NCBI GenBank assembly: GCA_018818835.1
Contig: JAHIRD010000027.1
Location: forward strand, 1-64,000
DNA: 64,000 nucleotides
Source of the DNA: Pseudomonadota bacterium
Lineage (GTDB): Bacteria > Desulfobacterota > Desulfobacteria > Desulfobacterales > Desulfolunaceae
Reading direction: 5' to 3'
The position numbers and the translations under genes are program-made. A model generated the notes under the pieces. The model worked only from the letters and a program-made list of their open reading frames with translations. It was not told where the DNA came from and did not search any database. Shown in pieces: positions 1-64,000 of the stretch. How positions within the stretch are numbered: the first letter of the stretch is position 1; each line of letters opens with the position of its first letter.

Positions 1-537
1 GGTCCAACGCCACCATTTGAAGTTTGACGTTGAGCGTTGGACGTTATTTTTTTAGGTTGCGACGATGTCTCGCCATATCTTTTACCATTTCATTTTCTTT
101 TCGATTGCGATCCCCATTTCGAACATCCCAACACCGTCTGCAGTTTTTTTGTTTCAGGCGGCCACAAGGGAACGGTTCATCTGACCATGTGGGCCGTTAT
201 AAACAATCACTCAATGGCTTTACATGCAAGGTATCATGGGTGTTCACTGCTATCACAAGGGAATGACAATCAATATTCTGATGGATAAATGAAATTTTAT
301 TGAGATGCGTATAGCCTGTTGACAATGTGGGAGATATTCGTTAAAGGTATATGCTGATTTTTTGAATGTCAATAAAATCATGTTTGATCAACGGGATTCG
401 GGGGATTTGACTTATTAAGCGTAAATTCTCCCGTTGAGAAAGCCAAAAAAAGGTGCGCAAAGAAATTTTTTCCTCAGACCTTAGGGCCTGATCAGTCCGA
501 TGAATTTTATCTAAAAGATTCGGAACGGGAGTTCTTT
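1..537. other. Leading intergenic region, no credible gene
   Basis: This stretch holds the hairpin noted at its left end and then AT-rich sequence. Two overlapping open frames of about 80 codons (24-288) have no ribosome site and no recognisable protein character, so I do not call them. Positions 86-111 share a 26-base stretch, with one difference, with 42935-42960, which marks this as repeat-derived intergenic DNA. Confidence 0.6.
2..53 (+). terminator. Possible terminator hairpin of a gene upstream of the window
   Basis: GTCCAACGC (2-10) is the exact inverse of GCGTTGGAC (34-42), followed within four bases by a run of seven T. The 23-base loop is long for an intrinsic terminator, so it could instead be part of a dispersed repeat. 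Confidence 0.35.
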
Positions 538-1155
538 ATGACGCACCTTGATACGGATAGTTATTATAGCTCGAATGCCCAAAGCTATTTCTCCAAAACA
601 AAATCACTTGATTCATCTGGTTTTCTTCTTCCCTTTGCAGGCAAACTTAAGGTTGATGATCCGGTCCTTGATCTGGGATGCGGGTCAGGGCGTGATCTGC
701 TTTGGTTGAAGACTAAAGGTTTTCAGCCAACAGGGGTTGAAAAATCACGGGAACTTGCTCGGTTAGCCAGGGACTATTCGGGTTGCCATGTCATTGAAGG
801 GGATTATCGTACCTTCGATTTTTCCGGGATATACGCCAAAGGAATTCTTTTCTCAGCCTCTCTGGTCCATGTTCCTCATATTCAAGTGGAAGCCGCTATT
901 CAAAACACCTTACGCGCGTTGAAGAATGGCGGTTTTGTTTATATTTCCCTGAAAAAGGGTCAGGGGATAAAATATGACCTGGATCAAAGAATTTTTTATT
1001 TGTGGGAAGATGGCGATGCACGGATGCTGTTCGACGCACTGGGATTAAAAACTCTTTACTTTCAAGAGAGTGTGTCTGTGAGGAATACAGAAGAAATCTG
1101 GCTGTCTTATTCCATGTCCTATGAAATAAATCATGATGCAGAAACAGAGGAATAA
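538..1155 (+). CDS. Class I SAM-dependent methyltransferase
   Basis: A 205-residue small-molecule or protein methyltransferase of the Rossmann type. The SAM-binding motif I is clear (VLDLGCGSGRDLL, about residues 43-55), followed by an acidic residue at the end of strand beta-2 (GVEKS) and a later motif with EGDYRTF. It resembles tellurite-resistance/UbiE-like Methyltransf_11/25 members; no substrate-specific motif is visible. The ATG is preceded by GGGAG at good spacing. The stop codon abuts the ATG of the next gene, so the two are probably one transcript. Fold assignment is secure, substrate unknown. Confidence 0.85.
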   Translation: MTHLDTDSYYSSNAQSYFSKTKSLDSSGFLLPFAGKLKVDDPVLDLGCGSGRDLLWLKTKGFQPTGVEKSRELARLARDYSGCHVIEGDYRTFDFSGIYAKGILFSASLVHVPHIQVEAAIQNTLRALKNGGFVYISLKKGQGIKYDLDQRIFYLWEDGDARMLFDALGLKTLYFQESVSVRNTEEIWLSYSMSYEINHDAETEE

Positions 1156-1986
1156 ATGAAATCGATCAGTCGAGCGATGCCAGGATTATTTAAAAAAACT
1201 CCCTGGTGGGCGTTCTTTTTGTTGGCAGGATCAGTCTATGTGATGCTGGTATTTTTATCAGCAATTTTCTCCATACATATAAAAATCCAAGGGTTTTATA
1301 TCAATCTGCCCGTAATTACAGCCTTATCTTGCCTTGTCCCCTTGGGGGTATTTTCTTGGTTGGCCCGGAGAAAAGGATCTCTTCTCGCGAACCAGGAAAT
1401 GATTCGCCATCTGAATGACTTGGAATGGAAAACCTATCATGAGAAAATAAAACACTGTTTTCATACGATGGGCTACACGGTTATTTCCGGGCCTGACCAC
1501 CTGAGCCACCCTCCGTTTCTTGTCAAGCTGATTAAGGACGGGGATTTGACTCTGGTCATGTTGAAAAGGGAAAAAAGAACCTACACAAATCGTTTACGCG
1601 AGCTTATTGATCATATGGTCACCGAAGGAGTGGAAAACGGTCTTGTGATCTCAACGGGTCTGTTTTCCGGCCCGGCTCGCAGATACGCGAAAAATGCTCC
1701 TGTGGAACTGCTGGACGGGGTGAGGCTGATGATTCTATTGGGCAGGCAGCCGGCAAGCCTGGCTGATGAGCCTCTCGCTAACCCATCGCCAAAGGAAATC
1801 AGCCAATGGGTTCAGGTTTCCCAGCCTAAGTGTCCATTGTGCTTCTCAACGATGAATCTGTCCCTTGGGAAAACAAAGGGGGCTCTGGGTAAAACATTCT
1901 GGAAATGTTCATGCCACCCGGGATGTCAGGGGCGCCATGTGTATCATGTGTGTGCATTGGATCCGAATGAATTGAACAGGAATTGA
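1156..1986 (+). CDS. Mrr-like nuclease-fold membrane protein with C-terminal zinc ribbon
   Basis: 276 residues. Two hydrophobic helices (about 14-37 and 45-66) anchor the protein. Residues about 90-200 resemble the Mrr/restriction-endonuclease-like fold (the pattern GLVISTG.FSGPARRYA...VELLDGVRL is typical of its C-terminal half). The C terminus has a topoisomerase-type zinc ribbon (CPLC near 226, then CSCHPGC). The usual PD-(D/E)xK core is weak: I see K-rich LKREK but no convincing GxDxx acidic residue, so it may be a non-catalytic DNA-binding version. It starts directly at the stop of the methyltransferase, with GAGGA inside that gene as ribosome site. Such proteins can be defence- or maintenance-related; the role here is unproven. 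Confidence 0.7.
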   Translation: MKSISRAMPGLFKKTPWWAFFLLAGSVYVMLVFLSAIFSIHIKIQGFYINLPVITALSCLVPLGVFSWLARRKGSLLANQEMIRHLNDLEWKTYHEKIKHCFHTMGYTVISGPDHLSHPPFLVKLIKDGDLTLVMLKREKRTYTNRLRELIDHMVTEGVENGLVISTGLFSGPARRYAKNAPVELLDGVRLMILLGRQPASLADEPLANPSPKEISQWVQVSQPKCPLCFSTMNLSLGKTKGALGKTFWKCSCHPGCQGRHVYHVCALDPNELNRN

Positions 1987-2127
1987 TAAAAACAGACTTA
2001 TTTTGTTAAGAATAGTGTCCCATTCGCCGATGAGATTAAATATTGACGATGGGTTCTCCTTCACATATTTTTTTGGTCCTTTTTACCTTCCCTGCATATA
2101 AAAGACAATCATCCCGGAGGTTTTCAT

Positions 2128-3372
2128 ATGGGTCAGCATGCGCTCATGACAAAGGAGTTTTTCTTTGATAAAACAATTTTTGTTCGTTTCCCCGGCCGGA
2201 AGGATTTTACCCTGGCACGATACATCAGCCTGTCCCTTGGGGGCTTCAGCTGTGCCATTCCCAAACAGTTGTCCAAAGGCGAAATCGTACAGGTGGATGT
2301 TAACCTCAAAATGATAACAGACGGCATCATTGATGACCGGGATCTGCATTTGGCCCATGCAAAGTTTGAGGAAACCCAGTTGATCGAGGGAAAACAGGTC
2401 CATCGCTTTACCTTTATTTCATTTAAAGGACCCTGCATGGAGCGTTTGGTTAAAGCCCTTCGTTTTCTCGAAGAAAAAGAGAAAGTAATAGCCATGCCGG
2501 CCCTGTTGCCCCAGTCTTTCAAAAACGGGAAAATACCCGAGTTGAAGGACCTTGTTTTGCATATCATGGAAAATGTCAAGACCGGACGGGTTGTGCTTCC
2601 CGTCTTACCCCGGGTCGTTCGCGATGTTGAGGCTCTGGTCAGTGATCCGGATTCAAGCATTGAAGATCTGGCCATGGTGATCGAACAGGATGCGTCCATA
2701 TCCATTAAAATTCTGGCCACAGCCAATTCTCTTTTTTACAGGGGAACAACCCATCTGGTATCCATCCGTGAAACTCTTCCTCGGCTTGGCTTAAAGGAAA
2801 CACGAAATCTGGTTCTGACCATTGCCAACAAGAGTCTTTATAGCGCAAAGTCCCGGACATTCAAAATCATTCTTGATAAACTCTGGTCCCATTCCCTTTG
2901 CTGCGCCCATTTAGCCCGGGCAATGGCCAGAGAACTGGCATGCCCTGATACGGAAAATTATTATCTTTCCGGTCTCGTACATGATATCGGTAAAACGTTG
3001 ATATACCGATACCTTAGTCAGATGTTACCCGAACCCCCTGCCCATACACCCTTGGATATCATCCAATGCGTCGAAGAAAGCTGTTTTGAAATGACAGAAA
3101 TTATTTTGAGACACTGGGAATTTTCCAAGGAGTTTATCCGAACGGTTAATATAAAGGCCCCGCTTCAGAGCCAGGCGGGTAAATCCCTACCCACTCAGAT
3201 TGTTCACACAGCAAACCTTCTTTCCCGGAATATGGGATATGATATTCATGACGGTGCCGTTGACCTTTCCAACCAAAGGTCCGTTAAGACCATTGGGCTT
3301 TCCCTGGAATCCCTTGGGCAGATTGCTGAACAGGTTCAGGGAATGATGGACGGCTCAGGCCATATTTTTTGA
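2128..3372 (+). CDS. PilZ-like/HDOD signalling protein
   Basis: 414 residues. The N-terminal 120 residues look like a divergent PilZ barrel (SLGGFSC at the place of the usual DxSxxG; the RxxxR part is not obvious, so c-di-GMP binding is uncertain). Residues about 145-350 form an HDOD domain: LPVLPRVV start, the long helical DxSIEDLAMVIEQDASISIKIL segment, and an HD-like GLVHDIGK. HDOD proteins are non-enzymatic signalling scaffolds in motility, stress and c-di-GMP circuits. CGGAGG precedes the ATG. It appears to be a single-gene unit. Confidence 0.8.
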   Translation: MGQHALMTKEFFFDKTIFVRFPGRKDFTLARYISLSLGGFSCAIPKQLSKGEIVQVDVNLKMITDGIIDDRDLHLAHAKFEETQLIEGKQVHRFTFISFKGPCMERLVKALRFLEEKEKVIAMPALLPQSFKNGKIPELKDLVLHIMENVKTGRVVLPVLPRVVRDVEALVSDPDSSIEDLAMVIEQDASISIKILATANSLFYRGTTHLVSIRETLPRLGLKETRNLVLTIANKSLYSAKSRTFKIILDKLWSHSLCCAHLARAMARELACPDTENYYLSGLVHDIGKTLIYRYLSQMLPEPPAHTPLDIIQCVEESCFEMTEIILRHWEFSKEFIRTVNIKAPLQSQAGKSLPTQIVHTANLLSRNMGYDIHDGAVDLSNQRSVKTIGLSLESLGQIAEQVQGMMDGSGHIF

Positions 3373-4040
3373 TGATCATTCATAGTCGGTGGGCGTTGGT
3401 GTGGCCCTGTCTTTGTTTAAGAGCAGCTAACACATGCTAAGATAAATAAATAGCTGTTAAGATAGCTGTTTTATTAATTCGGTCAAAACAAGACACAGTT
3501 TAATTTGTCTGAAAGTGTCAGATACCTTCCCCCGAAATAGCGGACATTTTCCGATTTTCCATTAAAATGGCCAGACAATCACGATTGATTCAGGATAAGT
3601 GATAAATAAAATGTGGCCATCCTCAGTGGGTCTCAAAATCATCGAATGATCTGGCCTTCATGAATCACATATATTCAAAAAAGTTAGAGAAACTCTTCAG
3701 GGGGCGTTTAGCAATATGGATCAGAAAGTTGTAAATACGGTTATAAAAAAGCTCGACGACATGTTCCTCAGGCTTTTCTGCATCGGTACGGATAAAACCG
3801 AAATAGAGCACCTTAAGGAAACCGGTATATCCTCCATTGTTGAAATCAGAAAAAGTCTTGATACCCTGGGGTTTAAGTTCAAAGATGAATTGTAACATGA
3901 CTGCTTGAATTTGAAAAAGCCCGAAGAGAACGTGATTTTATCATAACCGGTACCTGCCCCTTGTCCCTGCTTTGTCTTCGAAACCTTGGTCACCCCTCCC
4001 CACTCCAGAATCCGCCCCTCTTTTTACACCGACATTTTTT
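3373..4040. other. Intergenic region with one possible small gene
   Basis: Between the HDOD gene and the minus-strand membrane protein. Apart from the 59-codon frame at 3716-3895 I see no gene, hairpin terminator or RNA. The minus-strand frames here are antisense to that small frame. Confidence 0.5.
3716..3895 (+). CDS. Possible 59-residue small protein, unknown function
   Basis: An ATG frame whose product starts MDQKVVNTVIKKLDDMF and ends in a charged helix-like tail (KSLDTLGFKFKDEL). The composition looks like a soluble helical protein, with normal codon use and a GGGG stretch about 11 bases upstream as a weak ribosome site. No family is recognised. Two antisense frames overlap it, so coding status is moderately supported only. 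Confidence 0.45.
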   Translation: MDQKVVNTVIKKLDDMFLRLFCIGTDKTEIEHLKETGISSIVEIRKSLDTLGFKFKDEL

Positions 4041-4922
4041 TTAATGTGATTGGGATGATTTTATGATGTCGCGGTCCGGGTGATGCCGGATAAAAAGGCT
4101 GTATATGTAAAGAGTCCCCAGTGCAAACAAGGCTGATCCGGCCCCGATCAGCGCACTGAAATAGGGGGTTGAGATCAAGGAAATTCTGATGAATACTGTA
4201 ACAACTGCAAAACCCGAGTTTCTGAAAGCAATCTGGTAATCATGCCCATAACGCATGGAAATGAAGAGAATAAGGATATCGCTTATGATAAGAAGCGTAT
4301 AAAACGATTCAAAGGGATCATGGAACAGCCCTCCGAACACCTTGCTGATCATCGAATTGATAAGAATCAGATGAAACGATACCAAAAGGCCCAAAGCCAC
4401 GGTTTTTTTGGCCAATATAAAATGATTTTTATCCTCCTCATCACCTGAAAGCACGTCCTCTTTTTTAATGCGATAAAAAAGTGATAAAATAGCAAAAATG
4501 GCGATGGCTGATAGGGATGTTGCCGAAATATGGCCAATTTCATCTGAAAAATTTGACCAGATCAGGGGCTCACCTAAATGGGAAATCTGTTTGAAAACAT
4601 TCCGAAGAAGAATCAGGGAAAGGATCTCGAGTTGACGGCCCACCGAGGTGGTTACGGATTTAACCAGGCTGAAAATCAGCCCCATAACCTCAATGATCAA
4701 GAGAAGGGTCAGGGTGGCTTCAATGGCGGCCAGATGATTTTTCGGGACCAGGGCCACCATGAAATCGGGAAGCTGGACCATTCGTTTGAGCTCCACAAGG
4801 CCCATGGCAAGAATAAAACATACAACGAGCAGGGAACTTGCCAGACGATGTCCCCTGGGGCCGGCCCAGGTTTTTTCCAGAGCATCATAGATTGAATTAA
4901 TAAAGCATTTGAAATGTTTCAT
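4041..4922 (-). CDS. Hypothetical polytopic membrane protein
   Basis: 293 residues with about seven hydrophobic helices (roughly residues 27-46, 61-84, 98-112, 136-152, 172-192, 204-222, 232-282) and an acidic cytoplasmic loop near 158-168. No signature motif identifies a transporter or enzyme family. GGGGA lies about 10 bases before the ATG. It is transcribed away from the Sel1 gene and has no obvious operon partner. Confidence 0.7.
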   Translation of the reverse strand: MKHFKCFINSIYDALEKTWAGPRGHRLASSLLVVCFILAMGLVELKRMVQLPDFMVALVPKNHLAAIEATLTLLLIIEVMGLIFSLVKSVTTSVGRQLEILSLILLRNVFKQISHLGEPLIWSNFSDEIGHISATSLSAIAIFAILSLFYRIKKEDVLSGDEEDKNHFILAKKTVALGLLVSFHLILINSMISKVFGGLFHDPFESFYTLLIISDILILFISMRYGHDYQIAFRNSGFAVVTVFIRISLISTPYFSALIGAGSALFALGTLYIYSLFIRHHPDRDIIKSSQSH

Positions 4923-5114
4923 GCACGAAAAATCCCCATGTTGAAGTCATCCAGTCCACGTTGCCTGATAAAACCATAACCCCATCGGTCAGATAGTGTT
5001 TGATAGTGTTTGGCAGAAGACTTATCACAAAATATGTCGCATAGGCAACAGGTTAGCTTATGTTGCATAATGCAGTCCCTGCAGCCCTGTCTCAAAAAAT
5101 ATAAGGATCTCCCA

Positions 5115-5143
5115 TTGAAAATAAAGAACTTTCTTTATATATA
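5115..5143 (+). promoter_or_regulatory. Sigma-70-type promoter candidate for the Sel1 gene
   Basis: TTGAAA at 5115-5120 and TATATA at 5138-5143 are separated by 17 bases, about 70 bases upstream of the Sel1 start. A second TTGAAA near 5165 has no matching -10 element. Confidence 0.5.
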
Positions 5144-5213
5144 AAGACATAGTGATATCGTTTATTGAAAATACTGTTAGGAATAAACGGGTGAACATGT
5201 GGGGACATTGATC

Positions 5214-6122
5214 ATGAAACGGCTTATTTTGACGTCACTTGTTATTTTTCTGTGGACTGCTGGCAGCTGGGCAGATCTATACACCGGGATCCGTGCTTAT
5301 CGCACCGGGAATTACAAAAAAGCCTTGAACATTTTTTACCTCCTGGCCGAAGAAGGCAATGCCGAAGCCCAAAACAACCTGGGGGCCATGTACGATAATG
5401 GGGACGGAGTTGACCAGGATTATTCCGTGGCTGTTCAGTGGTATGCACTGGCTGCAGAGCAGGGCTTGTCCGATGCCCAGAACAATCTTGGCTTGATGTA
5501 CGAGGATGGCTACGGCGTGGAAAGAAATTACGGCGTGGCTGTCAACTGGTACCAGAAAGCATCGGCCCAGGGGAACCCCCAAGCCCAGTACAATCTGGGC
5601 CTTATGTACAGTGACGGGAAAGGGGTGGCCCAGGACTTGGAGCTGGCCAGGATGTGGTTTGAAAAATCAGCGGAACAGGGAGATTCAAACGCCCAATATA
5701 ACCTGGGATGTATCTATGACTTTGGATATGGGGTCAAGAAAGACAATGGGAAAGCCCAACTCTGGTATCACAAGGCTGCTGAACAGGACCATGCGGATGC
5801 CCAATACAATCTGGGTTTGATGTACGACACAGGCAGCGGTGTGAAAAAAGATTCGGCCCTGGCTGCCCAGTGGTACACAAAAGCCTCGGAAAACGGCAGT
5901 ATCGAAGCCCAGTACAACTTAGGGATTATGTACAGTTATGGCCAGGGTGTGCTGGTTGATTTTGTTCAGAGTTACATGTGGCTGAATCTGGCCAATGCCT
6001 CGGGTTATCCTGCAGCCCTTGTTCAGCTGAATACCTTGAAGAAAGCCATGACGCCCACCCAGATTGCAGAAGCACAGAAACGATCACGGATTATGCAGGA
6101 AAAAATCAATCAGAATCATTAG
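5214..6122 (+). CDS. Secreted Sel1-repeat protein
   Basis: 302 residues from the ATG at 5214; a GTG at 5199 is in frame, but the GGGGA ribosome site sits 9 bases before 5214. A signal peptide (MKRLILTSLVIFLWTAGSWA) precedes at least six tandem Sel1-like repeats of 36 residues with the consensus AQYNLGxMYxxGxGVxxD..A..WYxKAA. These alpha/alpha solenoids act as protein-interaction scaffolds in the envelope. The partner is unknown. Its stop overlaps the stop of the convergent sigma-54 activator by four bases. Confidence 0.88.
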   Translation: MKRLILTSLVIFLWTAGSWADLYTGIRAYRTGNYKKALNIFYLLAEEGNAEAQNNLGAMYDNGDGVDQDYSVAVQWYALAAEQGLSDAQNNLGLMYEDGYGVERNYGVAVNWYQKASAQGNPQAQYNLGLMYSDGKGVAQDLELARMWFEKSAEQGDSNAQYNLGCIYDFGYGVKKDNGKAQLWYHKAAEQDHADAQYNLGLMYDTGSGVKKDSALAAQWYTKASENGSIEAQYNLGIMYSYGQGVLVDFVQSYMWLNLANASGYPAALVQLNTLKKAMTPTQIAEAQKRSRIMQEKINQNH

Positions 6123-7516
6123 TCCTTGGAAAACCGTTCAAGGGGAATATTCCATTTTTTCATCCATTTCCAAATGGCTGTCCGGCTGATGCCAATCCGT
6201 CGGGCGGCTTCGGCCTTATTCCAATCCGCTTGCTCAAGGAGAAGACAAAGACGCTCTCTGTTCATGGGCGTTTTTTCCTCATGGGATTTTTCAGTTTCAG
6301 GTTTGTAAATGGATGGGTGGGAATGCGTCTGACGGATTTCAACTGGCAGATCCAGCATGTCAATCATTCCTGATGAACAGAGGACAAAGGCATGTTCAAT
6401 GGCATTTTCCAGTTCCCGAACGTTTCCGGGCCAAGTATGGTCCATCATGATCCGCAAGGCAGATTCCTTGAGTCCCCGGATATTTTTCCCTGTTTTTCCG
6501 TTCTGTTTTTTGATGAAATGGCTGGAAAGAAGGGGAATATCTTCTTTGCGCTTTCGTAAAGGGGGAACGGTTATGGGGAATACTTTCAGGCGATAATAGA
6601 GATCCTCACGAAAGAGCCCTTTTTGGACCAGTTCAAGCAGATTTTTGTTGGATGCGGCAATGATTCTTATATCGATTTTTCGTTTACGGGAATCCCCCAC
6701 ACGCTCGACCTCCCGCTCTTGAAGTACCCGGAGAAGTTTTACCTGGATATAGGGATTGACCTCGGCGATTTCATCCAGAAGAATGCTCCCTCCATTTGCT
6801 TCTTCAAATCGACCGATCCGATCGTTGACAGCTCCGGTATACGCGCCTTTTACATGCCCAAATAACTCGCTTTCAAGCAAAAATTCAGATAATGCGCTGC
6901 AGTTCACCGTGACCATGGTGCTGCCGGATCTGACGCTGTTGTAGTGAATGGCCTGGGCAATCAGTTCTTTTCCCGTACCGCTTTCACCTTGAATCAGAAC
7001 CGTGACCTCACTGGCGGCAGCTGCCCGGATCGCTTCAAAGACACCTTGCATTCCATGGCTTTGTCCAATGATATTGTCAAAGCGACTCATTTCACCCAGC
7101 CGAATAATAGCGGACTCCGCTTTTTTACGGGCATCATAAAGCTCAGTCAGGTCCGTGACGGTTTCAACCACACCCAGAATGCTGCCATCTTTATGCTTGA
7201 GCGTTCTGGCACTTTTCAGCACAGGCACATCATGTCCGCTTTTATGCCTGAGCATGCATTCTTTTCCATCTACAGCCCCGTTTTTGAAAATATCGCATTC
7301 AATGACATTGGAAGGGCAACGTCGGCCCATACATCGATTGAAACCCAGCATAAGGCAGGTCCTGCCCAGGGCATCCTCCGCAGTATACCCTGAAATGCGT
7401 TCCATGGAGCGATTCCAGGACGTAATCTTGCCCTTATGGTCCAAGGTGAAAACACCGTCAGCAAGTGACTCTAAAAGGAGATCTGCCCAGTTTTCACCCA
7501 AATGATGTTTGATCAT
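6119..7516 (-). CDS. PAS-containing sigma-54-dependent transcriptional activator
   Basis: 465 residues from the ATG at 7516 (GGGGA eight bases upstream; the longer frame would begin with TTG). Order: PAS domain (about 10-125), AAA+ domain with Walker A GESGTGKE, the sigma-54 contact loop GAYTGA, Walker B-like ILLDEI, and a C-terminal Fis-type helix-turn-helix ([19 protein letters not shown]). The PAS part carries five cysteines (residues about 54-84: one in CLMLGFN, then CMGRRC, CDIF and CMLR), suggesting a redox or metal sensor. It is divergent from the flavoprotein at 7815, its probable target. Confidence 0.9.
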
Positions 7517-7533
7517 GATTGAATTCCCCAAAA

Positions 7534-7578
7534 GTTAACGTTAACCAAAACGTTACCATCCAGTATAAGTAACGTTAC
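7534..7578. promoter_or_regulatory. Cluster of AACGTT palindromes upstream of the sigma-54 activator
   Basis: GTTAACGTTAAC (7534-7545) and GTAACGTTAC (7569-7578) are perfect palindromes, with a further AACGTT at 7549-7554. They lie 18-60 bases ahead of the activator start and 100-140 bases upstream of the proposed -24/-12 promoter, a position suited to enhancer binding by the activator and to autoregulation. Binding is inferred. Confidence 0.45.
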
Positions 7579-7672
7579 CCCGAGAATCAAGACAAAAGCC
7601 ATCCAAGGCAGATAAAAAACTTTATTCATGAATTCATGACACTATGCGTGAAATCAGTAAATCGGACAAGTT

Positions 7673-7688
7673 TGGTACGACTCTTGAT
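7673..7688 (+). promoter_or_regulatory. Sigma-54 (-24/-12) promoter candidate for the flavoprotein gene
   Basis: TGGTACG, four bases, then TTGAT matches the TGGCACG-N4-TTGCW layout with two mismatches, one of them in the important GC of the -12 element. It lies about 125 bases before the flavoprotein start and downstream of the AACGTT palindromes, consistent with the divergent sigma-54 activator. Confidence 0.45.
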
Positions 7689-7814
7689 AAGCCCTTAACA
7701 AAAAATGATCAGACGATGGGCAGCAGAACAGAGAAAAAAGCGAAGAAGAGCGGTTTGATATTCAAAATAAAGCAAATAATCATATATTTCAGGTTAAAAA
7801 GGAAAAGGTAAGTC

Positions 7815-9518
7815 ATGGGAAAAAATAAAAAAATTGTAGTCATCGGCGGTGTGGCCTGCGGCCCTAAAGTAGCGGCACGCATCAAGCGATTGAACCCCAA
7901 AGCAGAGGTAACTATTGTTGAAAAAGGAGAACTTCTTTCGTATGCAGGATGTGGTCTTCCGTTTTATATTTCCGGAGAAGTTCATGATCATAACGAATTG
8001 ATGGCCACTCCCACCGGAGTTGTAAGGGATACGTTGTTTTTTAATATGGTCAAGGATATCCATGTCATGAACCATACCCTGGCCAAATCGGTGGATCCTA
8101 AGAGAAAAATAGTATGCGCTGTCAGGATAGATACAGGCGAATGTACTGAACTTGACTATGATGCCCTGGTTCTGGCCGTGGGCAGCAAAAATTTCAAGCC
8201 TCCGGTACCGGGTCTTGACTTGAAAGGGGTTCATTTTTTACAGACCGTGGAAGATGCCCAGAAAATCAGGAATAAAAGCGGCGATCTCAAAGGAAAGCAT
8301 GGTGTGATCATTGGTGCCGGGCTCATTGGAATCGAAGTGACCGAAGCGTTCAAGAAGCAGGGCATGGATGTGACGATGATTGAGCGGGCGGAAACGGTCC
8401 TTCCCGATCTGCTGGACCCTGAAATGGCGTTTCACATTCACCAGGAGCTCAAGGCCAATGGCATCACGCTGAAACTTAATGAAACTGTCCTGGAAATTTT
8501 GGGGGATGACCAGGGGAATGTTATCAGCGTCAAAACGAGCTCCGGAAAAATTAAGGCAGACATTGTCCTTGTTGCTGTGGGGGTCCGCCCCAATGTCCGC
8601 CTTGCAAAAGAAATGGGGCTGGAGTTGGGTGAAACAGGCGCCATCAAGGTGGATCAGTTTCTGAGAACATCCGATCCGTCGATATATGCCGGAGGTGATT
8701 GCGTGGAAAATGCCAACCTGGTCAACGGAAAGGCCATCTATGCTCCCATGGGTTCCACAGCCAACAAGCACGGGCGGGTGATCGCCGATCATATCTGCGG
8801 GGTGGAAACACCGTTCAGGGGCGTTTCGGGAACAGCCATCTGCAAACTCTTCAATCTGAATATCTCCCGAACAGGTTTGACTGAAAAACAGGCCATGGCT
8901 CAGGGGTACGATGTGATAACTGTTTTGAACCCGTCACCGGACAAGGCTCATTTTTTAAAAGACGCCAGGATGATCATCATCAAATTTGTCGTGGAAAAAT
9001 TAAGCGCGAAAGTGCTGGGAGCCCAGATTGTGGGACCGGGGGATGTGGCCAAACGCATGGACGTGACGGTTGCCACAATTGCTGCAGGGCGGCCAGTAAC
9101 AGATATCGCCCACTTGGATCTTGCCTATGCCCCGCCTTTTTCTCCGGCCATGGACAACATCATCACCGCAGCAAATATGGCCGAAAACAAACTAAAAGGC
9201 ATTGGCCTGTCATACAGCCCCTTGGAGGTCAAGGCAAAGATGGATAAGGGCGAGGCATTTATTTTTCTTGATGTGCGCTCTCCCCTGGAATGTGAGGTGA
9301 TGCGCATCGACGATCCGAGAATTGTGAACATTCCCTTGGGGAAATTACGATCGTCTCTTGCCCTACTACCCAAAGACAAGGAGATTATCCCTTTCTGCAA
9401 AATTTCATTGAGGGGGTATGAAGCCCAGAGAGTTCTTGTGGGTGAGGGCTACACCCAGGTTAAATACATGGATGGTGGGCTGGTTTGCTGGCCCTATGAA
9501 AAAACAGTAAATTCCTGA
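7815..9518 (+). CDS. CoA-disulfide-reductase-like FAD/NAD(P)H oxidoreductase with rhodanese domain
   Basis: 567 residues. Residues 1-450 are a pyridine-nucleotide disulfide oxidoreductase: FAD-binding VVIGGVACGPKVAARI, active-site-type cysteine in SYAGCGLP (about residue 49), NAD(P)-binding GVIIGAGLIGIEVTEA, and the FAD-binding second motif SIYAGGDC. Residues 470-567 are a rhodanese domain whose loop cysteine lies in FCKISLRGY. This architecture is known from CoADR-Rhd/NADH:polysulfide reductases, which reduce CoA disulfide, polysulfide or CoA persulfide in the cytoplasm. In a sulfur-cycling anaerobe a persulfide role is plausible. It is probably controlled by the divergent sigma-54 activator. 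Confidence 0.9.
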   Translation: MGKNKKIVVIGGVACGPKVAARIKRLNPKAEVTIVEKGELLSYAGCGLPFYISGEVHDHNELMATPTGVVRDTLFFNMVKDIHVMNHTLAKSVDPKRKIVCAVRIDTGECTELDYDALVLAVGSKNFKPPVPGLDLKGVHFLQTVEDAQKIRNKSGDLKGKHGVIIGAGLIGIEVTEAFKKQGMDVTMIERAETVLPDLLDPEMAFHIHQELKANGITLKLNETVLEILGDDQGNVISVKTSSGKIKADIVLVAVGVRPNVRLAKEMGLELGETGAIKVDQFLRTSDPSIYAGGDCVENANLVNGKAIYAPMGSTANKHGRVIADHICGVETPFRGVSGTAICKLFNLNISRTGLTEKQAMAQGYDVITVLNPSPDKAHFLKDARMIIIKFVVEKLSAKVLGAQIVGPGDVAKRMDVTVATIAAGRPVTDIAHLDLAYAPPFSPAMDNIITAANMAENKLKGIGLSYSPLEVKAKMDKGEAFIFLDVRSPLECEVMRIDDPRIVNIPLGKLRSSLALLPKDKEIIPFCKISLRGYEAQRVLVGEGYTQVKYMDGGLVCWPYEKTVNS

Positions 9519-9552
9519 TGGATATTATGTATGTGCATTCACGAGGTCAATC

Positions 9553-9595
9553 AACCGATGTTACCAGGCTGGAGCCTGGAAACATCGGTTTTTAT
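9553..9595 (+). terminator. Intrinsic terminator after the flavoprotein gene
   Basis: Arms 9553-9570 and 9573-9590 pair over 18 positions with one mismatch, followed by a T-rich tail. The core CCAGGCTGGAGCCTGG also belongs to the short hairpin family seen at 42815-42910, so this may be a repeat recruited as a terminator. Confidence 0.75.
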
Positions 9596-9891
9596 TAACC
9601 CCTCGCTCCCGGTGAATGCCAATACAATCGTACCCATACTCAGTTAAAACCTGCATGCGTCCCAGGGGTCTTATATGGCCCATGGGACGTGTGTTATTTT
9701 TTATGATGGACCACCTTACAAATATGGGTTATATTAAAAGAAATTAAAGGCCGAATATCTCTTAAAACATCATGTCTGAAAGCTTCCACGCTTAAATAAC
9801 GGCACCCTGTCGGCTTCTGAACTTCTATTAAAAAACGTTTAAATAATAGCCACCGAAACAATTATAAAATAGTATGAAATGGAGGCCTGGC
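9596..9891. other. Intergenic region upstream of the alcohol dehydrogenase
   Basis: AT-rich leader with no gene. I see no convincing -10/-35 pair or RNA element. Confidence 0.4.
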
Positions 9892-11046
9892 ATGATGAGT
9901 GATCTCAGAAAATTTGTGGCCCCGGAATTTGTTTTTGGGGCCGGGGCATTGAATCTCGTCGGCCAGTATGCAGCAAATTTTGGAGCAGAAAAGATTCTGC
10001 TGGTGACAGATCCTGGCGTCATCGCTGTAGGCTGGTGCGATAAGGTCAGGGAGAACATAGAACAATCCGGTGCATCAACCATGATCTTTTCGGAGGTGAC
10101 ACCCAATCCCAAAGCCGATGAAGTGATGCGGGGGGTGGACATGTATCTCAGCCACGGTTGCGATCTGATTGTGGCTGTGGGGGGCGGAAGCCCCATGGAC
10201 TGTGCCAAGGGAATCGGGATCGTCAGCACCAACAGGCGACATATTCTTGAATTTGAAGGGATCGACAATGTCACCGTGCCCGGCCCCCCATTGATTTGTA
10301 TCCCGACCACGGCCGGGACATCGGCCGATGTATCCCAATTCGCCATCATCAACAACCCGGTAGAACGGGTCAAGATCGCGATTATCAGCAAGGCAGTGGT
10401 ACCCGATGTGGCCCTGATTGATCCTGAAACCACGCTCACCATGGATCTTTACCTGACCGCATGTACGGGACTTGATGCACTGGTCCACGCCATTGAAGCC
10501 TTTGTTTCCAGTGCCCATTCCCCGATTTTTGATGTGCATGCCATAGAAGCCATTCGACTGGTCCACACCCACCTCCTTGGGGTGCTTGAACACCCCGGAG
10601 ACATTGGCCTTCGAAGCCTCCTGATGAGGGCAAGCCTGGAAGCAGGCCTTGCTTTTTCAAACGCCAGCCTGGGTGCGGTTCACGCCATGGCCCACAGCCT
10701 GGGGGGCTATCTGGGGCTTCCCCATGGCGAATGCAACGCCATTCTCCTGGATCATGTGATGGACTTCAATTTCGTCAATGCCAGTGAACGTTATGAAAAA
10801 ATCGGGCAGGCCATGGCCATGGATATGCGGAGCATGACCACCAAGGAAAAAAAACAGGCCATTTTAAACGGTATTGCTGAGTTGAAAATGAAAGCCGGGA
10901 TATCGAGCTCACTTGGAGATCGGGGGACAAAAATCGGAGATATTCCAGTCCTGGCCGAAAAGGCAATCAAGGACCCCTGTCTGGTCACCAATCCCAGGCA
11001 GGCCAATAAACGGGATATTGAGGTTATCTATGAACAGGCCCTCTGA
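9892..11046 (+). CDS. Iron-containing alcohol dehydrogenase
   Basis: 384 residues from the ATG at 9892 (GGAGG six bases upstream; an ATG at 9874 precedes the ribosome site and is unlikely). Group III Fe-ADH family: NAD-binding GGGSPMDCAKG, the glycine-rich TTAGTSADVS segment, and the metal ligands Asp and His in TGLDALVHAIEA, His in HAMAHSLGG and His in LPHGECN. These enzymes interconvert alcohols and aldehydes with NAD(H) in the cytoplasm. The next gene begins inside its 3' end, so it is co-translated with a histidine kinase. Substrate not deducible. Confidence 0.92.
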   Translation: MMSDLRKFVAPEFVFGAGALNLVGQYAANFGAEKILLVTDPGVIAVGWCDKVRENIEQSGASTMIFSEVTPNPKADEVMRGVDMYLSHGCDLIVAVGGGSPMDCAKGIGIVSTNRRHILEFEGIDNVTVPGPPLICIPTTAGTSADVSQFAIINNPVERVKIAIISKAVVPDVALIDPETTLTMDLYLTACTGLDALVHAIEAFVSSAHSPIFDVHAIEAIRLVHTHLLGVLEHPGDIGLRSLLMRASLEAGLAFSNASLGAVHAMAHSLGGYLGLPHGECNAILLDHVMDFNFVNASERYEKIGQAMAMDMRSMTTKEKKQAILNGIAELKMKAGISSSLGDRGTKIGDIPVLAEKAIKDPCLVTNPRQANKRDIEVIYEQAL

Positions 11047-12889
11047 TGGGGATGATTCCAGGACGAAATTGTATGAAAAAATCATCGGCCTTGGTGAGAA
11101 ATCCATTCGTAAAAGTTATTATCCCCTGCTTCGCCAGAAAATCATCGAACTTGAAAAAAGCAACCGGGAACTTGAACGGGAAATTTTTGAACGCAAGCAA
11201 AAGGAAGAGGCGCTCAGACGCAATTACGAAAATCAGACTATCCTCAATGACCTTCTGAAACTCTCTTTGGATGCCATTCCCCAGAAGGACGTGTTCCAGG
11301 TGACTCTGGACAAGATTCTTTCTCTGAGCTGGCTGGATAACAAAGGAAGCGCCTCATTTTATTTTGTTGACGACGACCCTGAATATCTTGTTTTAAAAAA
11401 TACAAAGACATTAGAAAACAAGTCCAGGCCGGACTGTCAACGCATTCCCTTTGGTCATTGTTTATGCGGGACGGCTGCAAACACAGGCAAGACAATTTTT
11501 GGTCATCACGATGACAATCCCTCTGAACCCCACGGGCATTACTGCGTACCCATACGTCTGGCCAACAGGACCATCGGGGTTCTTTGTATCGTATTGCCCC
11601 TTAATCATACTTACGACTCCGAAGAAGAAGACGTGCTTGGGGCCATTGCCAATACCCTGGCCGGTATTATTCAACGAAATCAGATGATCGAAGAAAAAAC
11701 CTCATTGGAAAGCCAGCTTCGCCAGACCCAGAAAATGGAAGCCATCGGTGCCTTGGCCGGGGGTATAGCCCATGATTTTAATAATCTGCTCACCCCCATT
11801 CTGGGTTACACCGAACTGGCCCTGCAGGAGCTGCCCAAAGACAGTTCCATGGCATTGGATCTTGTTGAAGTGGTCAAAGCTGCTGGGCTTGCCAAGGATT
11901 TGGTCCGGCAGATCCTGACCCTCAGCCGTCAGAGCAAACACGAACTGAAACCTTTACGGATCCATCTTGTTGTCAATGAAGCCCTCAAGCTCTTAAAGTC
12001 TTCCATTCCAAGCACCATTGAAATAAGAAACATGGTTGAAGAAAGCAATCGGACCGTTCTGGCTGACCCCACCCAGATCCATCAGGTGATCATGAACTTA
12101 TGCACCAATGCCTATCATGCCATGAAAACAAAGGGCGGTATTATGGCTGTCCGTTTGAGTCACATTGAAATCGACGACGAAAACAAGAAAGTCGACTCCC
12201 TCCTTTTATCTCCAGGAGACTATGTGGCGCTTGAAGTCAGCGATACGGGCAACGGCATGACCAAAGCCATCCAGGAAAAAATTTTCGACCCCTATTTTAC
12301 AACAAAAAGCAAAAACGAAGGAACGGGTCTGGGACTATCCGTGGTCCATGGAATCATCAAAAATTATGGTGGCCATATTACGGTCTACAGTGAGCCAGAC
12401 CAGGGGACGACCTTTCGTGTGTATTTGCCATGTACGGAAATAAGCCGCGACTCAGATATGGAAAAAATTTTTGACCCCATCCCCGGGGGAGACGAGCATA
12501 TCCTGGTTGTGGATGATGAAAAGCCTATTGTGGATATCACCTCAGCCATTCTTCGAAACCATGGCTATACCGTGACAAGCTGCACCGGAAGCCTCGAAGC
12601 CCTCAAGGTATTTCAACAAAGCCCCTTGGATTTTGACCTGGTGATTACAGATATGACCATGCCCCAGATGACCGGGGCCCAGCTTGCCATTAAACTCCGG
12701 GCAATCCGGCCGGAGATCGGCATGATCCTCTGCACCGGCTTCAGCGAATTGATCAATGAAAAAAAAGCCGAATCCTTTGGTTTTAATAAATTTCTGATGA
12801 AACCCATTATCATGAGAGATCTCTGTCATTCCGTACGTGGTGTTCTGGACAAAGCCATCCAAAAATCAGTCAATAAACAAACCCCATAG
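11030..12889 (+). CDS. GAF-domain hybrid histidine kinase with receiver domain
   Basis: 619 residues from the ATG at 11030, 17 bases inside the alcohol dehydrogenase gene, with GAGG six bases upstream. The frame stays open further upstream, but that part is antiparallel noise within the dehydrogenase. Order: coiled coil (about 30-60), GAF (about 75-215, with [12 protein letters not shown]), HisKA with the H box in IAHDFNNLL, HATPase_c (N box [12 protein letters not shown]1 VSDTGNGM, G2 [11 protein letters not shown]), and a C-terminal receiver with aspartate in [10 protein letters not shown] and lysine in LMKP. No transmembrane helix, so a cytosolic sensor. The overlap suggests it senses something tied to the dehydrogenase reaction. 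Confidence 0.9.
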
Positions 12890-12992
12890 TATCGTTTTAC
12901 AGCTTTGTAAAAGATCTAAATGGCCAAATATGGTTAAGCTGCTGAAATATAGTTGTATATGATTTTATGCCACATATGTGAAAACAGGGCCA

Positions 12993-14192
12993 TCACAATG
13001 AATTCACAAAACAGCCACCCCCACCGCTTCCGCCTCCGATGATCGGTTCATCAATGACCGTGTCATCGGCAGCTCCGGTATCCTCACTGGGCTCCTCATC
13101 ATTGGAACTGTTTTCTGCATACAGTAGATCACAAAGAACACTCGTTGTGCCGACGGATACCATTCGGGATATGTCGCCGGTGAGACCGGTTCCGCTGAAT
13201 GTGATCAGATAGTCTCCTGCACTGACAGGGATTGCATAACCGCCACTGTTTGCGGTTACTGCATAATAGCTTCCCTGGTCCGGTCTGATGGTGATGTTTT
13301 CCATCCCTTCACCGGTGTCATACATGCCGTTGTCATTCAGGTCTTCCCACACGGTTCCCACCAGAAAGCGGTTATAATGATTCGGGCTGCTTTCGTTGGC
13401 CTTTGCGTAGTTGCCCGTGGTCACCAGGGGGCCCACTTCTGTTGTGCTGTCTGTTTCACTGACCATGGCGATGCCCACATTGGAATAATCCCCATCCATG
13501 GACATAATCGCCAGGCGATGGCCCCGTTCAGGTTGCATGCCGGTTGGATCCACACCCCAGTCAATATTGAATCCCGCATGGCCATGCACAGCACTTTTGG
13601 TATAGGAAAACACATTGCCACGAATGGCCACAAAAGAGAACCCCGCATCGGTGACCTGGGTGAACTGGTCATTATGATCCTGGGCATCACGCAAAATCAG
13701 ATCATCCGAATGAACCTTTGCAGCATTGTAAAGCCGAACATCAAAGGCTGCCGGGGGCTTTGCCTCTATGGCTGCAAATTCAGCCATCAGAAGGTCAAGA
13801 TCAACCCCAAAATAATTCACGGCATTGACCACGTCCGGATCAGCCATGGTTACCAGCCAGATACCTTCCTGCTCCGGATTTGACCGGGCCCGGTTCATCA
13901 GCCACATCATCTGTTGCTCTTTAGTGTCAGGATGAAGATTGTCAATGGTTTTGTGATAGATCCATTCCGTTATGGGAGCGGCCTTGACTGATGTCTTTGG
14001 GCTTGGTGACAACCCAGGCGTTGTCACTGACCGGAACGGTGGATCCGGCTGGGGCATGTTTATGGGCTCAGCCCATAGTGCAGAAACATTCACGAAGGTT
14101 AAACACAGTGATAGACAGGAACATACAGCGAAACGTGTCAATGGGTAAATACGATTCAAAATGTGTTTCTCCCCTACTCTTTTATTCGTCAT
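12993..14192 (-). CDS. Secreted CAP/SCP-domain protein with short Gly-rich Cys tail
   Basis: 399 residues. A signal peptide with a hydrophobic core ending at ALWA (about residue 41) is followed by a CAP-like domain (about 80-280, starting MNRARSNPEQEG, with HSDD and later GFNIDWGVDP). The usual GEN[IV] glutamate reads RGNV here, so the canonical CAP site is altered. Then comes a beta-sandwich module of the SdrD B-like type (WEDLNDNGMYDTGEGMENI, about 288-350), an acidic linker, and a C terminus GGGSGGGGCFVNSL. Such Gly-rich Cys tails resemble C-terminal sorting or anchoring signals (CFI-box-like). AAGGA precedes the ATG. Confidence 0.75.
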   Translation of the reverse strand: MTNKRVGEKHILNRIYPLTRFAVCSCLSLCLTFVNVSALWAEPINMPQPDPPFRSVTTPGLSPSPKTSVKAAPITEWIYHKTIDNLHPDTKEQQMMWLMNRARSNPEQEGIWLVTMADPDVVNAVNYFGVDLDLLMAEFAAIEAKPPAAFDVRLYNAAKVHSDDLILRDAQDHNDQFTQVTDAGFSFVAIRGNVFSYTKSAVHGHAGFNIDWGVDPTGMQPERGHRLAIMSMDGDYSNVGIAMVSETDSTTEVGPLVTTGNYAKANESSPNHYNRFLVGTVWEDLNDNGMYDTGEGMENITIRPDQGSYYAVTANSGGYAIPVSAGDYLITFSGTGLTGDISRMVSVGTTSVLCDLLYAENSSNDEEPSEDTGAADDTVIDEPIIGGGSGGGGCFVNSL

Positions 14193-14661
14193 AGAACGTC
14201 ATCCTTACATACTCCTGATAATGAAAAAACGAAATGTCAACCATGTATCTCCGATCCGGTCATGGAGTTACATCGTATAATATGTAACAAAAAGCATGCC
14301 AGGACTCCTCTCAGATGGCCGACTTTTTCGAAAACCCAGGCGACATTGCCGATTGAAAGGATTGTTTTTCCGTTTTTAACATGTTCAATCAACGGACAAG
14401 GGCAACCACGAGGGGATTGCCCTTACACTTGGCGACCAGTGCCAGCCCTATCGGCATGGGAAAGCCCTTCGATATAATCAAAAATTAGAAAAAATACGGA
14501 CAGGCCGGTTATGCATTAGCCTGGGAACGTGTATGATTTACCCCGTGAACGTATACGATATTTATGTAAACCTGTGGGATAGCCTGTAAAAAAATATACC
14601 TGGCTTCAATTATCTGCTAAATAGAAAAAAATAACCACTCATTAAGATAAGGAGGGTAGTG
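14193..14661. other. Intergenic region with palindromic repeats
   Basis: Contains a hairpin AAGGGCAA (14398-14405)/TTGCCCTT (14417-14424) and a 36-base element at 14521-14556 that recurs in diverged form at 19092-19126. No coding frame is supported. Confidence 0.55.
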
Positions 14662-15129
14662 ATGAGAATCTGGTACGTGTTCGTATTAATAGCTTTGTGC
14701 GCATCGGTTGTACCGGCCCGTGCAGAGTCTCCTTTAATCCAGGGGACATGGAATATCAATGCGGTTCTGACAACAACCTCGACTCCCAATGACTATGTGA
14801 AGGAAGGCCATCTAAAAAATGAAGTGTGGGTTATTCGCCAAAATGGTGACTCTGCGAACCTGACAACCCCCAGCGGAACCATTGATGGCCGTTTTGTTCC
14901 CCAAACACAGGAATTTCCCACGGGTGTCTGGCAGTTCGAGGCCATGGTTCCCAATCTGATGAACATGCCCAACCTTGGGGCAAAATTTGAGGTGGTGATC
15001 GTCAAGCGTTCGGAAAATGTCTTGAGCGGCGGCTCCACCGTGACCTACATGGGCAACAACAATTTTGGAGGACCATGGGTCCCAATCGGCATGGAAAGCT
15101 GGCGCTTTGACGCCACTCGGAAACAATGA
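14662..15129 (+). CDS. Hypothetical secreted protein
   Basis: 155 residues from the ATG at 14662; GTG at 14659 is in frame, but GGAGGG fits 14662 better. A signal peptide (IWYVFVLIALCASVVPARA) is followed by a beta-rich domain of about 135 residues with GTWNINAV at its start and WRFDATRKQ at its end, reminiscent of small lipocalin-like folds, but no family is recognised. Monocistronic between repeat-rich regions. Confidence 0.7.
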   Translation: MRIWYVFVLIALCASVVPARAESPLIQGTWNINAVLTTTSTPNDYVKEGHLKNEVWVIRQNGDSANLTTPSGTIDGRFVPQTQEFPTGVWQFEAMVPNLMNMPNLGAKFEVVIVKRSENVLSGGSTVTYMGNNNFGGPWVPIGMESWRFDATRKQ

Positions 15130-15167
15130 TCAAACATCGTGGGCATGGGAAATTCAGATATAATAAT

Positions 15168-15231
15168 GGCATAGGACCCATGGGTTCTATAAGTCATATG
15201 GGTCTCATGGGACCTATACGACCCATGGGAC
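15168..15231. repeat. Palindromic intergenic repeat, family A copy 1
   Basis: Built from overlapping modules such as GGACCCATGGGTTC, TATGGGTCTCATGGGACC and CGACCCATGGGAC. Related copies lie at 16226-16268, 36848-36888 and 57010-57058. All are intergenic. Confidence 0.7.
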
Positions 15232-15396
15232 TTTTTCCATAGCCATACCGTCGACGTTGTTCATCATCATTGATCGTTGATAGTCAGCTTTTATGATATG
15301 GATATGGCCAATCGGTTGATCAAAAACGTTCATACAATGTAGGGGCACGGCGTGCCGTGCGCTTCTCATGTCAGCCACATCCAACGATTCGAATAA

Positions 15397-15424
15397 TTGA
15401 CATTTTTCCTATTGTGCGTATAAT
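15397..15424 (+). promoter_or_regulatory. Sigma-70 promoter of the first toxin-antitoxin operon
   Basis: Consensus TTGACA (15397-15402) and TATAAT (15419-15424) with a 16-base spacer, 30 bases before the antitoxin ATG. One of the clearest housekeeping-type promoters in the window. Confidence 0.75.
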
Positions 15425-15453
15425 GGGATCAGATTATTAACGTGGAGGGTTTT

Positions 15454-15711
15454 ATGTCAAAAACACGAATCAATATCAGCACAGATCAAGACCTTGCTGA
15501 TTTTATCAAGGTCTATGCCGCTGAAAACCGGACAACGGTGGCGGATATTTTTACCCAGTATATTTTATTTCTGAAACGTAATTCGGATGGAGAAACGGTA
15601 AATGAAATTTTATCCAATCCTGTTTTTCATAAAAGCATGAATGAAGCACACTCCAAGTTAAAAAGCGGTTCCGCAGTTTGGCATTCCTATGATGATGTTT
15701 TTGGTGATTGA
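15454..15711 (+). CDS. Type II antitoxin, ribbon-helix-helix-like
   Basis: 85 residues from the ATG at 15454 (GGAGGG seven bases upstream). The N terminus has the alternating strand and helix pattern of a DNA-binding ribbon-helix-helix antitoxin (KTRINISTDQDLADFIKVYA). The C-terminal part, ending with HSYDDVFGD, should wrap the toxin. Its stop TGA shares one base with the toxin ATG. RHH antitoxins usually repress their own promoter; the promoter lies 30 bases upstream. Confidence 0.75.
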   Translation: MSKTRINISTDQDLADFIKVYAAENRTTVADIFTQYILFLKRNSDGETVNEILSNPVFHKSMNEAHSKLKSGSAVWHSYDDVFGD

Positions 15712-16019
15712 TGGAATTAAAATTTGAAGATGCCTTCTTAAAAGCATTAAAAAAGCATTCCGCCATAAAAAAACAGGTTCAAAAAAAGGTTGATATGATT
15801 GCCGCTAATCCCATTGCCATGGGTGAGCCGCTAAAGGGGAACTGGCAAGGATTTTATTCATGCCCTGTCAAGAAAAGCTTTATTATCATTTTCCTGTATT
15901 GCGATCTTTGCCGAAAGAAAAATGATGATATCGTGGTCGCCTGCTCCGATTGTAACAGCACGAAAAATGAAACCATCAAATTCCTCCTCCTTGGCCCTCA
16001 TGATGAGGCATACCGCTGA
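15711..16019 (+). CDS. Type II toxin, RelE/ParE-like mRNA interferase
   Basis: 102 residues, starting within the antitoxin stop (TGATG junction). The fold pattern fits RelE/ParE (N-terminal helical hairpin, then GNWQGFYSCPVKKSFIIIFLYC). It contains an unusual cysteine-rich insertion (CDLC, then CSDC) not typical of short RelE toxins, possibly a metal-binding loop. Product and target are inferred from operon context and size. Confidence 0.7.
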   Translation: MELKFEDAFLKALKKHSAIKKQVQKKVDMIAANPIAMGEPLKGNWQGFYSCPVKKSFIIIFLYCDLCRKKNDDIVVACSDCNSTKNETIKFLLLGPHDEAYR

Positions 16020-16225
16020 ATTCAATGAGCGGGTTTTGCCCCGTTTACAAAGCTGGATCGGTCTTCGGCAAGGCTTCGCCCCGTCACGCAAATAGGTTGG
16101 GTTGTTTGATCACGTCCCCAGGCCTGAGTATGGAAACGAGTATGTATTAATTGCGTGCATCTCATTGTAGGATTCTGTTCATGTTTTAGAGTCACAGACA
16201 CTCCGACCTTACTTATCTTTATAAT

Positions 16226-16268
16226 CCTCATGGGTATCATGGGACCTATAAGACCCATGGGGCCTATG
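16226..16268. repeat. Palindromic intergenic repeat, family A copy 2
   Basis: Contains CATGGGACCTATAAGACCCATGGGG, the same module set as at 15168-15231. Confidence 0.65.
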
Positions 16269-16332
16269 TGAACTTTAACGTCCTTAATTCGACGTTGCAT
16301 TTTCCCATTTGCCATTCGACCTAAATTCAGTC

Positions 16333-16361
16333 TTGATATAGTACGAATTTTACTCTATATT
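16333..16361 (+). promoter_or_regulatory. Sigma-70-type promoter of the second toxin-antitoxin operon
   Basis: TTGATA (16333-16338) and TATATT (16356-16361), spacer 17, about 36 bases upstream of the antitoxin ATG. Confidence 0.65.
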
Positions 16362-16396
16362 AAATACAAAAAACATTATCAATTTGGGTGTAAGCC

Positions 16397-16660
16397 ATGA
16401 AACAAATTAATATTTCAAAAGATATTATTTCATTATCAGATTTTAAAAATAAAGCATCCAAGATGCTCCAGAGTGTTCAAACCTCACACCGTCCACTTGT
16501 AATAACCCAGAATGGCAAAGCAGCAGCCGTTCTGGTTTCTCCGTCTGATTTTGATCACCTGACCGAGCAGGTTCGATTCATTGATGCGGTCCAAAAAGGT
16601 TTGGACGATGTCCAACATGGACGAATCATTTCAGATGAAGAGCTGGACAATGAAGTATGA
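16397..16660 (+). CDS. Phd/YefM-family antitoxin
   Basis: 87 residues. Typical Phd/YefM N terminus: SLSDFKNKASKMLQSVQTSHRPLVITQNGKAAAVLVSPSDFD, the DNA-binding half of the family, then an unstructured acidic tail (ISDEELDNEV) that neutralises the toxin. Its last codons overlap the toxin by ATGA. The promoter is immediately upstream. Confidence 0.88.
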   Translation: MKQINISKDIISLSDFKNKASKMLQSVQTSHRPLVITQNGKAAAVLVSPSDFDHLTEQVRFIDAVQKGLDDVQHGRIISDEELDNEV

Positions 16661-16953
16661 AGCTCTTTTGGACTGAAACAGCCAAAGAGGATTTACTCTC
16701 CATCAAACGCTACATTTCCCAAGACAACCCGGTGGCTGCAAAGCAATGGATTGGACGCTTGAGACAACGTGCCCGAAACGCACTTGATGCCCCATTTTCA
16801 GGCCGGAAAGTACCGGAACTCTCAAAAGACGAGATACGTGAACTTATTGAGGGAAACTACCGTATTGTTTATCAGGTCTGTAAAGATCACGTGGCTGTGC
16901 TTACAGTATTTGAAAGCCATCGGCTTTTACCTGCGGACAAAATACAATCCTGA
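16657..16953 (+). CDS. ParE/RelE-family toxin
   Basis: 98 residues. Classic ParE pattern: WTETAKEDLLSIKRYISQDNPVAAKQWIGRL, then GRKVPELSKDEIRELIEGNYRIVYQV and the terminal VLTVFESHRLLP. ParE-type toxins poison gyrase, RelE-type cleave mRNA; the R-E-L-xx-GNYRIVY signature is shared by both, so the exact target is not settled. Four-base overlap with its antitoxin. Confidence 0.88.
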   Translation: MKLFWTETAKEDLLSIKRYISQDNPVAAKQWIGRLRQRARNALDAPFSGRKVPELSKDEIRELIEGNYRIVYQVCKDHVAVLTVFESHRLLPADKIQS

Positions 16954-17394
16954 TGTCAGTTCAGTCCATATTTTGAAGGTCAACTTCCGGGTATTTTAGG
17001 ACTATTTAAGGAGTTGGCCGGTAAAGAAACGGGTTTGCAATATATTGAAAGTTTGATAAGATATATTCTGTCTAATGTAGAGAACATGTCTGAGGACAAA
17101 CTGAAATCCATTGTTGAACGTTCACTACCCGGCAAAGAAGGGGACGTTATTATGAAATTTGCAGACAGTGCTTTAGGTAAAGAATATGATAAAGGTATGC
17201 AACAAGGGCTGAGGCAGGGATTGAAAGCTGCGGCATTTGACTTGATTGATGTACGGTTCTTGCATACGCCTGAAGCGGATCATATAAAACAACTTATTCA
17301 TAAAATTGATGATCTTGAGCAGCTTAATGCCCTTAAGGAAAAAATCAAAACTGCTGAATCTGTTTCAGATTTATTGAATTGTTTTGCCCATTGA
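16954..17394 (+). pseudogene. 3' remnant of an Rpn/PD-(D/E)XK nuclease-transposase gene
   Basis: In the frame that follows the ParE stop, the translation runs PYFEGQLPGILGLFKELAGKETGLQ and continues to residue 126 of the TTG frame at 17014. This resembles the C-terminal third of Rpn-family recombination-promoting nucleases (KETGLxYIExLxRYIL, then the coiled GMQQGLRQGLKAA segment). The nuclease domain is missing, no ribosome site exists, and the fragment begins right at the toxin stop, so it is a truncated gene, probably cut when the toxin-antitoxin cassette arrived. Confidence 0.7.
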
Positions 17395-17534
17395 TTATTA
17401 GGCCATATTGTTGGCACAGCCCCGCATACGATGGGTTTTCGCCTGAGAGAATGGTTTTGTCGTAATAACAAACGGATAATATCCTATCAAGCCTTTTTGA
17501 ATTAAAAGAGTCAAGGGTGGCCTGACCCCTTTAT

Positions 17535-17644
17535 CTTAAGTCAACAGCATTGCCCCTGACCCCGACCCCTCAATAATTTCCATTCAGGTTTTTTCTTTTA
17601 TCCACTACCCGGTCGCTTCGCTTCCTGAAGAACACGAAGATCAC
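17535..17644. repeat. Direct repeat, copy 1 (110 bases)
   Basis: Starts CTTAAGTCAACAGCATTGCC and ends CACGAAGATCAC. It is nearly identical to 18300-18410. The part with CTTCCTGAAGAACACGAAG also resembles the CTGAAGGACACGAAG elements near 18590-18616 and 56935-56970. Confidence 0.85.
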
Positions 17645-17725
17645 GTGTGAGCGATATATTTTGCTGCGTCGTTGCCGCCTTGCTCCCAGGCTTGTTGACC
17701 CCCACGCCCTTGTCTAATTAAGTAA

Positions 17726-17887
17726 GATGTCCCCCGAATCCAGACTAAGCTGGGAGAAACTTTAGGTGGAGTTCCTCGTCAGCATATTTCTAATATGGAA
17801 AGGGGGCACCGGTCGATCAGTCTTAAGATGGCAAGGAAACTATCAAAATTACTTGAGGCTCCTATCGACAAAATGATTATAAAATAG
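17726..17887 (+). pseudogene. HTH-type regulator remnant (XRE-like C-terminal part)
   Basis: The frame ending at TAG 17885-17887 reads KLGETLGGVPRQHISNMERG followed by HRSISLKMARKLSKLLEAPIDKMIIK. This is the recognition-helix half of an XRE/Cro HTH (GVPRQHISNMERG). The frame closes at TAA 17723-17725 and there is no start codon or first helix. It is probably the tail of a lost HigA-type antitoxin. Confidence 0.6.
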
Positions 17888-18299
17888 AAATTTACCCGCC
17901 ATGAAAATAACCTGACCATGGTGGTTTCATAAAAAATGGCGGAGTTTAATGAATTTACATCGAATAACGTCAACACCAGCAAAGGAGACTCACTCTAAAC
18001 GTTCTGGTTCCGGAACAAGTTCAGTGTATTTTTTTCTCGCAGAGGCGCAGAGGACGCAGAGGGGGGACAAGCTTAATCTGGAAGAACGACTTCACAGATC
18101 TGTGGATCTGGTTACATATCGGAACACCATGACCCCTTTTTTAAAACACAAGATTGATGGGGACGTTGTGTATGCGTGACAAAGCTCTTACATTGGAGGT
18201 GCTTCGTCATTTGGACATCAATGCCGAAGCGGTTTTTTACCTGCAAAGATAAATTCCCCCAGACAGATGATGGGCACGCTACGCTTTGCCCATCAATTT

Positions 18300-18410
18300 C
18301 TTAAGTCAACAGCATTGCCCCTGACCCCGACCCCTCAATAATTTCCATTCAGGTTTTTTCTTTTTATCCACCACCCGGTCGCTTCGCTTCCTGAAGAACA
18401 CGAAGATCAC
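18300..18410. repeat. Direct repeat, copy 2 (111 bases)
   Basis: Second copy of 17535-17644, differing by one inserted T in the T-run and a few substitutions. The 655 bases in between include the HTH remnant. Confidence 0.85.
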
Positions 18411-18424
18411 AGAGAGGCACAAAG

Positions 18425-18501
18425 AGCACGGAGTGAGATAACCGCACGGGGGAGGGGCACGATGCATCGTGCCCCTCCGTGCGATGATCTCACTCCGTGC
18501 T
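18425..18501. repeat. Long cruciform-type palindrome
   Basis: Outer arms AGCACGGAGTGAGAT (18425-18439) and its exact inverse (18487-18501). The inner 28 bases (18451-18478) are a second perfect palindrome centred on GATGCATC. No T-tail follows, so it is not a simple terminator. Confidence 0.85.
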
Positions 18502-18774
18502 ACTATCTCGTAAAATTTAGTTTTTTTTGCTGGAAGTTAGAACAAAGATCTAATAACTAACTAAAATTATATATTTTTCTTCGTGCTCTTCGTGTCCTTC
18601 AGTGAAGCGTAGCGAACGGGTGGTTAAAAAAAATGTGTTTGCGGCTATGCCGCACTGTGCACTTCGTGTTCAGCTACCACCGGGTGCAGGTGGTTGATAA
18701 AAAATGAGTATTTTATTCACGGGTACTATCGTCTATGTCAAGACACAGGAATGGCAAGGGCACACCCTTAGCTA

Positions 18775-18966
18775 TGTCATTCCGGGCGGGGATTCTTCTG
18801 TTTCCGACGTTTAAATCGTCTATAGACGCATCCGGGCCCTTCAGACGGGAATGTGACGCCGACCCGGAATCCATGGTCTTGGGTCAGGGAGGATGAAATT
18901 GAATAGAACGGTTATGCGTTTACGGATATGGATTCCGGGTCACAAAAAGCCGTGCCCGGAATGACA
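18775..18966. mobile_element. 192-base MITE/REP-like element with GGAATGACA ends
   Basis: Terminal inverted repeats TGTCATTCCGGGC (18775-18787) and GCCCGGAATGACA (18954-18966) are perfect over 13 bases, with internal GACCCGGAATCCATGG and ATGGATTCCGGGTC also inverted. No coding capacity. Elements with these ends are widespread in bacteria. Confidence 0.65.
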
Positions 18967-19303
18967 CAGCGGAGTGATAGGCCATGACCTACTCTTCTGT
19001 TACATATGGTTTTAATTGCCTTCCTGGATTTTCCACGCCTCGTCATGGAAGCCTGTGAACGTATACAAAAAAGATGTTTCCAGGCGCCAGCCCGGGAAAC
19101 GTGTATGATTTAACCATGAACGCATACATGTTTTCTTTTCTCCTTGACAAGCCGTCAATCTGCAGCCTAATTAAGCTGCAATCATAATAAATTATGTAAC
19201 GTTTTTAACGTTAAATTATAAAATTGGATTATCAATTTTCAGTAATTTAAGTTTTTTTGAAATATCGTTTTAATCTTTTATTGACAGTGATCTTGGGGAT
19301 ACA

Positions 19304-20308
19304 ATGAAAATACGTTTTTTTGTCGTGTGTTTAATTTTTTTTAGCAATTCTTTCCTTGCATATTCAGAGACTGAATTAGAGATAAACAGCCATGTTCTAG
19401 GGGGTATTTCACTGGGGTATGAAAACAGAAATTTTAAAATTTCCAGTGCGCTTGAAGAAGAGGGAATCGTTATCGAGCCCAGTGGTTTCAGTGTGATTTA
19501 CAGTCGTGTAAATGTATTTCCCGATAGCTTTGATCTGAATTTGGGCTATAGGACATCCATTGATAATAAAAAAAATGAATCGGGTAGTTTTAATAATGAT
19601 AATAAATCGTTCCAGGTTATTGATATCAATTTAAGACCCTTGGCATTATTTCATGTGTTCAATGTGGAATTCGGATATTATAAATATCTGCATTATACTT
19701 TTTTTGAAGTCAAAGATACCGCGTACGCATCAGGTGGTGAGTATTATTTGTTTAATAATAATGAATTGCATGTCCAGAATCTGGCCATTGGGGATAGGGG
19801 ATTGTTTACAATTGATATTTCAAAATATTACTTAAATTATTATTTTGGACGTGCAAATAAACCTATCCCGCTCTATGTTGGAATTGAATATGCAAATACA
19901 ATAAGGCCCATGACAACAAACGGAGATTACAATGGATTGAGCCATAGAGAAATAAGGTTTGATGAGGAATTTAGTGAAACAACACTAAAGTTGGGATGGA
20001 AGAGTAATGATATTTCTGCTGCTGCCAATGGATTTTTTCTGAAAGAGATTAACGTGTTTTACAGCGATGTTGTGACATCGGACAAGTATACAGATCTTTC
20101 ATTGACCCATGCTGAAATAGAATATTCCTATGGTGCCTATATAGAGCCTGCTTATAAGTTCAAATACAATTTTTTTGACTTGAAAAATGACTCTGAAATA
20201 GTTGTCAGCGCGTTTTTAAGTGAACAAGATACCATCAGTACGGCTGAACATAGTGATGAAATGATTTTTTGGTACGGGGTTCATTTTTCATTTTATCATT
20301 GTTTTTAA
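19304..20308 (+). CDS. Orphan outer-membrane-like protein
   Basis: 334 residues. Signal peptide (IRFFVVCLIFFSNSFLAYS) followed by alternating amphipathic strands rich in Tyr, Phe and Asn (for example YYLNYYFGRANKPIPLYVGIEY) and a C-terminal FHFSFYHCF-like aromatic end, all typical of a small beta-barrel. The coding sequence is visibly more AT-rich than neighbours, suggesting transfer. GGGG precedes the ATG by seven bases. Two AACGTT motifs (19198-19203, 19207-19212) lie about 100 bases upstream. No family recognised. Confidence 0.7.
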   Translation: MKIRFFVVCLIFFSNSFLAYSETELEINSHVLGGISLGYENRNFKISSALEEEGIVIEPSGFSVIYSRVNVFPDSFDLNLGYRTSIDNKKNESGSFNNDNKSFQVIDINLRPLALFHVFNVEFGYYKYLHYTFFEVKDTAYASGGEYYLFNNNELHVQNLAIGDRGLFTIDISKYYLNYYFGRANKPIPLYVGIEYANTIRPMTTNGDYNGLSHREIRFDEEFSETTLKLGWKSNDISAAANGFFLKEINVFYSDVVTSDKYTDLSLTHAEIEYSYGAYIEPAYKFKYNFFDLKNDSEIVVSAFLSEQDTISTAEHSDEMIFWYGVHFSFYHCF

Positions 20309-20318
20309 CCATATAGTT

Positions 20319-23300
20319 TCAGGTTGTTTTAGTATGCAGAATCTCAACAATCGGGATTTCCCATGATTCAACCTTTAGATTGAAGCTCTCATTTACGTGA
20401 CCGTCATTCTGCCCCCTTTTTACCATACCCAGGACCTTTGCATTGACAATGGCCTGGGTTTTGTTTTTCCATGTTTCCGTGGCTTTTTTTGAAAGGGTTG
20501 CAAGGCTCTGCCCCAAGGTGTTGACGATATGAATTCGGTTTTCCTGTTCGATTAAACGGACCTTGTCCCCTGTTTTCAGGGCGGCCAGATTTATGTGAAG
20601 TTTATGCGTTTCAGGATAAAAACCGGCATAGGAAATATACAGATCTTCCATTCCGAGAATACTTACGGTCAGGTCTTCGGAAAAACCTTGGAGTTCTGAC
20701 ACGGCGGCGGTTGTTTCATGGGTGGCGGGATGCCCCGTGAGTGCCTGGATATGGGGATTTGCCCTGCCGTCGAGTCGGCACAGATAAAGGGCTTTTTCTG
20801 CCCGTGTCATGCCCACGTAGAACAAACGCCGCTCTTCTTCCATGTCTTGATGATGCCAGCCGCCATCCAGAATAAAGACATAGGGAAATTCCATGCCTTT
20901 GACACTGTGAACGGTTCCCATGAACACACCGGTGCCTGTTTTGTGCTCCCGTTTGTCTTCAAGTAAGGTTTCCAGAACAAAATCTTTGGTCCGTGACAGG
21001 GAAATTTCCATATCCGGCGTGAGCTTACACCATGCCGTGAGAATCTGCTCCACCTGGTTGGTCCAGGTATTTTTAGACTCAAAACGGTCCAGGATGTCCT
21101 TTTTCAATTGTTCGGGGTGTATGCTTTGTTTTTTATTTTCTGTCAGATAATCTATCAGGGCCTGGATTTCCCTGATTTTGATTATGGGAAAACCCACGCT
21201 GTTTTTGATGGAATAGCAGAATTCCATGCCCTCTTTGGCCAAGGCCATGCGAAGGGCGACCAGATAGGGATGGGCAATGCCCTGGCGGGATATCACCGCA
21301 AAATCACCGGGGCAGGCTTCCGGGTTGTTCTGAAGGATTCCTTTGATCGTATCTGCTACAAACACGGCCTGGGAGGCCACATCTCGGACATGGACAATCT
21401 GAACAGGCTCGGCCTTTGAATTTTGATCGGATTTGCGTTTCCGGTTGATGCGGCCGGGTTTGTCTGTTTTCATACGATCTTTGTTCAAGGCGATCAGGGC
21501 ATTGGCCGCTTCAATGATGGGGTATGACGATCTGTAATTTTCAACCAGGTAAAAGGATTCGGCCTCATAATCGTTCTGGAATTGCTTGATAAAGGCCACA
21601 TTGGCATGTCGAAATCCGTAGATGCTCTGGTCATCGTCCCCCACGGCCATGATGGCGATGCGGGAATCCCTGTCTTTCTCAAGCCTGCCGGTCAGGGCTG
21701 AGATGAATGAGTATTGCCGGGCGTCGATGTCCTGGTATTCATCCACAAGAATGTAACGGTATTGGGCCAGAAGCGTGTCCCTGGCTTCCTGGGCATCAAG
21801 ACCTTCGATTTCTTTGGCCCCGGCTAAGATATCAACGGCTTCGTCAATGACCGTATCAAAATTAAACTCGGACAAGCCTGTTTTTTCAATGAGGGACCGG
21901 CCGGTGATCCGCATGGCAAATCCATGATAGGTCATGGCCGTGACAAAATCCGCGCTCCGGCCCACCAGTGCCTTGATCCTCTTTCTAAGCTCGATCATGG
22001 CCTGGTGGTTGAAGCATAAGACAAGGATGGATGCGGGGTCCACGGATTTGGCTTTGATCAGCCAGGCGCAACGATGAACGATGGTTCGTGTTTTTCCCGA
22101 ACCGGGGCCGGCCAGGACCAGGATGTTTTTTTCGGGAGGGGCCGCCACAATGGTTTCCTGGATGGTATTTTCCAAACTCTGGATAATTCGCTTATAGGCA
22201 TCGGAGGTCATGGCGGTTTCGATGATTTTTTTCTGATCCTGAAAATAGTGATGGACAAATCCCTCATAGGACGATGTGAAATAGTCGCTGACAAAGGAAA
22301 GGGCGGATTTGATTTTTTCAAGACCCAGGTGGGCGTATTTCTCCATCACATGAACCTGGACATTTTTCTGGGCATAATGATGGGACAAGGGCTCGTAATC
22401 GCCTTTGGTGTACTGCCGAGTTTGACTTTCGGGAAGCACGGATAGCGTCAGAGCCTGGCGGAACACGCCCAGCCCGTTTTGAAGGGTGATGATTTTTAAG
22501 TCGTGCAGGTAAAGCAGGCACTGTTCGACCAGTGAGGTTGTATCCCCTGTGTATGCAGAAAGAAACAGGTCCAACTGCATGGCCTTGATGATATCGGACA
22601 TGAAAAATTCAGTCATGACCTGGGCCTGGCCATGTCTCAGGTGGGGTGGCAGACAGGCGATGATGGCTTCAACACAGATCCGGGAACCATTGTGCCGAAG
22701 AGTCATCCGCTTTTTGATGTCATCCCAGGGAAATTTGACATAAACCCGGTGTTGTTCAAGGCCTTGTTTCCCTGAAATTTTTAAACTTTTCCCCTGATTT
22801 TCCCCCTTGTCCTGGGCCATGGCCCGAATGATTTTTTCCACACTGTCGACATTGACCTGCTCAAAACCCTGGTCTTTCAATCGCTGGGACATAAGCCTGA
22901 GATTGATGACGTCTGGTATATCCGGGCTCATCCACGCATCGGGTGCCATGTCCTGCATGATCCGGAGCATGGCTTCCTCCACGTTGGAGAAAAAATCAAG
23001 TTGGGATGGGGCGCTTCCTTTTCCCTTGGGTTTGACAAAGGCGGTCATGACCGTGCCTTCCCGGATCAAACCGGCTTCGGCCATCTGGGATAAGAGCCTT
23101 ATCACATACCGGGAGTCGAGATAATCCGACGGCAGCTTATCAATGCGTCCCAGGGCTGTGCAGATGTCATCGGCGGACAGAAGCTTGTCTTTATCGGCAT
23201 TGAACAAGGTGCTGAGCACGGTCAGATAAACAGCTTTCATTATTTTTGAAAGATTAAGGGCCTCTATTTTCTGTTCAGCTTCGGCCATATCCCGGACACG

Positions 23301-25499
23301 GGGCGTTCCTTTGAAAAAAAGGGTCTGATTATAAGACCGCTCAATAAATCCCTTTCGTTCAAGCCAGCTGACACCGATCCGTGCCCGGTTGTCATCGTTT
23401 GAACTGTCTTTGTAACCGATCAGGCGCATGATCTCACCGGGGGTGATCACGATGTCCGGAGCATTGGCTCCCCGTTTTTTCAAAATGCTTAGAATTTTTC
23501 GGATGTCTTTAAACGAGAGGCGGGAATAGGCATTCAGTGAAAACTGGTTTTCAATGTCTTCCTGCTCATACAAAAGGATGCAGTCCGAGGGATTTAAATC
23601 CCGTCCGGCACGTCCGGCCTCCTGCAGATAATTTTCCAGGGAACCGGGCGTATCGGCATGAATCACCAGGCGGATGTCTTTTTTATCAATGCCCATGCCA
23701 AAGGCATTGGTGGCGCAGATCACGGGGATATTTCCGGCAACAAAATCATCCTGGATATTGCGTTTGTCCGGTTCGCTCCGGCCTGCATGGAACGCCTTTG
23801 AGGGGATGCCTTTTTCATTTAAAAATTCGCTGATCATTTCCGTGTTTTTTTGTGTGGCACAATACACGATGGCACCACTTGCTGGCTCCGTGAGATACTC
23901 TTGAATGCAGTTGGCAATCACATCATATTTTTCGTTTTTTGTCACAGGCCAGACCTGGAAATGAAGATTGTCCCGCTGGACACCCCCTTCGAAACGGACC
24001 AGATTCAAGCCAAGGTGTTCATTGAAATGGCTGGAAATTTCTTCGATCACATCTTTTTTGGCTGTGGCTGTGAATGCCCCCACCAGGGGGAAGGTTTTGG
24101 ATGCTTTAACGTAGTTTGAAATGAATTCGGTCACATGGAGGTAATCCGGCCTGAAATCGTGGCCCCACTTGGACAGGCAATGGGCCTCGTCAAAGACCCA
24201 GCAACCCACATCCCGTGTCTTGATCAACTCGGCTATGCTGATATTGCGAAGCTGCTCCGGAGAAATATACAAAAGGCCGATATCCCCAAGCCGGACCTTG
24301 TCCATGACCGCCCCCCGCTCGGGCAGGGTCAGGCTGCCGTTGATGGCGGCTGAGGATTCCATTCCGGTTGAGCTGTTCAAATTATCCACCTGGTCTTTCA
24401 TCAGGGCTTTCAAGGGCGAGATCACCACGGTCAGATCTCCCAGACGGTGATAGCGGTGAAGGGCCGGAATCTGGTAACAGATGGATTTCCCGCCGCCTGT
24501 GGGCAGGATGCCGAGCAGGGATTTTCCTGCAAGGTTGGCTTCGATGATCTCTTTTTGGAGCACCCGGCCATCGGATAAGGCCCTGTAATGTTCAAACCCG
24601 AAAAATTGCTTGAGTAAGGCTTCAGAATCATGATTTGTAAGGCAGTAAGCACAGGAATCGTTTCCACAGGCATACCTGAGTGTTCGAACCCATGAGGCTA
24701 TTTCGTTGAATTCATGCTTGACCCAGGGCGGGATGATGGAGTTGCCGCCCGAGACCCTGATCCAGGACAGGATATAGGCCAGCATGGGCCGTTTGGACGG
24801 GTGGCTGCAACAGGCATTCCATACCGTTTCAAGCCCTGTATCGCAGACTTTTCCACGACAGATCTCACGGAACCTGAATTTTGCCGCAGCCTCATCTGGA
24901 GCAGGTCCGGATAAACAATGAAACACCTGGGATAGTCCTGTGATGTTCGACAACTCAAATGCAAAATTGTACACGGAAAGAAGGCCGGGTTCCCTGGCGT
25001 TTAAGTCAACAAAGGCGGCCAGCTGGTCATCAAAAACAGCTCGGGCAAGGCGGGCATCGGCCACGGGATCGTTTTTGCTGTGTTTGACCAGCTTATAATC
25101 CTTGACCAGTTTGTGATAGGGATTTTCCGGAAAGGCCAGGGGGGATAAAAACAAGGTATCGATAACCGGAAGCTTTAAAAAACCGGCTTCAGGATGGATG
25201 TCCCTGGCCACGGCAAGGTCATGGTTCACAATGTTGTGCCCCAGAATAAAATCTGCATCCCGTGCAAATTCCGAAAGCCAGTTGAACGCCGTTTTTAAAT
25301 GCTTGATATCTTTTTTCTCAAAGACCCTGCCATCCAAAACCGCCCCAATATGATACAGCTCACCACGGGGAACGGTTTCAAAGTCAATGACAAGAATATG
25401 CTTGAACCTGTCTTTGACCTGATCCAACAGATCTTTGTGGGCATATTTGTGGGGTATATTTATGGGCATATGTTCCGTTGGGTTCACCACAGAGATCAC
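20319..25499 (-). CDS. DEDD exonuclease-RecQ-UvrD fusion helicase
   Basis: 1726 residues in one frame. Order: N-terminal DEDD-type 3'-5' exonuclease (about 30-180; acidic VIDFETV, GHNIVNHD and NDPVADARLA), a small cysteine cluster (CGNDSCAYC, about 278), RecQ helicase (Walker A LPTGGGKS about 340, DEAH at about 440, motif VI YLQEAGRAGRD about 630), a winged-helix/RQC-like middle, then a complete UvrD-type SF1 helicase (Walker A AGPGSGKT about 1131, VDEYQD about 1251, DDDQSIYGFR, NYRS, TVHSVKGMEF, YVGMTRAEKALYL about 1560). One polypeptide thus carries opposite-polarity helicase engines plus a nuclease. Role inferred: recombination, repair or defence against foreign DNA. Upstream lie a ParDE pair and a Pif1-like helicase in the same orientation. 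Confidence 0.88.
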   Translation of the reverse strand: MISVVNPTEHMPINIPHKYAHKDLLDQVKDRFKHILVIDFETVPRGELYHIGAVLDGRVFEKKDIKHLKTAFNWLSEFARDADFILGHNIVNHDLAVARDIHPEAGFLKLPVIDTLFLSPLAFPENPYHKLVKDYKLVKHSKNDPVADARLARAVFDDQLAAFVDLNAREPGLLSVYNFAFELSNITGLSQVFHCLSGPAPDEAAAKFRFREICRGKVCDTGLETVWNACCSHPSKRPMLAYILSWIRVSGGNSIIPPWVKHEFNEIASWVRTLRYACGNDSCAYCLTNHDSEALLKQFFGFEHYRALSDGRVLQKEIIEANLAGKSLLGILPTGGGKSICYQIPALHRYHRLGDLTVVISPLKALMKDQVDNLNSSTGMESSAAINGSLTLPERGAVMDKVRLGDIGLLYISPEQLRNISIAELIKTRDVGCWVFDEAHCLSKWGHDFRPDYLHVTEFISNYVKASKTFPLVGAFTATAKKDVIEEISSHFNEHLGLNLVRFEGGVQRDNLHFQVWPVTKNEKYDVIANCIQEYLTEPASGAIVYCATQKNTEMISEFLNEKGIPSKAFHAGRSEPDKRNIQDDFVAGNIPVICATNAFGMGIDKKDIRLVIHADTPGSLENYLQEAGRAGRDLNPSDCILLYEQEDIENQFSLNAYSRLSFKDIRKILSILKKRGANAPDIVITPGEIMRLIGYKDSSNDDNRARIGVSWLERKGFIERSYNQTLFFKGTPRVRDMAEAEQKIEALNLSKIMKAVYLTVLSTLFNADKDKLLSADDICTALGRIDKLPSDYLDSRYVIRLLSQMAEAGLIREGTVMTAFVKPKGKGSAPSQLDFFSNVEEAMLRIMQDMAPDAWMSPDIPDVINLRLMSQRLKDQGFEQVNVDSVEKIIRAMAQDKGENQGKSLKISGKQGLEQHRVYVKFPWDDIKKRMTLRHNGSRICVEAIIACLPPHLRHGQAQVMTEFFMSDIIKAMQLDLFLSAYTGDTTSLVEQCLLYLHDLKIITLQNGLGVFRQALTLSVLPESQTRQYTKGDYEPLSHHYAQKNVQVHVMEKYAHLGLEKIKSALSFVSDYFTSSYEGFVHHYFQDQKKIIETAMTSDAYKRIIQSLENTIQETIVAAPPEKNILVLAGPGSGKTRTIVHRCAWLIKAKSVDPASILVLCFNHQAMIELRKRIKALVGRSADFVTAMTYHGFAMRITGRSLIEKTGLSEFNFDTVIDEAVDILAGAKEIEGLDAQEARDTLLAQYRYILVDEYQDIDARQYSFISALTGRLEKDRDSRIAIMAVGDDDQSIYGFRHANVAFIKQFQNDYEAESFYLVENYRSSYPIIEAANALIALNKDRMKTDKPGRINRKRKSDQNSKAEPVQIVHVRDVASQAVFVADTIKGILQNNPEACPGDFAVISRQGIAHPYLVALRMALAKEGMEFCYSIKNSVGFPIIKIREIQALIDYLTENKKQSIHPEQLKKDILDRFESKNTWTNQVEQILTAWCKLTPDMEISLSRTKDFVLETLLEDKREHKTGTGVFMGTVHSVKGMEFPYVFILDGGWHHQDMEEERRLFYVGMTRAEKALYLCRLDGRANPHIQALTGHPATHETTAAVSELQGFSEDLTVSILGMEDLYISYAGFYPETHKLHINLAALKTGDKVRLIEQENRIHIVNTLGQSLATLSKKATETWKNKTQAIVNAKVLGMVKRGQNDGHVNESFNLKVESWEIPIVEILHTKTT

Positions 25500-25541
25500 C
25501 TGTGGACCAAGAGAATAAATGGGTGATCTGCTTGTTTTATC

Positions 25542-25591
25542 CTGCCTCCGGCGGCCCTCCCGGGGGGACGGATTTTAAAAATCTGGACAAA
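25542..25591. repeat. GC-rich palindromic repeat upstream of the RecQ-UvrD gene
   Basis: Contains CCTCCGGCGGCCCTCCCGGG followed by the palindrome GATTTTAAAAATC. It is nearly identical to 28948-28996 upstream of the Pif1-like gene; the second palindrome there reads GATTTAAGAAATC, so the pairing is conserved while bases differ. Confidence 0.75.
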
Positions 25592-25634
25592 TGAATTTTT
25601 ATTTTTTGTTGGGCCACCCATCATCAATTTATTG

Positions 25635-25934
25635 TTAATTTTCTGAAAGATGTTTTTCAACATCCATACGTTGATGTAAAATTCTAATGATATGGATATG
25701 GGTGGGACTTGCTTTGTAAAAAATCATATGCTGCCCTAAATGGCACTTACGATAGTCCGGGTAGATTTCCTCGCAAGACTGTCCAAGATGCGGTTCCCGT
25801 GCAATCGCCTGGAAACATTTATCCAGTTTGGATAGATACCGGTTTCGTTGTTCTTGCCCCCAATGTTCTTTCGTATACCGACCAATGTCTTTCATGTCGG
25901 AAATGGCCTGTTTCGTCAGACGTATGTTCAGCAT
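25635..25934 (-). CDS. parE: ParE-family toxin
   Basis: 99 residues. ParE pattern: RLTKQAISDMKDIGRYTKEHWG, CEEIYPDYRKCHLGQHMIFYK and HIIRILHQRMDVEKHL. It follows the antitoxin stop by three bases. Probable gyrase poison, inferred from family. Confidence 0.88.
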   Translation of the reverse strand: MLNIRLTKQAISDMKDIGRYTKEHWGQEQRNRYLSKLDKCFQAIAREPHLGQSCEEIYPDYRKCHLGQHMIFYKASPTHIHIIRILHQRMDVEKHLSEN

Positions 25935-25937
25935 AAA

Positions 25938-26180
25938 TTAATGATTTTTCTCGTTGTCCAGTTCTTGTATTATACCATTTAATGAATACTCACCATAACC
26001 GCTATTTTCTCCTTCATCCAAGGCATGCCGCAGAGCGGCCAACTTGAGTTCCTTCTCCTCAAGGAGTCGTAAGCCAGCTCTTATGGCTTCACTGGCTGAT
26101 GAATATCGACCATTTTCAATTTGCTGTGAGATAAACGTTTCAAAGTGCCGCCCTAATGTTACACTGGTATTCTTTTGCAT
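25938..26180 (-). CDS. parD: ParD-family (ribbon-helix-helix) antitoxin
   Basis: 80 residues. ParD pattern: SVTLGRHFETFISQQIENGRYSSASEAIRAGLRLLEE, then a disordered toxin-binding tail. GGAGGAG precedes the ATG. It should repress its own promoter at 26204-26238. The pair sits between two large helicase genes. Confidence 0.9.
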   Translation of the reverse strand: MQKNTSVTLGRHFETFISQQIENGRYSSASEAIRAGLRLLEEKELKLAALRHALDEGENSGYGEYSLNGIIQELDNEKNH

Positions 26181-26203
26181 GTTCTACTCCTCCAAAATAT
26201 TAT

Positions 26204-26238
26204 AATACCTATATATAATATTTATTGGTATAAATCAA
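26204..26238 (-). promoter_or_regulatory. parDE promoter with overlapping inverted repeat
   Basis: On the minus strand TTGATT (26233-26238) and TATATA (26210-26215) are 17 bases apart. ATACC (26205-26209) and GGTAT (26227-26231) form an inverted repeat over the spacer and the edge of the -10 element, a fitting site for ParD binding. Confidence 0.45.
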
Positions 26239-26364
26239 AGGGCAATGAGGTAACGGTCGTTAATTATTTTACCTTAAGTAGACAGAATTATCACGATAGC
26301 TAATTTTGTGATGATTTTTCATTTTAGGATTACCTTTCTGTGGAAAAGGATTTTTTAATGACAC

Positions 26365-28896
26365 TTATTCATTTTTTAAAGCCACATGCCTCACGTGAGC
26401 CTTCATCATATGGATATCACCGTAGGACACATCGTCGCCAAGTTCAGCTTTTATGGCTTTAAGGGATCCAGGCCCTTGGGTTGTTTTTGCGAGTTTTTCT
26501 TCAATGGCACGCTGCTTTTCAGGTGAAAGGAGTTTGTTGATATCCAGCCCGCCGTTTTTGATAAAATGGCAGAGATGACTATGGACAGTGGATTCCGCAA
26601 GGCCACGCTCTTTGGCGATGGCGTCCATGGTCATGCCTTTTTCAAACAGATCAAAGCTGATTTGTTTGGAGTCTGGGGTGGGGCCTGGTTTTTCCGTGTG
26701 GTCTTTGTCCGGGGCCTTGATTTTGGGTTCCGGCAGTAGTACTTGCTCAATGCCTTTTTTCGATCGATAGGCCACAACACGGGTAAGGATATCTTCCCCG
26801 TATGATTCCATGGTTTTTTTCCCCATTCCCTTGATTTTTTTTAAGGCTTCGGGTGTATCCGGCAGGCAGACAGCGATTTGAATCAAGACCCGCTGATGAA
26901 GGATTTGAAATGCAGCCACGCTTTTTTCCTTTGCCTTATGGGTGCGCCATTCTTTAAGCTCTTGAAACAATATGGGGTTTTCAATGTCCGATTCGGTGTA
27001 TTCCGGTGCCTGGGCTTTTTTTGCTTTGGATGGCAGCTCGTCCATATCCGATGTTGCCCGTGCGATTCGTCTCAGATAGCGGGAGGGCGAAAAATTCTGT
27101 TCACAGGACTGGACGGCCGCATGCTTGACCGCAATTTCCTGTTTCAGATTGCCCAGGGCACGGCTGATGGTTTTGCTTAGATCGGTGTTGTCCGTGTCCA
27201 CCGCCATGTGATTCACAAAATCGTCAAACACCTGGTCCATTTTTTCCTGGAACCACTGGGATGCTTTGCATACACGTTCCTGGATATAGTCATCCGATTC
27301 CGGCAGGCTGGTTTTGGGGAAATGGTAGGACAGTTGGTTTTTAAATTTTGCACTGACACTGAAGATATCCTGTGCGGCTCTGTCCAGAAGGAGATTCATA
27401 TCTGAGACGCCCGAAACCTTTATCAGGTGAGCGTTTCCGCTAAGAATCCTGGCAAGGGCGTTTAGCCGGTGGTTCAGGGTCTGAAAATCAAAACATTCCA
27501 GCAGCAACTGCTGCTGATAGCCTTGTTTGGCGGCCGTGAGCTGATCTTCCGTGGGGGGGTTGCTTCGCACCTCGTCAATAAATGTGGAAACAGCCAAATC
27601 AGTGTCGATGCCCCGTTCCGGAACAGGGGAGCTGAGCACCATGCCTTCCAGGGTTTTGCAGCGGCTTAGGGCCACATACACCTGGCCGTGGGCAAAGGCG
27701 GCTCTGGCATCGATCACGGCGTTATCAAAGGTCAGGCCCTGGCTTTTGTGAATGGTGATGGCCCAGGCCAGTTTCAAGGGGAACTGCTTGAATGTGCCGA
27801 TGATCTCTTCGACAATGTCCTTGGTTTCTTCATTAACCGTGTAGGTGATATTTTCCCAGACAAGGGGTTCCACCTCAATGTCGTCGATGTCATCCGGGCA
27901 ATGGACCCTTATTTTATCGGGTGATATGGCGGTGACCCGGCCGATTTTGCCGTTGAAATAGCGTTTCTCAAAGGAGCTGTCATTCCTTAAAAACATGACC
28001 TGGGCATTTATTTTCAAGGTCAGTGTCTCAAGGGTCGGAAAGGTCTGCGGGGGAAACTCCCCTTCAACCTCAGCTTGAAGGTGATGTTCTTCCCCTTTAA
28101 GAAGATCAAGCCGACTTTGATTGATGGTATCGGCATTTCGGTTATGGGTGGTCAGGGTGATGAATCCCTGTCCTTCTGTGGGAGTAAAGTTTTCCACATA
28201 CCGAAGGTTCAACTCTTCGATATGGGTGTTCTCCAGCCGGTTGTCGCGGACCCGGTTGAGCAGCCGGATAAATCGTTCATCGGACTGGCGGTAAATCTTT
28301 TGCAGCTCAATGGTATAAAGAGGCAGCCCGGAAAGACCCTGACTGCTGAAAAAATAAACCGAGTCATAATATTGGCGAAGCAGTTCCCATTCATCCTGCT
28401 TGGCCACAGGCGAGAGCTGATAAAGATCCCCGATCATCAACAGTTGGACTCCCCCAAAGGGCAGGGTGTTGCGCCTATGATAACGAAGAACCTCATCCAC
28501 GGCGTCCAGGACATCTGCCCTTACCATGCTGATTTCATCAATGACCAGAAGGTCCAGGTTTTTGATGATCTGTTTCTTTTTCTTACTGAACCGGAACAGG
28601 TTGTCCCGATTCGATGCATAGGCCCCCCCACCGGGAATAAACGGGCCAAAAGGCAGTTGGAAAAACGAATGCAGTGTCACCCCTCCGGCATTGATGGCTG
28701 CCACACCGGTGGGTGCCGTTACGATCATCCGTTTGGCGGTATTTTTTTTCAGGGTTTTTAAAAACGTGGTTTTTCCGGTCCCGGCTTTCCCGGTCAAAAA
28801 CACATGGTGGCCCGTATGTTCAACAAATTCCCTGGCCAGATCAAGGTGAGGGTTTTCAGAATGAGGTGTATCCGTTTGCTTATTCATAGTTATCAT
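26365..28896 (-). CDS. Pif1-like SF1 helicase with HRDC and HTH_40-type domains
   Basis: 843 residues. N-terminal SF1B helicase of the Pif1/RecD-like clade (Walker A FLTGKAGTGKTTFL about 40, VTAPTGVAAINAGG, VIDEISMVRAD, late motif AWAITIHKSQGLTFDNAVID, VALSRCKTLEGM). Residues about 675-735 are an HRDC-type domain (PEALKKIKGMGKKTMESYG), and residues about 755-835 a helix-turn-helix module (DLFEKGMTMDAIAKERGLAESTVHSHL). This chain is common in Bacteroidetes-like genomes and usually annotated only as an HTH-containing ATPase. A second in-frame ATG lies 9 bases downstream of the chosen start. A function in fork, R-loop or foreign-DNA processing is inferred. Confidence 0.88.
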   Translation of the reverse strand: MITMNKQTDTPHSENPHLDLAREFVEHTGHHVFLTGKAGTGKTTFLKTLKKNTAKRMIVTAPTGVAAINAGGVTLHSFFQLPFGPFIPGGGAYASNRDNLFRFSKKKKQIIKNLDLLVIDEISMVRADVLDAVDEVLRYHRRNTLPFGGVQLLMIGDLYQLSPVAKQDEWELLRQYYDSVYFFSSQGLSGLPLYTIELQKIYRQSDERFIRLLNRVRDNRLENTHIEELNLRYVENFTPTEGQGFITLTTHNRNADTINQSRLDLLKGEEHHLQAEVEGEFPPQTFPTLETLTLKINAQVMFLRNDSSFEKRYFNGKIGRVTAISPDKIRVHCPDDIDDIEVEPLVWENITYTVNEETKDIVEEIIGTFKQFPLKLAWAITIHKSQGLTFDNAVIDARAAFAHGQVYVALSRCKTLEGMVLSSPVPERGIDTDLAVSTFIDEVRSNPPTEDQLTAAKQGYQQQLLLECFDFQTLNHRLNALARILSGNAHLIKVSGVSDMNLLLDRAAQDIFSVSAKFKNQLSYHFPKTSLPESDDYIQERVCKASQWFQEKMDQVFDDFVNHMAVDTDNTDLSKTISRALGNLKQEIAVKHAAVQSCEQNFSPSRYLRRIARATSDMDELPSKAKKAQAPEYTESDIENPILFQELKEWRTHKAKEKSVAAFQILHQRVLIQIAVCLPDTPEALKKIKGMGKKTMESYGEDILTRVVAYRSKKGIEQVLLPEPKIKAPDKDHTEKPGPTPDSKQISFDLFEKGMTMDAIAKERGLAESTVHSHLCHFIKNGGLDINKLLSPEKQRAIEEKLAKTTQGPGSLKAIKAELGDDVSYGDIHMMKAHVRHVALKNE

Positions 28897-29394
28897 TCAA
28901 AATCAGAGCAAAAGCCCCTTTTGTTTTATGGGCATAGGTTTATCGTGTGCCTCCGGCGGCCCTCCCGGGGGGCCGGATTTAAGAAATCCAGACAAACAGG
29001 TTGGGGGCGATGCCGCGTGGATGTTCATAAAAATGTGACACACGTATGGGCACGGCGTGCCGTTCCTCGCAATAATGCCTAAATTCTATACAGATATATG
29101 GCAGATATCACAAGGTTTTTGAGTCATGATGGTCAACAAGGTTAATAAATTTGCCCATGAATAGCTTGGATGGGGTTTGAAAAAGGTTTAGCCCGACGTT
29201 CAACATACGCCCCAGTGACTCTGTGTTCATGCATATTTTACGCAAGCTTATCAGATTAAATCATAATCGGAAAATTCTTTATTATTCTATGATGTTCTAA
29301 TTTTCTGTTGATTTTTGATCTTTTTCAGGTATCATTTGATATTGTTTTGTCAGATGAAAATAAGCTATATATAGCAATTGCAGGGGAACCTTTG
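28897..29394. other. Divergent intergenic region between the Pif1-like and AlbA_2 genes
   Basis: Contains the second GC-rich repeat (28948-28996) and, at 29187-29209, a fragment of the family B repeat (CCCGACGTTCAACATACG). No gene supported. Confidence 0.5.
28948..28996. repeat. GC-rich palindromic repeat upstream of the Pif1-like gene
   Basis: Second copy of the repeat at 25542-25591. Both are about 45-50 bases upstream of a minus-strand helicase gene and are preceded by TTGTTTTAT on the plus strand. Confidence 0.75.
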
Positions 29395-30786
29395 GTGCGA
29401 TACCACAAGACAACGGATGACGAACTGGCGCTAATTCTGGAAGAAGGGGAAGGGTATACCCTTGAATTCAAAAGGAATATCAATTCTGATTTATCCAAAG
29501 AGATGGTGGCGCTCGCCAATGCTTCGGGCGGTCGGATAGTCATTGGAGTGGATGACCAAAACAAACGGGTGGGATGTGATCTCTCCAACGCGGCCCTCTC
29601 AAAAATTGATGACATGGCCGCCTCATGTGACCCGCCGGTGGCTATCCAAATTGAAAAACTTTCGGAACATAAACTGCTTATCATTCATATCCCAGAAGGT
29701 GCAAACAGGCCCCATCGATGCAGCAAAGGCTTTTTCCTCAGAAACGGAGCAAGCTCGCAAAAAATGTGCACCCATGATATCACAGCTTTTATCCAGGCTG
29801 AGGGAAAGGTCCGCTTTGACCAGCAGCTCCGGTTGGATTTGAATTGGAAAGACATTCTTGATGAACGCCGATTGAGTCATTTCCTTCAACTATCGAATAT
29901 CTCGCCGAAACGCGATACCATCAATCTTCTTTTAAATCTCGGAGTCGGAGACTTCAAAGACGGTCAATTTTACCTCAATCAAACCGGGGTTCTCTTTTTT
30001 TCCAAAGACCCCATTTTACGACTTTTTCACGTAAGTGTGGTCTGCGCACTTTTTAAAGGGATTGGGAAGGCCTATATTCTGGACCGCAAGGAACTCACCG
30101 GAAACATCCTTGAGAATGTTGAAGAGGCATTGATTTTTATTAAAAAACACCTTCAACTCCGATGGGAAATCACTCGTGAAAGTACCCGCCGGAAAGAAAC
30201 CCTGGAACTTCCTGAAGTCGCCTTGCGCGAAGCTATGGTTAACGCCGTATGCCACCGGGACTACACTGAGCAAGGTGCCCATGTGATGGTGGAAGTCTTT
30301 GATGACCGGGTCGAAATATACAACCCCGGTGGCTTGCCCAAAGGCTTATCAGAAAAAGATTTCGGCAAACGCAGCATCTGTAGGAACCCCAATATTGCAG
30401 CTCTGTTGTTGCGCTGTACCTACATTGAAAAAATGGGTTCTGGTATCGAGCGTATCCACGCCGCCCTGAAAAAGGAAAACTGCCCCGACGTCTCGATTCG
30501 GTTTGATACTATGTTTTCCCTTGAATTCCTTCGTCCTACCTTCCTAAAAATCCAGAAGGGAAACAAACGCATGTCGGAGAAAACGTCGGAGAAAACGTCG
30601 GAGAAAACGTCGGAGAAAATTATTGATCTTGTGTCAATCAATCCCCATATAACCATTGCAGCCCTGTCGGACAAGATCGGGGTGGCAACCCGGTCCATTG
30701 AGAGAAACATAAAAAAACTGAGGGTCCAGGGTCGCCTCAAACGCTCTGGGCCTGATAAGGGCGGTTACTGGATTGTGAAAAAATGA
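29395..30786 (+). CDS. AlbA_2 (Schlafen-like) ATP-binding regulator with C-terminal winged helix
   Basis: 463 residues from GTG 29395 (AGGGGA seven bases upstream; no ATG is available in the N-terminal region and TTG 29392 is an alternative). AlbA_2 domain: ILEEGEGYTLEFKRNI, ALANASGGRIVIGVDD, HRCSKGFFLRNGASSQKM. Middle region: HATPase_c_4-like (LREAMVNAVCHRDYTEQGA, GSGIERI). C terminus: winged HTH (HITIAALSDKIGVATRSIERNIKKL). Four tandem 12-base units (30571-30618) encode SEKT repeats between them, a linker common in this family. Proteins of this type are RecG-like-annotated regulators of unknown ligand. Confidence 0.85.
   Translation: MRYHKTTDDELALILEEGEGYTLEFKRNINSDLSKEMVALANASGGRIVIGVDDQNKRVGCDLSNAALSKIDDMAASCDPPVAIQIEKLSEHKLLIIHIPEGANRPHRCSKGFFLRNGASSQKMCTHDITAFIQAEGKVRFDQQLRLDLNWKDILDERRLSHFLQLSNISPKRDTINLLLNLGVGDFKDGQFYLNQTGVLFFSKDPILRLFHVSVVCALFKGIGKAYILDRKELTGNILENVEEALIFIKKHLQLRWEITRESTRRKETLELPEVALREAMVNAVCHRDYTEQGAHVMVEVFDDRVEIYNPGGLPKGLSEKDFGKRSICRNPNIAALLLRCTYIEKMGSGIERIHAALKKENCPDVSIRFDTMFSLEFLRPTFLKIQKGNKRMSEKTSEKTSEKTSEKIIDLVSINPHITIAALSDKIGVATRSIERNIKKLRVQGRLKRSGPDKGGYWIVKK
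30571..30618 (+). repeat. In-frame 12-base tandem repeat, four units
   Basis: Unit ACGTCGGAGAAA; the first unit begins ATG instead of ACG. Expansion or contraction by slippage would keep the frame and alter only the linker length. Confidence 0.9.
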
Positions 30787-30880
30787 GAGATAAGGCCAAG
30801 AATAACCAAGTCGACATAATCACATCAACCGAATACCCTGGAGTATTTCCCAATATGGTCTATTGAACATGTCGCTCCCG

Positions 30881-32593
30881 TCAGTCGTCGGTATTGTCTT
30901 TCCGATAGTCCTTCCGATAATTGGTCGGGGTGGTATTCATGAACTTCAAAAAGGCCCGGTTGAATGTGCGGAGACTATCAAAGCCAACCTGAAAGGCAAT
31001 GTCAATGATGTTTGTGTCCTCCTCCCGAAGCCTCTGGGCAGCTTCTTTGATGCGAATCTGATAGATGTAATCGCCCAGCTTGAGACCGGTGTAGGTTTTA
31101 AACTGCTTGCCCAGGCTGTCCGGATGTACCCCCACCACATCGGCAAGTCCATCACGGGTCAGGCCTTCCAGATAGTTTGCATGGATATGATTAATGACCT
31201 GTTTTAACTTTTCTTCGGCTGTCGAGGAAATGGATTTGCTGTCGTTTTTCTTTGAGATCTGTATGATCTGATCGTTGAGTAAGGTGTTTTCCAAAATATA
31301 GGTCTCAAGGCTTTCATTGAGGGTCGTCACTTCGTCTCCCACGCTGATGAAACGGGTCACAAGCACCATGGCCGTCCCTGCGTAAAAAACCATGGCCCCT
31401 ATATGGAAAATCATGGTTGTCGGTTCATAGCCCATAAAATGGACCGAGTATCCTGAAAATTTAGCCATATACACAAAGCCGTCATGACTGGCGCACAAGA
31501 TCGCGACAATACCAAAAAAACTGAACGTTTTTGCATAGGGCCGTTTTTTTATCAATGCCGTCACATGACATGACAGGTTGTATCCGCCCATTCCGATACC
31601 CATCAATGTCATCAGGATTCCGCACGGGCGAAGGATAGTCCCATCCACCACCCAGATGTTCATGAGTATCACAATCAGCAGGTTGATCCAGAGGGCCCGT
31701 TCTATGAATTTTCGCCGGAGATTATAAATTCTGTGCAGAAAGATGGGGTGAGCCACATTGAGCCCGGTCCAGGAGATACCAAGCAATTTAAAGCGGGTCA
31801 GATTGTCTGTCATAATCGGCCAGTAACTGCTGGCATCAAGGAGCACAAATGCCCCAAAACACAATTGCAGGCAATAGAACAAATATTCCTGATCCTCGGG
31901 GCGTTTCAGATAAAAGAATAGAAAAATCATCAAAAAACCCGAGCCCAGGGCCATGCATTCATAATACGTGGTGATCTGAGTGTAGGTTATGATGGTGCTG
32001 TAAGCCGCCCAACCCTTTGTTCCGGCTATAAACATCTGCCCCAGGACCTCTGCGATTCCGAAATAGGAAATCCGGATGGCAATGGTGTTTTCCTGGTTCA
32101 ACCGGATGAGTGCCGAGGGGATCAAATAGTTTCTTGGATGATTCCACATGGAAAACTCGTCAGGAGGAAACTGCCCCAAGCCTCCGATCCTGACGCCGTT
32201 AAAAAACGCCTCATCCGCATTGCCGATACGGCCAAGACATATTCCAAGGTCACCCTTTCCCATGCCATCAGGAATCACCACCGTTTTCCGGAACCAGCAT
32301 ACGCCTTTATATCCGTTTCCATAATGAGTGGCCTTCAATAAAAAACTAGCCGGGAGTTCAAACAGATCCCAATGGGAATCATCATACCCGCTCTGGGCAA
32401 ACTCGGCCCGGTCGTCGAACATCATCTTCCATGTTCCGGCAAGATCAACCCTCTGATCCGGCACATCAAGTCGGGTATACGGATAAATCAGAACAATTCC
32501 GAGCCACAAAAAACAAGCACAAATAAACACCGGCCGAAAGGCTGCCTTTACATGCTTCCATTCAGCCAATCGGGTCCATTTAAAACCATTCAT
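30881..32593 (-). CDS. Membrane-bound 7TM AraC-family regulator
   Basis: 570 residues from ATG 32593; the frame stays open to a GTG at 32638 and an ATG at 32611, and none has a strong ribosome site. Order: one N-terminal TM helix (about 19-40), an extracytoplasmic beta-sandwich resembling glycosidase-type sugar-binding domains (about 50-210; GTWKMMFDD, YDDSHWDLFELP, FFNGVRIGGLG), about seven TM helices (about 225-420), a coiled coil, and a C-terminal AraC/XylS double HTH (GLADVVGVHPDSLGKQFK, IIDIAFQVGFDSLRTFNRAFLKFMN). It would sense an external ligand and act on DNA from the membrane. It converges with the AlbA_2 gene. Confidence 0.85.
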   Translation of the reverse strand: MNGFKWTRLAEWKHVKAAFRPVFICACFLWLGIVLIYPYTRLDVPDQRVDLAGTWKMMFDDRAEFAQSGYDDSHWDLFELPASFLLKATHYGNGYKGVCWFRKTVVIPDGMGKGDLGICLGRIGNADEAFFNGVRIGGLGQFPPDEFSMWNHPRNYLIPSALIRLNQENTIAIRISYFGIAEVLGQMFIAGTKGWAAYSTIITYTQITTYYECMALGSGFLMIFLFFYLKRPEDQEYLFYCLQLCFGAFVLLDASSYWPIMTDNLTRFKLLGISWTGLNVAHPIFLHRIYNLRRKFIERALWINLLIVILMNIWVVDGTILRPCGILMTLMGIGMGGYNLSCHVTALIKKRPYAKTFSFFGIVAILCASHDGFVYMAKFSGYSVHFMGYEPTTMIFHIGAMVFYAGTAMVLVTRFISVGDEVTTLNESLETYILENTLLNDQIIQISKKNDSKSISSTAEEKLKQVINHIHANYLEGLTRDGLADVVGVHPDSLGKQFKTYTGLKLGDYIYQIRIKEAAQRLREEDTNIIDIAFQVGFDSLRTFNRAFLKFMNTTPTNYRKDYRKDNTDD

Positions 32594-32638
32594 ACGCACG
32601 TCACCATACATCCAATCCGGGCCCAGAGAACCCCACAC

Positions 32639-32947
32639 ATTAGATCAAAATTTCACACCAAACCATATCCCAGAGTAACGAACAGTTGATAACTCACTAC
32701 ATAAACAAAGACCGACAAAAATATCAATGACTTTAATGCCATTTTCTGGGGATATTGCATTCATAAGGATGGGGACATGATGAAAAAGGGCAGCTTTTCA
32801 GATTGTATCTGAAAAGCCGCCCTCAAATGCAGTCAAGAGCTTTGGTGAGCATTCAAAACATCAATCAGTTTGTGGCCTCGCGTCCTGGTCATCCGATTTG
32901 AGGTTCATCATACCCTTTGGAAGCCCTGAAAAATGTCTGAGCTCTGA
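32639..32947. other. Intergenic region holding the katG terminator
   Basis: Only the hairpin at 32783-32822 is evident. Confidence 0.5.
32783..32822 (-). terminator. Intrinsic terminator of katG (minus strand)
   Basis: Arms with the core GCTTTTCAGAT and ATCTGAAAAGC (within 32788-32804 and 32808-32822) are nearly perfect, followed on the minus strand by five T. It is about 125 bases after the katG stop. Confidence 0.7.
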
Positions 32948-35858
<2,911 letters not shown>

Positions 35859-36779
35859 ATGAACTTTGACACCCCCCTTTACCTGTGCGGCCCGCTGCGC
35901 GAGCCCAAGCAGATGCTGACCGATCAGCAATACAGCGGCCATAACTCCATTCACGACGACAGCATGGCAGAAAAACTTGGCTTCCGCGCCGGACCCATCG
36001 AAGGCCCCACCCACTTTAGCCAGTTTACCCCCTTGCTGACCGAGATCTGGGGTCAAGCCTGGCTTGAGCGCGGCTGCTTCTCCACACACTTTCAGAACAT
36101 GGTGGTTGAAGGCGAACATGTTCGCGCCTTTGTCGAACGCCCTGCCTCCGGCACCACACGGTTGCGCGCCTGGGCAGAAAAGGCCGATGGCACCCCGGTG
36201 CTGGAAGCCAGTGCCAGCCTTGGCCCGGATGATGGCGTCAGCCTTTTATATCAGCGCATGGCCAAACTACGTCCCCCGGAAAAGCTGGTCATCCTCTCCG
36301 ACCTGCACGTGGGGATGACCGGCGCAAAGGACGAACATGTCCGCATGGATCCTGACCAGCACATGGGACATCTCTACCCCTTCTCGCTGAATCAAAAACT
36401 CGAACACATCACCGAGAACTCTCCCTGGTACTCGGATGCCAGCGCCACGCCCTGGGGCCGCGCCATTATCCCCCTGGAAATGGTCAGCGTACTCGCTGAG
36501 TACAGCAGCAACCTGGCCGATTTCCCGGTCAAGCATCCGGTCATAGGTCTGTTCGCTGACCAGGAAATCCGAATGATCGACGGCCCGCTGTTTGTCGGCG
36601 AGGACTACCTGATCCGCCGAGAAATCGTTGCCCTGTCCGAAAGCAAACGCACCGAATCCTACTGGATACGCACCCGCATCTATGATGCCAGCGGCCAAAC
36701 ACTTAAGGCGGAAATGCTGCTCAACCACGCGACCCTCAAGCAGTCCTACCCCAATTACGAGGCCGAAGCATCTGTTTGA
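35859..36779 (+). CDS. MaoC-like hotdog-fold protein
   Basis: 306 residues from ATG 35859 (AAGGA seven bases upstream; ATG 35853 is too close to it). The N-terminal half carries a hotdog signature (GHNSIHDDSMAEKLGFRAGPIEGPTHFSQF), as in MaoC-type hydratases where Asp/His act on enoyl-CoA. The C-terminal half (about 190-295) looks like a second hotdog-related unit. GC-rich codon use differs from the AT-rich flanks. Could be a hydratase, or a non-catalytic CoA binder. No operon partner. Confidence 0.6.
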   Translation: MNFDTPLYLCGPLREPKQMLTDQQYSGHNSIHDDSMAEKLGFRAGPIEGPTHFSQFTPLLTEIWGQAWLERGCFSTHFQNMVVEGEHVRAFVERPASGTTRLRAWAEKADGTPVLEASASLGPDDGVSLLYQRMAKLRPPEKLVILSDLHVGMTGAKDEHVRMDPDQHMGHLYPFSLNQKLEHITENSPWYSDASATPWGRAIIPLEMVSVLAEYSSNLADFPVKHPVIGLFADQEIRMIDGPLFVGEDYLIRREIVALSESKRTESYWIRTRIYDASGQTLKAEMLLNHATLKQSYPNYEAEASV

Positions 36780-36847
36780 TGAAAAATGAAATGGATCTCG
36801 CTGGAACGCAGAGGTCGCAGAGAAAAGCTTTGGGATTGTAGAAAATG

Positions 36848-36888
36848 GCATAAGTCCTATAGGTCCCATGGGTCTTATGGGACCTATG
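36848..36888. repeat. Palindromic intergenic repeat, family A copy 3
   Basis: Contains CATAAGTCCTATAGGTCCC and GGGTCTTATGGGACCTAT, matching the other three copies in modular structure. Confidence 0.7.
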
Positions 36889-37011
36889 GAGAATTGTTTT
36901 TGGTGAGGCTTTGCCTGGAAACGAAATAAAAAACGGTTTAACCACGACACGAATAGACCCATTCACATTTTTCACATTTTATTTTGGTGACAGAGATGTT
37001 ATCACTTTAAA

Positions 37012-37048
37012 GTGTCACACAATTCAATATAATCATATTATGTGACAC
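37012..37048 (+). promoter_or_regulatory. Inverted-repeat operator and -10 element before the TetR gene
   Basis: GTGTCACA (37012-37019) and its inverse TGTGACAC (37041-37048) bracket a TATAAT hexamer (37028-37033). The site differs from the AAGTAAAC palindromes further downstream, so another regulator may control the TetR gene. Confidence 0.5.
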
Positions 37049-37095
37049 GTATTCGCAACTATTTGGAGTCATGTTTTTACATAAATTTACGTTAT

Positions 37096-37851
37096 ATGGT
37101 GATTATGGCAAAAAAGAAAATGAGCGGTGAGGACAGAAAGGTCGGCATAACCATGGCCGCCCGAAAAATGTTTGCAAAAAAGGGGTTTTACGGTACCTCA
37201 ATCCGCGAGATCGCTAAGGCTGCAACGGTTTCCGAAGCACTGATTTATCAGCATTTCGATAGTAAAACAGCCTTGTATGAAAATGCCTATTTTTATATTG
37301 ATCCCATCATTGATGCCTTGTGTGAGTATTTCAAGCACCATGAGCCATCGACTGAAACATTGGTCCAAATCATCTATGCCCTTTCTTATATTATTTTATC
37401 TGAAATTCCGGGGCATCAAGACGAACAAAAATTATTTGAACGTCTTCTTGTTTACAGCCTATTGGAAAACACGACCTTTGCAAAATCCGTTTTCATGAAA
37501 TATGACAAGGAGTTAACTCCTTTATGGGTGTCGAGCATGGCCACCGCCAAAGAAAATGGGGATATGTATGAGCACTTGATCGATCCCATTGCAAAAATGT
37601 GGCTCTCACACCACCTGGCCATGGCCATCAATTTTCTTCAATTATCCGGCGAGACGCTTTTCCCTTACCATGGTTCAAAAAATGACCTCATTCGGGGGAT
37701 CGTTGTATTCATATTGCGGGGGATTGGCTTGAAAGATTCCGTTGTAAGGCGCCATGCCCAACCTGATAATTTACAAGAAATCGGGAAACTAATATTCAGC
37801 CCCTCCTCCGGGTTGGATTTTTCAATTGACAAAGCCGTTCACATGGAATAA
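37096..37851 (+). CDS. TetR/AcrR-family transcriptional regulator
   Basis: 251 residues from ATG 37096; ATG 37105 is equally possible and ribosome sites are weak. The frame begins further upstream with a GTG inside the operator, which is not a credible start. N-terminal HTH is typical (GITMAARKMFAKKGFYGTSIREIAKAATVSEALIYQHFDSKTALYEN). The C-terminal ligand domain is helical and unassigned. It lies directly upstream of the two AAGTAAAC palindromes and the catabolic operon, and is the natural candidate to bind them, with a CoA ester or the substrate as likely inducer. Confidence 0.88.
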   Translation: MVIMAKKKMSGEDRKVGITMAARKMFAKKGFYGTSIREIAKAATVSEALIYQHFDSKTALYENAYFYIDPIIDALCEYFKHHEPSTETLVQIIYALSYIILSEIPGHQDEQKLFERLLVYSLLENTTFAKSVFMKYDKELTPLWVSSMATAKENGDMYEHLIDPIAKMWLSHHLAMAINFLQLSGETLFPYHGSKNDLIRGIVVFILRGIGLKDSVVRRHAQPDNLQEIGKLIFSPSSGLDFSIDKAVHME

Positions 37852-37897
37852 ATCAATCATTATTATCAAATGAATTATGTAAATTTTAACTTGGACC

Positions 37898-37929
37898 ATG
37901 TTTATAAGTAAACGTTTACTTATAAACAT
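37898..37929. promoter_or_regulatory. 32-base perfect palindromic operator 1
   Basis: Half-site ATGTTTATAAGTAAAC followed by its exact inverse; the core AAGTAAACGTTTACTT is of the size and symmetry bound by TetR-family dimers. Confidence 0.75.
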
Positions 37930-38070
37930 TAAACACATATCCGAACCCTTGGTGAAACCGGTTTGCCTATACAATTAGGGGTAAACAAACCTTAGGCCAG
38001 GATGATGACCCAAACGTAAAATCAGCGTGGGTCATTTTAAAAACTATTCGCCTGATTTTTTGCGCATGAC

Positions 38071-38096
38071 TTTATAAGTTAACGTTCACTTATAAA
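38071..38096. promoter_or_regulatory. Palindromic operator 2
   Basis: 26 bases with one broken pair; same frame as operator 1 (TTTATAAGTTAAC and GTTCACTTATAAA). Centres of the two sites are 170 bases apart, allowing looping or double repression. Confidence 0.72.
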
Positions 38097-38263
38097 TTTG
38101 TACTGACCCAAGACCTCTGAAAAAGCGGGTTTGTAAGCTTGATATGAGCTCGTAAAACGAGCGACGGATGGTTATGGAAAACGCTCCATAAGCCAAACAC
38201 TGTAACGCCATCAAACATGTGCGGTAATGAAACGGCATACCTAAAAATGATGAATGGGGACAC

Positions 38264-38923
38264 ATGAACAAGGTCATACCACTTAGCAAAGCCATGGACA
38301 TGGTGCACGATAAAGCCACCCTCATGGTCAACGGTTTTATGGCTGTGAAAAGCCCGGAAACATTGATTGACAGCCTTGTAAGAAAAGGCATTCGGGATCT
38401 TACAATCATCGCCAATGATGCCGCCGTGCCCGGCAAGGGAATCGGCAAACTTTTGTCTGCCGGTCAAATCAAAAAAATGATTGCCTCCCATATCGGTCTG
38501 AATCCGGAAGCCGGTGTGCGCATGAACACAGGCACCCTTGAGGTGGACCTGGTTCCCCAGGGGACCCTTGTTGAACGAATTCGCTGCGGGGGAGCAGGAC
38601 TGGGAGGTGTCTTGACGCCCACCGGCATCGGCACCTCGGTGGAGGACGGCAAACGGAAGATCGTCGTCAATGATCAGGACTATATCCTGGAGCTGCCATT
38701 ACGTGCTGAAATCGCCCTGTTAAAGGGATCGGTTGTCGATACCATAGGCAATGTCTACTACAGGGGCACGACCAAAAACTTCAGCCTTGTCATGGCCATG
38801 GCCTGCGACCTGGTTATCGTGGAGGCGGAAACCCTGGTGGAGGTGGGTGATTTAGACCCCGACCTGGTGATGACCCCCAGCCTCTTTGTTGACTACATCG
38901 TTCGGGAGGGGGATGCCTCATGA
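38264..38923 (+). CDS. CoA-transferase subunit A (AtoD-like)
   Basis: 219 residues, family I CoA transferase alpha subunit: KVIPLSKAMDMVHDKATLMVNGFMAVKSPETLIDSL at the N terminus and the CoA-binding-type stretches NPEAGVRMNTG and RCGGAGLGGVLTPTGIGT. It pairs with subunit B through an ATGA overlap. Such enzymes move CoA between acetoacetate, acetate or other acids and acyl-CoA. First gene after the palindromic operators; GGGGA precedes the ATG. Confidence 0.92.
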   Translation: MNKVIPLSKAMDMVHDKATLMVNGFMAVKSPETLIDSLVRKGIRDLTIIANDAAVPGKGIGKLLSAGQIKKMIASHIGLNPEAGVRMNTGTLEVDLVPQGTLVERIRCGGAGLGGVLTPTGIGTSVEDGKRKIVVNDQDYILELPLRAEIALLKGSVVDTIGNVYYRGTTKNFSLVMAMACDLVIVEAETLVEVGDLDPDLVMTPSLFVDYIVREGDAS

Positions 38924-39576
38924 ACATCGGAAATGAAAAAGATATCATTGCCCAACGGGTGGCCCGTGAATTGAAAGACGGCTATGTAGTCAACCTGGGT
39001 ATCGGTCTGCCCAGCCTGGTTTCCAATTTTATTCCCCAAGGGGTGCATATCACACTCCATGGTGAAAACGGGCTCTTGGGCATGGGTGCCCTGTGTGCTC
39101 CCGGCAAGGAAGATTCCAACGTGATCAACGCAGGGAATCAGTTTGTCCATGTCAAAAAGGGGGCATGCTTTTTTGACAGCGCACTGTCCTTTGCCATGAT
39201 CCGGGGCGGGCACATAGACATGACCGTCCTCGGTGCCTTGCAGGTGGATGAACTGGGAAATATTGCCAGTCATGTGGTGCCGGGAAAAATGGTTCCCGGA
39301 ATGGGCGGGGCCATGGATCTGGTGGCCGGTGCCCGAAAAGTCATTGTTGCCATGCTGCACACGGCCAAGGGCACACCAAAGATCTTGAAACGCTGCACCC
39401 TCCCCCTCACCGCCAAAGGAAAGGTACACATGATCATCACCGAAAAAGCCGTCATGGAGGTCACGTCACAGGGCTTGGTGTTAACGGAAATCATGCCCGG
39501 AGCCTCCCTGGATGAAATCATTCAGGGTACAGAGGCAACACTTTGCATCGCAGATAACCTGCTCCCCAAAAACTGA
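38920..39576 (+). CDS. CoA-transferase subunit B (AtoA-like)
   Basis: 218 residues, beta subunit with the catalytic glutamate motif ENGLLGMG (about residue 48) and typical GGHIDMTVLGALQVDELGN and PGMGGAMDLV blocks. Four-base overlap with subunit A. In a pathway with BKACE the likely job is transferring CoA to acetoacetate, giving acetoacetyl-CoA; this is inferred from context. Confidence 0.93.
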   Translation: MNIGNEKDIIAQRVARELKDGYVVNLGIGLPSLVSNFIPQGVHITLHGENGLLGMGALCAPGKEDSNVINAGNQFVHVKKGACFFDSALSFAMIRGGHIDMTVLGALQVDELGNIASHVVPGKMVPGMGGAMDLVAGARKVIVAMLHTAKGTPKILKRCTLPLTAKGKVHMIITEKAVMEVTSQGLVLTEIMPGASLDEIIQGTEATLCIADNLLPKN

Positions 39577-39605
39577 GATTATTCACGACAAGGAGAATCG
39601 TCACC

Positions 39606-39947
39606 ATGAAAAAACGTGAGTTAAAAGACTGCAAACCCTACAATCCGCCCAACCATTTCAACATGACGGCCTTGCGCCTGCAAGGCAAGGAGGAAACCGG
39701 CTGCGAAAAATTCTGGATGGGTTTGTCCCACTTTCTGCCTGGGGGAGGTGCTGAATATGAAGCAACCCCGGCTGAAAAAATCTACTATGTTCTGGACGGT
39801 GAGATAGAAATCACCACGGAATCAGGCGAGCGCATTGTCCTTACAAAAACAGATTCCATCCGAATCGGCCCCAACGAGGGGCGTTCCTTACTGAACCCGA
39901 GCAATCTTCCGGCGTCCATGCTGGTGATCATCAACTACCCGACCTGA
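39606..39947 (+). CDS. Small cupin protein
   Basis: 113 residues, one cupin barrel: GGGAEYEATPAEKIYYVLDGEIEITTESGE and a second conserved half around TDSIRIGPNEGRSLLNPSN. The usual metal-binding histidines of the first motif (G..H.H..E) are absent, so metal catalysis is doubtful; binding or regulatory role possible. AAGGAG precedes the ATG. Inside the operon. Confidence 0.8.
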   Translation: MKKRELKDCKPYNPPNHFNMTALRLQGKEETGCEKFWMGLSHFLPGGGAEYEATPAEKIYYVLDGEIEITTESGERIVLTKTDSIRIGPNEGRSLLNPSNLPASMLVIINYPT

Positions 39948-39972
39948 TACATCGTGAAAGGAGAAGGCTAAC

Positions 39973-40761
39973 ATGAGCAAAATCAATATAGACTTAGTCA
40001 AAAACATGTTCAACCTGCAAGGCAAGGTTGCCATCGTGACCGGTGGCGCAGGGGCCTTGGGCGAAACCATATGTGAAGGACTTGCCTTATATGGTGCCGA
40101 TGTGGTTGTCACCGGACGCACCATGAAAACACTTGAAGAGGCCGTAAAAAAAATCGAAAAGCACGGCCGCAAAGGCGTGGCAATCCCCTGTGACGTCACC
40201 CGGGAAAAAGATGTTGAAGCCTTGGTGGAAAAGGTCAAAGCCCAATTTGGGAAGATCGACATCCTGTTTACGGTTGCGGGCATCGCCAAACGCTTTCCTG
40301 CCGAGGATTTTCCCGTGGAGGATTTTGACCAGGTCATGAACATCAATGTCCGCGGCACCTTTCTCAGTTGCAAACATGTGGGGCGCGTCATGAAAGCGCA
40401 AGGTCACGGCAAGATCATTACCATCTCTTCGGTGCGTGGCTTTTGTGGTCATCCCGGCGGATATGCAGCCTACGGGGCCAGCAAGGCGGCTGTTGATCTT
40501 TTGACCAAGCAACTGGCCACGGAATGGGCCAAGTACAATATCACCGTCAACGCCATTGCCCCGACCATTTTCTGGACACCGCTCACCCAGCAGGTTCTTG
40601 AGGATGAAAAGCTCAAGAAGATATTCCTGGATCGAATTCCCATGGGTCGCGCGGCTGTTCCCGAAGATATGATCGGTGCCTCGGTTTATTTTGCTGCCCC
40701 GGCCTCTGATTTTATCACCGGCCAGATTCTCTATGTCGATGGCGGCTGTACCGCCGGATGA
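39973..40761 (+). CDS. Short-chain dehydrogenase/reductase
   Basis: 262 residues, classical SDR: NAD(P)-binding TGGAGALGETI, an NxxG-like AGIAKRF segment, catalytic Ser in SSVRG and YxxxK in YAAYGASKAA, and C-terminal GQILYVDGGCTAG. The residue after strand beta-2 is Arg in VVTGR, which favours NADP(H) in many members. Likely oxidises or reduces a hydroxyl group of a pathway intermediate. AAGGAGA precedes the ATG. Confidence 0.92.
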   Translation: MSKINIDLVKNMFNLQGKVAIVTGGAGALGETICEGLALYGADVVVTGRTMKTLEEAVKKIEKHGRKGVAIPCDVTREKDVEALVEKVKAQFGKIDILFTVAGIAKRFPAEDFPVEDFDQVMNINVRGTFLSCKHVGRVMKAQGHGKIITISSVRGFCGHPGGYAAYGASKAAVDLLTKQLATEWAKYNITVNAIAPTIFWTPLTQQVLEDEKLKKIFLDRIPMGRAAVPEDMIGASVYFAAPASDFITGQILYVDGGCTAG

Positions 40762-40783
40762 TATCAAATAAAGGAGACTTACC

Positions 40784-41725
40784 GTGATTGAAATTCGTCA
40801 TGTGGCCATTATCGGCACCGGTCTTATGGGATGCGGCATTGCCCAGGTCTTTGCCTCTCATCCTGACCATTGTGTGACCACCTTTGACAGCCACACACCG
40901 GCCAGTTCCGTACAGCAACGCATTCGTGAAAATCTGGAGCGGCTGGTCAGAAAAAAGGTGATGGCCCCAAAGGACCTGAGCGCCATACTGAGTCGCATAA
41001 GCACGGCTGAAACCATGGAAGCCGCCGCTAAAACAGCTGATTTGGTCATTGAGTGCATTCCTGAGGACATGGTGCTCAAGCAGAATCTATTTTGCGACCT
41101 GGAAAAGGTATGCAAACCCGAGGCTGTGTTTGCAAGCAATACCTCGGTGATGAGCATCACGGAGATTGCATCAAAGACCCGGAGACGACACCGGATTGTC
41201 GGCACCCACTTCTGGAATCCCCCCTATCTGATTCCCCTGGTGGAGGTCATCAAGTCAGATGACACCGATGAACGCGTGATGGCTGCCACCATGGCCGTCC
41301 TCAAAAAAACCGGAAAGCACCCGGTGCGTGTGAATAAGGACGTGCCCGGATTCCTTGCAAACCGGCTTCAACATGCCCTGTGGCGGGAAGCCATCTCCAT
41401 CGTTGCCCACGGCATTGCCGATGCCGCGACGGTTGACGAGGCCATTCGAATGGGGTTCGGACTCCGGCTGCCGGTGCTGGGCCCCATGGAAAACGCCGAC
41501 ATGGTGGGCAACGACCTGGTGCTATCCATTCATAATTACATCCTGCCCCATCTGGAAAACTCTCCCTTACCCTCCCCCCTTTTGCAGGAACGTGTGGACA
41601 AGGGGGAGCTTGGATTCAAAACAGGGAAAGGGTTTCAGGATTGGAGCCCTGAACAGATAGAACAATCCAGAAAACGGTTGACCGAATACCTGATCGATAC
41701 ATTAAGCGCACCTAAGGGTGCATAA
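40784..41725 (+). CDS. 3-hydroxyacyl-CoA dehydrogenase-family protein
   Basis: 313 residues from GTG (AAAGGAG upstream). N-terminal Rossmann GTGLMGCGIAQVFA, the catalytic-type region GTHFWNPPYLIPLVEVI with the conserved His, and a C-terminal helical domain (GFLANRLQHALWREA, GPMENADMVGND). At this size it matches free-standing members such as 3-hydroxybutyryl-CoA dehydrogenase and L-carnitine dehydrogenase. With BKACE nearby, conversion of a beta-hydroxy acid or its CoA ester to the beta-keto form is the most likely step. Confidence 0.9.
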   Translation: MIEIRHVAIIGTGLMGCGIAQVFASHPDHCVTTFDSHTPASSVQQRIRENLERLVRKKVMAPKDLSAILSRISTAETMEAAAKTADLVIECIPEDMVLKQNLFCDLEKVCKPEAVFASNTSVMSITEIASKTRRRHRIVGTHFWNPPYLIPLVEVIKSDDTDERVMAATMAVLKKTGKHPVRVNKDVPGFLANRLQHALWREAISIVAHGIADAATVDEAIRMGFGLRLPVLGPMENADMVGNDLVLSIHNYILPHLENSPLPSPLLQERVDKGELGFKTGKGFQDWSPEQIEQSRKRLTEYLIDTLSAPKGA

Positions 41726-41753
41726 AGAAACAAAAAAACACGGAGGAATGAAC

Positions 41754-42560
41754 ATGGGAAAAAAAGTACTGGTGGATCTAAGCCATCCCTTTGGCGACAA
41801 ATGTCCGCTATGGCCCTATTTTGAAGATGTCAAAATTGAGCGCATGCACTACATGGCCAAGTCCGGTGTCCTGTCACAAAAGGTCACCACGGTCATGCAC
41901 TGCACCACACACGCGGACTCACCGGCCCATGTGGTGGAAGGGCTGCCCTACACCCACGAAATACCCCTGGATCGTTATTACGGAGACGGCGTGGTTCTGG
42001 ACATTCCCAAAGGCCAATGGGAACTTATCACCGCAGCTGATCTGGACAAAGCCTGCGAAAAGACTCCCGTGAAAAAGGATGACATCGTCATCATCCATAC
42101 GGGATGGCATAAATATTGGGGAGACAGTACCAAGTACTTCTGCGAATCACCGGGTCTGGGCCGTGAGGCCGGCGAATGGTTTGTTAAAATGGGTGTCAAG
42201 GCCGTGGGTGTTGACCAGCAGGCCCTTGACCATCCCCTGCATACGGCCATCGGACCCCACGGCCCCGGACCCCTTCGACCTGACTTGTTTGACAAATACA
42301 AGGAGATGTTCGGGCGAGAGGTCAAAGATGATTTCCCGGAATGGGAACCCTGCCACAACCTGATCATGAGAAACGGCATCCTGGGCTGGGAAAATGTGGG
42401 GGGAGACATTGCCAAAGTTGTGGGTAAACGCGTGAAGATTATCGGGTTCCCTATCCGCTGGTACATGGGTGACGGCTCCATTGTCCGACTGGTGGCGGAA
42501 ATTGACGAAGATGACCTGAATGATGCCCCTGATCGCATTTATAAATACGGCACCAGCTGA
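41754..42560 (+). CDS. Cyclase-family (kynurenine-formamidase-like) metal hydrolase
   Basis: 268 residues from ATG 41754 (GGAGGA six bases upstream; ATG 41748 directly abuts it and the open frame starts at GTG 41718). Carries the family metal motif in the form HCTTHADSPAH (about residues 46-56). Members hydrolyse N-formylkynurenine, isatin or other cyclic amides and esters with Mn or Zn. Its place in the operon suggests ring opening of the imported compound, or amide or ester cleavage. Confidence 0.88.
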   Translation: MGKKVLVDLSHPFGDKCPLWPYFEDVKIERMHYMAKSGVLSQKVTTVMHCTTHADSPAHVVEGLPYTHEIPLDRYYGDGVVLDIPKGQWELITAADLDKACEKTPVKKDDIVIIHTGWHKYWGDSTKYFCESPGLGREAGEWFVKMGVKAVGVDQQALDHPLHTAIGPHGPGPLRPDLFDKYKEMFGREVKDDFPEWEPCHNLIMRNGILGWENVGGDIAKVVGKRVKIIGFPIRWYMGDGSIVRLVAEIDEDDLNDAPDRIYKYGTS

Positions 42561-43029
42561 TCCTGGAATAATCTGTCATGGCGCCAACCCCCATAATCTC
42601 TAAGTTATTTTATATATGTAACAACTTGAAATATTGACTCAAATAGCAATTAATTTAACGTCAAGGATCACTGGCGCGAAGAATGAGCGACCAGTGTATC
42701 CGTTTGTTGGGATTTAGTTCCTTCGTGATCGAAATCGATTTGCTCCGAGCCATAGACCGAGGAGTCTTCTTTGAGCCCGCTCAGGTCGGTGGACGCCTCT
42801 CAGATTTCTTCTCGCTCCCAGGCTCCTGCCTGGGAGTATATTCCGCATGGCTCCAGCCATGCATCTGGAGGCAAGAGCCTCCATGTAGGCATTACCAGGC
42901 AAGAGCCTGGGGACGAGGCGGCATAGCAGGTTGTCATTTCATTTTCTTTTAGATTGCGATTAACCGAACAAACAACTTAGCGCTTATGGTGTCAGGTGAT
43001 TAAGAACAATTAAGGAGGTGAAAAATACA
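42561..43029. other. Intergenic region inside the catabolic cluster, with hairpin array
   Basis: Separates the cyclase gene from the BKACE gene. Contains four short hairpins at 42815-42910 and the repeated CATTTCATTTTCTTTT segment at 42935-42960. It may split the cluster into two transcription units or attenuate read-through. Confidence 0.55.
42815..42910. repeat. Array of four short hairpins
   Basis: CTCCCAGGC/GCCTGGGAG (42815-42836), GCATGGCT/AGCCATGC (42845-42862), GGAGGC/GCCTCC (42867-42882) and CCAGGC/GCCTGG (42895-42910), the last two with an AAGA loop. All four stems are perfect. Related to the terminator hairpin at 9553-9590. Confidence 0.8.
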
Positions 43030-43872
43030 ATGGCGATTTTAACGGACAAAGTGATTCTGACCGTGGCCCCAACCGGGGCCTGGCCGTCAAAGAAAGATAC
43101 TCCGCATATTCCCCTTCAACCCAGGGATATTGCAGATGAGGTCTATGCATGCTGGAATGCCGGTGCGTCGGTTGCCCATATCCATGTGAGGGACGATCTT
43201 GATAAATCCTCCATGGATTTTGATAAATTCAAGAAAACCGTTGAATATATCCGGGCAAGTGATTGTGACATTATTATCAATCTTACAACCTCGGGACAGC
43301 TTGGCCTTGCGGATGAAGCCCGGATGAAACACATCATCGCCTTAAAACCTGAGCTGGCATCCTATGATTGCGGGTCCATGAACTGGGCGCACACAACCGT
43401 GTTTGAAAACAGCCCCATGTTCCTGGAAAAACTGGGCAGGGTCATGCAGGACAACGGGATCAAGCCCGAAATCGAAATATTTGACGCCGGCATGGTGTAT
43501 AATGCCCTGTATTATCTGAAAAAAGGAATCCTTAAGGCCCCCTTGCATTTCCAGTTTGTGCTGGGTGCCCCTGGGGGTATGGCCGCAACCGTCGAAAATC
43601 TCGTGTTTTTAAAAAGTCTCATCCCTGTTGACTCGACATGGGGAGCCCTGGGAATCGGTTCGGGGCACCTGCCGGTTATGTACACAGCTCTGGCCATGGG
43701 CGGTCATGTCCGGGTGGGGATGGAGGACAATATTTATTATTCCAAAGGCGTTCTGGCAAAATCCAATGTGGATTTTATTGAACGGACGAAACGCATCGTT
43801 GTGGATTTTAACAAACACCTTGCCACACCCAATGAGGCAAGGGCGATACTTGGGCTTCCGATAAAAAATTAG
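43030..43872 (+). CDS. Beta-keto acid cleavage enzyme (BKACE, DUF849)
   Basis: 280 residues from ATG 43030; AAGGAGGTG lies nine bases upstream and the GTG at 43018 is part of that site. Family marks: TVAPTGAWPSKKDTP, the Zn-binding pair in GASVAHIHVRD, INLTTSGQ, YDCGSMNW, GSGHLPVMYTALAMGGHVRVGMEDN. BKACE enzymes condense a beta-keto acid with acetyl-CoA and split it into acetoacetate plus a new acyl-CoA. Substrates in the family include 3-keto-5-aminohexanoate and dehydrocarnitine; the one here is unknown. The CoA transferase upstream can use the acetoacetate. Confidence 0.93.
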   Translation: MAILTDKVILTVAPTGAWPSKKDTPHIPLQPRDIADEVYACWNAGASVAHIHVRDDLDKSSMDFDKFKKTVEYIRASDCDIIINLTTSGQLGLADEARMKHIIALKPELASYDCGSMNWAHTTVFENSPMFLEKLGRVMQDNGIKPEIEIFDAGMVYNALYYLKKGILKAPLHFQFVLGAPGGMAATVENLVFLKSLIPVDSTWGALGIGSGHLPVMYTALAMGGHVRVGMEDNIYYSKGVLAKSNVDFIERTKRIVVDFNKHLATPNEARAILGLPIKN

Positions 43873-43973
43873 TTCTTTGCATAATGGGGGGGGGCTTTGG
43901 GGAATAGACCACACGGCCCGTTGTTCTTGAATTCAAACAGAATAGTGACTCGTACTCTCAAAGGAGAAAAAGA

Positions 43974-44870
43974 ATGAAACTTGCCGCAAAAATGCTGATT
44001 TTGTTTGTTTTTATAAGTATTGCCAGCGCTTCGGATTTTGCACATGCGACTGAAACAGGGGGCTCCATCTATCCCAATGGAAACGAGAATTTTATGTCCG
44101 GGGCCATGCCTCCACCCGGTGTCTATTCCTTGCTGTATGCCGAATATTTCAGTGCGGATATCCTGCGCGACAAGGACGGCAATAAAGTCCCAGTGGATTT
44201 TAATCTCAAAGTCCATGCCCTTTCCCCACGGTTTGTCTGGGTGACTGATCACACATTGTTCGGCGGACAGCTTGCACTGCATACCATTATCCCCCTTTTG
44301 GATATTGATGTTCAAGTCGGTGCAGGCCGGGACACGGAAACGGGCCTGGGTGATATAGTCATCGGACCGGCCCTTGGGTATCATGTCAGCGACAAACTCC
44401 ACTATGTCCTGGCCATAGATATCAACATGCCCACGGGATCCTACGATAAAACCGCCATGGCCAACACGAGTAGAAACTACTGGAATATTGAGCCTGTGGT
44501 TGCTATCACCTATGTTCAACTCAAAGGAGTGAATGCTGATCTTAAGGTCATGTATGATTTTAATTTCGAAAACGATGACACCGATTACACATCCGGCCAG
44601 GAACTCCATGCAGATTATGCTTTGGGATGGGGATTCGGAAACGGATGGGTGGCAGGCATCGGTGGGTATGTTTACCAGCAAATCACAGATGACACTCAAA
44701 ACGGGAATGATGTTGCAGATAATAAAGGTCGTGCCATGGCCATGGGTCCGTCTGTAAAATATGATAATGGTAAAGGCTTTTTTATTACCCTCAAATGGCA
44801 GGAAGAAGCTGGCGTTTTGAATCGGGCAGAAGGTCATTCCTTGAAACTGAAAATGACACTGCCCATCTGA
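43974..44870 (+). CDS. SphA/MetA-type outer-membrane transport protein
   Basis: 298 residues. Signal peptide (AAKMLILFVFISIASASDFAHA) and a beta-barrel-like remainder resembling the COG4313 group found with phenol and aromatic degradation genes (ETGGSIYPNGNENFMSGAMPPPGVY, GLGDIVIGPALGYH, YDFNFENDDTDYTSGQELHADYALGWGF). Probable uptake channel across the outer membrane for the operon substrate. AAAGGAG precedes the ATG. Confidence 0.85.
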   Translation: MKLAAKMLILFVFISIASASDFAHATETGGSIYPNGNENFMSGAMPPPGVYSLLYAEYFSADILRDKDGNKVPVDFNLKVHALSPRFVWVTDHTLFGGQLALHTIIPLLDIDVQVGAGRDTETGLGDIVIGPALGYHVSDKLHYVLAIDINMPTGSYDKTAMANTSRNYWNIEPVVAITYVQLKGVNADLKVMYDFNFENDDTDYTSGQELHADYALGWGFGNGWVAGIGGYVYQQITDDTQNGNDVADNKGRAMAMGPSVKYDNGKGFFITLKWQEEAGVLNRAEGHSLKLKMTLPI

Positions 44871-44933
44871 TTTGTCAGGATGAATGGTCACATAACCTAA
44901 ACACGATTAGACATGATCATGAAAGGAACGTGT

Positions 44934-46394
44934 ATGAACTGGGGAATATTAATTGCAGTTTTAGCTTATGAAATCATTGTGATCGTCGGCTTAGGTTTGT
45001 ATTTTGCCAAAATGCAAACCGCGGGTGAAAAAGGGGCATTCCTTTTGTCCAACCGGGATCTGCCTGTGGCCGTTGTTGCTGTCACTCTGGCCCTGACGGT
45101 TCTTGGAACGCCGCATATTTTTGGATTGTTTGAAATGTCCTGGCACATCGGAGCAACCAGTATCTGGTTTGGCTTGGCCCATGTTGTCCTTCTTGTGGTG
45201 GCTTGTACATCCACCGGCCTTTGGGCCAGGCGCCTTAATATCACCTCCATGCCAGAAATGATTTCCAAAATTTTCGGTGAAACGCCACGGCTCATGGTGG
45301 GCTGTGTCATGGCGGGCCTGATCTGGGGAATTTTGACCCTGGAGAGTCAAGGCATCGGCATTGTTTTCGCGACGGTGACAGGCATTTCAATTCAAAAAGG
45401 GGCGATCATTGGGGGTATCCTCGGGGTTCTCTATGTCTGCCTGGCAGGCATGAAGGAAATCGGCTGGGTCAATATGATCAACTGCTTTGTCATGTATATC
45501 GGCCTTATTATTGCCATGATTTTCATGACCTTGAAATTACCTGAGGGCGGCTGGGGAAGAGTGGCTGATTTTTATATCAACCAGGATCAAGCCTACATGC
45601 TGTCACTGGTTGGGACCCCGGAGCTCCTTTTCACCTTTGCACTGGGCACCGTCCTTTCCGTTGTATTTTGTCAATCCATCAGCCAGCAGCTGATGCAGCC
45701 TGCCATGGCGGCCAAAAGTGAACACACCATCAGAAAGGCACTTTGGATTGCAGCACCGGTGAATGGTCTTTTCGGTATTTTCATCGTGTGCCTGGGCCTT
45801 GCGGCCAAAGCCAATCCGGAGTTCAACCCACTGGGCCCGAAAATGGCAGGAACCACCATGCTCCTCAACTCTTTGCCCGCCTGGCTTGTGGCCTGGCTGT
45901 TTGCAGCCTTACTTGCAGCTGTTCTTTCCAGCTTTGCCATGGCCGTCATGGCCCCGGCCACGATATTCACCATCGATATCTACAAAAATCTGTTTAACCC
46001 GGATGCCACAGAAGAACAGGAGAAGCGAGTCACGCGTATTGGAATTATCGTGCTGGGCGTTCTTGCCGTTTCCGTTGCAGGATATCTGCCCCCCATCGTT
46101 TCCGCCATCAACTGGCTGTTTGCCTGGATGACGCCTGTTTTCTGGTTAATCATCATCGGCTTGTTCTGGAAAAGATCCAATACCGCTGCCATCTGGACCA
46201 TGATTATTTCATGGACGCTGAACAGTCTCTGGTCATTCTCCCCCTTACCTGAAATCATGGGACTGACAGCCATTCCCAATGTTTATGTGACCCTTGTCTC
46301 GGGCCTTGTTCTTGGGGGACTTCTAACGGCCGTTACCGAAGGGGAACCAGGATTGTTCAGAGAAAAAACCACCACGGTGGCTTTTGCATACTAA
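44934..46394 (+). CDS. Sodium:solute symporter (SSS family)
   Basis: 486 residues from ATG 44934 (AAAGGAA upstream; the frame opens at 44913). About 13 TM helices. SSS pattern: N-terminal FLLSNRDLPVAVVAVTLALTVLGTPHIFG, the central GMKEIGWVNMINCFVMYIGLIIAMI and late ATIFTIDIYKN. It would import an organic acid or amine with Na+. It follows the outer-membrane protein and precedes two miniproteins, completing an import module for the beta-keto acid pathway. Confidence 0.92.
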   Translation: MNWGILIAVLAYEIIVIVGLGLYFAKMQTAGEKGAFLLSNRDLPVAVVAVTLALTVLGTPHIFGLFEMSWHIGATSIWFGLAHVVLLVVACTSTGLWARRLNITSMPEMISKIFGETPRLMVGCVMAGLIWGILTLESQGIGIVFATVTGISIQKGAIIGGILGVLYVCLAGMKEIGWVNMINCFVMYIGLIIAMIFMTLKLPEGGWGRVADFYINQDQAYMLSLVGTPELLFTFALGTVLSVVFCQSISQQLMQPAMAAKSEHTIRKALWIAAPVNGLFGIFIVCLGLAAKANPEFNPLGPKMAGTTMLLNSLPAWLVAWLFAALLAAVLSSFAMAVMAPATIFTIDIYKNLFNPDATEEQEKRVTRIGIIVLGVLAVSVAGYLPPIVSAINWLFAWMTPVFWLIIIGLFWKRSNTAAIWTMIISWTLNSLWSFSPLPEIMGLTAIPNVYVTLVSGLVLGGLLTAVTEGEPGLFREKTTTVAFAY

Positions 46395-46459
46395 ACGACT
46401 CACATCGGCCCATCCGAAGATGGCAATTAGGGATGGACACGTTCTAAAGGAGACTCACT

Positions 46460-46564
46460 ATGCTTTTCTGGAAATTATTCATCGAATCGGCTGTGTTTAT
46501 ATTCGTTGTTGTTGTTATTGGTGAAGGCTTGTCCGGGCTTGCCAAAAAAAATGAAAAAAAATAA
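46460..46564 (+). CDS. 34-residue membrane miniprotein, candidate symporter accessory subunit 1
   Basis: Sequence MLFWKLFIESAVFIFVVVVI then GEGLSGLAKKNEKK: a single TM helix with a basic C-terminal tail. AAGGAG sits seven bases before the ATG. It lies 65 bases after the symporter stop and 11 bases before a second miniprotein. Small single-helix subunits are known for some sodium symporters (for example MetS of MetPS). No homology search was possible. Confidence 0.75.
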   Translation: MLFWKLFIESAVFIFVVVVIGEGLSGLAKKNEKK

Positions 46565-46575
46565 AGGGGGAAAAC

Positions 46576-46683
46576 ATGTTTGTTGCTGAATCCTGGATGG
46601 TTATGGTTATGGGAATAATGCTTGTTTATGGCGCAATCATGGTGGTTGGGCTGCACAAGAAAAAAAAAGACTCTCAGAAATAA
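46576..46683 (+). CDS. 35-residue membrane miniprotein, candidate symporter accessory subunit 2
   Basis: Begins MFVAESWMVMVMGIMLVYGA, continues IMVVGLHKKKKDSQK: one Met-rich TM helix and a lysine tail. AGGGGG lies about six bases before the ATG. Tandem with the previous miniprotein; both share single-helix topology and a positive C-terminus. Confidence 0.75.
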   Translation: MFVAESWMVMVMGIMLVYGAIMVVGLHKKKKDSQK

Positions 46684-47105
46684 TTGTTTGGTCTGTTCAA
46701 CTCAGAACATGTCATTCGTGTTGAAGCTACGAACGCTGCTTTTGAGTTGAACTGATATTAGAATTGAGGCCCATCGAGGTCTATGGATGGCGTCGTAAAA
46801 AGTCGACGTATGGCAATGGAAAAGGCCCATAGGCCAAACACCATAACGCCGCATATGGGACTTTTTACGACGCCATCTCTATTAGACGTTTTCAATGCCA
46901 TCTGCTTTATAAAATAATCTGGTAATTTCCTTTTGCCTAATCGTAAAATATAGATTATTGTTATTGAATAAAAAATCTCATCAATTCAAGTCTCTCATAG
47001 TTCGAATGTTTAAAAAAATCAATTCCAGCGACCTGAGCAATGGTTTAAGATGGCCACAGGCTAAGATTGAGAGGCGTTTAGCCTGACTTTTACCGGACAT
47101 GATCA
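46684..47105. other. Intergenic region with MITE-like element
   Basis: Contains the 92-base family B element (46786-46877) and AT-rich sequence up to the next gene. No gene. Confidence 0.6.
46786..46877. mobile_element. 92-base MITE-like palindrome, family B, complete copy
   Basis: Perfect 19-base terminal inverted repeats GATGGCGTCGTAAAAAGTC (46786-46804; inverse at 46859-46877). Partial or half copies lie at 57380-57441 and 63646-63706, with more diverged pieces near 38140-38222 and 29187-29209. No coding capacity. Confidence 0.8.
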
Positions 47106-49406
47106 TTGCATCATCATGATTCACAAATCCCACAGGGGCCATTTGATTTGGATAATCCGGTAAGAAAAACGTTAAGGAGTGCCCTGCCGAAATGCTTTTC
47201 CACCCTGTTCACCTATTATGGGTTGTTCCTGGTTATTGTTCCAATTTTGCTTTTTATCAGCCCCTCACAGTCTTATTCAGAGACTGTTTATCTTGATGAG
47301 CATACCGAATCCATTGCCCTTGGTCCCCGGGTAAAGATTCTGGAGGACAGTGAAAAGACATTCACCGTGTCGGATCTGATTTCCGATACTGGTGCGCATC
47401 AATGGTCCTTAAGCCCAACGGATAACCTGAACTTGGGCTATACGAATTCAGCTTACTGGATAAAATCCGAGCTCGTCAATCACTCGTCAGGCAATCTGAA
47501 ATTCCTTTTTGAAATCGGATACCCGGTTCTTGATCATGTCCGTGTATACATGATCAGATCAGATAGGCAGCAAGAGTGGATCATGGGAGACAAGCTGCCT
47601 TTTCAAGACAGGCCCAGCCGTCATCTGACATTTGTCTGTCCCTTCACCCTTTATCCGTCTGAAACAGTAACCATACTTGCACGGATCGAAACCAAAAGTT
47701 CCATGCAGATCCCCCTTTACATATACAGCCCGGAATCATTCGTAGAGAAGGAGCAGGTCAAGATGATGCTCCAGGGGCTTTATTTCGGCGCCATGACCGT
47801 CATGGCTCTTTATAATTTCTTTTTATTTCTTTCCATCAGGGAATCCGATTATCTTTATTATGTCCTTTATGTGTTGTCCCAGTGTGTGTTTCTTGCGAGT
47901 ATCAATGGTCTAAGCTTCCAGTACCTGTGGCCCACGATGACACGGTGGAACGACCAGGTGATTGTCGTATCCCTCAGCTCTATGATTTTTTTCGGGTCCA
48001 TATCTACCGTCAGTTTTTTAAAACTCAAACAAAGTCATTGGAAAAGCTATGTCGTGCTTGTGATCTCAGCGATTTCCGCAGCCGCGATTATCGCTCTTTC
48101 GTTTTTCATACCCTACAAAGCCGGGATTTTTTCTGCAATATTCCTTGCGGTTTTCGTGTTTATCTTTGGAATTCCTGTGGCCATAACACGGTGGCTGAAA
48201 GGGTTTTCTCCGGGACGGTTTTTTGCCCTTGCCTGGATGTCATTGGCGGGTGGGGTTGTATTTTTTATACTCAATAAAACAGGCATCATCCCACGAAACT
48301 TTATCTCTGAAAATATCGTCCAGATTTGCTCGGTTCTCCTGGTGATGCTCCTTTCCATTGCCCTTGCGGATCGTCTGAATATGGAAAAAAAAGAAAAAAT
48401 TGATGCTCAGCATAAGGCCCATGCCGAGGAACGAAACGCCCGCATCGCCAGCGAAAACGCCATTGTAAATGAACGATTGGCCCGTGAAGCCAAAGAAGCC
48501 TCTTTCATGATTCAGAAAAAAGCAACCGACTCCCTGGAACAGGAGGTCCTGGAACGTACCCGGCAATTGAACGAGACCCTTGTAAACGTTAGTAATGCCA
48601 ATTATCAGATCATGAGCAGCCTGAGGTTCGCCAGCATGATTCAGCGCTCGATGCTCCCGGACCCTGAAAAAATCAAAACATGGCTTCCAAGGCATGGGAT
48701 CTGGTGGGCTCCCCGTGATATCGTTGGAGGGGATTTTTATTTTGTGGATCAGATACCTGGCGGTTATATCGTGGTGGTGGGGGACTGTACCGGCCAGGGC
48801 ATTCCCGGGGCGTTCATGACCCTCATAGCAAGTTCCGAACTGAAACGGATTGTGAAAGGCGACTGTTGTATTGATCCCCCAGAAATACTAACCCGTTTAA
48901 ACCACCGAATCGGAAAAGCATTGAAGCAGGATGTAAAAAATGCCCTGACATTTAAAAGTCTCGATATTGGGGTGTGCATGATCAATGTAGAAAAGAAGCA
49001 GATAGAATTTTCAGGAGCCCGAATAGATCTGATCTGCGTTAAACAGGGTGAACTCCTCACACTCAAAGGAGACAAACGCAGTGTGAGTTGTATCGTTGGG
49101 GATAACAGTGTCTATTCGGTTCAAACTATCGACATTGATCAGGGAATGAACGTTTATCTATGCACAGACGGCATCACGGACCAACTTGGAGAACTATCGG
49201 GGCAACGGTTCGGTACGCGACGATTGAAGGATCTTCTCCTGGAGCATTCCAAACTCTCCATTGACCTCCAATGTGACATTATCAAGGCAAGCGTGGCCGC
49301 TTATCGGGGTGAGCGGGATCAGATGGATGATATGACCATGGTGGCGATAGAGATTGGAGATCACGCTGCCCCAGTCCTTTTTAATGGAAAAGGAGCGGCA
49401 GGGTGA
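47106..49406 (+). CDS. 7TM-DISM receptor with SpoIIE-type phosphatase domain, copy 1
   Basis: Up to 766 residues; start uncertain. The frame opens after TGA 47100-47102 and offers no ATG or GTG before the signal-anchor; TTG 47106 is the first option. Order: signal helix (about 40-58), 7TMR-DISMED2 extracellular domain (about 60-200; GYTNSAYWIKSELVNHSS), seven TM helices (about 215-415), coiled coil, and a PP2C/SpoIIE phosphatase (GGDFYFVD, GDCTGQGIPGAF, DGITDQ, DQMDDMTMVAIE) with metal-binding aspartates present. It probably controls an anti-sigma antagonist or similar phosphoprotein in response to an external signal. It overlaps the paralogue by GTGA. Confidence 0.88.
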   Translation: MHHHDSQIPQGPFDLDNPVRKTLRSALPKCFSTLFTYYGLFLVIVPILLFISPSQSYSETVYLDEHTESIALGPRVKILEDSEKTFTVSDLISDTGAHQWSLSPTDNLNLGYTNSAYWIKSELVNHSSGNLKFLFEIGYPVLDHVRVYMIRSDRQQEWIMGDKLPFQDRPSRHLTFVCPFTLYPSETVTILARIETKSSMQIPLYIYSPESFVEKEQVKMMLQGLYFGAMTVMALYNFFLFLSIRESDYLYYVLYVLSQCVFLASINGLSFQYLWPTMTRWNDQVIVVSLSSMIFFGSISTVSFLKLKQSHWKSYVVLVISAISAAAIIALSFFIPYKAGIFSAIFLAVFVFIFGIPVAITRWLKGFSPGRFFALAWMSLAGGVVFFILNKTGIIPRNFISENIVQICSVLLVMLLSIALADRLNMEKKEKIDAQHKAHAEERNARIASENAIVNERLAREAKEASFMIQKKATDSLEQEVLERTRQLNETLVNVSNANYQIMSSLRFASMIQRSMLPDPEKIKTWLPRHGIWWAPRDIVGGDFYFVDQIPGGYIVVVGDCTGQGIPGAFMTLIASSELKRIVKGDCCIDPPEILTRLNHRIGKALKQDVKNALTFKSLDIGVCMINVEKKQIEFSGARIDLICVKQGELLTLKGDKRSVSCIVGDNSVYSVQTIDIDQGMNVYLCTDGITDQLGELSGQRFGTRRLKDLLLEHSKLSIDLQCDIIKASVAAYRGERDQMDDMTMVAIEIGDHAAPVLFNGKGAAG

Positions 49407-51598
49407 TTCCCATGGACAAACATCAACCCACTCGATTCCTCATATCACTGATCCCGGCATTCATGGCCCTTTATATTCTCCAGATGCTCACCATCCCCGT
49501 ATACGCCGGAGTCACGGGATTAAACCCGGATAAACAGGCCATGAATCTTGAAAAAGCCTTCACATACATAGAGGATAAAGACGGAATTTTTTCATTTGAT
49601 GATGTGACAGGCAATGACAAAGACGGGTTATGGAAAGAGAACTTGACCGGGAGCAGCCTGAATTTCGGATACACCAATTCGGTATACTGGATCAAGGGAA
49701 ATTTTGTGAACAGGTCTAAAACAAAGGAGTCCTACGTGTTTGAGATTGCTTATCCGGTGATCGATGATATTCGTATTTTCATCATCAGGGAAAAAGTCAT
49801 GGACGCGTTCCACATGGGTGACAAACTGCCCTTTAACATGAGGCCGATAAAACATAGAGATTTTTTGTTTCCCGTGAACCTTGATCCCGGCGAAAAATTC
49901 TGCCTTGTGATGAGATTTAAAACCACATCCTCCATGCAGCTTCCCGTCAATGTCTACCGTTATGATATCCTGATGGAAAACAGTCAGACGGAAATGCTGG
50001 GGTTAAGTTTTTATTACGGCGCCATGCTGATCATGATCCTCTACAATCTCTTTATTTTTCTGTCCATCAGGGAGGTCATGTATCTTTATTATATTTTTTA
50101 CGTTTCCTGCATCACCTTGTGGGCCACAAGCCTCAATGGCATAAGTTTTCAGTATCTCTGGCCCAACGCCACCACGTGGAACGATCAGGTGATTGTTTTT
50201 GCATTAAGCGGGGTGGTATTTTTTGCCGCCATGTTTGCATCCACTTTTTTAAACGTAAAACAAAGCCATCCAAAACATTACCGCGTGTTCATGGTTCTGA
50301 CATCCCTTGCCGGAAGCCTGATGGGCTTAACCTTTGTCATCCCATACAGGGCAGGAATTTCCTCAGCCATGGTTCTCGCCATTGTCACGATTATTTACGG
50401 CTTAGTCATCACGATGGTGCGTTTACGTGACGGGTTTATACCGTCTAGAATTTTTCTGTTGGCCTGGGCCATGGTTCTATTTGGTGGCGTGATCATGGCC
50501 TTAAGCAAATTTGGTCTTCTGCAAAGAAATTTTATGACGGAAAGCGCGGTTCAGATTGGTTCAGCCCTTGAAGTGGTCCTGCTTTCCTTTGCCCTTGCAC
50601 ACCGGTTGAACCTTGAAAAAAAACAGCGGATCGAGGCTCAGACTACTTTGAATATCCATGAACGGCACGCACGAATCGCAAAGGAACACGAACTGAAAAA
50701 TGAGCGACGGGCCAGAGAAGCACAGGAAGAAGCCATTGAAATTCAGAAAAAAGTAACCGAAACACTGGAGCGAAACGTTCAGGAAAGACGCTCAAAACTC
50801 AATGAAAGTCTTGGGAAAGTCAGCGAGATGAATTCTAACGTCATGGAAAGCCTGGCCTATGCCCGGATGATTCAAACTGCCATGCTTCCCGATCCTGAAC
50901 ACATCAAAACCTGGTTTCCCGACCATTTCATCTGGTGGGCCCCCAGGGATGTGGTCGGAGGAGATTTTTATTATGTTGATCGTATAGAAAACGGCTATGT
51001 GGTTGTGCTGGCCGATTGCACCGGCCATGGGGTCCCGGGGGCATTTTTGACCCTCATCGCCAACTGGGAACTGAAACGAATCGTCCGGGGAGAAGCTATC
51101 CATGATCCAGGGGAAATCCTTTCACGAATGAACCGAAGAATAAAGAAAACCCTGAAACAGGAAAAGGGAACGGCTTTCTCCAATGTTGGCCTTGACATGG
51201 CCGTCTGCATCATCAATCCTGAAAACAAATATCTCGACTTTGCTGGCGCACGGATCGACCTGAGATACATCAAAAATCATGATATTCATACCGTAAAGGC
51301 TGACAAGGAAAGCATTGGCTACCTCTCCCAAAAAAGAGACCCCAAGTATTCTGTCCATCGTCTTATCCTTGTCCCCCACATGACCTTTTATCTGTCCTCA
51401 GACGGAATCGCCGACCAGCCCAGCGAGACGACAGGTCAACGATTCGGGAAAAAACAATTGAACGACACCCTCTTTGCCAATTCCGATCTCCCATTGAACC
51501 AGCAATACGAGCACCTGAAAAAGACGCTGGCGACCCATCAAGGTAAGCGGGATCAGGTGGATGATATGACCATGGTTGCCTTTGAGGTGATGCTTTGA
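49403..51598 (+). CDS. 7TM-DISM receptor with SpoIIE-type phosphatase domain, copy 2
   Basis: 731 residues from GTG 49403, whose GTGA overlaps the stop of copy 1; GGAG lies seven bases before. Same architecture and clear paralogy to copy 1: GYTNSVYWIKGNFVNRS, NGISFQYLWPN, APRDVVGGDFYYVD, ADCTGHGVPGAFLTLIANWELKRIV, DQVDDMTMVAFEVML. The pair arose by tandem duplication and is translationally coupled, so the products may form heterodimers or sense related ligands. Confidence 0.9.
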   Translation: MIPMDKHQPTRFLISLIPAFMALYILQMLTIPVYAGVTGLNPDKQAMNLEKAFTYIEDKDGIFSFDDVTGNDKDGLWKENLTGSSLNFGYTNSVYWIKGNFVNRSKTKESYVFEIAYPVIDDIRIFIIREKVMDAFHMGDKLPFNMRPIKHRDFLFPVNLDPGEKFCLVMRFKTTSSMQLPVNVYRYDILMENSQTEMLGLSFYYGAMLIMILYNLFIFLSIREVMYLYYIFYVSCITLWATSLNGISFQYLWPNATTWNDQVIVFALSGVVFFAAMFASTFLNVKQSHPKHYRVFMVLTSLAGSLMGLTFVIPYRAGISSAMVLAIVTIIYGLVITMVRLRDGFIPSRIFLLAWAMVLFGGVIMALSKFGLLQRNFMTESAVQIGSALEVVLLSFALAHRLNLEKKQRIEAQTTLNIHERHARIAKEHELKNERRAREAQEEAIEIQKKVTETLERNVQERRSKLNESLGKVSEMNSNVMESLAYARMIQTAMLPDPEHIKTWFPDHFIWWAPRDVVGGDFYYVDRIENGYVVVLADCTGHGVPGAFLTLIANWELKRIVRGEAIHDPGEILSRMNRRIKKTLKQEKGTAFSNVGLDMAVCIINPENKYLDFAGARIDLRYIKNHDIHTVKADKESIGYLSQKRDPKYSVHRLILVPHMTFYLSSDGIADQPSETTGQRFGKKQLNDTLFANSDLPLNQQYEHLKKTLATHQGKRDQVDDMTMVAFEVML

Positions 51599-51600
51599 CA

Positions 51601-51810
51601 ATGGCTACGTCTCCGACTTATGGAGTTTTCCCCTTATACTCGTCATCTGGATCGGTCATCAATACTGAAGAAGGTGTTGAAATTATCATTCAGGGCGACA
51701 GTACTGCCCTTGATCAGTTCAAAGAACGGCTCATGGGACAGCCCCCTGCGCTTTCAGATATTACGGACATGCGGGTCGAGACCCTTCCCCCCCCCCCCCC
51801 AGAACGTTAA
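51601..51810 (+). pseudogene. hypF acylphosphatase-domain remnant
   Basis: The reading GSVINTEEGVEIIIQGDSTA plus LDQFKERLMGQPPALSDI resembles the second half of the N-terminal acylphosphatase domain of HypF carbamoyltransferases. The preceding GVGFRP-type start is degraded, and everything after residue about 65 is lost at a run of 14 C (51787-51800). Not expected to be functional. Confidence 0.55.
51787..51800. repeat. Run of 14 C at the hyp deletion junction
   Basis: Homopolymer exactly where the hypF-like reading stops and the hypE-like reading begins. Long C runs are slippage-prone and also hard to sequence, so exact length is uncertain. Confidence 0.85.
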
Positions 51811-52367
51811 AATCGTTTTGCAAGGTGGTTCCCCGTGGTGCGGCGGACAAAATATTCATCACCACATCCGGAATCGGGTCCATCATTGTCAGCGGGACCA
51901 TGGCCGATCACGGCATGGCCATCCTGACCCAGCGCGAGGGAATGAGGGTATCATCGGATATTATCAGTGACTCTGCACCCTTGAACCATCTGGTCAGGCG
52001 GATGATCGAAAGCGGAGCCGGGATCACGATGCTCAGAGACCCCACCCGTGGAGGGCTTGCCACCATATTGAACGAGATCGCCTCGAATTCTAAAATGAGT
52101 ATCAGGATTCATGATGATGCCATCCCCGTTAAAAAAGAGGTTGTGGCCGTCTGTGAGCTGTTCGGCATCGATCCCCTGTATGTGGCCAATGAAGGAAAAC
52201 TCGTTGCGGTGGTTCGTGAAAAGGATGCCGAGGCCCTTCTTGAAGTAATGAGAAATGATGAATTGGGTCAGGACGCCGCAATCATCGGAGAGGTGCTCCC
52301 CCTCGGTATCACAGGTGTGTTCATGAAAACCAGGATTGAAGGCGAGCAGCTGCCACGGATCTGTTGA
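51801..52367 (+). pseudogene. hypE C-terminal remnant with frameshift
   Basis: From 51825 the frame reads VVPRGAADKIFITTSGIG, DHGMAILTQREGM, GAGITMLRDPTRGGLATILNEIA and ends with ELPRIC-like QLPRIC, the C-terminal cysteine that carries the cyano group in HypE. The N-terminal ATP-binding half is missing. NVKIV is in a different frame just upstream (frameshift near 51815-51825), and about 20 residues between GIG and SGTMADHG are deleted. HypE supplies the CN ligand of NiFe hydrogenases; this copy is dead. Confidence 0.7.
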
Positions 52368-52407
52368 GGGCACCTTACAAGGCTCTTATAGTGACTATCA
52401 ATGTTCC

Positions 52408-55400
52408 CTAATCTTCATCCAGGACCTTGCGGACCTTGACAGCGAACTCCTTCAAAGAAAAAGGCTTTTGTATAAATTTAATATCCTTATTTTGAACTCC
52501 CCTTTGAAGGGTAACATTGGCCGTGTAACCGGACATAAACAACTGTTTTACCCCGGGCCGGATCTTCTGGAGGCGTAACGATAAGTCCCAGCCATTCATT
52601 TCGGGCATGACCACGTCCATGATAAACAGATGGATGTCTGCCGACTCTTCCTGGGCAAGACGGATGGCCGCATGGGGAGAGTCCGCTCCAAAAACCTGAT
52701 AACCCAGGTGTCCAAGCATCATTTTGCCCATGTCCAGAAGGGTGGGGTCATCCTCAACAAAAAGAATGGTTTCCCCCTGGGCATGGGGGATAGCCCCTGG
52801 GTCTTGGGACCCTTTTTTCACCGTACCTGAAACACGATGCGGTAGATAGAGCCTAAACACGGTTCCACGGCCTATTTCACTGGAAACATCTATAAATCCG
52901 TTGTTCTGTTTTATAATGCCATAAACCGTTGCTAATCCCAGGCCGGTTCCACACCCCAAACCCTTGGTCGTAAAAAAGGGCTCGAAAATATGCTCCAGGG
53001 TATCTTTGTCCATACCGCCTCCATCATCACTCACGGAAAGTAAAACAAAGTCACCGGGAACAAAGCCAGAATTATGTTTGCAATACAAAGCATCAAAGGA
53101 TACCCGTTGTGTCTCTATGGTGATATTACCCACGTCTGTGATGGCATCTCCTGCATTGACACATAGATTTGCAAGAATCTGGTCAAGCTGGGTGGGATCC
53201 ATTTCAACCATGCACACATCCGGGCAGGGTTTCCAGTCCAGTCCGATGTTTTCACCGATAAGGCGCCTTAACATGGAGAGAATGGTTCCCACGGATACAT
53301 TAAGATCAAAAACCACGGGATCAATGGCCTGCTTTCGGGCAAAGGCCAGAAGCTGCCTGGTGAGACCGGCAGACCGCTGGGCAGCGTTGAGAATCTCCCC
53401 GGCATATTGTCGGTCAGGGCTGTCCGGTCCCATGACGCTGAGCATGATCTCGGCATACCCGATAATCGCCCCCAGCATATTGTTGAAATCATGGGCAACT
53501 CCCCCGGCAAGAATGCCCACGGCTTCCAGCTTCTGGGCCTGGTTCAGTTGAATCTGAAGTTTTTCCCGTTCTTCCTCGGCCTGCTTTCGGTCGGTGATAT
53601 CAAAAAAACTTGAAAGAATATTCCCGCCTATCACTGTCCCGCCGATAACAATGATCCGTTCTGTCCCATCTTTGCAGGTCACCCGGTATTCCCCCGATTC
53701 CACAGGGTTCCCTGTTGACATGGCCTGATCAACGGCTTGTTGCCAAGTCGCCTTGACCCAGGCCCGGTAATCGGGATCAGGATAAGCAAGGGACCACCAA
53801 TTTTCCAAGGTTTTTATATCATCGACCGTATATCCCAGAAGCTCTGTCATTCGATCATTGATCTCAATGACACCCCCTTCCATTGACGTACTGGCCATGG
53901 GAAGAGGCCCCATTTTAAAGAGAGAACGAAATTTTTCCTCGCTTTTTTTCAATGCTTTTTCCGCTTTTTTTTGTTCGGTCACATCAATGGTAATGGATAA
54001 AATCTGTTTCTGCCCCTGGATATCCAGAAGGGTGGAGGAAAAGATCGAATACGAATCAGTGCCGTCATTTTTTTTATTCAAAACATCCCTATTGCTCACG
54101 CGGCCTTTTGTCATCAGTGAATCCATAATTTCAGCCACTTCCTCATCGGAGACCTTTGAAAAATCACTGGAATGCATTTGAAGCACCTTTTCTTTGCTCA
54201 CTCCCCGACTCTCCAGAAAGGCATTGTTTACATCCAAAAACATCCCATCGAGATTGTGGATGGTGATGGCATAGGGTGCATTTTCAAAGAGTGCGCGAAA
54301 CTTTGCCTCACTTTGAGCCAGGTTCTCTTGCATTTTTTTGATGGTCTCGATGTTCATACCCAGTCCGAGGATACGAAGCGGTGCCCCCTTTTCATCATAG
54401 GAAACAGCCCGGCCCTTTGACAAAACCCAGCACCAGGACCCATCGGCCTTTTGAATTCGAAACTCGGCCTCATACTCGCCACTGGCACCGGACTCGATAT
54501 AGCGCTTGAAACTATCATCTGCTGAGGCCCTGTCATCGGTATGGATGAAGGCACTCCACTCGGACAAGGGAATTCCGGAAGGCCTGGGGGGGTATCCGAA
54601 CATAAGATACCACTGGTCGCTGAAATTCCCTGTTTGGTTGGCTGGGTTAAAGTCCCAGATCCATGCTCTTGTAGCTTCCGTGGCCATCTGAAGCGTCTTG
54701 GCCTGATTCAGAATTTCTTGCTGTGCATTTTTAAGATTGGTCCTCTCTTTGTTCAGATTTTTTTTAAGAACGTAACCGATGCCTGCCAGGGATGTCACCA
54801 GAAGCACCACGAACAGACCGGCCAATTTGATGACAAGGCGGATTTTCGGACTAAGCCAGCGGCTGATGTCAATGGCCATCCATTCTTTTTTAAGGGCATC
54901 AAGCTCATGATCCGGCGTCACATCCAATGCCTTTTGGATGGCACTGTGCAGTAAGGGGTAGCTTCGATTCACACCCAGTCTCAAAGCCAGAGTCTGATCC
55001 AGACTGCAGATCACATGCAGATCCGGTACACGGCCTTTCTCAATATAGAATGCTGCTACGGCAAGATTTTCCACCATTGCATCCACCTGGCCCAGTGACA
55101 CCTTTACAAGGCCGTCCAAGACAGTTGAAACAGGAACGATCTCGAAATGACCGCCTGATTTATTCCGAAGATAGTTCTCTGACGCAAATTTTGAAACAAC
55201 GGCTATACGACGGCCCTTAAAATCATCCAGGGACGTAAATTTTTCAAATGCGGGTTTGGCAATCACCACCAGGGGAATTGAGGCATAGACTGTGGTGAAC
55301 AAGGCGAATTGCTCACGTTCCGGGGTTCGTACCAGGGCCGGTGCCATGGCCGAGGCTCCCTTTTGGAGAAGGGTGACGGGATTGTCCTTTCCCTGTGAGG

Positions 55401-55752
55401 GATATTTAATAAATGTGACACCCAGACGTTTTTCAATTATGGCAATGACCCCTGCAGCCATTCCCATGAAACGTCCGTCATTTGACACGAACTCGATGGG
55501 GGGAAAGTCCTGATTGAAATAGAGAACCAGTTTTTCAGGATTCTGGTCAAGCCAGGTTTGTTCCTCCCTGGTAAGGAGAAGGGCTGGGCTGTCGCCTTGT
55601 GCAAAACAAGGTGGGAACGGGATCATAATCAACAAAAAAAGGATAAGCCATGATAGCCCCTTGTTGCGAAAAGACTTCATGAAAATCAAGGGCAGACAGA
55701 AAAAGAACCTCTTTACCACTATCCAATCAACCCTCAAATTATTGTTCGACAT
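52408..55752 (-). CDS. SBP_bac_3-PAS hybrid histidine kinase with receiver
   Basis: 1114 residues from ATG 55752 (AAGGAAGGGGG just upstream; a later ATG at 55680 lies directly before the hydrophobic export helix and is the alternative). Order: export helix, periplasmic solute-binding-like domain (about 75-285; [36 protein letters not shown]), TM helix (about 300-322), three PAS domains (about 350-715), HisKA with VAHDFNNML, HATPase_c ([30 protein letters not shown]), and a receiver ([18 protein letters not shown]). It senses a periplasmic ligand, possibly an amino acid or similar small solute. It faces the hyp remnant. Confidence 0.9.
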
Positions 55753-55803
55753 ACCCCCTTCCTTGCATGCAATGATAACCATGGGAACACACCCCATTTC
55801 CAC

Positions 55804-56238
55804 CCCGACAGGTGGTAGTGCAACCTCACTGTCTACCCTGTGTGAGATTCAATTATTAATAGTGAGAACAGAAACCTAAGGCAGGCCAATCCCAGAATTC
55901 GTGATGTATTGAACAATGACGCCCTGAAAGAATTTTAATAAGGCAGAAATCAACATTTTAAAATACACTATTTTACAGAGAAATGGAAGCATCCAAACCA
56001 TATTTTGCCACGGTTATCAGCGTGCTGGTCCTTATCCCCATGGATTGCGACGCTCTCTTCACGATGGCATAGCGTCTTCAACAGACAATACCGGTTTTTG
56101 GGGCACAGGAAAGCACTTGACGGAACATTCCGATTTGACATACCATTCCTCATTACACATCATGATCACCTTGTTTTTAGCAACAAACTGAATCACTGAT
56201 ATTATCTCATACGGGTTTCTTAATGAAAAGGAGATCGA
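55804..56238. other. Intergenic region between the kinase and the TM2 gene
   Basis: No supported gene. A 61-codon minus-strand frame here is not convincing. Confidence 0.5.
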
Positions 56239-56910
56239 ATGGACAGACAGCCCCCGGCACTGAATGACAAAAGAACCAAAGCAATGGATGAAAAATTCTG
56301 CAGCACCTGTGGTGAGATCATAAAAATCAAAGCGGAAATCTGCCCCCATTGCGGGGTCAGGCAAAAGGGTCAAATCAGCAAGGCGGCCTTGATGTTGTTT
56401 GCCTTTTTTCTTGGAGGGATCGGGGCCCATAAATTCTACACCGGAAAATACTGGCAAGGGATTTTTTATATTCTTTTTTGCTGGACAGGCATCCCCGGCC
56501 TGATTGCGCTGATTGAGTTTATTATTTATGCCTTTACCAGCAGAGAGAGATTGCAGGAAAAATATTCGGCCAATGGCGGGGGTGTTGTCATTGCCGTCAT
56601 TGCCTGCGGCATTGGTTTTATTTTTATTACGGGCATATTGGCGGCCATTGCCATTCCCCAGTTCGTTACTTACAGACATCGGGCATACCAGGCTTCTGTC
56701 AAAGCTGAATTGCAGAGTTTGTCCGTGGCCCAGAACGTTTATTTTGAAGAACACGGAAGGTATTCAACCAATTTGAGCGAATTGAACCTTGAGTCCAACC
56801 CCATGGTCACCCTTGAAATCCTAAGTGCTGATGACCAATGCTTTGAGGCCATCGGTGAACATGAAAAGCTTGAAGATACCCTGACCATGGATTGTAACGG
56901 CTTGCAGTGA
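56239..56910 (+). CDS. Zinc ribbon-TM2-type IV pilin-like fusion protein
   Basis: 223 residues. Zinc ribbon (CSTCGEIIKIKAEICPHCG, about 21-39), a TM2 domain (about 45-105; LGGIGAHKFYTGKYWQGIFYILFCWTG), then at about 118-142 a hydrophobic helix ending GILAAIAIPQFVTYRHRAYQ, the hallmark of type IV pilin N-terminal helices (GxxAAIAIPQF). The C-terminal part (SVKAELQSLSVAQNVYFEEHGRYSTNL, then a beta region) matches small pseudopilins. No leader peptidase G-F-T-x-E site precedes this helix, so the pilin part is probably a membrane-fixed domain. AAGGAGA precedes the ATG. Confidence 0.82.
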   Translation: MDRQPPALNDKRTKAMDEKFCSTCGEIIKIKAEICPHCGVRQKGQISKAALMLFAFFLGGIGAHKFYTGKYWQGIFYILFCWTGIPGLIALIEFIIYAFTSRERLQEKYSANGGGVVIAVIACGIGFIFITGILAAIAIPQFVTYRHRAYQASVKAELQSLSVAQNVYFEEHGRYSTNLSELNLESNPMVTLEILSADDQCFEAIGEHEKLEDTLTMDCNGLQ

Positions 56911-57009
56911 TCTTTCTAACGTTTAATGTTTAACCACCCGTTCGCGTAGCTCACTGAAGGACACGAAGAAGGACAAAAAACCTGTCGAATGAAGAACTAA
57001 GAATATCTT

Positions 57010-57058
57010 CATAAGTCCTATGGGTCCCATACGTCCCAGAAGACCTATAGGACTTATG
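57010..57058. repeat. Palindromic intergenic repeat, family A copy 4
   Basis: Outer arms CATAAGTCCTAT and ATAGGACTTATG are perfect inverses; internal GGGTCCCATACGTCCC is shared with other copies. It lies just before the DUF503 gene. A CACCCGTTCGCGTAGC-type repeat is at 56935-56970. Confidence 0.75.
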
Positions 57059-57093
57059 ATATTTCCATGCCCCTCATATACTATGTGAGTCTT

Positions 57094-57381
57094 ATGGTCA
57101 TCGGCATCGCACGCATCCAATTCAGAATCCATGACTGCCATTCGCTGAAAGGCAAGCGGAAGATCGTCAAATCCATGATCACCCGGCTTCAGAACGCCTA
57201 TAATGCGTCTGTGGCGGAAGTGGCCTTCAATGATGTGCATCAGAAAGCGGAAATTGGTGTGGCCATGGTGGGGAACGACCAGAAGCGGATCAATTCACAA
57301 ATGGATAAATTATTGGATCTGGCCGAAGACATGGGGCTTGCGGAAATGCTCAACGCCGATATTGAATTCATCCATGTTTGA
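57094..57381 (+). CDS. DUF503 family protein
   Basis: 95 residues from ATG 57094, which matches the family start (MVIGIARIQFRIHDCHSLKGKRK); a longer frame from 57067 lacks a ribosome site. Small ferredoxin-like fold with conserved SLKGKR and FNDVHQKAEIGVAMVGND. Its family is conserved in many bacteria, often near rbfA; function not established. The TGA stop overlaps the first bases of a family B repeat. Confidence 0.85.
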   Translation: MVIGIARIQFRIHDCHSLKGKRKIVKSMITRLQNAYNASVAEVAFNDVHQKAEIGVAMVGNDQKRINSQMDKLLDLAEDMGLAEMLNADIEFIHV

Positions 57382-57441
57382 TGGCGTCGTAAAAAGTTAC
57401 ATATGCATCGTTATAGTGTTTGGCCGGACGTTCGACATACG
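57380..57441. repeat. Family B repeat, half copy at the DUF503 stop codon
   Basis: Starts GATGGCGTCGTAAAAAGTTA and continues to GGCCGGACGTTCGACATACG. Only the left end of the 92-base element is present. Confidence 0.72.
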
Positions 57442-57446
57442 TTTGT

Positions 57447-59552
57447 TCAACCCCATTTTTCAATGCGGTTTCTTCCGGCAGCTTTTGCCTTGTAAAGAAG
57501 TTCATCGGCTTTTCTGAACAGTTCCGTATCACTCTCGCCCTGGTATTCTGCAATGCCGCCGCTGATGGTGATCCGGACAATGTCCGATTCCCAGGCCATG
57601 GATTCGATACTGTGCCTGATGCGTTCGGCCAAAAGAAAACCGCTTTCAAGATCCGTGTTGGGCAACAGGATCAAAAACTCCTCACCTCCGAAACGACCCA
57701 CCAGGTCGATATCCCGGATATTTTCCTTCAAAACCCTGGCCACGGTCTGGAGAGCCAAGTCCCCCATGTGATGGCCATAGGAATCATTGATGGATTTGAA
57801 ATGATCCAGATCCACCATGATAATGGAAAAACGGGATTTGTAACGTTCGGATTTCCGGATTTCCTCTTTGATCCTCTGGGTGATATGTCCCCGGTTGCTC
57901 AATCCGGTCAAGGCATCTGTAATGGATAGTTTTTCGAGCTTTTCATTGGCCCTGTGGAGTTCTTCAATGAGGTCCTCCCTTTCCTTCTCAGCCTCTCTCC
58001 GCTTGCTGATGTCCACCATGATCCCCACAAGCCCGGTGGCCATACCCTGTTCATTTTTGATGGTTGCTTTATTGAACAGAAAATCCCTTCGGACCCCATC
58101 GGCGCAAAGAACCTGGGCCTCATAGGTCTGGATTCCCGGTTTTTCAAACAGCTCCATATCTTTTTTCTGATAGATCCCGGCAAGATCCCCGGGGATTTTT
58201 TCCTCAAGGTCATGGATGGACAAACCCAGCACCTCTTCGGGCGAAAGGCCAAGAATCAAATTGGCAAAGGCCTTGTTGCATTCAAGATAGATACCTTGGG
58301 TGTTTTTGAAAAAAACAGGGCTGGGCATGGTGTTAAGAATGATATTCAGCTGATCGTTCACTTCTTTAAATTTAAGTGTTTTTTCCGAAACCAGGCGGTC
58401 CAGTTTGACATTCATCTGTTTGAGATGAAACTCCCGGCGTTTCTGTTTTCTGTTTTTCCAAAAAAGGATCAGAACGGCCAAAAGGGGAAATAAACCGATG
58501 ATTAAAATCAGTTTATGTTCTTTTTCCCATACGCTTTTAGGTTTATTGATGATCACCGAACTCTGGGGCAGACTGGATTCCGGGATATGAAATTTTTTCA
58601 GATACGTATAGTCAAACATATAGCGGGTGGGTACCAGACTTTCAATGGGGATGTCCGACGGCTTTTCACCCCCAAGAATTTTCCGGGCCATGAGAGCCGC
58701 TGCCTGGCCCTGACTGAATCCCGAGGTAAGCATACCGCCCACAATGCCCTTACCCAGGTAAAAATCCCAGGAGCCATAGATGGGAACCTTGGATGCACCA
58801 ACAATGATTCCAAGACCTTCTGAATAGGAGATAAAACGCTTATCTTTATCCAGATTCAAATTGGTGATATAAATGAGATCACCTGGAACCAGGGATGAGA
58901 TTTTTTCCAGCAGATCAGCTATACGGAAATGTTCAAAATACTCGACAGTCACCCGATCTTTAAAATTGATGGCTGTTTTTTCGAAGTTTTGCTTTACTTC
59001 AACCCCGGTCCGTGAGTCATCAATGATCACAAGGATTTTTTTGGTTCCGGGGTGGAGTAAAAGCATAAGATTCAGCGTGCTTTCATGATCCGTGTATTCC
59101 TCAACCCCTGTGATATCATCCATGCCATGGATCATATCTTTCGTAAAATTATTGATACCGCAAAAGACCACAGGGACATGGGGGTAAAGGTCATCCCTGT
59201 ATTTTTGAATAAAATCAAGGGCATTATTATCCGCTACAATGATGACATCATTATCCTCCCCGACACTTTTGAGCCTGAAAAGTGCCACCAGCTTTTCCAT
59301 ATAGGCTTCATCGGGGTGGCGTTTGGTGTCCAGGTATTCGAAATGAATATCAAAATTCGAGTCATCCTGCTTGAAAACCGACTGAATACCCTGGGTGATG
59401 GAATCAGTCCACTCCAGACCCTGGTGATAGGAATGGAGGATCAAAATGTTTTTATGATTGCTATGTGAAAACGCCTCAGCACAAAACACCCCAAGAAACA
59501 GGACGAGGGCCAGTGACGTGACGCAACTTTTTTTGGGGTTAGAATAAAGCAT
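57447..59552 (-). CDS. Sensor diguanylate cyclase (ABC substrate-binding-like, PAS, GGDEF)
   Basis: 701 residues from ATG 59552 (AAGG five bases upstream). Signal peptide, then a periplasmic-binding-like region of the ABC_sub_bind type (about 35-320; NILILHSYHQGLEWTDSITQGI, VPVVFCGINNF), a TM helix (about 348-366), a coiled coil, PAS (about 400-520) and a GGDEF domain (about 545-700). The active site is GGEEF, and an inhibitory RxxD (RDID) stands five residues before it, so it should make c-di-GMP and be product-inhibited. Confidence 0.92.
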   Translation of the reverse strand: MLYSNPKKSCVTSLALVLFLGVFCAEAFSHSNHKNILILHSYHQGLEWTDSITQGIQSVFKQDDSNFDIHFEYLDTKRHPDEAYMEKLVALFRLKSVGEDNDVIIVADNNALDFIQKYRDDLYPHVPVVFCGINNFTKDMIHGMDDITGVEEYTDHESTLNLMLLLHPGTKKILVIIDDSRTGVEVKQNFEKTAINFKDRVTVEYFEHFRIADLLEKISSLVPGDLIYITNLNLDKDKRFISYSEGLGIIVGASKVPIYGSWDFYLGKGIVGGMLTSGFSQGQAAALMARKILGGEKPSDIPIESLVPTRYMFDYTYLKKFHIPESSLPQSSVIINKPKSVWEKEHKLILIIGLFPLLAVLILFWKNRKQKRREFHLKQMNVKLDRLVSEKTLKFKEVNDQLNIILNTMPSPVFFKNTQGIYLECNKAFANLILGLSPEEVLGLSIHDLEEKIPGDLAGIYQKKDMELFEKPGIQTYEAQVLCADGVRRDFLFNKATIKNEQGMATGLVGIMVDISKRREAEKEREDLIEELHRANEKLEKLSITDALTGLSNRGHITQRIKEEIRKSERYKSRFSIIMVDLDHFKSINDSYGHHMGDLALQTVARVLKENIRDIDLVGRFGGEEFLILLPNTDLESGFLLAERIRHSIESMAWESDIVRITISGGIAEYQGESDTELFRKADELLYKAKAAGRNRIEKWG

Positions 59553-59878
59553 GGCGCCTTTATAAGATATGAAAATCAATCCTTCTGATTCACGGTTCAG
59601 TTAAATGAGACATCTTAGATTGAACGATGAAGAGATAGACAATAAATTTACATATTAAGCATATCACAGCATGAATACCAGAGCAATCTTATCCTTTTTT
59701 CTACGATTTTCCACAGTCAAAAATACCTTGTTCGCGCTCATGGGTTGACTTTGGCCATGACTTCACCTTAAAACACAATGGATTGGTTCGAATTGGTTGT
59801 GGATGATAGATGTTTATTAAACCAGGACACGGCGACTTCAATTCGGACAAACCCTGATAAGAGGATACGATAACACCC
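59553..59878. other. Divergent intergenic region between the cyclase and EndoQ-UvrD genes
   Basis: AT-rich, no gene and no clear promoter pair or hairpin seen. Confidence 0.4.
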
Positions 59879-62800
59879 ATGAAATTCATTGCGGATCTCC
59901 ATATCCATTCAAAATATTCCCGGGCCACCGCTAAAAATCTGGATCTCGAACATCTCTATGTGGAAGCCAGAAAAAAGGGTATCACCGTGATCGGAACCGG
60001 AGACAGCACCCACCCGGGATGGTTTTCTGAACTCAAAGAAAAACTGACCCAAGCCGAGGACGGGCTTCTCCGGCTGAGGCCCGACATCGAAAATGCCTGC
60101 AATGCCCTGGTGCCAGGCTCCTGCACAGGCCAGGTCCGATTTATGCTGGAATCCGAAATCAGTTCCATTTACAAGAAAAACGATAAAACCCGTAAAAACC
60201 ATAATCTGGTGTTTTTCCCTGATTTTGACAGCGCAGAACGGTTCAATATCAAACTGGATGCCATCGGCAACATCCGATCCGACGGACGGCCCATTCTGGG
60301 CCTGGATGCCCGGAATCTCCTTGAAATTCTTCTTGAAACCCATGACCAGGCCTTTATGATTCCCGCCCACATCTGGACGCCCTGGTTTTCCCTGCTGGGA
60401 TCCAAATCGGGCTTTGACACCCTTGAGGAATGCTTTGGCGACCTGACCCCCGAAATATTTGCCGTGGAAACAGGCCTGTCCTCGGACCCACCCATGAACT
60501 GGCGGATCTCGTTCCTTGACAATCTGACCCTGGTGTCCAATTCCGATGCCCATTCCCCGTCCAAACTGGGTCGGGAAGCCAATATGTTCTCTACGGACCT
60601 GTCCTATCACCACATCAGAAAAGCCCTTAAGACAGGTGATCCAAACCAGTTTCTCGGGACCCTGGAATTTTTCCCCGAAGAGGGAAAATACCACCATGAC
60701 GGCCATCGAAAATGCCTGGTCAGTATGGAGCCCGAGGAATCGGTCCGAAAAAAAGGCATCTGCCCCGTATGCGGTAAGCCCATGACCCTGGGCGTCAATT
60801 ACCGGGTTCTGGAACTTGCAGACCGAAAGGAAGGACAAAAGCCCACCAACCACCACCCCTTTCACAGCATCATCCCCCTTAACGAAGTTCTTGGGGAAAT
60901 CATGGGATGCGGAACCCAGACCAAAGGGGTCAGAATAAAGTTGCAACATGCCGTGGAGACCCTGGGACCCGAGCTTGAAATTTTACAGAATATCTCCATT
61001 TCGGATATCAAGGAGGCTGGTATCCCCCTTCTGGGTGAGGCCATTGAGAGAATCAGAAACAATTGCCTGAACATTCAGCCGGGTTATGACGGGGAATTTG
61101 GCAAGATCAAAATTTTCACCGAGGATGAAAAAGAAGAACTCATGGGCCAGAAAATGCTCTTTTCCTTTCTTGAGCCCCAAAAGGACCCGGCCTATTTTAA
61201 AGCCGGCAGCCGCAAACAAAAGGGTGTGGTCCCGAAATCCCAGGTTCCTGACGACCCGGATAACGACGCATCACGGAATGCCTTAAATCCTCTTCAGGAA
61301 AACGTGGTGAACCATCAGGGGTCACACTTGATGGTCATAGCCGGGCCCGGAACCGGAAAAACCCACACCCTGATCCGAAAAATCGGCCGACTGATCACAG
61401 ATAAAAACATCCCCCCGGAACAGATTCTGGCCATCACCTTTACGGTCAAAGCGGCCCGGGAAATGAAAGAGAGGCTTCTTGGCCTCATCAAGGGACCCGG
61501 CCCCCTTCCCCTGGCCGCGACCTTCCATTCCCTGGGGCATACCCTGCTTTGCGAATGGTACGATTCTCCCTTTTCCATTGTCAATGAAGAGGGTCGTCTA
61601 AGACTGATGACAGATTGCCTGGCCCAGGAGTTCAGCGGCAAAGCCGGGATCCCCGCAAAAACGGCCCTTGACATGATCGAGAGAGCCAAACAGAACATCC
61701 TCGGGCCGGATTCGGACACCTACGACCTTTCTGCGTCCTTTTCCTGTGATCCCGAGATATTTCAAACCATATACCGGGCCTATGCTTCACGGCTCAAAAA
61801 GGAAAATCTCTGGGATTACGATGATCTTGTGTTTGAAACCGTGCGCCGCCTGGAATCGGACCCCGTTCTGTCAGATCAGTGCAGACAACGGTTTCCCTAT
61901 GTTTTTGTGGATGAGTATCAGGACCTGAACCACGGCCAGTACCGCCTGGTGCGTGCCCTTTGCCCCACGGAGGGCCAGATGACGGTGATCGGTGACCCGG
62001 ATCAATCCATATACGGCTTCCGGGGATCGGATTCAGCCTATTTCATGCGTTTTCAAGAGGATTATCCCGGAGCTGACCTAATCAGTCTGAACCGCAATTA
62101 CCGCTCCACCGAAACCATCTTAAACGGTGCCTTTCAGATGATTGAACAGGGACAGGCCCGGGAAGACATGCCCCGGACCCGGATCTGGTCCGGCCGGGAT
62201 GGTGTAAAAACCATTACGGTGTTGGAAAACCCCACGGAAAAAGCCGAAGGAACAGCCATCGGCAAATGCATCGAACACCTCATGGGTGGCGTGGGATTCC
62301 ATTCCATGGATTTTAGCAAAGAAGACCTGCTTGCTGACCTGGATCTTGGATTTTCAGATTTTGCCATATTGACCCGCACCGGAGCCCAGGGCCAGATCAT
62401 TGCAGATGCCCTGGGAAAAGGGGGAATTCCCTGTCAGTATGTTAGCCGGGACAGTTTCTGGGGTATTCCGGCCCTCACGGACCTTTTGGCCTGCCTGAAA
62501 ATCCTCCACAACATAAACTGCCCGGACCATGAGATACGCGGCCTTGAGCCGGTTCATCCCGGTGGGAGCCAAGCCATCCATGCCCTTATCCACAGCCAGG
62601 AAACCCTGAAGGCCCTTGGCCTGAAAGACCAACTCCAGGCCTTGACGACCCTTATCCCCGGCCTTGCACACGGTTTTGCCCCGGAAAAACACCAGAATTT
62701 TTTTGAGCACCTGTTGAGCATGGCCGCCCCCTTTGGTACCGATGTGGGCGATTTTCTAAAAACCCTCAGTCTTTGCAGTGATCAGGATCTGTACGATTGG

Positions 62801-63145
62801 AATGCCGAAAAAGTCTCCATAATGACCATGCATGCCTCCAAGGGCCTGGAGTTCAAGGTGGTCTTCATCGCCGGGTGTGAGAACGGCTTGATCCCCTTCA
62901 AGACTATGGGGAGAACCCCCACGGATCCCGAGGAAGAGCGGCGGCTTTTTTACGTGGCCATGACCCGGGCCAGGGACCTTCTGTACCTGTCCTTTTCCAA
63001 AAACAGAACCCATTTTGGCAAGCCCCAAAACACCGAACTGTCACCCTTTGTCCGGGACATGGATCGACGGCTTTTGCGTTTTGAGGTTCCGTCCTTCAGT
63101 CGTCTGGATCAATCGAAAAAACCGGTTCAACTGTCCTTGTTCTGA
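59879..63145 (+). CDS. Endonuclease Q-UvrD helicase fusion
   Basis: 1088 residues. The first about 400 residues match Endonuclease Q (TIGR00375): PHP-type metal motif DLHIHSKYSRATAKN, GTGDSTHPGW, IPAHIWTPWFSLLGSKSGFD, LECFGDLTP-like segment, SNSDAHSPSKLGREANMF, and a zinc site HRKC plus CPVCGKPMTLGV followed by ELADRKEG. EndoQ nicks DNA 5' of uracil, hypoxanthine and other deaminated bases. Residues about 470-1065 form a full UvrD/PcrA helicase: Walker A AGPGTGKTHT (about 485), VDEYQDLN, GDPDQSIYGFRG, NYRST, TMHASKGLEFKVVF and YVAMTRARDLLYLS. Thus nicking and strand unwinding are joined in one chain. The WbuC-like gene follows after 35 bases. Confidence 0.9.
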   Translation: MKFIADLHIHSKYSRATAKNLDLEHLYVEARKKGITVIGTGDSTHPGWFSELKEKLTQAEDGLLRLRPDIENACNALVPGSCTGQVRFMLESEISSIYKKNDKTRKNHNLVFFPDFDSAERFNIKLDAIGNIRSDGRPILGLDARNLLEILLETHDQAFMIPAHIWTPWFSLLGSKSGFDTLEECFGDLTPEIFAVETGLSSDPPMNWRISFLDNLTLVSNSDAHSPSKLGREANMFSTDLSYHHIRKALKTGDPNQFLGTLEFFPEEGKYHHDGHRKCLVSMEPEESVRKKGICPVCGKPMTLGVNYRVLELADRKEGQKPTNHHPFHSIIPLNEVLGEIMGCGTQTKGVRIKLQHAVETLGPELEILQNISISDIKEAGIPLLGEAIERIRNNCLNIQPGYDGEFGKIKIFTEDEKEELMGQKMLFSFLEPQKDPAYFKAGSRKQKGVVPKSQVPDDPDNDASRNALNPLQENVVNHQGSHLMVIAGPGTGKTHTLIRKIGRLITDKNIPPEQILAITFTVKAAREMKERLLGLIKGPGPLPLAATFHSLGHTLLCEWYDSPFSIVNEEGRLRLMTDCLAQEFSGKAGIPAKTALDMIERAKQNILGPDSDTYDLSASFSCDPEIFQTIYRAYASRLKKENLWDYDDLVFETVRRLESDPVLSDQCRQRFPYVFVDEYQDLNHGQYRLVRALCPTEGQMTVIGDPDQSIYGFRGSDSAYFMRFQEDYPGADLISLNRNYRSTETILNGAFQMIEQGQAREDMPRTRIWSGRDGVKTITVLENPTEKAEGTAIGKCIEHLMGGVGFHSMDFSKEDLLADLDLGFSDFAILTRTGAQGQIIADALGKGGIPCQYVSRDSFWGIPALTDLLACLKILHNINCPDHEIRGLEPVHPGGSQAIHALIHSQETLKALGLKDQLQALTTLIPGLAHGFAPEKHQNFFEHLLSMAAPFGTDVGDFLKTLSLCSDQDLYDWNAEKVSIMTMHASKGLEFKVVFIAGCENGLIPFKTMGRTPTDPEEERRLFYVAMTRARDLLYLSFSKNRTHFGKPQNTELSPFVRDMDRRLLRFEVPSFSRLDQSKKPVQLSLF

Positions 63146-63180
63146 CACCGGGACACCACATTTTTTGTAAAGGATTATTC

Positions 63181-63657
63181 ATGAAAATCATCACACACAA
63201 GGACATGGCCGCCCTCAAGACCAAGGCCGGTGAAAGCAGCCGCAAACGGATGAATCTCAATGTTCACGAACAGGCATCGGACCCGATTCAACGGCTTTTT
63301 ATCGCTGCCGACCGCACATCGTATTTTCGTGCCCACCGCCATAACCACAGCTGGGAATTTGCCCTTGTTCTCCAGGGTCTTTTTGATGTGCTTGTGTTCG
63401 ATGACACGGGACAACTCACCGAGCGGATTTCCCTGGGACCCCAGGCCCGGGTTGCAGCCTTTGAAATCCCGGCAGGCACCTGGCACGCCTGGATTCCCCA
63501 TGAAGACGGGTCTGTGTTCTTTGAATGCAAACAAGGGCCCTACAATCCCGACACAGCCGCTGAATTTGCCCCCTGGTCCCCTGAAGAAGGTTCAAGCGAG
63601 GTCACCGACTTTGTGCAACGGCTTAAAACACTGGCTGTGGGGGACATGGCGTCGTAA
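63181..63657 (+). CDS. WbuC-like cupin metalloprotein
   Basis: 158 residues. Cupin with RTSYFRAHRHNHSWEFALVLQG (histidine metal ligands), FEIPAGTWHAWIPHEDGSVFFECKQGPY, typical of the WbuC group found near polysaccharide genes. The last codons (GDMAS) and the TAA stop are encoded within the family B repeat that begins at 63646, so the repeat has replaced the original end. AAAGGA precedes the ATG. Confidence 0.85.
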   Translation: MKIITHKDMAALKTKAGESSRKRMNLNVHEQASDPIQRLFIAADRTSYFRAHRHNHSWEFALVLQGLFDVLVFDDTGQLTERISLGPQARVAAFEIPAGTWHAWIPHEDGSVFFECKQGPYNPDTAAEFAPWSPEEGSSEVTDFVQRLKTLAVGDMAS

Positions 63658-63706
63658 AAAGTCCCATATGCGGCGTTATAGTGTTTCGCCGGACGTTCGA
63701 CATACG
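63646..63706. repeat. Family B repeat overlapping the WbuC stop codon
   Basis: ATGGCGTCGTAAAAAGTCCC to GGACGTTCGACATACG. It provides the TAA of the preceding gene. Confidence 0.75.
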
Positions 63707-63735
63707 CTAATAAAACGATTATCAAGGAATCATCC

Positions 63736-64000
63736 ATGACTCTCCCATTGTCCTTACTGCCCCTTGCCGGTTCCATCTGTATTCTCATATCCCTTGTGGA
63801 AGGCTGGCTCCTGGCCCTGATCATCTATGCAGACGTAAAGGCCCTTAAAAAACGCTTCCCCGGCCAGCGCGATCTTGTCCGTTCCCATGTGGATTATGTC
63901 CTGATGGGAGCGCTGCTCTTCGGGTCCTATCTGCTGATCAAACACATGGCCCTGGACCTTCCGCCAACAGCCATCGGAGCCCTTGTTCTGGGCGCTGTGT
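63736..64000 (+). CDS. Truncated membrane protein (continues beyond window)
   Basis: Starts at ATG with AAGGA eight bases upstream; 88 residues visible. Product begins MTLPLSLLPLAGSICILISL and has hydrophobic helices at about 5-30, 55-68 and 74-88, separated by a basic loop (KALKKRFPGQRDLVRSH). The stretch is open to the window end. No family assigned. Confidence 0.7.
   Translation, partial: MTLPLSLLPLAGSICILISLVEGWLLALIIYADVKALKKRFPGQRDLVRSHVDYVLMGALLFGSYLLIKHMALDLPPTAIGALVLGAV

Follow-up and report, generated by a model that had tools for sequence, protein, structure and literature searches.

Endonuclease Q fused to a UvrD-type helicase: a probable bacterial repair enzyme with putative clamp-binding motifs

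Organization of the fusion gene

The window, i.e., the whole 64,000-nucleotide stretch of DNA analysed here, carries an open reading frame (59879-63145, + strand) that runs uninterrupted from ATG to stop (1088 codons plus stop) and encodes a protein of 1088 residues. The N-terminal endonuclease Q (EndoQ) module (residues 1-415; 59879-61123, +), delimited by its match to PfuEndoQ and by structure alignment, consists of a PHP nuclease domain, a zinc-binding domain and a C-terminal domain. A linker predicted to be disordered (residues 424-463; 61148-61267, +; pLDDT <50) separates it from an SF1A helicase module (residues 464-1073; 61268-63097, +), defined by profile matches and by alignment with the structure 4c30. 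The gene is flanked upstream by a divergent gene for a GGDEF/PAS sensor protein and, 35 bp downstream, by a small cupin-like gene. No link to either neighbour was seen, and no promoter signal above that of shuffled sequences was found upstream of the fusion.

Residues 5-415 correspond to full-length PfuEndoQ (PDB 5zb8, E 4e-55 with the N-terminal half as query; also 7k30), and residues 467-1066 to PcrA/UvrD (4c2u, E 9e-77; PF00580, E 2e-65; PF13361, E 4e-39). TIGR00375, an NCBIfam profile of the hypothetical equivalog type, matches residues 5-410 over its whole length with 165 bits, about half of the curated cut-off of 326.6, which all standalone bacterial EndoQs scanned also miss (160-183 bits). 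The helicase scores 369 bits against the NCBIfam pcrA equivalog, below the 911 bits needed, a cut-off that PcrA-type proteins of the window's own phylum also fail to reach. From the 52 fusions aligned, an AlphaFold2 model was built in which both folds are full length; its mean pLDDT is 87.5, and the low-confidence parts are the linker and the tail (residues 1074-1088). Structure alignment of the EndoQ half with PfuEndoQ (5zb8) gave a Z score of 47.5 (388 residues, rmsd 2.5), and that of the helicase half with D. radiodurans UvrD (4c30) a Z score of 45.3 (578 residues, rmsd 2.7). The first-pass annotation had read the frame as an EndoQ fused to a complete UvrD/PcrA helicase and had proposed a domain search and a structure prediction; frame, profiles and model folds all agree with that reading.

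The EndoQ module is homologous over its whole length to the characterised enzymes of the family (PfuEndoQ, TkoEndoQ, MacEndoQ and B. pumilus EndoQ; COG1379/TIGR00375), with which it shares the fold, the active-site residues and the zinc domain. In contrast, those enzymes comprise about 400-430 residues and have no helicase. The second module features all SF1A motifs and the full UvrD fold, as do PcrA, UvrD and Rep, but is preceded by EndoQ. It also lacks the C-terminal stretch of about 80 profile positions present in most PcrAs, and ends in a clamp motif instead. A 2B-like helical region (residues 864-965; 62468-62773, +), recognised by a weak sequence-profile match and in the model, is probably shortened relative to UvrD/PcrA; the helicase spans 610 residues in the model versus 652 in D. 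radiodurans UvrD.

Conservation of the active sites

A full-length alignment of 52 fusions from several phyla (39-61% identity), which in itself speaks against a chance arrangement, was used to assess individual residues, all of which are encoded on the + strand. PHP motif I (D6-x-H8-x-H10; 59894-59908), equivalent to Pfu D6, H8 and H10, is invariant. Equally invariant are E93 (60155-60157), H108 (60200-60202) and H164 (60368-60370), aligned with Pfu E76, H84 and H139, which are zinc ligands whose alanine mutants are dead; H139 also contributes to the base pocket (reviewed in PMC8307549). The pocket sequence E197-T-G199-L-S201 (60467-60481), invariant as well, corresponds to Pfu E167, G169 and S171, of which G169 and S171 sterically exclude T and A (PMC8307549). 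In the SDAH motif (S222-H225; 60542-60553), S222, D223 and H225 are invariant, and A224 is the only one of the EndoQ PHP/metal residues to vary. The zinc site (H276-x2-C279 ... C295-x2-C298; 60704-60772, placed by alignment) reads HxxC...CxxC throughout the aligned fusions, compared with CxxC...CxxC in Pfu; the histidine that replaces the first cysteine is a plausible zinc ligand.

In the helicase module, the Walker A motif (AGPGTGKT, residues 488-495; 61340-61363) is nearly invariant, and K494 and T495 are strictly so. The same holds for D678, E679, Q681 and D682 of motif II (DEYQD, residues 678-682; 61910-61924), as well as for R742 (motif IV) and R1030 (motif VI). EndoQ PHP and zinc motifs in the N-terminal ~400 residues and all SF1 helicase motifs in the remainder had been annotated from the start; profiles and alignment confirm both assignments, with the qualification that the first zinc cysteine is a histidine. 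Because the catalytic residues of EndoQ and helicase are invariant in the 52 fusions, both halves look active.

Putative clamp-binding motifs

Two putative beta-clamp-binding motifs, as well as the breadth of the family and its two-gene relatives, had escaped the first-pass annotation. The consensus for such motifs is QL[S/D]LF, more generally QxxLF, and QLSLF forms the C-terminus of B. subtilis PolC (PMC12309361). In the window protein, the last five residues are QLSLF (Q1084-F1088; 63128-63142, +), an exact consensus in which Q1084 is invariant across the 52-sequence alignment. QLxLF-type ends were found in 64 of the 68 fusions with a closed C-terminus, and two of the four exceptions (L093 and L042) are shortened frames. 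None of 30 PcrA/UvrD-type control ORFs (L121-L150) has a C-terminal clamp motif, and the background among other ORFs of the same loci is 3 in 911.

Most fusions carry a second motif, GQxxLF, where EndoQ joins the helicase. In the window protein, this clamp-binding-like sequence is QKMLF (Q424-F428; 61148-61162, +), located at the site of the C-terminal motif in never-fused EndoQs; its strict form is kept in 45 of 74 fusions. As 20 of 30 never-fused EndoQs have QxxLF/QxLF-like tails, the junction motif, judging from its position, appears to be the ancestral EndoQ tail. Clamp-motif tails occur in only 4 of the 24 closed “alone” EndoQs nested within the fused clade, as expected if the tether went with the helicase. 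In archaeal EndoQ, a C-terminal PIP box binds PCNA, which stimulates the enzyme (PMC4858679), and beta-clamp motifs in bacterial EndoQs have been remarked earlier (PMC4858679, PMC3820547). The putative beta-clamp peptide at the end of EndoQ-UvrD fusions is a new observation; on the strength of its sequence, this tail should dock the protein on the replication clamp.

Distribution and genomic context

A single scan of GTDB genomes, run with patterns for close relatives, identified full-length fusions in Desulfobacterota, Myxococcota-labelled MAGs, Chloroflexota, Planctomycetota, Actinomycetota (Frankia, Pseudonocardiaceae), Acidobacteriota, Verrucomicrobiota, Bacteroidota and Balneolota. Overall, the architecture is present in at least 8 bacterial phyla and in 70+ relatives. 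A chimera or frameshift artefact is ruled out by these 70+ independent loci; their phyletic spread and the invariance of both active sites likewise argue that the fusion is genuine. Such fusion proteins are already present in public genomes, and no description of an EndoQ-UvrD fusion was found in the open-access literature searched.

In the window's own phylum (296 genomes), about 83 clear fusions are found among the matches listed, and at least 189 genomes carry some EndoQ by score, again among the matches listed. Alongside the fusion, a separate PcrA/UvrD-like helicase is retained in the genomes examined, and the fused motor is therefore probably dedicated. The idea that EndoQ replaces EndoV was examined at the genome level in the same 296 genomes, among the matches listed, tallied by hand and uncorrected for kinship: EndoV is present in 78 of 189 EndoQ-positive and in 51 of 101 EndoQ-negative genomes, a non-significant difference (p 0.14). 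Of the 83 genomes with a fused EndoQ, 27 have EndoV. In the host genome of the window, the UDG family is matched three times and EndoV not at all; since UDGs coexist with the fusion, the latter is not the sole uracil route.

The fusions have a chromosomal setting. Clustering of flanking ORFs in the sampled neighbourhoods revealed no recurrent partner genes beyond those shared by close relatives, and a location in defence islands was rejected on these grounds. A mobile or phage origin was similarly discarded. None of 50,697 phage records matched EndoQ, matches in the plasmid collection were confined to the helicase half and nowhere spanned 80% of the query, and no relative was found on viral contigs in a scan sensitive to close relatives only.

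Phylogeny of the two modules

In the EndoQ tree, a branch marked 96 separates 30 never-fused EndoQs from all 74 fusions, among which 25 “alone” sequences are interspersed. The tree implies 13-16 fused/alone changes; this is an upper estimate of helicase losses, because some “alone” entries are truncated contigs (e.g., L047) or broken frames (L097). All fused-type helicases, together with three nested unfused ones, lie on one side of a branch marked 97 in the helicase tree, forming a clade separate from ordinary PcrA/UvrD proteins, which occupy their own branch (marked 99).

Outside the fused branch, near PcrA, lie the helicases of the two-gene loci L156, L162 and L117 and the solo helicases L171/L172. 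In L156 and L162, EndoQ and helicase are encoded by neighbouring or overlapping genes on the same strand, and each protein carries a clamp motif; the helicases end in QLTLF and QMKLF, respectively. L117 resembles these loci, with in-frame stops between the halves. In both L097 (1489-4725) and L117 (193-3264), EndoQ and helicase are in frame and separated by only one or two stop codons, either a recent breakage or a two-gene state. The solo relative in L171 (75-7575, -) overlaps a gene that by eye is RecB/AddA-like, and an EndoV gene lies about 2 kb away.

These data are most simply read as a single ancient joining of two adjacent genes, followed by repeated loss of the helicase; this is not a proof, as the tree is unrooted and was built in quick mode. 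In several lineages nested among the fusions, EndoQ persists after loss of the helicase half, so some hosts can do without the latter.

Proposed mechanism and alternative explanations

EndoQs of Pfu, B. pumilus and M. acetivorans nick DNA 5' of deaminated bases and AP sites, and UvrD-type SF1A motors move 3'->5'. From its intact active site, we infer that the window EndoQ nicks in the same way; by analogy with its family, the fused helicase would unwind 3'->5'. We consider it likely that the fusion is a clamp-tethered, single-polypeptide enzyme of alternative excision repair, which nicks on the 5' side of uracil, hypoxanthine or AP sites and then unwinds the damaged strand to permit repair synthesis. 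In the order of steps that we infer, the protein would dock on the beta clamp via its C-terminal QLxLF, assisted in most members by the junction GQxxLF. The EndoQ module would flip out the damaged base or AP site and cut 5' to it, leaving a 3'-OH and a 5'-P. The motor, carried on a flexible linker of about 40 residues, would then load at the nick and track 3'->5' on the unbroken strand, displacing the damage-bearing strand in the same direction in which a clamp-bound polymerase would extend the 3'-OH. Filling by the polymerase, removal of the displaced strand by a flap or 5' nuclease and sealing by ligase would complete the repair, and the clamp at the nick would keep nickase, motor and polymerase together. 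The original suggestion that the helicase peels the strand from the nick calls for a qualification: to displace the damaged 5'-phosphate strand, a 3'->5' SF1A helicase has to run along the other, unbroken strand.

A bolder version of this scheme, in which the two motifs occupy both sites of the beta-clamp dimer and the nick is followed by strand-displacement synthesis independently of glycosylases in many phyla, is offered tentatively; if true, it would describe an excision pathway common to many bacterial phyla. After the 5' nick made by EndoQ, the damaged base sits at the 5' end of the downstream strand, and repair schemes have invoked either strand displacement with Fen1 or EndoV together with an unnamed helicase acting after the nick (PMC4357722). 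The fusions and the two-gene neighbours name a candidate for this missing partner, and a single protein makes the EndoQ pathway testable in vitro. We regard the fusion as a new form of EndoQ, not as a novel type of system; it also points to EndoQ being frequent among bacteria and not mainly an archaeal oddity.

A different use of the motor, replication-coupled surveillance in which helicase and clamp scan DNA for deaminated bases and the helicase serves the search rather than strand removal, seems unlikely. The clamp motifs fit this scenario, and surveillance has been suggested for E. coli Lhr, which combines a helicase with a uracil glycosylase and thus recognition of deaminated bases in one protein (PMC10953399). 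Lhr is a working analogy, with no homology claimed: it belongs to another helicase superfamily and its glycosylase is AlkZ-like, whereas the fusion carries an endonuclease. Against surveillance, nicking a single-stranded template ahead of the fork would break the fork, duplex DNA is an established substrate for EndoQ nicking, and a nick offers UvrD-type motors a natural loading site.

Of the two functions first envisaged, a deaminated-base repair machine is the better supported; an anti-foreign-DNA nuclease, aimed at phages whose DNA contains uracil or other modifications, is highly improbable. A part in defence has been proposed for bacterial EndoQ, according to a review (PMC8307549). Gabija and other defence systems also link a UvrD-like helicase to a nuclease, and PADLOC reported GajB matches on the helicase half. 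However, these matches are confined to the generic helicase, the Gabija partner nuclease GajA belongs to another family than EndoQ, the fusion lacks a defence context in the phage, plasmid, viral and neighbourhood data given above, and the clamp motifs indicate replication or repair. We give equally little credence to two modules working independently on one polypeptide, a view that fits the repeated loss of the helicase with retention of EndoQ but not the persistence of the fusion across at least 8 phyla, the invariant motifs in both halves or the two-gene forms, which also pair both functions. The fusion is real and widespread, and probably a dedicated repair enzyme.

Additional observations

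Directly 3' of the standalone EndoQ gene, Bacillota (Lachnospiraceae and relatives) carry a gene that by eye is endonuclease III-like (L082: 9230-9889, +; likewise L067, L072, L075, L080 and L084). Elsewhere in the window, a 1726-residue ORF (20319-25499, -) appears to combine in one frame a DnaQ-like exonuclease, a RecQ-type helicase and a UvrD helicase, the last identified by Pfam and the other two by eye. It adjoins a large ORF (26365-28896) that by eye encodes a Pif1-like helicase. A repeat of about 61-66 bp follows two gene ends in the window (57381-57446 and 63646-63706, +). About 40 near-full copies (91-100%) are present in the genome, several with an adjoining inverted partial copy, and the repeat resembles intergenic elements of the REP/BIME-like type.
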